Origin: a virus
IMG/VR virus record: IMGVR_UViG_3300035701_001754
Location: 1-22,399 of that record
Reading direction: 5' to 3' (one strand)
Length of the DNA stretch: 22,399 nt
Shown: piece after piece, positions 1 to 22,399 of the stretch
Numbering within the stretch: position 1 is the first letter of the stretch
How the letters are laid out: each line of letters begins with the position of its first letter
The notes under the pieces: generated by a model
Database searches by the model: none
What the model saw: only the letters and a program-made list of their open reading frames with translations
What the model was told of the DNA's origin: nothing
Translations under genes and position numbers: made by a program

Positions 1-53
1 GATTTAAGTTTTACAGCCTCCGCGATGTTAAAAAAATATTCATTCCAATCCAT
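1..53 (-). CDS. Probable dCMP deaminase, N-terminal fragment (runs off window)
   Basis: Only the first 17 codons are present; the gene continues beyond position 1. The ATG at 53-51 directly follows the TAA of the upstream gene, so the two are probably co-translated. The start reads MDWNEYFFNIAEAVKLKS, which fits the usual opening of deoxycytidylate deaminases (W-x-E-Y-F, then I-A-x-A-V, then K/R-S). If correct, it makes dUMP from dCMP for dTTP synthesis, a common T4-like phage function. The zinc-binding motifs lie outside the window, so the call rests on this short N terminus. Confidence 0.6.
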   Translation of the reverse strand, partial: MDWNEYFFNIAEAVKLK

Positions 54-365
54 TTATATTAGTTTTTGATTTGACCAATAATATATTCTCGGATTTTCGA
101 ACCTATGTAAAGAACGGGCTTCTTTTTTGAAGATAAGGTTACCAATCTGAACTAAATGGGAATGATTTTTTAGGTCAATTCCAACAACATATCCATTACC
201 ATCTTTCTCATATGTGGTTTCCCACATGTATTTGTCCTTGTCATAAAGGAGAAGATTATCTATCAACTCTTTCTTGTTCCCGGTTATTGGGAGATCTCTC
301 TCATCACATAATTTTTTGAGAACGTCCAATCGTAATTTTTCGTAATCTAAATTATCTGTTATCAT
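54..365 (-). CDS. SAP-domain protein, 103 aa
   Basis: Residues about 8-42 look like a SAP motif, a short helix-turn-helix DNA-binding module: two amphipathic helices around a Leu-Pro-x-x-Gly-x-Lys turn (LPITGNKKELIDNLL). The remaining 60 residues are not recognised and contain aromatic and basic patches. The gene overlaps the end of the upstream 84-aa gene by 14 nt and abuts the deaminase start, so it is inside an operon. A DNA-binding role is inferred from the motif only. Confidence 0.65.
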   Translation of the reverse strand: MITDNLDYEKLRLDVLKKLCDERDLPITGNKKELIDNLLLYDKDKYMWETTYEKDGNGYVVGIDLKNHSHLVQIGNLIFKKEARSLHRFENPRIYYWSNQKLI

Positions 366-606
366 CTCTCATTTCTCCAATGTTATAAAAATTTCTAACC
401 CAAAAAACACCTTGAACAAATCCAAGCCACCTATTTGCTTTATCTATTTTATTTTCTTCAATAAACATAGGTATTTGTTCTAACATCCATTTTACATGAT
501 TTAATGAATCTGGAACATCGTTTTGGCGAATTGATTCAATGACCCCCATGTTAGTTAGAAAATCACTATATTTTTTGGTAACATTTACTATTTGTTCGTT
601 TGTCAT
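352..606 (-). CDS. Conserved phage protein of unknown function, 84 aa
   Basis: The ATG at 606-604 (MTNEQIV) is preferred over a TTG further upstream. The core, residues about 36-72, reads like a small helical protein seen in many phages: a stretch ending WMLEQIP, then KANRWLGFVQGVFW. I know this pattern as a conserved hypothetical without a function. It starts 23 nt after the methyltransferase stop and overlaps the SAP gene by 14 nt, consistent with one transcript for methyltransferase, this gene, the SAP protein and the deaminase. Confidence 0.7.
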   Translation of the reverse strand: MTNEQIVNVTKKYSDFLTNMGVIESIRQNDVPDSLNHVKWMLEQIPMFIEENKIDKANRWLGFVQGVFWVRNFYNIGEMRDDNR

Positions 607-629
607 AACGCAAAGATAAGACAATTTAT

Positions 630-1121
630 TCAAATAACCTTAAAAATTGTTTCACCCTTAAAACCCTTCTCCATGTGGAGTATACAGGTTTGTACCCGAC
701 TACCCTTGAATGTACTCCGGGGTAAATGGGTTATACTTCTTAATCCCCAATTCATAATATCTTTGGTTCTTTTTTCCCCGTTAATGATTGTGAGGTACGG
801 CATAAGAGCAACAATATTATCGGTCATGTTCATACAACTATACAAAATCTTATATCCCATCTTCATTGGAGTAAATGGTGGGTTCATCACGATCCAATTA
901 TATTTGTTATGTAACGGTGATTTTTCCAACTCAAAAAAATCTACACCGGGTAATGGATATTGTACAGTACCGTGTTTTTCTAAGACCTTAACTAGATTAC
1001 CTTTTCCGGGTGTTGGTTCTAAAATAATTCCAGCATATTCAGGAAGGAATGATGCCATGTATTCACAAATATGTTGGGGAGTTTGAAAGTGATCACCCCA
1101 GTCTTTTCCTTTATTTTCCAT
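630..1121 (-). CDS. N6-adenine DNA methyltransferase, 163 aa
   Basis: The protein has the two key motifs of SAM-dependent amino-methyltransferases: a motif-I-like glycine loop EPTPGKGNL near residue 35 and the catalytic NPPF motif IV near residue 79, typical of adenine-N6 enzymes. The N terminus (FQTPQHICEYM) matches the segment that precedes motif I in Eco57I/HsdM-like enzymes. At 163 aa it is a minimal catalytic domain with no visible target-recognition domain. The likely role is modification of phage DNA against host restriction. The ATG at 1121-1119 is chosen over a TTG two codons upstream because a TATATTTG promoter element ends 3 nt before it. Confidence 0.85.
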   Translation of the reverse strand: MENKGKDWGDHFQTPQHICEYMASFLPEYAGIILEPTPGKGNLVKVLEKHGTVQYPLPGVDFFELEKSPLHNKYNWIVMNPPFTPMKMGYKILYSCMNMTDNIVALMPYLTIINGEKRTKDIMNWGLRSITHLPRSTFKGSRVQTCILHMEKGFKGETIFKVI

Positions 1122-1124
1122 ATC

Positions 1125-1132
1125 CAAATATA
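1125..1132 (-). promoter_or_regulatory. Bacteroidetes-type -7 element of the methyltransferase operon
   Basis: On the minus strand the sequence reads TATATTTG, an exact match to the Bacteroidetes -7 consensus TAnnTTTG. It is followed by GAT and the ATG. No clear TTTG was found at the -33 position; a T-rich run overlapping the capsid terminator lies there. With 3 nt before the start codon the mRNA would be leaderless or nearly so. Confidence 0.5.
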
Positions 1133-1147
1133 GGAAAATTTACGCAA

Positions 1148-1176
1148 TAAAAAAACCCCCCGGAAATCCGGGGGGG
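1148..1176 (-). terminator. Rho-independent terminator of the head-gene block
   Basis: An 8-bp GC stem (1156-1163 with 1168-1175) with a 4-nt loop is followed on the minus strand by a run of seven T. It lies 27 nt after the capsid stop codon and so ends the morphogenesis transcript. Two extra pairs of G lengthen the G tract on the plus strand. Confidence 0.9.
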
Positions 1177-1202
1177 GGGGTTTAAAGATATTCTTTAAGA
1201 GA

Positions 1203-2933
1203 TTATCTTAATGTATCCATGTTGAATACTGTGATACCTTTCACGTCAATCACACCAAAGTAACGGTTGTTAACCATTTTCTTCGCGTATCTTGTCATGA
1301 TACCTTTGATAGGAGTCATGGTGAACGGATTGAACATTGTAGGTGTCAACTGTAATGGAACGTAAGGTGCGTATACATAACCTGCGTCTAACAATGATTT
1401 ACCTTTGTGCCCAATCAACACTTTGTTTGCTGGGAAGTAAGGGTCACGATAAACTTGGTAACGACCAGATAGAGTACCGATTTTTTCAATACCCATGTTG
1501 TACTGATCTTGTTCACCTGCCGCGTTTGAAACGTGGAAATATTCCAAGTCATCAAAAACAGCCGATACTTCAGAAGATACAACGATCCAGTTAGCACCAC
1601 CTCTTAATGTAGTTTTGTGAATCTGAGCTGAGATCTGGTTAATCTTTGTTACCAAAGTTTGGTTCCAGTCTTTCTGAGTGTAACCCTGAAGAGTTGCTCC
1701 AGCGTTTCCACCATATCTCCACTCATTATAATCCCACTTAGATGACCAAGCTGCACCTTTTCTAAGATCACGTAAAATTTCACGATCAACCTCAGCTGCG
1801 ATTTGCTCAGACAATAATGCTGTTAATTCAGCCTCAGCGTCAATGTTGTGGAATGCACTAACGTCTTGTGCCAATTCAGGTGACCAGCTAGCACGTAGCT
1901 TTCTTTCGGTAACGGAAACCGTTACGGATTGAAGGTCAAATGATACCTCACCGATTTGGTCTTCAAATTCCAAAGTGTCATACACTCTGAATGTTAAAGT
2001 CACGTTGCTAGCGGCGAATGTACCAGACAATGTTGTGTTAGAGAAACCAGCAGTTGCTGAATAACTCTGAAGGTCTACACTAACGTAAATTATACCTTCT
2101 TCGTCACAAATGTCAGCCCATTTTCCCGAAGGGAAAGCGGTGCTTGTTGATTTTTGACCATATTCAACAACACCTTTACCATATTTCTGTGTAACAATAT
2201 GGAAATTTCTTGATGTACCACTAACAAAAATTTCAGCAGATGCTAGGAATTCCTCAGTATCCATAATGTTACCATTTGGACCAATAAGTTTACCTTGACC
2301 ATCTTTAGAGAATCCTGAGAACGAAACAATCAATGTAGATTGTGACGTACCAGTTAATGATGCGTTGGTTACGTTGGTAACAACTCCGTTTGAGAATGTA
2401 ACTACAGATGTACCCGAAAGAGTCAATCCGCTGAACAATCCTTTTGAGTAATCAAAAAGACCGGTGTCAGGTGCGTTACCGTTACCACCGTCGTTTTCGT
2501 AGAAACGATCATACAAGTTCACACCAGTATATCCTTCATCAGGATTTGTGGATGCGTTTGGATATCCATAAGGACTGTAGTGATTTCCTTGATTTCTTTC
2601 CTGAATTTTAGGAATGAAATAGAATAATTTACCGATAGGTAAGTTCATGGCTTGAACAGACACGATGTCGTTAGCCAATAATTTAGAGAATACACGTCTG
2701 ATGATAGGAAATACCACAGTTTCAAATGATCCTGAAGAGTCGGCAACTGCCGCCTCATTGATCAAATAAGAAGCTTGGTTTTCATACAACTGAGCGATGT
2801 TATCTTTCATAGGACCGTCAAGACCCTCAAGGAATCCTAACTCATCCCATTTTCTGATGGTATCTTCTTTGATAACTTTAAGGTGTTTTAACCCGATGTT
2901 ACCAACCATACCTGATTCTAATAATGCTCCCAT
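1203..2933 (-). CDS. gp23: Major capsid protein, T4 gp23 family, 576 aa
   Basis: This is the hexameric shell protein. The family is recognised from the N-terminal segment with NIAQLYENQAS (about 45-55), the conserved core RKLRASWSPELAQD (about 344-357) followed by DAEAELTALLSEQI, and a C-terminal SGRYQVYRDPYF / AGYVYAPYVPL region, all as in T4 gp23. T4 gp23 is 521 aa; the extra length here is mainly a Ser/Thr/Gly-rich beta-type stretch at about 155-335. A prohead-protease site of the (L/I)-x-E type is visible at INE, residues 58-60, so maturation would leave A61 as the new N terminus. It follows the scaffold gene with no promoter motif in the 26-nt gap and is followed by a strong terminator. 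Confidence 0.96.
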   Translation of the reverse strand: MGALLESGMVGNIGLKHLKVIKEDTIRKWDELGFLEGLDGPMKDNIAQLYENQASYLINEAAVADSSGSFETVVFPIIRRVFSKLLANDIVSVQAMNLPIGKLFYFIPKIQERNQGNHYSPYGYPNASTNPDEGYTGVNLYDRFYENDGGNGNAPDTGLFDYSKGLFSGLTLSGTSVVTFSNGVVTNVTNASLTGTSQSTLIVSFSGFSKDGQGKLIGPNGNIMDTEEFLASAEIFVSGTSRNFHIVTQKYGKGVVEYGQKSTSTAFPSGKWADICDEEGIIYVSVDLQSYSATAGFSNTTLSGTFAASNVTLTFRVYDTLEFEDQIGEVSFDLQSVTVSVTERKLRASWSPELAQDVSAFHNIDAEAELTALLSEQIAAEVDREILRDLRKGAAWSSKWDYNEWRYGGNAGATLQGYTQKDWNQTLVTKINQISAQIHKTTLRGGANWIVVSSEVSAVFDDLEYFHVSNAAGEQDQYNMGIEKIGTLSGRYQVYRDPYFPANKVLIGHKGKSLLDAGYVYAPYVPLQLTPTMFNPFTMTPIKGIMTRYAKKMVNNRYFGVIDVKGITVFNMDTLR

Positions 2934-2959
2934 TTTAAATGTTTTTATTTTTTTTTATT

Positions 2960-4531
2960 TTATTTTATTTTGTTCATCAAATCTTTCATTCTTGCGAACT
3001 GTGGATTCATATAAGCCTTTGATTCGGCTAATATTTCACTACTTGAAGATGTTGATGGTGTTAAAGAGATTTTTTCTGCAACTGTTTCGGTTACTGGTTT
3101 TTTAGCTCCCAATTCAGATGTTATTGTATTGAATAAGTTTTTCGCCTCATTCATAGTCGAAACTGAATCGAATCTCTTCATAATATTCAATTTCTCTTGT
3201 TTAGTTGTTGAATGTTCAGTAAATAAACGTGTAGCATATGCCAGATTTGCGTTGAATACCGCCACTTCATTAAGTTTTTCTTTGAATAGAATAAGTGCCT
3301 TTTTATATTCGGCGTTTTGATTTCTCAATTTTTCAACTTCTTCGTTGATACCGGATGCTCCTGCACCTGACCCTGATTTCCATTTAGTTTTACTTGGTAG
3401 CCCCGCTCTATTAGCTCCACCCTTATTTCCGTGTACATTTGATTTTGTTCTTGCCGCTTCGGTTTGTTCACCTTCTTGTGACTCACCGTCTAATTCAATT
3501 TCATAAACGGTTTCCTCATCTTCTTTAACTTCCTTAGCTTTACCTGTATATGGACCATCTTTACCAGCTTTCTTTGCTCCTGTGAAAGGACCATTTTTAC
3601 CAGCTTTTTTGGTTCCATCTCCAAATGGTTTTCCCTTTCCTTCTTTAACTTCTGTGTCACCTTCTTTAACTTCTTTCTTACCACCAGTATATGGACCATC
3701 TTTACCAGCTTTCTTTGCTCCTGTGAAAGGACCATTTTTACCAGCTTTTTTGGTTCCATCTCCAAATGGTTTTCCCTTTGCTTTTGATTCAGCAAGTTGA
3801 TCTTCATCATCTGTTTCATCATCGTCGTCAGTTGAAGTTTCGTCGTCAGTTGAAGTTTCGTCGTCAGTTGAAGTTTCGTCGTCAGTTGAAGTTTCGTCGT
3901 CAGTTGAAGTTTCGTCGTCAGTTGAAGTTTCGTCGTCAGTTGAAGTTTCTCCACCAAAATCATCAGTTGGAAGTTCATCATCTGTTGAAGTTTCGCCTCC
4001 TAAATCGTCGGCTGGAACTGGAAGTTCATCATCTTCGTCGTCAAGCTTGATGATAAAATCATCTTCACCCGTACTAACTTCGATTGTGTTACCGTCTTTC
4101 TTTACTACTATACCATCTTCTGGTTTCATAGCTCTGAAAACTTTAAGTACTTCATCATGTGAAGCACTGGTCATGTCAAGAACTTCGTCATCCTCTGTTC
4201 CTTCTTCAGGTCCAAACTCATCATCTGTTTTTTCATCACCAGTCATATCATCTGTACTGGCGGTTGCGGTAGGATCTTCATTATCGAGGTTTGTGTCATC
4301 TGTATTATCATCGGTTGCAGTTTCACCTTCTGGTGATGTTGCATCGCCTGACATATCTTCTCCATCCTCTTCAGGAGTTGGTAACTCCTCATCTTCCATT
4401 GATTCTTTAAGCAATTCGTTCAGTTCTTGTTTCATGGTAGAAGCAAGTATACCTTTTGCGTTTGCTTTAACGGCTTCTTCAAGTGATTCTACTTGAAGTA
4501 ACGCTTGTTCTAAAATAGATTTTTCCTTCAT
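2960..4531 (-). CDS. Prohead core / scaffold protein (gp22 position), 523 aa
   Basis: Its place between protease and capsid genes, its strongly acidic low-complexity middle and its C-terminal helical region (residues about 395-470, with NLAYATRLFTEH) fit the internal scaffold of T4-like proheads, which is degraded by the prohead protease. N terminus: helical, about 1-45. Then an acidic Asp/Glu/Thr stretch containing seven tandem TSTDDE units, then two copies of a basic Gly-rich unit (KPFGDGTKKAGKNGPFTG and continuation). It is far longer than T4 gp22 (269 aa); repeats account for part of this. A GTATTTATA promoter lies 19 nt upstream of the start. Confidence 0.85.
   Translation of the reverse strand: MKEKSILEQALLQVESLEEAVKANAKGILASTMKQELNELLKESMEDEELPTPEEDGEDMSGDATSPEGETATDDNTDDTNLDNEDPTATASTDDMTGDEKTDDEFGPEEGTEDDEVLDMTSASHDEVLKVFRAMKPEDGIVVKKDGNTIEVSTGEDDFIIKLDDEDDELPVPADDLGGETSTDDELPTDDFGGETSTDDETSTDDETSTDDETSTDDETSTDDETSTDDETSTDDDDETDDEDQLAESKAKGKPFGDGTKKAGKNGPFTGAKKAGKDGPYTGGKKEVKEGDTEVKEGKGKPFGDGTKKAGKNGPFTGAKKAGKDGPYTGKAKEVKEDEETVYEIELDGESQEGEQTEAARTKSNVHGNKGGANRAGLPSKTKWKSGSGAGASGINEEVEKLRNQNAEYKKALILFKEKLNEVAVFNANLAYATRLFTEHSTTKQEKLNIMKRFDSVSTMNEAKNLFNTITSELGAKKPVTETVAEKISLTPSTSSSSEILAESKAYMNPQFARMKDLMNKIK
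3546..3638. repeat. 93-bp perfect direct repeat, copy 1 (within scaffold gene)
   Basis: These 93 bases are identical to 3687-3779, offset 141 bp. The repeat encodes the basic Gly-rich block of the scaffold, itself made of two related units of the form KKAGK(N/D)GP(F/Y)TG. Perfect identity at DNA level points to a recent duplication or ongoing homogenisation. Confidence 0.95.
3687..3779. repeat. 93-bp perfect direct repeat, copy 2 (within scaffold gene)
   Basis: Second copy of the repeat at 3546-3638. The 48 bases between the copies encode a short KEVKEGDTEVKEG-like acidic/basic linker. Confidence 0.95.
3823..3948. repeat. 18-bp tandem repeat, seven units (TSTDDE in scaffold)
   Basis: The unit GTTGAAGTTTCGTCGTCA (plus strand) recurs every 18 bp from 3831, with seven starts up to 3939. 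The first six units are perfect and the last diverges at its end. In the scaffold frame each unit gives one TSTDDE. The array preserves frame, and copy number would be expected to vary between related phages by slippage. Confidence 0.97.
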
Positions 4532-4550
4532 TTAAGTTGGTTTATTTCTA

Positions 4551-4559
4551 TATAAATAC
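4551..4559 (-). promoter_or_regulatory. Late-type promoter motif GTATTTATA (scaffold)
   Basis: On the minus strand the sequence reads GTATTTATA, 19 nt upstream of the scaffold ATG. It is one of a repeated set in this window found just upstream of late genes. No -35 hexamer is visible, as in T4 late promoters. Confidence 0.65.
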
Positions 4560-4611
4560 TTTAGTTTTTTAAAAAGTTACTTTTTTGATATTGGAAACAC
4601 TATAAAACTTC

Positions 4612-5298
4612 TTATTTTGCTAAGAAACTGTCCAGATTCCCCATCAGTCTTTTAATTTTATTATCTACAACGGGAGTTTCGTCCACAGATTCTTGATATT
4701 TTGATGCGTCGCTTAGGTCTTTAAAAATATATGCTCCCGGAGTTGATGGGGATGATACAATATCAAAACACACCAATTCAAAATCATCCTGAACTATATT
4801 CTCACCCTTAACATTTTTTAATGATCCCACGCCTCTTGATGAAATACCAAGTGTTGCTCCATTCATTAATAACATTGCCGCCTGATCACCCTTACAACTT
4901 ATTATTCCCATTTTTTTCCAACCCGGAGTAGTAAAAATTTTAATTTTACCCATTAATACTTTTCCTTCCCACCAAGTTTCTAAAATTGAATGTGATACTC
5001 GATCTAAATCGATAAGTGAAGATGTGGGATGATTTAACTCATTTAAAGCACCACCATTTTTAATTATAATTTGATATTTTTGGTCTTCCCTTTGAAGAAG
5101 ATGTTTGGGATAAATTCGACCATTTTTATTTGGTGTGTCATATTTCTGTAGCACAGCAAAAAGGACAAGATCTTGTGACCAATCCATATCCTTCATTTCT
5201 GTTAGAACTTTTATATTATCATCTGGGGAAATATAACCAGCGTCATATTCAATAAGAAATCCTCTTATTCCAACGTCATTGGGACCAAGTATCTTCAT
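4612..5298 (-). CDS. gp21: Prohead core protease, T4 gp21 family, 228 aa
   Basis: This serine-type maturation protease cleaves scaffold and capsid N termini during head expansion. The family is recognised by its place before the scaffold, its length (T4 gp21 is 212 aa) and its motifs: ELNHP with the probable catalytic His90, and GISSRGVGS with the nucleophile Ser at 153 or 154. The last 30 residues (after the DLSDASK segment) are a likely self-cleaved tail. A GTATTTATA motif lies 17 nt upstream, and the scaffold has its own copy, so the two may be expressed separately as well as together. Confidence 0.9.
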   Translation of the reverse strand: MKILGPNDVGIRGFLIEYDAGYISPDDNIKVLTEMKDMDWSQDLVLFAVLQKYDTPNKNGRIYPKHLLQREDQKYQIIIKNGGALNELNHPTSSLIDLDRVSHSILETWWEGKVLMGKIKIFTTPGWKKMGIISCKGDQAAMLLMNGATLGISSRGVGSLKNVKGENIVQDDFELVCFDIVSSPSTPGAYIFKDLSDASKYQESVDETPVVDNKIKRLMGNLDSFLAK

Positions 5299-5315
5299 TT
5301 ATAGATTTTATACTC

Positions 5316-5324
5316 TATAAATAC
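5316..5324 (-). promoter_or_regulatory. Late-type promoter motif GTATTTATA (prohead protease)
   Basis: The minus strand reads GTATTTATA followed by GAG, 17 nt before the protease ATG. It lies just after the stop codon of the 141-aa gene. Confidence 0.65.
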
Positions 5325-5337
5325 ATCAATATCTAGG

Positions 5338-5763
5338 TTATTTTTTAGTTTTGTAAAAATTGAATAGTTTTTTGTTACACAGACAATCATCTATTAGACT
5401 CTTCACCAAATCGTTCATTGATTTTTTAGTCTCTTTTGTTTTAACATCAAAGAATTTGTTTACATATAATGTGACCTCCAAATTCATAAATGATCTTTTT
5501 TCCGTTCTAATTCCTTTTGTTCTGATGTCCAAATCAACAATTGATTGTTGTTTAAAGTGTTCATCATTGAGATAATAAATTTTTTTTCCAATTTCTCGTC
5601 TTGTTTTTTGAATTAAACCGTTAAAGTCTTCTGTATCATTACTTGGTTGTACCCAAGAATTTAGTTTTAAGTAAATTGTTTTTAAGTTTTTAAAATCAAC
5701 TGTACCATAACCAATTTTTACTTCATCGTATACCCCCAAGGGAATATACTTACCTGTTTTCAT
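5338..5763 (-). CDS. Unknown protein between portal and protease, 141 aa
   Basis: No family recognised. It is a mixed alpha/beta-looking, basic protein ending in a Lys-rich tail (NFYKTKK). In T4 the interval between portal and protease holds the small core proteins gp67 and gp68, so a role in the prohead core is possible by position only; no sequence match supports it. It is separated from the 249-aa gene upstream by the divergent bS21 gene, so it needs its own promoter in 5764-5850. That stretch shows no clear GTATTTATA on the minus strand, only a partial GTATTTTT. Confidence 0.7.
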   Translation of the reverse strand: MKTGKYIPLGVYDEVKIGYGTVDFKNLKTIYLKLNSWVQPSNDTEDFNGLIQKTRREIGKKIYYLNDEHFKQQSIVDLDIRTKGIRTEKRSFMNLEVTLYVNKFFDVKTKETKKSMNDLVKSLIDDCLCNKKLFNFYKTKK

Positions 5764-5839
5764 TATTTACATATTATCTAATTTATGGTGTAATATAAAA
5801 AATAAGAAAAATACTCCACAAAACCAAAAATTTTTTGTA

Positions 5840-5847
5840 TATTTATA
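5840..5847 (+). promoter_or_regulatory. TATTTATA promoter motif directly before bS21
   Basis: TATTTATA ends 3 nt before the bS21 ATG. The overlapping TATATTTA (5838-5845) also resembles the host -7 element TAnnTTTG, but no TTTG is present about 19 nt further upstream. Because the bS21 start is fixed by homology, transcription from this element would give a leaderless message. Confidence 0.55.
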
Positions 5848-5850
5848 AAT

Positions 5851-6039
5851 ATGATAATTGTAAACGTAGAAAGAGGTAAGAATATTGATACTGCATTAAG
5901 AACCTATAAGAACAAGATTCAGAGGACAAAACTCATCCAAGAGTTAAAGTCCCGGAAGGAATTTGTCAAACCATCGGTAACAAAAAGAAAAGTGAAACTT
6001 AAAGCAATTTATGTTTCTAAATTAAAGGCCAGCCTTTAA
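5851..6039 (+). CDS. rpsU: Phage-encoded ribosomal protein bS21, 62 aa
   Basis: The whole protein aligns by eye with small-subunit protein bS21: the MIIVxV start, the basic helix with NID-x-ALRTYK (residues 11-20), then LKSRKEFVKPSVTKRK (32-47) and a final KAIYVSKL. The KPSVTKR form and the short C terminus are typical of Bacteroidetes bS21. A Tyr sits at position 54. In Flavobacterium ribosomes, bS21 together with bS18 and bS6 holds the 16S 3' tail and hides the anti-Shine-Dalgarno, and I recall Tyr54 as a contact residue. The gene is alone on the plus strand inside a minus-strand late block, has its own promoter motif, and ends convergent with the 249-aa gene. It probably replaces host bS21 in ribosomes during infection. 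Confidence 0.9.
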   Translation: MIIVNVERGKNIDTALRTYKNKIQRTKLIQELKSRKEFVKPSVTKRKVKLKAIYVSKLKASL

Positions 6040-6040
6040 T
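6021..6040. terminator. Palindrome shared by two convergent gene ends
   Basis: ATTAAAGGC pairs with GCCTTTAAT across a 2-base centre (a stem of about 8 bp with a 4-nt loop in practice). Both stop codons, of bS21 and of the opposing 249-aa gene, lie inside it. T-rich tails are weak on both sides, so its strength as a terminator is uncertain, but it is placed to stop both transcripts. Confidence 0.5.
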
Positions 6041-6771
6041 TGTGTTAATCTATAATAGTTATATTTTGAAATCAACATCGAATTAACTTCATCCTTAACC
6101 TTGTTTAATTTATCTGTTAATTCTGATCCCACCTTCTCATCTTCCAATAAAACACTTACTTGAGACAAGATGGCCTCTTTAAGGAAGTTGATTTTGGTTT
6201 CAGTTTCTTCTTTTGATAAAGATAAAATTTCTTTTAATTCTTTTTTCTGTCCTTCATTTAATGTGTGGTTGTAAATGACATTAAAGTTATTTGTCAAAAC
6301 AGCATGTAATAAAGTTTCATTTTGGGTGAAAGTTTCTATAATTGGTTTTTGTGTTTCTTTTGGTTTTATTAAAAATTCAACCAATTCTTTTTTGGATATA
6401 ATTTTTTTATCTATGTTAAGTAATGTGTCAGTTTCACATAGTATATCCAAAAGGTTATAAACATGGTTTTCCACAATTTCAATATCTTTAAATTGTTCAC
6501 TTAAGTCACATAGGTACTTCCCAAATGATGTCTTAATATCGTAAATATTTTTTGATTTTAATCTAGAACTAAGTTCATCGATATAAAGTCTGGCGGTTTC
6601 TTTGTCGTCAAAATATTTATTTTCAATATCCTCATATAACAAATACATCTCTCTGAAATCGGAATTTGATTTCATATCCATTACAATAGATTTAATCCCC
6701 GTTTTCTTTTCCTGTGAAAAAGATTCAGTTAAGGTAGTTAGCATTTTTATTTTTAATGTTCCAAATTTCAT
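6022..6771 (-). CDS. Unknown helical protein following portal, 249 aa
   Basis: No family recognised. The protein is rich in Lys, Glu and Leu and looks mostly alpha-helical, with likely coiled-coil at residues 175-235. It starts 4 nt after the portal stop; an internal Met at residue 10 (MLTTLTES) is an alternative start. Position after the portal gene corresponds to T4 gp67/gp68 (core proteins), so a prohead-core role is a reasonable but unproven guess. Its last 18 nt overlap the end of bS21 on the other strand. Confidence 0.75.
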   Translation of the reverse strand: MKFGTLKIKMLTTLTESFSQEKKTGIKSIVMDMKSNSDFREMYLLYEDIENKYFDDKETARLYIDELSSRLKSKNIYDIKTSFGKYLCDLSEQFKDIEIVENHVYNLLDILCETDTLLNIDKKIISKKELVEFLIKPKETQKPIIETFTQNETLLHAVLTNNFNVIYNHTLNEGQKKELKEILSLSKEETETKINFLKEAILSQVSVLLEDEKVGSELTDKLNKVKDEVNSMLISKYNYYRLTQLKAGL

Positions 6772-6775
6772 TTTT

Positions 6776-8674
6776 TTAATCGTTTAAGATATCTTTAATT
6801 TTATTTTCTATTTCATAAATATTCTGTTGTGCCTTCTCGAAATCAAATAAATCTTTTAAATTTATTTTTTCACTTCCAAGAACAACACTCGGTTTCATGC
6901 TTTCACCTAATGGAGGTTCACCCCCACCTTCTCCACTTACTGAAGGTGCTGCCCTACCTGTTGGTTCTGGTCCACCGCCTCCTTCTGGTTCTGGCCCAAG
7001 TGATAAACCACCACCTCCACCGCCACCACCGCCACCACCTCCACCACCTAAATCACCACCCTCCTCATCTTCAGGTGGATTGGTTGCAAGTTTAGCTCTT
7101 TCTTCTTCGGATATACCATATTTCTTATCTACCTCATCGAATACACCAGAACGTTTAATAATATTTTGTGTGTTTGTTAATTCAAAACCAACCGCCCTTT
7201 CAAGACGTTGTTGTTGTAAATCAAGGATAACCTCATTGTCACTAAACCCAAGAATGTTTTTCTTAGCCCATGTATGTGATACAGGAAGAATACCCATTTG
7301 TGATTGATCAGAAGTTGCATCTTTATAAAGGGTAATTTTTTCTTTCCATATTTCAATTCTTAATAAATCAGATTGAGATGATGGATTTGTTAATGATAAT
7401 GAGAAATTATTTAACTCATCTTCTAACCCTAAAAGATATAGATGTATTAATGCGATTTTATTTAGTTCCTGAACCAAGGATTTTTGAATCCTATTGATTG
7501 TTCTGGCAAACCTGATATCCATCAAGGCCAAATTCTTACCGTCCCCGACCACTTCTTCAAAACCTAAGAACGCTTTTGGAATGCGAAGAGCGGCAAGCAT
7601 TTTCTTTTGAATATATTCAATATCTGCAATTTCTCCCAAATTCTGAGCTCCCGGTAATGTTTCAATTGGACTTGTCTGTGATAAGTCACGAATAGGAATA
7701 AAATAATCCTGATCAACCGACATTTGATTATATCTCATATCTACCTGTCCGTTACGAGGATCGGCTACTGGTGATCTTTTAAATTTATTTGCAACTTTTT
7801 GTACGTAAGCCTCAATATCCTTATCATCCATATTACCTACAAACACTTTAAACACCCGTCTTTCTGGAGCCCTTGATGTTCTATAAATTAACATAGCATC
7901 TTCAGCTAAAAGAAGTTGTTTCCATATTCTTCTGATCTTATCTAACATGGATGTACCATATGGTAATTTTCTATCATCACCAAGAATTCTAAAGTGAGCA
8001 ACTTCCCACGCTTGGAACTCCATGTCTTTATTTTTCCAGTTGAATCTTAATTCCCTTGTTGGAGTTTTTGCTCCACCCATTACACCAAATTGATTTGCAG
8101 TTTTTGATCCCGCACCCTCAATTCTTTCGATCTCTATATTTGGTAGTTGTTGACACCCAACAATTCCTTTTTTGGGATCAATTTTTAAATAAACAAAATC
8201 ATCACCATATTTACACATACCCCTAGTCCACATTTGTAGGTTCGTATGGAGATCTAGTTTATTATTAAACAGATCCTCTAATATTCCCTTAACTCTATTT
8301 GATTCAGAGTAAATGGTTAATATCTCACCCTTTTCAGACGGTGTTGTTGATTCTTCAGAATATATGTCAAGTGCGGCAGAAATCTCTGGTGTAAATTCCA
8401 TAGACTCATAATCATAATATGCTGCTAATCTGTTTGGTTCATAAAAAACGGACTGATTATATAATGATTGGTCCAATTTAGACCACTTATCAGCAATATA
8501 TTGTGACTGTTGATGTAAGAGCAATTCTTTTTCATACTCTTGTCTACTGTCCGTTTTTAATAGCTCATCTTTTGTAAAATTGAACGATGGGTTTGGTTTG
8601 TCTTCCTTATTAGTTCCCATGAAACCGAAAACCTTCGTTAACCTTTGATATACCGTTAGATTATTATTCGCCAT
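6776..8674 (-). CDS. gp20: Portal vertex protein, T4 gp20 family, 632 aa
   Basis: The portal forms the DNA-entry ring and starts head assembly. It is recognised by YDYESMEFTPEISAALDIYSEE near residue 70, KYGDDFVYLKID (about 155), a PYGTSMLDKIRRIWKQL stretch (about 235), APERRVFKVFVGNM (about 265) and the LGEIADIEYIQKKMLAALRIP region (about 355-375), all in the expected order. T4 gp20 is 524 aa; the extra length is a C-terminal tail (about 525-600) with a 14-Gly run and Pro/Gly/Glu-rich sequence. The GTATTTATA motif ends only 3 nt before the ATG, so the mRNA is leaderless or the true start lies further in, for example at the Met of GFMGTN. Confidence 0.95.
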   Translation of the reverse strand: MANNNLTVYQRLTKVFGFMGTNKEDKPNPSFNFTKDELLKTDSRQEYEKELLLHQQSQYIADKWSKLDQSLYNQSVFYEPNRLAAYYDYESMEFTPEISAALDIYSEESTTPSEKGEILTIYSESNRVKGILEDLFNNKLDLHTNLQMWTRGMCKYGDDFVYLKIDPKKGIVGCQQLPNIEIERIEGAGSKTANQFGVMGGAKTPTRELRFNWKNKDMEFQAWEVAHFRILGDDRKLPYGTSMLDKIRRIWKQLLLAEDAMLIYRTSRAPERRVFKVFVGNMDDKDIEAYVQKVANKFKRSPVADPRNGQVDMRYNQMSVDQDYFIPIRDLSQTSPIETLPGAQNLGEIADIEYIQKKMLAALRIPKAFLGFEEVVGDGKNLALMDIRFARTINRIQKSLVQELNKIALIHLYLLGLEDELNNFSLSLTNPSSQSDLLRIEIWKEKITLYKDATSDQSQMGILPVSHTWAKKNILGFSDNEVILDLQQQRLERAVGFELTNTQNIIKRSGVFDEVDKKYGISEEERAKLATNPPEDEEGGDLGGGGGGGGGGGGGGLSLGPEPEGGGGPEPTGRAAPSVSGEGGGEPPLGESMKPSVVLGSEKINLKDLFDFEKAQQNIYEIENKIKDILND

Positions 8675-8677
8675 GTT

Positions 8678-8686
8678 TATAAATAC
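8678..8686 (-). promoter_or_regulatory. Late-type promoter motif GTATTTATA (portal)
   Basis: The minus strand reads GTATTTATA, then AAC, then the portal ATG. This 3-nt spacing equals that at bS21 and terminase. A purine run (AAAGAAAGG) lies just upstream. Confidence 0.6.
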
Positions 8687-8727
8687 CTTTCTTTAGAATA
8701 TACATTAATTTATTAGAATATTAAAGG

Positions 8728-10500
8728 TTATTTACGCTTATTAAAAAGCCAAGAATATTCCTTATATGCTTCTTTTCCAACATTAGTTGGGTTATCCTTG
8801 TGGTAAAGACTGTTATCCATCATCATTGACCCGATTGGGTCTAAAGATGTTCCATAAGAATAAAACGTCTTATTTGTTTCATATGTTCTCTCAGATAATA
8901 CCCATGACTCCAACATCGCCTTATTCGCCTTCTCATTACGTTTTAATTGAGTGAAGGAAATGTCACCACAATACATTGCAATGGCCATACTCATAATTGC
9001 ATCATCATGACATCCTTTCATGTGATCCGCCTTACCACTAATATATACGAATGTATTTAATTCATTAATAAGTCTTTGTGACCTAACTTTGAAACCATGT
9101 CTTAATTGTTCTTCAAATGCAGCAACTATCTGTGTTCTTTTGTTGTTAAAATTTATCCCGGGAATTTTTTCTAATTTTATTTTATTATATTCCCATACAT
9201 TTTGCACATTAATCCCATCAATGTAAATGTTTTTGTAATTCATTTCTTGAAGTTTCCTTGATGTTGCAACACCCATGCCACCCGTAATATCAACAACAAT
9301 AAAGGCATCATAAAGAACTCCCCATTTATATGCAATTGCCGCCAAATCGTCTGGTGGTATCATACAAACAAGTTCCATTACCTGTTCATTATCATCAAAA
9401 TCAATAATATTAATTGCGGAAAAATCATCACTATCCCCTCTACTCACATCAACCCCCATTATATACCGATGACCCATGATCGGTTCTTTCCATAACCACA
9501 AATTACCCTGCATATATTTTTCATTTGGTTGTTTAACAGTTGTCTTTAACATTTTGTCAATCAATTCTGATGGAATAACGCCATCACCTGACCCCAGAAA
9601 GTCACACTCTAATTCTTGAGCTATTTTTCTTTTATTGTATTTGAATTTTTTTGACATTCCCTCAAACCAATTTGAAAATGGTTTATAACCATCTGCCAAC
9701 ATCTTCGGGTAGTCCTCTTTAGGAACATCAATCTTCACAACCTCATCATCATTATATTGTTCCCTATTTAACATGTAATGAACAATATCATTTGTTTTAA
9801 CCCATCTTAGATTTTTAGTGTAACGTGGATCATAATACCAAGTTAATTCGGTAATGTGAAAATCATTAGCTCCACGAATTGCCTGTTCATATATTCCATA
9901 ATAAATTGGATCAAAACCGTTAGGTGTTGATATCAAGATAATCTTACCACCCGTAGCCAAGGAGGCCATGGATGCCGACCAGAAATCATCCCCCGCTTCA
10001 ATAAACGCGGCCTCATCAAATATTAATATTGTTGGAGTATAACTACGTAACGCATCGGGCGAAGTTGCTACGGCCTTTACCTCACACCCATTGTTTAATC
10101 TATATCTATGTTCTGAGTCCTTATCGGGGGAAAATCCTACGTTCATCCATTCAGGCCATTGAATCAAAAACGCCCGTATTTTATTTGCCATTTCAACAGC
10201 GGTGTCCCGTTTATTTGCCACAATCAAAACCTTTTCAGGAGACTCTTCTTTTGCTGTTTGTAGTTTTTTAGAAATCCAAGCGGCGGTTACAGTTGTTACC
10301 CCAGCTTGACGATATTTCTTTGTGATATTTTCGTTATATTCCTCATAGTCTTTAATTAGTTGTATTTGTTCGGGAAATAACTCCAGAGGTACGAATTTTT
10401 TTTGGGTGTTATCGTATGTTTGTAAATAAGTCTTTAGGGCATATGGTGTATCCTTAATGATTTTGGACAACTCCATTATTTGTTCCATTTTACTATTCAT
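8728..10500 (-). CDS. gp17: Terminase large subunit, T4 gp17 family, 590 aa
   Basis: This DNA-packaging motor has an N-terminal ATPase and a C-terminal RNase-H-fold nuclease. ATPase: Walker A-like KKYRQAGVTT at 61-70, Walker B ILIFDEAA at 158-165 (Asp162, Glu163), coupling motif STPNG at 191-195. Nuclease: GVDVSRGD with Asp351, VVDITGG with Asp404, and HDDAIMS with Asp499/500, matching the metal-binding acids of gp17. The usual Walker A lysine (GKT) is replaced by Val, with basic residues displaced upstream, a variation known in some terminases. A CTATTTATA motif ends 3 nt before the ATG and follows a terminator for the upstream operon. Confidence 0.95.
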   Translation of the reverse strand: MNSKMEQIMELSKIIKDTPYALKTYLQTYDNTQKKFVPLELFPEQIQLIKDYEEYNENITKKYRQAGVTTVTAAWISKKLQTAKEESPEKVLIVANKRDTAVEMANKIRAFLIQWPEWMNVGFSPDKDSEHRYRLNNGCEVKAVATSPDALRSYTPTILIFDEAAFIEAGDDFWSASMASLATGGKIILISTPNGFDPIYYGIYEQAIRGANDFHITELTWYYDPRYTKNLRWVKTNDIVHYMLNREQYNDDEVVKIDVPKEDYPKMLADGYKPFSNWFEGMSKKFKYNKRKIAQELECDFLGSGDGVIPSELIDKMLKTTVKQPNEKYMQGNLWLWKEPIMGHRYIMGVDVSRGDSDDFSAINIIDFDDNEQVMELVCMIPPDDLAAIAYKWGVLYDAFIVVDITGGMGVATSRKLQEMNYKNIYIDGINVQNVWEYNKIKLEKIPGINFNNKRTQIVAAFEEQLRHGFKVRSQRLINELNTFVYISGKADHMKGCHDDAIMSMAIAMYCGDISFTQLKRNEKANKAMLESWVLSERTYETNKTFYSYGTSLDPIGSMMMDNSLYHKDNPTNVGKEAYKEYSWLFNKRK

Positions 10501-10503
10501 ATA

Positions 10504-10512
10504 TATAAATAG
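10504..10512 (-). promoter_or_regulatory. Late-type promoter motif CTATTTATA (terminase)
   Basis: The minus strand reads CTATTTATA, then TAT, then the terminase ATG. It lies immediately after the T run of the preceding terminator, so termination and re-initiation are packed into about 35 bp. Confidence 0.6.
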
Positions 10513-10538
10513 TAAAAAAGACGCTTAAAAGCGTCTTT
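10513..10538 (-). terminator. Rho-independent terminator after the 444-aa gene
   Basis: Stem 10517-10524 (AAAGACGC) pairs with 10531-10538 (GCGTCTTT), with a 6-nt loop. On the minus strand a run of T follows. It separates the 13.2-10.5 kb operon from terminase. Confidence 0.85.
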
Positions 10539-10564
10539 CATGTTATAGAACTATGTATTCTGTT

Positions 10565-11899
10565 TTATTCTTCGTCATCATCATCCCCGGACAATCCTAT
10601 TCCTAAACCGCCAAGGAACCCTTTTAAATCATCATCAGGTGTTTCATCTGAAATTTTATCAATGTCATCATGAAAAATATCCATTGCATCTTTATAGTCT
10701 TCATTTTTTAACATTAATTCAACCCCATTGGCAATTTCTTGAATCAGTCGCTTACCATGTTCAGATCCCGATATAACTTCTTTCATTAAAACAAGAAATG
10801 ATTTGGGAGGTAATTTGAATATTTCAACCAGAAGATAATTTTGTAATTCATATTTCTCTTCAGTTGTTAAAATGTCTTCAGGAAATTGTGATCTAATTCT
10901 GTCCCATATTGCTGGACCCAATCTTAAATCCCACATTTCTTTTTCCAATGTGTCTTCTGCCTTAGAAACCCTTTCAAATGTTTCAGGATCTTCTGGTTGT
11001 CCTTGAATTGCAAACAACTCCATAGTTCCTTTAATTAATTCATGAACAAGAATTGGAAAATTAACCCCTGTGGCATATACTTTAGGTGGAACTGAATTTC
11101 TATCAACCTCTTCTTTACCACCAACACTTTCCTCACCACCGCCACCGCCACCGCCACCCATCATCATTTTCATGGTGTCGTCACTAAGTTGCCAATATAA
11201 TGTGTCATTAACAGACATTAATATTCCGTAATTATTAATTAATGTATCCGAACCCGTTATTTGTCTTATTTCATCTGAAACATAGTGATACATATAGTGA
11301 CCCTTTTTAGATGCGCCTTGTATCATACTATTTATTAATCTTCTTTTTGCTCTTTCTAGATCCAATCCTTCTAATTCATCAAATAGATCTTTTTCAACAT
11401 CAACCTCATCAATATTTGGATTTTGATCCATTTCTTTATCGAAGTCTTCGGTATCTATTTCACCTAAACCAACAATTTTTGCGATATATTCAATTGATCC
11501 TTCGGGTATACCCATTTCTTTCATAACGAGCTTAACCGCTAACTGTTGAAGTTCTTCTTTATATTGAGATTCCGTTTGAATGATTGATTGGTGTGCTCGC
11601 ATCATTGATCGAGCGAGTGGCATTACATCCTCTTCGGTTGTCATTGGGGTTTGAACACCTGTGTATTGTCTAACTCTTCCAACAACCTGTTTATATCTTT
11701 CAGAAGCTAATAATTCTTGGAAATTTTTGTTTGGTTCTTCGCCAGTTTTTGGTAGAGGGACTTTTTTAAATGGGGTATCTCCGGCCGCAAGTTTTCCTTG
11801 AATATCTGGATGTGGTCTATCTTGACTATCAAAATCCATTGCCATCTCTTCTAAATTTTCTTTAACCAAAGATAACAACTTTTTTTTAGAAATGTTCAT
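10565..11899 (-). CDS. Probable virion or head-assembly protein, 444 aa, function unknown
   Basis: No family recognised. The protein is acidic, mostly helical, with an MMMGGGGGGGG run near residue 248 and a C-terminal acidic tail (GDDDDEE). It starts 4 nt after the 318-aa gene and is closed by the terminator before terminase, in the place where T4 keeps neck and small-terminase genes (13-16). I see no motif that would identify it with any of these. High Met/Gln/Glu content and no membrane segment fit a soluble structural protein. Confidence 0.75.
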   Translation of the reverse strand: MNISKKKLLSLVKENLEEMAMDFDSQDRPHPDIQGKLAAGDTPFKKVPLPKTGEEPNKNFQELLASERYKQVVGRVRQYTGVQTPMTTEEDVMPLARSMMRAHQSIIQTESQYKEELQQLAVKLVMKEMGIPEGSIEYIAKIVGLGEIDTEDFDKEMDQNPNIDEVDVEKDLFDELEGLDLERAKRRLINSMIQGASKKGHYMYHYVSDEIRQITGSDTLINNYGILMSVNDTLYWQLSDDTMKMMMGGGGGGGGEESVGGKEEVDRNSVPPKVYATGVNFPILVHELIKGTMELFAIQGQPEDPETFERVSKAEDTLEKEMWDLRLGPAIWDRIRSQFPEDILTTEEKYELQNYLLVEIFKLPPKSFLVLMKEVISGSEHGKRLIQEIANGVELMLKNEDYKDAMDIFHDDIDKISDETPDDDLKGFLGGLGIGLSGDDDDEE

Positions 11900-11903
11900 T
11901 TTA

Positions 11904-12860
11904 TTAAACTTTTTTTTGCGTCACCGTCTTAACCCCCGCTTTTGGTCTGGGATTTGGACCCGGACCCGGTTGATATGGGGTTTTTGGTTTTATCCTTGGA
12001 TCAGGTTTATCGGGAGCAATGGTTGGGCTTGGTTTTGTTCCGGGTGATGGTTTTGTTGCTGGTTCTGCTGAGGTAATGGCATCATATGTCATAAATTCAG
12101 GAATTCCGTTGTGACCCTTTTTAACTTTTGGGCCAAATTGAGCTGTTTCTTGTTCAGTCAATTTTGCCGTAATCATACCCATAATTTCATTTTTAGTTGT
12201 TCGTGAATGATAATTGTTTTCTATAATTTTTTGTAACCATTTTTTTGTTTCATTAACAATACCAGACGATTGTTTCTCCAAACTCATATCCTTTCCATTG
12301 ATTCTTTTATATAGATCATGAGCGTCTTTTACTCCCTGATGTTTTTTAGAATATTTATTACCCAATTCATTAATATCAACATTTTCAATATCGTGATCAG
12401 AAACTCCAGCCTCCTTTAATTCAAAATGTAAATTACGTTTTGCGTTGAGTTCAGAGTTAGATTCACTTAGTTTCTTTTTCTTTTTAGTTGTTGGTGGTAC
12501 ACATTTAGCTTTACTACCTGCTTTATATCTCATTTTCTTCAAACCACCATGATAACCATTAGCCATTGTTCTTGCTGCTTCATCAACATCTTTATCCTCA
12601 GCCACCGCTATTTCCGTATTTTTCAAATCATTAACGTTGGGATTTTGTGATATATTTTTTAATTTGTTGTTTAATGCTGCAATTTGTTTAGGATCGTTTT
12701 TTAAATATGTTTCTTTTTTATGTGGTGGAACGGTTGTAACAGTTTGTTCACCAAAAACTCTTTCAGACAAAGTTACAAGTTGTTTGTCACTAAATCTAAC
12801 TAATGTTTTTTCAGAGAAACCTTCTTTAATTAGGTTGTTAACTATTTCGTTTCTTTTCAT
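11904..12860 (-). CDS. Unknown protein with Pro-rich tail, 318 aa
   Basis: No family recognised. N terminus (residues 1-36) is a short helical module with the pattern LIKEGFSEKTLVRFSDKQL. The middle is basic (KKKKKLSESN near 125) and helical. The last 55 residues are Pro/Lys-rich and probably unstructured. The start codon overlaps the stop of the 133-aa gene (ATGA), so translation is coupled. Likely part of the same assembly operon. Confidence 0.72.
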   Translation of the reverse strand: MKRNEIVNNLIKEGFSEKTLVRFSDKQLVTLSERVFGEQTVTTVPPHKKETYLKNDPKQIAALNNKLKNISQNPNVNDLKNTEIAVAEDKDVDEAARTMANGYHGGLKKMRYKAGSKAKCVPPTTKKKKKLSESNSELNAKRNLHFELKEAGVSDHDIENVDINELGNKYSKKHQGVKDAHDLYKRINGKDMSLEKQSSGIVNETKKWLQKIIENNYHSRTTKNEIMGMITAKLTEQETAQFGPKVKKGHNGIPEFMTYDAITSAEPATKPSPGTKPSPTIAPDKPDPRIKPKTPYQPGPGPNPRPKAGVKTVTQKKV

Positions 12861-13258
12861 GCTGTTTTGAATTTTATTTCTTCGTTGATTAGGTGAAACC
12901 CACGTTCTTTTATTTTCTTGGAGACATCCTCTATTTTTTCACCAAATTTAAAGGTTAATCTTTCATGTTGATCCTCATTATTAAATTTTTCCCAACCCAA
13001 CGCAATTACACCATCCACAGCATCAATAACTCCGAAATAGTCGGAGTTTTGCACAAGTTCTAATATTATGTCAGAATTTTTTAAAAGGCCAACTAAATCA
13101 ACGTATTGAACATCTGGTGATTTTGAAAGAATAGACGATGTTGCAGGAATTGCAAACCACTCATCTATGTCTAATTCAGTATTTTTACTAAAAATGAATT
13201 CATACTGTTTTTGACCTTTATAATCTTCACCAATTTCATTAACATAGATCAATCGCAT
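12857..13258 (-). CDS. Unknown small acidic protein, 133 aa
   Basis: No family recognised. It is a compact alpha/beta-looking protein beginning MRLIYVNEIGEDYKGQKQYEFIFS with no low-complexity sequence, unlike its neighbours. It starts one base after the stop triplet of the 332-aa gene and shares ATGA with the next gene, so it is tightly coupled. Length is close to that of small terminase or neck proteins, but nothing in the sequence proves this. Confidence 0.75.
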   Translation of the reverse strand: MRLIYVNEIGEDYKGQKQYEFIFSKNTELDIDEWFAIPATSSILSKSPDVQYVDLVGLLKNSDIILELVQNSDYFGVIDAVDGVIALGWEKFNNEDQHERLTFKFGEKIEDVSKKIKERGFHLINEEIKFKTA

Positions 13259-13259
13259 T

Positions 13260-14258
13260 TTACTTAAAATATTTACTTAATGTTTCTCCTATTCTACTGT
13301 TGAGTTCATTTTTAATTTCATCCATATCAAGCTCCTTAACATCATCATCTTCTTCTTTAACACTACCTATGTCAGCATATTTTGATAAATCCATTTCATC
13401 TTGTGCCGATGGTGTTTTACTATTAATAAACTTACTCAATTTAGACATATTTTCACCTAGTTCTGAACCATCTGATGGCGGTTCTTCTGCTGGGGCATCA
13501 TCCTCACCCGGAGCATCCCCGGTATTGTCGTCAGACGGTAATCCACCATGTTCGTCTTCATCACGGTCGAATTTCTTACCTAACTCTTCAATATCATCAT
13601 CATCAAGTTTTTCCAAATCAACGGCCGAGATTATCATATTCAAAACATATTTAATATCATCACTCTCCAATCTTTCATGAGCATCTCTTAATTCTTGTCC
13701 CAATTTACCTGCATATTTTTGAATTTCAGTCATATAATCGGATCGTTTTCCTGTATTACCACCATCGGTTGATGTTTCATCGCCACCCATTGATGTATCA
13801 TCTGTTGGAGGAGCTCCACTACCATCGTCTGGTGTGGTTGTAGCATCTACTGGTGGTGGGGTAGGTGGAACCTCATCCATTGCTGGTGCCGGCACCGGAG
13901 TCTCCTGTTTTGGGGCATTTTGCTTCAAAACATATTTTGTCGCTTCCTGTAGATTTTCCTGTCCTGACAGTAAATCCATTCTCTTCATTGCCTCCCCATA
14001 TGATGAAAATCTGTTTTTATTTTTCATGAATAATCCACCGATATAATCTAATGAATTTTCATTCAAACCTTTCTTTACATAATATCCGTCTTTTTCTCTA
14101 ACGACACCAAATATACCGGTCGCAGATTCTTTTATGGTTTCAGGTTTAGTTTTTGAAATCGATTTTTTAGGATCGTGGAAATAGGTTAGTTCGAGAATTC
14201 TTTTCAGTTTCTCATTACCTTGTAATTTTTCACTACCTAATGGTTTAATCTCTCCCAT
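13260..14258 (-). CDS. Acidic low-complexity probable structural protein, 332 aa
   Basis: No family recognised. N-terminal globular part (1-110) contains a DGYYVKKGLNENSLDYIGG segment; then a Pro/Thr/Asp-rich linker (about 118-170), a helical block (172-235) and a second acidic linker before a helical C terminus ending SRIGETLSKYFK. The composition resembles the scaffold protein of this phage. It is the first gene of a four-gene operon led by a GTATTTATA promoter 32 nt upstream. Confidence 0.75.
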   Translation of the reverse strand: MGEIKPLGSEKLQGNEKLKRILELTYFHDPKKSISKTKPETIKESATGIFGVVREKDGYYVKKGLNENSLDYIGGLFMKNKNRFSSYGEAMKRMDLLSGQENLQEATKYVLKQNAPKQETPVPAPAMDEVPPTPPPVDATTTPDDGSGAPPTDDTSMGGDETSTDGGNTGKRSDYMTEIQKYAGKLGQELRDAHERLESDDIKYVLNMIISAVDLEKLDDDDIEELGKKFDRDEDEHGGLPSDDNTGDAPGEDDAPAEEPPSDGSELGENMSKLSKFINSKTPSAQDEMDLSKYADIGSVKEEDDDVKELDMDEIKNELNSRIGETLSKYFK

Positions 14259-14290
14259 GTTTTTTGTTTAATTTAGTATTATTCTTATCC

Positions 14291-14299
14291 TATAAATAC
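14291..14299 (-). promoter_or_regulatory. Late-type promoter motif GTATTTATA (332-aa operon)
   Basis: The minus strand reads GTATTTATAGGAT, 32 nt before the ATG. A TTTTTTCCTGATATCC stretch lies just upstream, resembling the flank of the two motifs at 15361 and 16571. Confidence 0.62.
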
Positions 14300-14324
14300 A
14301 AGGATATCAGGAAAAAATTATTGT

Positions 14325-15095
14325 TTACTGCTCTGTAATGGATAATTTCTTATCGATTGATTTAGTTTTGAGGGTTAATAGTTTTTTGATGTATCCGTTT
14401 CGTCGAAGTAATTTAAAAGTCAGGTTTTCGTATGAATATTCACCACCCCTCTCCAAACCACATTGCCTGAAGTGTTTTATTTTATTTTTTAACTCATCTA
14501 TTTTTTTGATTGGTCCGTCACTTTTATTCTCCTCATCATATAAATTATCAATTAACTGAGCATATTCTTCACCCTTATCAAGTATCATTCTATCATCAAT
14601 GTTGGGAATAGCTCGTTCTGGAACAACTAACCATTTATTATGTAATATGGAATATACTCCCGATGATATGTGTTTTTCTTTAATATCCTGAATATAAATT
14701 TCAATTTCATATCCCTTTATTTTAATTTCATGATTCTCATTCCAAATGTGTCTTTTCGAGTCAAAGAACTCTTTTAGAAGTTTGATTGGATATTGTGAAT
14801 CTTCAAAATCAATCAGGACGTGAAGATCAACATCCGAAAATTCAGACCAATTATAATTGGCTAGAGATCCTGTAAAAATGATGTCATGAATGAAAAATTC
14901 AATATCCACAAAGTCCATGAATTGGTCGGATACCTCCAGAAGTCTTTTCCTGATGTTTTCGCGAACCCAGTATTCCCCATCTTTCATTTCGAAAATATCT
15001 TCTGATAGATGATCCTTAGATTTAAAGGATTTGATTATTTTATTATCTAATTCTTTATCTTCAATAAGTTCATCAAATAGGGATTTTTTTTTCAT
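14325..15095 (-). CDS. Nucleotidyltransferase-fold protein, 256 aa
   Basis: Residues 75-97 contain the polymerase-beta-type nucleotidyltransferase signature: Gly76-Ser77, then about ten residues, then Asp88-x-Asp90 (TGSLANYNWSEFSDVDLHV). A third acidic position is likely in the EIEIYIQD strand near 131-138. The family transfers nucleotides to protein or RNA targets (for example MNT-type or CCA-type enzymes); the substrate here cannot be read from sequence. The C-terminal part (about 190-245) is helical and basic. The start overlaps the stop of the KTSC gene (ATGA). Late-type promotion suggests use in late infection or in the virion. Confidence 0.8.
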   Translation of the reverse strand: MKKKSLFDELIEDKELDNKIIKSFKSKDHLSEDIFEMKDGEYWVRENIRKRLLEVSDQFMDFVDIEFFIHDIIFTGSLANYNWSEFSDVDLHVLIDFEDSQYPIKLLKEFFDSKRHIWNENHEIKIKGYEIEIYIQDIKEKHISSGVYSILHNKWLVVPERAIPNIDDRMILDKGEEYAQLIDNLYDEENKSDGPIKKIDELKNKIKHFRQCGLERGGEYSYENLTFKLLRRNGYIKKLLTLKTKSIDKKLSITEQ

Positions 15096-15337
15096 GGTTT
15101 CTTAGCGTATTTGTAAGTCTTCGAGATGCTCGCATTGAAAAATTTTCCCTGAGATTCAGATAATCTGAATTTGGTAAAAATGTTCCACGGCACCTTATAG
15201 TATTCATAAATAGACCCAGATGTGAACTCAATCGTCAATGTTTCATTTTCTGAATTATATGACGCTCCACGGATGTTTGAGGAATTAATAGTCACACTAA
15301 TTACCTTACCTTCGATTTTTTCAGTAATAATACTCAT
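15092..15337 (-). CDS. KTSC-domain protein, 81 aa
   Basis: The whole protein is one KTSC domain, named for its presence at the C terminus of some lysyl-tRNA synthetases. Visible hallmarks are SSNIRGASYNSENETLTIEF, the SIYEYYKVPWNIF turn, and SQGKFFNASISKTYKYAK. The domain is common in phages and its role is unknown, with RNA binding suggested for some members. It is coupled to the nucleotidyltransferase gene by a 4-nt overlap, and its promoter lies 23 nt upstream. Confidence 0.85.
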   Translation of the reverse strand: MSIITEKIEGKVISVTINSSNIRGASYNSENETLTIEFTSGSIYEYYKVPWNIFTKFRLSESQGKFFNASISKTYKYAKKP

Positions 15338-15360
15338 AATTTTTTTCTAGTAATATACAT

Positions 15361-15370
15361 AATAAATATC
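15361..15370 (-). promoter_or_regulatory. Late-type promoter variant GATATTTATT (KTSC operon)
   Basis: The minus strand reads GATATTTATT, 23 nt before the KTSC start. Nineteen bases (15361-15379) are identical to 16571-16589, before the 94-aa gene, including a T7 run and CTG in front of the motif. Confidence 0.5.
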
Positions 15371-15371
15371 A

Positions 15372-15400
15372 GAAAAAAAACCCCCGGAATGGGGGATTTT
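15372..15400 (-). terminator. Rho-independent terminator after the 289-aa gene
   Basis: Stem 15381-15385 (CCCCC) pairs with 15391-15395 (GGGGG), loop of 5 nt, extended by A/T pairs. A run of eight T follows on the minus strand. The T run is also the upstream flank of the next promoter. Confidence 0.88.
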
Positions 15401-16269
15401 TATTGTATGGGTGGGGATAGTGACATCGATACCGTTTGTTGTCCATTTACCCTTGTTATCAGTTTAAACTCACCATAATAATAACAAATCCTTATTAGGT
15501 ATTTACCGGGAGAGACATTCTTGAAAAAATATGTTCCGTTGTTGAATTTTGCCGTTTTACAGTTAGAGAACTTATTTATTTTGTTCTCATTACATCCAAT
15601 CTCATAAACCATAAGTTCTTTTATCCTTTTATTACCTTGAATTGGTATTAAGTATATTTTTAAGTTTTCAGGAATACTGGTATTGCCGTATTTTTTTGAT
15701 CTCCCATCAATTTTTAATATCACACTATTATCGTCTGGAGTATCAACTATATTTACGGGAGATATTGGTTTTGGAACAAATAAAACCGTATCTTTTTTAG
15801 TGTTACGTAACTTATTAATCAGAATACTATCTTTTTTAATCTTACTATTTAAATCGTTTAACTGATTTTTGAGTTTAGATAATTCAAAATCAGATAAGTT
15901 CAATTTTTTAGTCAATTCATTAATCTCATTAAATCTACTATGTAATAATTCCTTATTGTTTTTTTCAATGTTTCTTAAACTATCCAATTTTGATTTATCC
16001 TCATCTTGTTGTTTAGTAAGATTTTGAATTTTATCAATTGTGACTTGAACTGTTAACTTAGATATGGAATCCAAAATATCATTTGAAATTTGAAACCTAT
16101 TTGAAATACTATCACTTTTTGAAATTATATTTTCAATTTTATTATCAGTTACTTTTGAAGAATATAATCTTCCGATGAACCCAATTAAACACATAACCCC
16201 AAATAATCCAATTATTAGAAGAATCGTTCTGACGTGTGTTAAAAGATATAATAATATGATTTTTATCAT
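15400..16269 (-). CDS. Membrane-anchored coiled-coil protein with C-terminal beta domain, 289 aa
   Basis: An N-terminal transmembrane segment (about 14-34) is followed by a long coiled coil (about 38-165) and a beta-rich C-terminal domain (about 185-285) with GTYFFKNVSPGKYLIRI, resembling carboxypeptidase-regulatory-like or SpaA-type sandwiches. Three cysteines in the C-terminal part (two of them 12 residues apart) suggest disulfides outside the cytoplasm. It begins 5 nt after the 94-aa membrane protein, so they act together. The topology would suit an envelope-spanning lysis (spanin-like) or surface role; this is inference from shape, not from homology. Confidence 0.75.
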   Translation of the reverse strand: MIKIILLYLLTHVRTILLIIGLFGVMCLIGFIGRLYSSKVTDNKIENIISKSDSISNRFQISNDILDSISKLTVQVTIDKIQNLTKQQDEDKSKLDSLRNIEKNNKELLHSRFNEINELTKKLNLSDFELSKLKNQLNDLNSKIKKDSILINKLRNTKKDTVLFVPKPISPVNIVDTPDDNSVILKIDGRSKKYGNTSIPENLKIYLIPIQGNKRIKELMVYEIGCNENKINKFSNCKTAKFNNGTYFFKNVSPGKYLIRICYYYGEFKLITRVNGQQTVSMSLSPPIQ

Positions 16270-16274
16270 GTGGA

Positions 16275-16559
16275 TTATTTTATTTTACCAAGTTCTTGTA
16301 GTAGATTTAATTTAGCGGTAACACCACTTAGTGTACTATCTGATTTTCTAACTTGTTCGGTTAACTGTTCAATCTTAATTTCTAATTTTTCAACCTTTGA
16401 GGATTCTTTTTTTATTTGACCTGTGTAGTCTAATTTTAAGTCAACATATAGGTATCCGATCGCTAATACAGATATAAATAGAAGAGCCTTTATGGGTTCT
16501 TTCACGAATTGTTTGAACGTGACTGGTGGTTTTATGGGGTTTTCGGATTTGACGGCCAT
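16275..16559 (-). CDS. Small membrane protein with coiled coil, 94 aa
   Basis: The ATG at 16559-16557 (MAVKSENPIK) is chosen over one 28 codons upstream because a promoter motif lies 11 nt before it. A transmembrane segment at about 26-42 is followed by a charged coiled coil (50-90), with the tail probably periplasmic. This is i-spanin-like topology, but no sequence match is claimed. It is co-transcribed with the 289-aa protein. Confidence 0.7.
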   Translation of the reverse strand: MAVKSENPIKPPVTFKQFVKEPIKALLFISVLAIGYLYVDLKLDYTGQIKKESSKVEKLEIKIEQLTEQVRKSDSTLSGVTAKLNLLQELGKIK

Positions 16560-16570
16560 TTTTTGTTTTA

Positions 16571-16580
16571 AATAAATATC
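16571..16580 (-). promoter_or_regulatory. Late-type promoter variant GATATTTATT (94-aa / 289-aa operon)
   Basis: The minus strand reads GATATTTATTT, ending 11 nt before the chosen start. It shares 19 identical bases with the KTSC promoter at 15361-15379. Confidence 0.5.
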
Positions 16581-16636
16581 AGAAAAAAACATGACTCTCA
16601 CCATATCCGTAAATAAAATGAACATAATATTAATTT

Positions 16637-16667
16637 TTGACAATTATTTAAACATTTTAGATATAAT
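16637..16667 (+). promoter_or_regulatory. Possible sigma70-like promoter of the unfoldase
   Basis: TTGACA (16637-16642) and TATAAT (16662-16667) are perfect E. coli-type hexamers, separated by 19 nt, longer than the usual 17. A 50-nt leader would precede the ATG at 16718. In a Bacteroidetes host the meaning of this consensus is doubtful; AT-rich chance matches are possible. Confidence 0.35.
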
Positions 16668-16717
16668 GTTTTATTTTTCATGATATTTGTGTTATATTAG
16701 TTATTAAAATATAAAAT

Positions 16718-18733
16718 ATGGCGATAGATTTTTTTGACGAAAGTCAACCCCAGCATCCAACCAGAAAATTAAAAAGAAATAGTAACACCCCTATTTTGGA
16801 TAATTTTTCAAGAGATCTTATTAGATTGGCACAGGAAGGTAAAATTGATCCTGTTGTTGGAAGAGACAAAGAAGTAAGGAGAATTGCACAAATTCTTTCA
16901 AGAAAAAAGAAGAATAACGCTGTTATCGTTGGTGATGCTGGTGTTGGTAAATCGGCGTTGGTTGAAAAATTAGCACTACTAATTAATAAAGGTCAATGTC
17001 CCACTAACCTATTAGATAAAAGACTCGTCGCTCTTGATTTAACGTCATTGGTTGCCGGCACAAAGTATAGAGGACAATTTGAAGAACGCATTAAGGCAAT
17101 CCTAAATGAATTACAGGAAGCCCCGAATGTTATCATTTTTATTGATGAATTACATACGATGGTTGGGGCGGGAAACGCAAGTGGGTCAATGGATGCCGCC
17201 AATATTTTAAAACCCGCTTTAGCCCGGGGAGAATTACAATGTATCGGCGCCACCACATTTGATGAATATAAAAAAAGTATTGAAAAGGATGGTGCTCTTT
17301 CAAGAAGATTCCAAAAGATCATATTAACAGAACCAACCGAAGTGGAAACGGTTGAGATATTAAATAATCTACAAAGTTCATATGAAAACTTTCATAAGGT
17401 GAAATATGAACCGGGAGTAATGGATATAATTGTTAAATTATCAAAAAGATATATAACCGATAGATATTTTCCCGATAAGGCAATTGACGTTTTAGATGAG
17501 TTAGGATCAGAAAAGAAAATATCCAATAAAACACCCGAAATAATTGATAAACTCAAAAAAGATATTGATATTCTTAATGAGAAGAAACAGGCAGTAGTAA
17601 AAACCCAAGATTATGAACAAGCCGCGAAATTAAGAGATGATGGACAAAAACTTATTGCGAAATTTGAAGAAGAAAAAAGAAAATGGTTAGAACTTAGGGA
17701 TGATAATAAAATTCCCATTCATATTGAAGATGTGTATGAGATTATTTCAAATATCACTGGCGTTCCTATAGCTAAATTAGATTCAAAAGAAACTGAAAAA
17801 CTTCTGAATCTAGAAAAAATACTCGCCTCTAAAGTTATTGGACAAGATGAGGCGATTGCAATAATATCCAAATGTATTAGAAGAAATCGGGTTGGAATTA
17901 AAGATACAAACAAACCAATCGGTTCGTTTATGTTCTTAGGATCAACAGGTGTTGGTAAAACCCACCTAGCAAAATGTTTAGCTGAAATATTATTTGAGGA
18001 TCCCGAAAAAATAATTCGTATTGACATGAGTGAATATCAGGAAAAGCACACGGCGAGCCGTTTGATCGGCGCTCCTCCGGGATATGTTGGTTATGATGAG
18101 GGGGGACAACTTACTGAGAAAGTAAAAAATAACCCATTTTCAGTTATTCTTTTTGACGAGATTGAAAAGGCACATAAAGATGTATTTAATATGTTCCTTC
18201 AAATTTTAGATGAGGGTCACCTAACGGATGGGTTTGGTAGAAAGGTAAATTTTACAAACACATTAATTATAATGACATCAAATGTTGGTTCAAGAAAGAT
18301 TTCAGATTTCGGTGATGGTGTTGGATTTGCCACAAAAAATAGTGAGAACCAAAAATATGAAGTTAGAAAATCCATTATACAAAAATCATTAAAACAACAA
18401 TTCAGTCCTGAATTTTTAAACAGGGTTGATGATATTGTTTTGTTCAATCCACTTGGAGAGGAATCTTTAAAGAAGATTATTGATATCGAAATTACCAAAT
18501 TAAAAAACAGGTTAATTGAAAAGGGTTATCTGATCACTTTCGATAAATCCATATCACAAAGAGTTTTTGAACTAAATGTATTGGAAGAATATGGGGCGAG
18601 ACCATTGAAGAGAATTATTCAAAATTTATGTGAAGATTTTCTAAGTGAGGAGATCCTAAAGAATGAAATTCTTGTTGATCAACCCATTACGTTGAAATAT
18701 AAGGATGACACGTTAATCATCAAAAAAAAATAA
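16718..18733 (+). CDS. clpC: ClpC/ClpA-type double AAA+ unfoldase without N domain, 671 aa
   Basis: An ATP-driven protein unfoldase. AAA-1: Walker A GDAGVGKSA (72-80), pore loop KYRG (116-119), Walker B IIFIDELH (139-146), Arg finger RRF (196-198). Middle: a UVR-like helix pair with DYEQAAKLRDD (298-308), typical of ClpC. AAA-2: Walker A GSTGVGKTH (408-416), pore loop GYVGYDEGG (455-463), Walker B VILFDEIEKA (476-485). A GVGF tripeptide loop (534-537) sits where ClpC/ClpA bind ClpP. Host ClpC proteins have a roughly 140-residue N domain; here only about 30 residues precede AAA-1. No ClpP gene is in the window, so it would have to use the host peptidase or act as a chaperone. It stands alone on the plus strand, divergent from late genes. 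Confidence 0.92.
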   Translation: MAIDFFDESQPQHPTRKLKRNSNTPILDNFSRDLIRLAQEGKIDPVVGRDKEVRRIAQILSRKKKNNAVIVGDAGVGKSALVEKLALLINKGQCPTNLLDKRLVALDLTSLVAGTKYRGQFEERIKAILNELQEAPNVIIFIDELHTMVGAGNASGSMDAANILKPALARGELQCIGATTFDEYKKSIEKDGALSRRFQKIILTEPTEVETVEILNNLQSSYENFHKVKYEPGVMDIIVKLSKRYITDRYFPDKAIDVLDELGSEKKISNKTPEIIDKLKKDIDILNEKKQAVVKTQDYEQAAKLRDDGQKLIAKFEEEKRKWLELRDDNKIPIHIEDVYEIISNITGVPIAKLDSKETEKLLNLEKILASKVIGQDEAIAIISKCIRRNRVGIKDTNKPIGSFMFLGSTGVGKTHLAKCLAEILFEDPEKIIRIDMSEYQEKHTASRLIGAPPGYVGYDEGGQLTEKVKNNPFSVILFDEIEKAHKDVFNMFLQILDEGHLTDGFGRKVNFTNTLIIMTSNVGSRKISDFGDGVGFATKNSENQKYEVRKSIIQKSLKQQFSPEFLNRVDDIVLFNPLGEESLKKIIDIEITKLKNRLIEKGYLITFDKSISQRVFELNVLEEYGARPLKRIIQNLCEDFLSEEILKNEILVDQPITLKYKDDTLIIKKK

Positions 18734-18742
18734 TCTAAATAT

Positions 18743-18772
18743 GTTGATTTTTTTGTAAATCACATATATTTA
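18743..18772 (+). promoter_or_regulatory. Host-type promoter of a candidate small RNA
   Basis: GTTG (18743-18746) and TATATTTA (18765-18772) are 18 nt apart, close to the Bacteroidetes -33/-7 arrangement (TTTG, TAnnTTTG). TATTTATA also occurs at 18767-18774. It lies just after the unfoldase stop and before a GC-hairpin terminator with no ORF between. Confidence 0.5.
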
Positions 18773-18776
18773 TATC

Positions 18777-18876
18777 TTCAGAGGTTGTCTTTGACGATCA
18801 CCTTTTCGTTTTTTTTATTAGGTGGGGTTGAACCCACTCAAGACCTTTAAATCCCGGCCATCAGTCGGGATTTTTC
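18777..18876 (+). ncRNA. Candidate structured small RNA, about 100 nt
   Basis: The stretch has no ATG ORF, lies between a host-type promoter and a strong terminator, and can fold as a branched structure. A closing helix joins AGAGGT (18780-18785) and CTTTGA (18789-18794) with TCAAG (18838-18842) and ACCTTT (18843-18848). Inside, CACCT (18799-18803) can pair with AGGTG (18820-18824), or GTGGG (18822-18826) with CCCAC (18833-18837). The second hairpin resembles a tRNA T arm. No known RNA family is recognised. It might instead be only the 3' untranslated region of the unfoldase mRNA. Confidence 0.45.
18849..18876 (+). terminator. Rho-independent terminator (small RNA / unfoldase)
   Basis: AAATCCCG (18849-18856) pairs with CGGGATTT (18866-18873) across a 9-nt loop, followed by more T. 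Confidence 0.85.
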
Positions 18877-18884
18877 ATGCGTAT

Positions 18885-18915
18885 TTTGTTTTTTCGGGAA
18901 TTTTATGTATATTTA
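18885..18915 (+). promoter_or_regulatory. Host-type promoter of the lipoprotein gene
   Basis: TTTG (18885-18888), a 19-nt spacer, and TATATTTA (18908-18915) match the Bacteroidetes promoter pattern except for the last base. The -7 element ends 6 nt before the ATG. Confidence 0.55.
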
Positions 18916-18921
18916 AAAGAT

Positions 18922-19071
18922 ATGAAAAAATACAGTATATTGATGATTATTATGACATTATTTGTTATAGTATCATGTGGATCAGGGTCAACCACTAAAA
19001 AAACAACCAACGACTCGGTAACAGTTAAGATGGACACTACGAAATTGGTAGACACGGTAACAGTTAAATAA
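18922..19071 (+). CDS. Small lipoprotein, 49 aa
   Basis: The start MKKYSILMII is followed by a hydrophobic signal and a lipobox-type cysteine (VIVSC, Cys19), so the mature protein is a 31-residue lipid-anchored peptide. After the Cys come Gly/Ser (GSGS), as often seen in Bacteroidetes lipoproteins. The tail contains two DTVTVK/DSVTVK-like units, matching a short DNA repeat. The ATG at 18922 is preferred over one 15 codons upstream, which precedes the promoter element. Possible roles are exclusion of other phages or an outer spanin; neither can be shown from sequence. Confidence 0.75.
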   Translation: MKKYSILMIIMTLFVIVSCGSGSTTKKTTNDSVTVKMDTTKLVDTVTVK

Positions 19072-19098
19072 AAAAGGGGTCCTCGCGACCCTTTTTTT
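19071..19098 (+). terminator. Rho-independent terminator after lipoprotein gene
   Basis: GGGTC (19077-19081) pairs with GACCC (19087-19091), extended by A/T pairs, followed by seven T. The stem begins at the last base of the stop codon. Confidence 0.88.
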
Positions 19099-19120
19099 GA
19101 TAGTTATTGTAAACAAACCC

Positions 19121-19369
19121 ATGAGTAATTTTATCGTTTCCTACAATAAAGTATGCTTCCCCCCAAAAAAATCAAAAAAAATGGGATTTCATTTCAGTAC
19201 CGCAAGACATAAATGGGTTGTAAGTATTTCACCCTCAATTCATCTCTATTTTGAATCACATTCACCATCCGAACATAAAAGATTTTGGAAAGATGGACTT
19301 TCTGGCCTATATTTGTCGCTTGGGTGGTTACAATGGTCACTCACAATTGGAATTTTTAAAAAACCGTAA
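19121..19369 (+). CDS. Unknown first gene of the RNA-repair operon, 82 aa
   Basis: No family recognised. The ATG at 19121 (MSNFIVSYNK) is used rather than a TTG inside the preceding terminator tail. The protein is rich in aromatic and basic residues (Trp, Phe, His, Lys), with no membrane segment. Its stop overlaps the ATG of the RNA ligase by one base (TAATG), so translation is coupled and a function linked to RNA ends is plausible. No promoter consensus was found between the terminator at 19098 and the start. Confidence 0.7.
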   Translation: MSNFIVSYNKVCFPPKKSKKMGFHFSTARHKWVVSISPSIHLYFESHSPSEHKRFWKDGLSGLYLSLGWLQWSLTIGIFKKP

Positions 19370-20493
19370 TGTTAGATATTCTTGAAAAATATCATGCTGA
19401 TGGTCTGCTTCACAAACAGACTCACCCAACTCTTGATTTAACTATTTGGAACTACACACCAAAAGTTGCTTATGAGAGACTTTGGGATGACATTACTTTG
19501 CAGTGCCGTGGGTTGGTTACCAATTCTGAAGGTAGAATTGTTGCCCGACCATTCCGTAAATTCTTCAACTATGAAGAATTAAAACCAGAAGACATTCCAA
19601 ACGAAGAATTTGAAGTGTTTGAAAAAATGGATGGATCGTTAGGTATTCTATTCAACTATAAAGGTGAGTGGATAATGGCAACGCGCGGTTCATTTACTTC
19701 TGATCAAGCAATAAAAGCTAAAGAAATTTTGGATAGATATCGTTCAGATAAAAAGGTTACATATAAGAATGGATTAAGTAAGTCTCTTACATTTCTATTT
19801 GAAATAATTTATCCAGAAAATCGTATCGTAATTGATTATGGTGAAGAGAAATTGGTGTTATTGGGTGCGGTCTATAATGGTCACCCATTACCAGATGGTA
19901 CGTACTCATCACTTAAAAATGGTGATGAATATACTTATCGTGATTTATGTAGTGTTATTAAATTCATTGGTTGTGAAGTAGTAAAAAAATACGATGGTAT
20001 TACTGACTATAAACTAATAAAGGAAACAATAACTAATGATCAGGAAGGACGTGTTATTCGTTTTAAGAATGGATTTAGAATGAAAGATAAGGGGGAAGAG
20101 TATTGCCGTTTACACCGGATCTTAACTAATATTTCTAATCGTAATATTTGGGAATATCTTAAAGATGGTAAACCATTGGACGATTTACTTGAAAAGGTAC
20201 CAGATGAATTTTATAATTGGGTAAAGAAAACCGTTAGTAATCTTAAATATGGATATTGGAGAATAAGTGAAGATGCTGGTAAAATGCACGATTATTTCCG
20301 ATATGGAAAATATGGTGATGTCGATCCTATGCCAACTAAAAAAGAGTTTGCTGAATTTGTAAGTAAACAACCACCAGCATATCGTGCGGTAATGTTTAAG
20401 ATGTGGGACAGAAAACCATACGATGATGTAATATGGAAACTGTTATATCCAAAGAAAGTTGAACAACCTTTTAAAAAATTGGATGATGAGTAA
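19369..20493 (+). CDS. RNA ligase, T4 Rnl1-like, 374 aa
   Basis: An ATP-dependent RNA ligase that joins 3'-OH and 5'-phosphate ends through a lysine-AMP intermediate. Nucleotidyltransferase motifs are in order: motif I EKMDGS with the adenylated Lys86, RGLVTN ahead of it at 47-52, the FLFEIIYPENRIVIDY block (motif IIIa) near 142-157, EGRVIRFKNG (motif IV) near 230, and RMKDKGEEYCRLH (motif V) near 240. Length equals T4 Rnl1 (374 aa). T4 uses Rnl1 to repair tRNAs cut by host anticodon nucleases, and a tRNA region lies 1 kb downstream here. It overlaps the neighbouring genes on both sides. No polynucleotide kinase is present in the window. Confidence 0.92.
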   Translation: MLDILEKYHADGLLHKQTHPTLDLTIWNYTPKVAYERLWDDITLQCRGLVTNSEGRIVARPFRKFFNYEELKPEDIPNEEFEVFEKMDGSLGILFNYKGEWIMATRGSFTSDQAIKAKEILDRYRSDKKVTYKNGLSKSLTFLFEIIYPENRIVIDYGEEKLVLLGAVYNGHPLPDGTYSSLKNGDEYTYRDLCSVIKFIGCEVVKKYDGITDYKLIKETITNDQEGRVIRFKNGFRMKDKGEEYCRLHRILTNISNRNIWEYLKDGKPLDDLLEKVPDEFYNWVKKTVSNLKYGYWRISEDAGKMHDYFRYGKYGDVDPMPTKKEFAEFVSKQPPAYRAVMFKMWDRKPYDDVIWKLLYPKKVEQPFKKLDDE

Positions 20494-20914
20494 GTTGAAA
20501 TTATATTTGGATGACTTGCGAACCCCGGTCGATAAGGATTGGATCGTTGTAAGAAATTACGACGAGTTCGTAGAAAAAATAAAAGAACATGGGGTTCATT
20601 CTTTTCACACCATTTCATTGGATCATGATTTGGGTGATAGTGCTATGTCCGAATATTTCAATAATGTTAGATTTAACTACACGTTGGATTATAATAACAT
20701 TAGTGAAAAAACCGGGTATGATTGTATTAAATGGTTGGTTCTTTATTTTATGGAAGAAGTTGGACCCGGGGAAGAGTTTTATTTTCCACAAATATATTCA
20801 CATTCAGCAAATCCGATTGGGGCAGCAAACATTATTGGATATGCGAATAATTTTCTAAAGAACATGAGACAACCACAAACATGTATAAGGGTTAGAGTTG
20901 ATCATACAGTTTAA
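20483..20914 (+). CDS. Cyclic-phosphate-processing receiver-like (cREC) protein, 143 aa
   Basis: The protein shows the hallmarks of the cREC family, receiver-fold proteins predicted to act on 2',3'-cyclic phosphate RNA ends and often found with RNA ligases: LYLDDLRTP near the N terminus, SLDHDLGD near residue 46, a GYDCIKWL helix, and the HSANPIGAANI motif near residue 112. Acidic residues of the first two motifs would bind metal. The start lies inside the last codons of the ligase gene (ATGATG at 20483; the second ATG at 20486 is an equal choice), so the two are coupled. Together with the ligase it could heal and seal RNA broken by nucleases that leave cyclic phosphates. Confidence 0.82.
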   Translation: MMSKLKLYLDDLRTPVDKDWIVVRNYDEFVEKIKEHGVHSFHTISLDHDLGDSAMSEYFNNVRFNYTLDYNNISEKTGYDCIKWLVLYFMEEVGPGEEFYFPQIYSHSANPIGAANIIGYANNFLKNMRQPQTCIRVRVDHTV

Positions 20915-20919
20915 ATTTA

Positions 20920-21204
20920 TTAAGGTTTTTCAGGAGGGGTAATTCCTTCATCTTTATCCTCTTCTTTAAAATTATATTTTGGTTTGTAAGAAAATTTATC
21001 CATTGTATCTGCCCCCATACCAATACCAGTAATAATCATAATGGCGTTAACAATATTGTCAGATGGTACGAACCCTTCAATTGTTGCCTGTAATAATAAT
21101 GTGGTGCAAAGAACCAATGTTCCTATTAATACAATTACTGGCTTAATGGATGTTCCACCTCTTTCATCTTTTAATAATTCAATGATCCAAGCTTTGAATG
21201 TCAT
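20920..21204 (-). CDS. Small two-TM protein, holin-like, 94 aa
   Basis: Two hydrophobic segments (about 21-41 and 51-67) are joined by a short loop (GFVPSDN) and followed by a charged C-terminal tail (EEDKDEG, then PEKP). This is the layout of class II holins, with the segment GMGADTMDKFS after TM2 seen in similar small phage membrane proteins. No lysozyme gene is in the window to confirm a lysis cassette. A GTATTTATA late motif lies 31 nt upstream. It converges with the cREC gene, 5 bp apart. Confidence 0.65.
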   Translation of the reverse strand: MTFKAWIIELLKDERGGTSIKPVIVLIGTLVLCTTLLLQATIEGFVPSDNIVNAIMIITGIGMGADTMDKFSYKPKYNFKEEDKDEGITPPEKP

Positions 21205-21235
21205 ATAGTATTGGTTTAATGGTGTTTATATTACC

Positions 21236-21244
21236 TATAAATAC
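21236..21244 (-). promoter_or_regulatory. Late-type promoter motif GTATTTATA (holin-like gene)
   Basis: The minus strand reads GTATTTATAGG, 31 nt before the start codon. The flank after the motif resembles that at 14291-14299. Confidence 0.62.
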
Positions 21245-21304
21245 TCTCGAAAATCAATTAAAAATTATGGGTTAAAAATATTTTTAAAAAAAAATAAGAA
21301 AAAG

Positions 21305-21335
21305 TTGGTTTTTCAAATACTTATATGTATCTTTG
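21305..21335 (+). promoter_or_regulatory. Host-type promoter at the head of the tRNA region
   Basis: TTGG (21305-21308), a 19-nt spacer and TATCTTTG (21328-21335), an exact TAnnTTTG, form the best host-type promoter in the window. The start of transcription would be near 21340. No other promoter is seen before the tRNAs. Confidence 0.7.
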
Positions 21336-21376
21336 TTCTATATTCGGAAGAAAGTATTAAAATTAAAATAAATTCA

Positions 21377-21478
21377 ATGACACAGTTCAAACATATGGAA
21401 TCCTTTATTATCTGTTCAAAATGGGCGGATGAGCGTGATTTTGCCATATCCCGAGCTGTTGAAATTCAAGAAGGTTAA
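21377..21478 (+). CDS. Small ORF of unknown function, 33 aa
   Basis: The ORF MTQFKHMESF... ends IQEG before TAA; an internal Met at residue 7 is an alternative start. It follows an A/T-rich leader, suited to Bacteroidetes initiation, and lies between a host-type promoter and a terminator, as sole ORF of a 200-nt unit. It has balanced composition with two Cys/Trp-containing segments and no membrane stretch. It could be a peptide gene or a leader ORF controlling readthrough into the tRNAs. Confidence 0.45.
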   Translation: MTQFKHMESFIICSKWADERDFAISRAVEIQEG

Positions 21479-21507
21479 ACTCTGTTTAATCTAAAAGAAA
21501 CTAAATG

Positions 21508-21536
21508 ACCTCGGAATAAAATCCCGGGGTTTTTTA
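21508..21536 (+). terminator. Terminator or attenuator between the small ORF and tRNA-Ala
   Basis: ACCTCGG (21508-21514) pairs with CCGGGGT (21524-21530), one G-U pair, loop of 9 nt, followed by six T. The tRNA-Ala starts only 6 nt after the T run with no promoter between, so some readthrough is needed if the tRNAs are to be made. Confidence 0.7.
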
Positions 21537-21542
21537 TTTTAT

Positions 21543-21619
21543 GGGGGTTGGGACTGCATCGGAGTGGTCATCTCACTTGCAATGAGAAAAACAGGCGGTA
21601 TCGTTCACCGCAACCTCCA
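21543..21619 (+). tRNA. tRNA-Ala (anticodon TGC), unusual invariant positions
   Basis: All four arms pair: acceptor GGGGGTT (21543-21549) with AACCTCC (21612-21618), D stem GACT/GGTC, anticodon stem TCTCA/TGAGA around CTTGCAA (anticodon 21578-21580), T stem GCGGT/ACCGC. The acceptor contains the G3-U70 pair that identifies alanine tRNAs, and the discriminator is A. Odd points: position 8 is G instead of U, the variable loop is 7 nt, and the T loop is ATCGTTC, so the usual T54-A58 pair is reversed to A54-T58. A full CCA end is not encoded. Confidence 0.7.
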
Positions 21620-21624
21620 CAATT

Positions 21625-21637
21625 AGTTCTTTAAAAT
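21625..21637 (+). promoter_or_regulatory. boxA-like leader before tRNA-His
   Basis: AGTTCTTTAAAAT directly precedes the tRNA. It resembles the antitermination boxA of rRNA operons (GCTCTTTAACA in E. coli). Two more copies stand in the same place before the tRNA-like genes at 21835 and 22312. Confidence 0.5.
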
Positions 21638-21710
21638 TGCCGCTTTAGCTTAATGGGCAGAGTACATGACTGTGGATCATGGGGCGTGGGTTCGAAGCTC
21701 ACAGGTGGTA
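21638..21710 (+). tRNA. tRNA-His (anticodon GTG)
   Basis: Near-canonical cloverleaf: acceptor GCCGCTT (21639-21645) with AGGTGGT (21703-21709), T8 and A9, D stem GCTT/GAGT with a GGG-containing loop, anticodon stem CATGA/TCATG around CTGTGGA (anticodon 21672-21674), T stem GTGGG/CTCAC with loop TTCGAAG. tRNA-His normally carries G-1 opposite C73; here the encoded bases are T at 21638 and A at 21710, which also pair, giving an 8-bp acceptor with a different end pair. CCA is not encoded. Confidence 0.88.
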
Positions 21711-21820
21711 CAAGATGATGAATACCGGCTGAGAAGTGGGGGAGAAGGTAGGTCTACTAAAAGTGTTCATAACTGCCCCGTAGACTAATTGGAAACAATT
21801 AAAGGGTTCATTATTTTTTA
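21711..21820 (+). other. Unassigned stretch with strong local RNA structure between tRNAs
   Basis: No complete tRNA and no ORF of note were found. Helices visible: GGTCTAC (21751-21757) with GTAGACT (21780-21786), and directly after it TAATTG-GAAA-CAATTA (21786-21801), a perfect 6-bp hairpin with a GNRA loop. GGGG (21739-21742) can pair with CCCC (21776-21779) inside the loop of the first helix, which would make an H-type pseudoknot. It could be a degenerate tRNA, a spacer cut out in processing, or a separate RNA. Confidence 0.3.
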
Positions 21821-21834
21821 AGTTCTTTAAATAT
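21821..21834 (+). promoter_or_regulatory. boxA-like leader before the interrupted tRNA
   Basis: AGTTCTTTAAATAT ends at the first base of the next acceptor stem, as at 21625 and 22298. It supports 21835 as a true tRNA 5' end. Confidence 0.5.
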
Positions 21835-21984
21835 GGTGATTTAGCTCAGAAGGAGTTTTGAATATCTATCATTGTAGGACTGAAAGACGTTTCAGTATGA
21901 AGTGATTATCGAGTTCATAAAACCTGTAGGTAGAGCGGCGGTGGCACAAGCCGTGCGTCGGTGGTTCGAGTCCACTGGTCACCA
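21835..21984 (+). tRNA. Interrupted tRNA with about 77 extra nt in the D loop
   Basis: The ends form a standard tRNA: acceptor GGTGATT (21835-21841) with GGTCACC (21977-21983), A73, T8-A9, D stem GCTC (21844-21847) with GAGC (21933-21936), a 5-nt variable loop, T stem GGTGG/CCACT with loop TTCGAGT. Removing about 21854-21930 would leave a normal D loop, AGAAGG-TA. The extra segment has its own helices: TTTT/AAAA with AGG/CCT flanks, ACTGAAA/TTTCAGT (21879-21896) and ATGAA/TTCAT. The anticodon arm GCGGT-GGCACAA-GCCGT lacks U33; by position the anticodon is CAC (Val). A shorter alternative starting at 21901 pairs less well. Whether it is spliced, cut or dead is unknown. Confidence 0.5.
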
Positions 21985-22057
21985 CTCAGTTTTGAGACTT
22001 TTAGAATTTTTGGAGCGTTGGCCGAACCAGCAAGTCAGCTCAAGTAAAAATTCAAAT

Positions 22058-22128
22058 GGGTGTGAAGTGAGAGTTGCTCCGCGGCCTCTCCAGATGGTTA
22101 TCGACGGGTTCGAATCCCGCCACATCCT
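22058..22128 (+). tRNA. tRNA-like element, incomplete cloverleaf (possible CCA anticodon)
   Basis: Acceptor GGGTGTG (22058-22064) pairs with CACATCC (22121-22127); the T arm CGGG-TTCGAAT-CCCG is clear, with an A-C mismatch at its base. The anticodon arm is weak: GGCC/GGTT around a loop containing CTCCAGA, giving CCA (Trp) if accepted. No good D stem is seen, and a D-loop-like AGATGGTTA lies just before the T arm instead. It may be a decaying or rearranged tRNA. Confidence 0.35.
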
Positions 22129-22141
22129 CAAAGTTGATAAG

Positions 22142-22321
22142 ATGAGTGATAAAGAAAAATTGGAAACCGAACTTGAATTGTTATTAAGTTTAAATTATGT
22201 CCATGCGTGGACAGGTTCGCTGGACAACTTAAAACAAAGTAGTTACATTCTCTTTAGTGACATCACTCGTTTAATCAACAAAAAAAGAGAAGAATTAAGA
22301 TCTTTAAATAACGGCACGTAA
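22142..22321 (+). CDS. Small unknown protein among tRNAs, 59 aa
   Basis: The ATG at 22142 opens MSDKEKLETELELLLSLNYV; the protein is charged and probably helical throughout, with a final KKREELRSLNNGT. No family recognised. A longer frame upstream would run through tRNA-like sequence and is rejected. The 3' end overlaps the first ten bases of the next tRNA-like gene, and the boxA-like leader lies within the coding sequence. Confidence 0.6.
   Translation: MSDKEKLETELELLLSLNYVHAWTGSLDNLKQSSYILFSDITRLINKKREELRSLNNGT
22298..22311 (+). promoter_or_regulatory. boxA-like leader before the last tRNA-like gene
   Basis: AGATCTTTAAATAA, a third copy of the leader, ends one base before the acceptor stem at 22312. 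It is embedded in the end of the 59-aa gene, so its conservation is not due to spacer sequence alone. Confidence 0.45.
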
Positions 22322-22395
22322 CCTTCGATCCTGATAAGATCGCTACAGGTAATTGGTAAGTGAAAATGCTGGTTCGATCCCAGTCGTGCCGACCA
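22312..22395 (+). tRNA. tRNA-Ile-like gene (GAT) with displaced D-loop element, CCA encoded
   Basis: Acceptor CGGCACG (22312-22318) pairs perfectly with CGTGCCG (22385-22391), followed by A and an encoded CCA. T8-A9 and the T arm GCTGG-TTCGATC-CCAGT are normal. A perfect anticodon-type arm CGATC-CTGATAA-GATCG (22326-22342) carries the standard isoleucine loop with anticodon GAT. It begins only 5 nt after A9, where the D arm should be. A D-loop-like AATTGGTAA (22351-22359) lies after it instead, before the T arm. ACCT (22321-22324) can pair with AGGT (22347-22350). The element order is therefore not that of a normal tRNA. Confidence 0.5.
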
Positions 22396-22399
22396 TGAT

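Follow-up and report, generated by a model that had tools for sequence, protein, structure and literature searches.

Genes and features at the locus

The stretch of DNA analysed here (hereafter, the window) is the 22,399-bp virus record IMGVR_UViG_3300035701_001754, from a virus of Bacteroidetes bacteria. It carries a block of head genes, within which a short gene for ribosomal protein bS21 lies on the opposite strand:

1203–2933, minus strand: major capsid protein (Gp23; MCP), profile match
2960–4531, minus strand: probable scaffold/core protein, by position only
4612–5298, minus strand: prohead protease (Peptidase_S77), profile match
5338–5763, minus strand: HPa, 141 aa, divergent neighbour of bS21, confident alpha/beta fold
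5851–6039, plus strand: bS21 (rpsU-like), 62 aa, ATG start, Tyr54, matches to PF01165 and 7JIL
6022–6771, minus strand: HPb, 249 aa, convergent neighbour of bS21, predicted all-helical
6776–8674, minus strand: T4-like portal (gp20), profile match
8728–10500, minus strand: terminase large subunit (TerL), profile match

The order by position is thus MCP, scaffold, protease, HPa, bS21, HPb, portal and TerL, with the head genes all on the minus strand and an 18-bp overlap between bS21 and the end of HPb. The initial annotation had described an opposite-strand bS21 between the portal and protease genes; the strand and the location inside the head block hold, whereas HPa and HPb intervene on either side.

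The 62-aa product matched the PF01165 Ribosomal_S21 profile with 49.6 bits (E = 3.2e-13), above the family cut-off of 27 bits, a search of the record itself recovered the gene at E = 1.6e-14, and the reading frame is free of internal stops. The best PDB matches were Bacteroidota bS21 chains, 9i5v (2.4e-13) and 7jil from Flavobacterium johnsoniae (2.1e-12), leaving the homology clear. The 7jil alignment spans residues 1–62 of the window protein at 45% identity and, being gap-free, pairs Tyr54 with Y54 of F. johnsoniae; in the phage family, residue 54 is Y, H or F in 49, 2 and 1 distinct proteins, respectively. By alignment, these results confirm the earlier call of a genuine viral bS21 of the Bacteroidota type with its characteristic Tyr54. 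The phage protein resembles the F. johnsoniae host protein (7JIL) in length, fold family, KPSV core and Tyr54, but its N-terminal helix is divergent, and phage and host proteins differ at position 21 (N/Q/S/H versus R), position 23 (V/I versus F/Y/H) and position 28 (mostly Q versus V/T/I).

Among the neighbours, the scaffold candidate gave no family match in profile searches; its gene contains a low-complexity tract at 3640–3990, with a T-S-T-D-D-E run and K-A-G-K-(N/D)-G-P repeats. HPa was modelled with a pLDDT of 90 as a common alpha/beta arrangement. A fold search with this model returned no PDB match at E < 0.001, a best VIA Z of 7.5 on that common arrangement and one uncharacterised viral match, and we dropped a function assignment from the fold. 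A tblastn search with HPa against phage records gave no match. HPb was predicted to be helical (pTM 0.49).

Relationship to published bS21-encoding phages

Viral bS21 genes were already known, as had been noted for this locus: Chen et al. 2022 (PMC9723584) analysed 61 phage bS21 proteins, all 61 with an aromatic residue at position 54, and described 47 Bacteroidetes phage genomes in which bS21 lies opposite-strand in a TerL/portal/protease/MCP block and is flanked by two conserved hypothetical genes. Genomes of that group measure about 293–331 kb, and metatranscriptomes place bS21 expression in the late class (Chen et al. 2022, PMC9723584). The window has the same arrangement, with bS21 opposite to TerL, portal, protease and MCP and flanked by HPa and HPb, of which HPa is probably bS21_CN, the co-transcribed gene of Chen et al. 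The placement, which had been proposed as a new point, is therefore not new. The words promoter, terminator and leader are absent from the text of Chen et al. 2022 (PMC9723584).

In IMG/VR we found 327 encoded relatives, the best 80 of which were retrieved, and the same gene order at more than 100 loci; one relative's contig measures 335,630 bp, the window record itself being a 22.4-kb fragment. The window was sister to the remaining 48 clade members in the bS21 protein tree (support 0.91–0.96) and the first branch among bS21 carriers in the protease tree (group 94/89; rest 84/86). It shares with the bS21 myoviruses of Chen et al. (clades a–e) the opposite-strand bS21, two flanking hypothetical genes, aromatic residue 54 and a Clp-type ATPase, but branches near the base in both trees, and is a divergent, probably early-branching member of that group. 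The window gene thus confirms and extends the published group, and the added value lies in its regulatory anatomy: a candidate late-promoter box, a putative terminator overlapping coding sequence, and bS21-less relatives with intact flanks are new here.

A candidate late-promoter box

The motifs TATTTATA and GTATTTATA were located upstream of bS21 and four head genes:

5840–5847, plus strand: late-promoter-like box TATTTATA at bS21, ending 3 nt before ATG
4551–4559, minus strand: GTATTTATA at scaffold, 19 nt before ATG
5316–5324, minus strand: GTATTTATA at protease, 17 nt before ATG
8678–8686, minus strand: GTATTTATA at portal, 3 nt before ATG
10504–10511, minus strand: TATTTATA at TerL, 3 nt before ATG

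Positions 5840–5851 (TATTTATAAATA) form a perfect palindrome, so the bS21 box reads on the minus strand too. Its spacing of 3 nt equals that of the window portal and TerL; when the upstream DNA of the window gene was shuffled 20,000 times, a TATTTATA box 3 nt before the bS21 ATG came up in 17 cases. Across the family, strand-specific (G)TATTTATA was present in 23/24 distinct upstreams of TerL, 33/34 of portal, 44/45 of protease and 8/8 of scaffold, against 0.1–2.4 expected from dinucleotide shuffles, counts that are not independent since orthologous upstreams are related. The family-wide spacing was 3–5 nt before TerL and portal starts and 12–20 nt for protease and scaffold; the box was absent before MCP and HPb, both of which lie close behind another gene. 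At the ATG of 50 distinct bS21 upstreams, TATTTATA was exact in 15 (0.4 expected) and present with at most one mismatch in 43 (4.8 expected).

In the 335-kb relative, copies of GTATTTATA are unevenly split between the two strands, 22 versus 5 (control, 4–5 per strand). Seventeen of the 18 plus-strand copies examined outside the head block sit 3–42 nt before an ORF start, and the ORFs behind them include an endolysin, tail fibre, baseplate-like and tail-chaperone-like proteins, one HNH endonuclease and many unknowns. With four different genes and whole-genome counts in agreement, (G)TATTTATA is a strong candidate, at the level of sequence, for a phage-wide late promoter. Such a box would let late genes be read from sequence across uncultured giant phages. 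Our literature search, which covered a limited collection, returned no relevant paper on TATTTATA as a phage promoter.

The T4 late promoter is TATAAATA, at about −10. Like it, the box described here is an 8-bp AT-only element upstream of late genes in a T4-like phage, but TATTTATA is the reverse complement of TATAAATA. The T4-type element was considered at bS21 and rejected: it occurs in the window by virtue of the palindrome and is depleted in the family (1/50 bS21 upstreams versus 6 expected), and no copy was found in the family upstreams of portal, TerL, protease and scaffold.

Two more copies of GTATTTATA lie on the minus strand of the window at 14299 and 21244, 31–32 nt before genes of 332 and 94 aa, respectively, which predicts that both are late genes.

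Predicted start of the bS21 transcript

A leaderless promoter had also been claimed for bS21. The box 3 nt before the ATG, and the same motif at TerL and portal, lend support to a promoter here, while the leaderless start is a prediction from that spacing. With a typical distance from a −10 element to +1, transcription would begin at or inside the bS21 ATG, which is a point of tension for the promoter model.

A host-type TANNTTTG box lies 16–19 nt upstream of the bS21 ATG in 39 of 50 upstreams (0.3 expected), and TTG-N18..22-TANNTTTG in 18 of 50 (0.2 expected). In most relatives, transcripts from this box would instead begin with a short leader, and its presence suggests transcription by the host polymerase, which need not be late. 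The window differs from most relatives in having the late box only, its bS21 upstream being devoid of TANNTTTG. A further conserved element may serve the divergent gene:

5824–5830, minus strand: TTTTTGG (CCAAAAA on the plus strand), candidate −33 element of a divergent HPa promoter

A putative terminator within the bS21 C-terminus

The end of bS21 contains an inverted repeat:

6020–6041: stem-loop AATTAAAGG CCAG CCTTTAATT, 9-bp perfect stem, 4-nt loop, spanning the bS21 stop and the HPb end

In the window this stem-loop has no U-tract and a weak fold z of −1.0, although a 9-bp stem was reached by only 13 of 2000 shuffles. The phage family has a much stronger signal, with z < −2 in 44 of 45 distinct bS21 3′ ends and a mean z of −4.8, compared with a mean of −0.9 for host rpsU ends. 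In 44/45 ends the 5′ arm of the hairpin is made up of the last bS21 codons (typically K/R-N-G-L-S/N/D/K), and A- and T-runs flank the hairpin. This architecture points to a bidirectional terminator common to bS21 and the convergent HPb. The window, with a C-terminus of KASL versus KNGL in its relatives, would have a weaker equivalent.

At its third position the glycine codon switches between T and A, and the opposite base in the stem switches with it (22 T-A pairs, 21 A-T pairs, 2 others unpaired). These compensatory changes indicate that the stem is maintained as a nucleic-acid structure. Chen et al. 2022 (PMC9723584) suggested ribosome substitution as the role of the conserved phage C-terminus; for the conservation of KNGL, a constraint on the nucleic acid is an additional explanation at the least, and a co-opted terminator would account for a C-terminus earlier read as a ribosome-binding adaptation.

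Relatives without bS21

At 11 loci (8 distinct proteases), HPa and HPb are kept and bS21 is missing, with an HPa–HPb gap of 85–109 bp versus about 300 bp. The terminator GGACTTAAAGTCC persists in most of these loci, its first half corresponding to the Gly-Leu codons of bS21. Since the flanks are kept without it, HPa and HPb have no need of bS21, and if bS21_CN is indeed HPa, the case for a strict HPa–bS21 partnership is weakened. Close relatives do without bS21, so phages of this type do not depend on it.

In the protease tree, carriers and non-carriers fall on two sides of one branch with the bS21-less loci outside, which suggests one gain of bS21. The protease + MCP tree, whose root lies on a very long branch (2.4), nests the bS21-less loci among the carriers, a weakly supported position that suggests one loss. 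Either way there was one change, and the two trees disagree on its direction. Relatives with and without bS21 but with the same flanks offer a clean comparison for the role of the viral protein.

Translation control

No Shine-Dalgarno (SD) sequence of at least 6 nt was found upstream of bS21 in the clade, window included, compared with 25 of 80 host rpsU genes examined; the extended SD associated with autoregulation is thus missing from the phage clade, and common in hosts rather than universal. Strong SD sequences are also missing from the window's other genes, and phage mRNAs share the lack of an SD with Bacteroidota mRNAs. In F. johnsoniae, the strong rpsU SD leads bS21-free ribosomes to make more bS21, bS21 loss specifically raised SD-dependent translation, and Y54A or C-terminal truncation also raises it (McNutt et al. 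2023, PMC9976891); the same authors also consider phage bS21 exchange in a general way. The phage gene lacks an extended SD and is therefore not expected to be under the anti-Shine-Dalgarno (ASD)-based autoregulation of the F. johnsoniae host gene.

In a 735-kb phage (L007, LR756501.1), AAAGGAGG precedes the ATG of the bS21 gene at 6001–6201, and the other sampled genes of this phage had no SD of at least 6 nt; unlike the window's clade, this bS21 may have kept a host-type rpsU autoregulatory SD.

The Pelagibacter host group uses SD pairing. The bS21 of Pelagibacter phage HTVC008M is reported, in papers citing Mizuno et al. 2019 (PMC6375957), to enter E. coli 70S ribosomes; the case is alike in concerning a viral bS21 and different in phage type and host phylum.

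Proposed function and alternatives

Our main reading, to which we assign a probability of about 0.6, is that phage bS21 made late in infection enters the host 30S subunit, keeps the ASD hidden and escapes the host SD feedback. A T4-like Bacteroidetes phage would make its own bS21 late, driven by the TATTTATA box at the start codon, the same candidate box that precedes TerL, portal, protease and scaffold. The protein would replace host bS21 in 30S subunits; as Tyr54 and the C-terminal helix are kept, the ASD would stay sequestered and the ribosomes would suit SD-less phage mRNAs. Published biochemistry implies that a gene without an SD should escape the ASD-based feedback acting on host rpsU, and phage bS21 filling the ribosomes should hold host rpsU translation down. 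Such an escape would give the phage a direct way of replacing a ribosomal protein of its host. The gene would be a compact cassette, the bidirectional terminator at its end also serving the convergent HPb.

Chen et al. hypothesized that phage bS21 alters mRNA choice, its divergent N-terminal helix causing late phage mRNAs to be preferred. The phage/host differences at 21, 23 and 28 lie near the positions that they call divergent; however, phage and Bacteroidota mRNAs are equally SD-less, any late-mRNA signal readable by bS21 is hypothetical, and the specific effect of bS21 loss in F. johnsoniae was on SD-dependent translation, and we consider this explanation possible but unlikely. A variant, in which the late box at the ATG yields leaderless TerL, portal and bS21 mRNAs and phage-bS21 ribosomes prefer leaderless or very short-leader mRNAs, would join promoter geometry and ribosome remodelling in one late-translation programme if true, and is a long shot.

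Other explanations concern the control of the gene or its standing. The fixed distance of TANNTTTG (39/50) and its TTG-N18..22-TANNTTTG form (18/50 versus 0.2 expected) would fit host RNA polymerase making bS21 mainly from that box, as a general supply for bS21-poor ribosomes or as counter-defence and not late-specifically; yet the window has no such box, and metatranscriptomes tie bS21 to late genes (Chen et al. 2022, PMC9723584), so that we hold this account, too, as tentative and probably incorrect. That TATTTATA ends 3–5 nt before the ATG in TerL, portal and bS21 might instead mark an mRNA or start-codon context signal rather than a promoter. The distance varies, however, being 12–20 nt in protease and scaffold and reaching 42 nt in the 335-kb relative, which fits a promoter, and the box is absent before MCP and HPb, close behind other genes; we consider a context signal rather improbable. 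That the gene is a host copy, recently acquired and without function, is scarcely credible: nothing but homology speaks for it, whereas phage bS21 proteins cluster separately, with the window branching at the base of the cluster, the frame is open and conserved across about 50 variants, and the terminator changes are synonymous and compensated.

Other genes of the window and a close relative

In a close relative (L002), the portal gene (6915–11513) is a 1532-aa ORF with three inserted blocks that resemble inteins and have homing-endonuclease-like parts. The window encodes a ClpA/ClpB-type AAA ATPase at 16718–18733 on the plus strand (PHROG 'ATP-dependent protease', 804 bits); McNutt et al. (PMC9976891) speculated that such phages might proteolytically remove host bS21. 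Within 21520–22399 on the plus strand lies a tRNA-His gene (21639–21711), together with tRNA-like stretches that received no ARAGORN or Rfam call, at about 21545–21622, 21833–21996, 22058–22130 and 22312–22391. These are possibly interrupted or degenerate tRNA genes, and the D-loop region of the stretch at 21833–21996 carries an insertion of about 85 nt.
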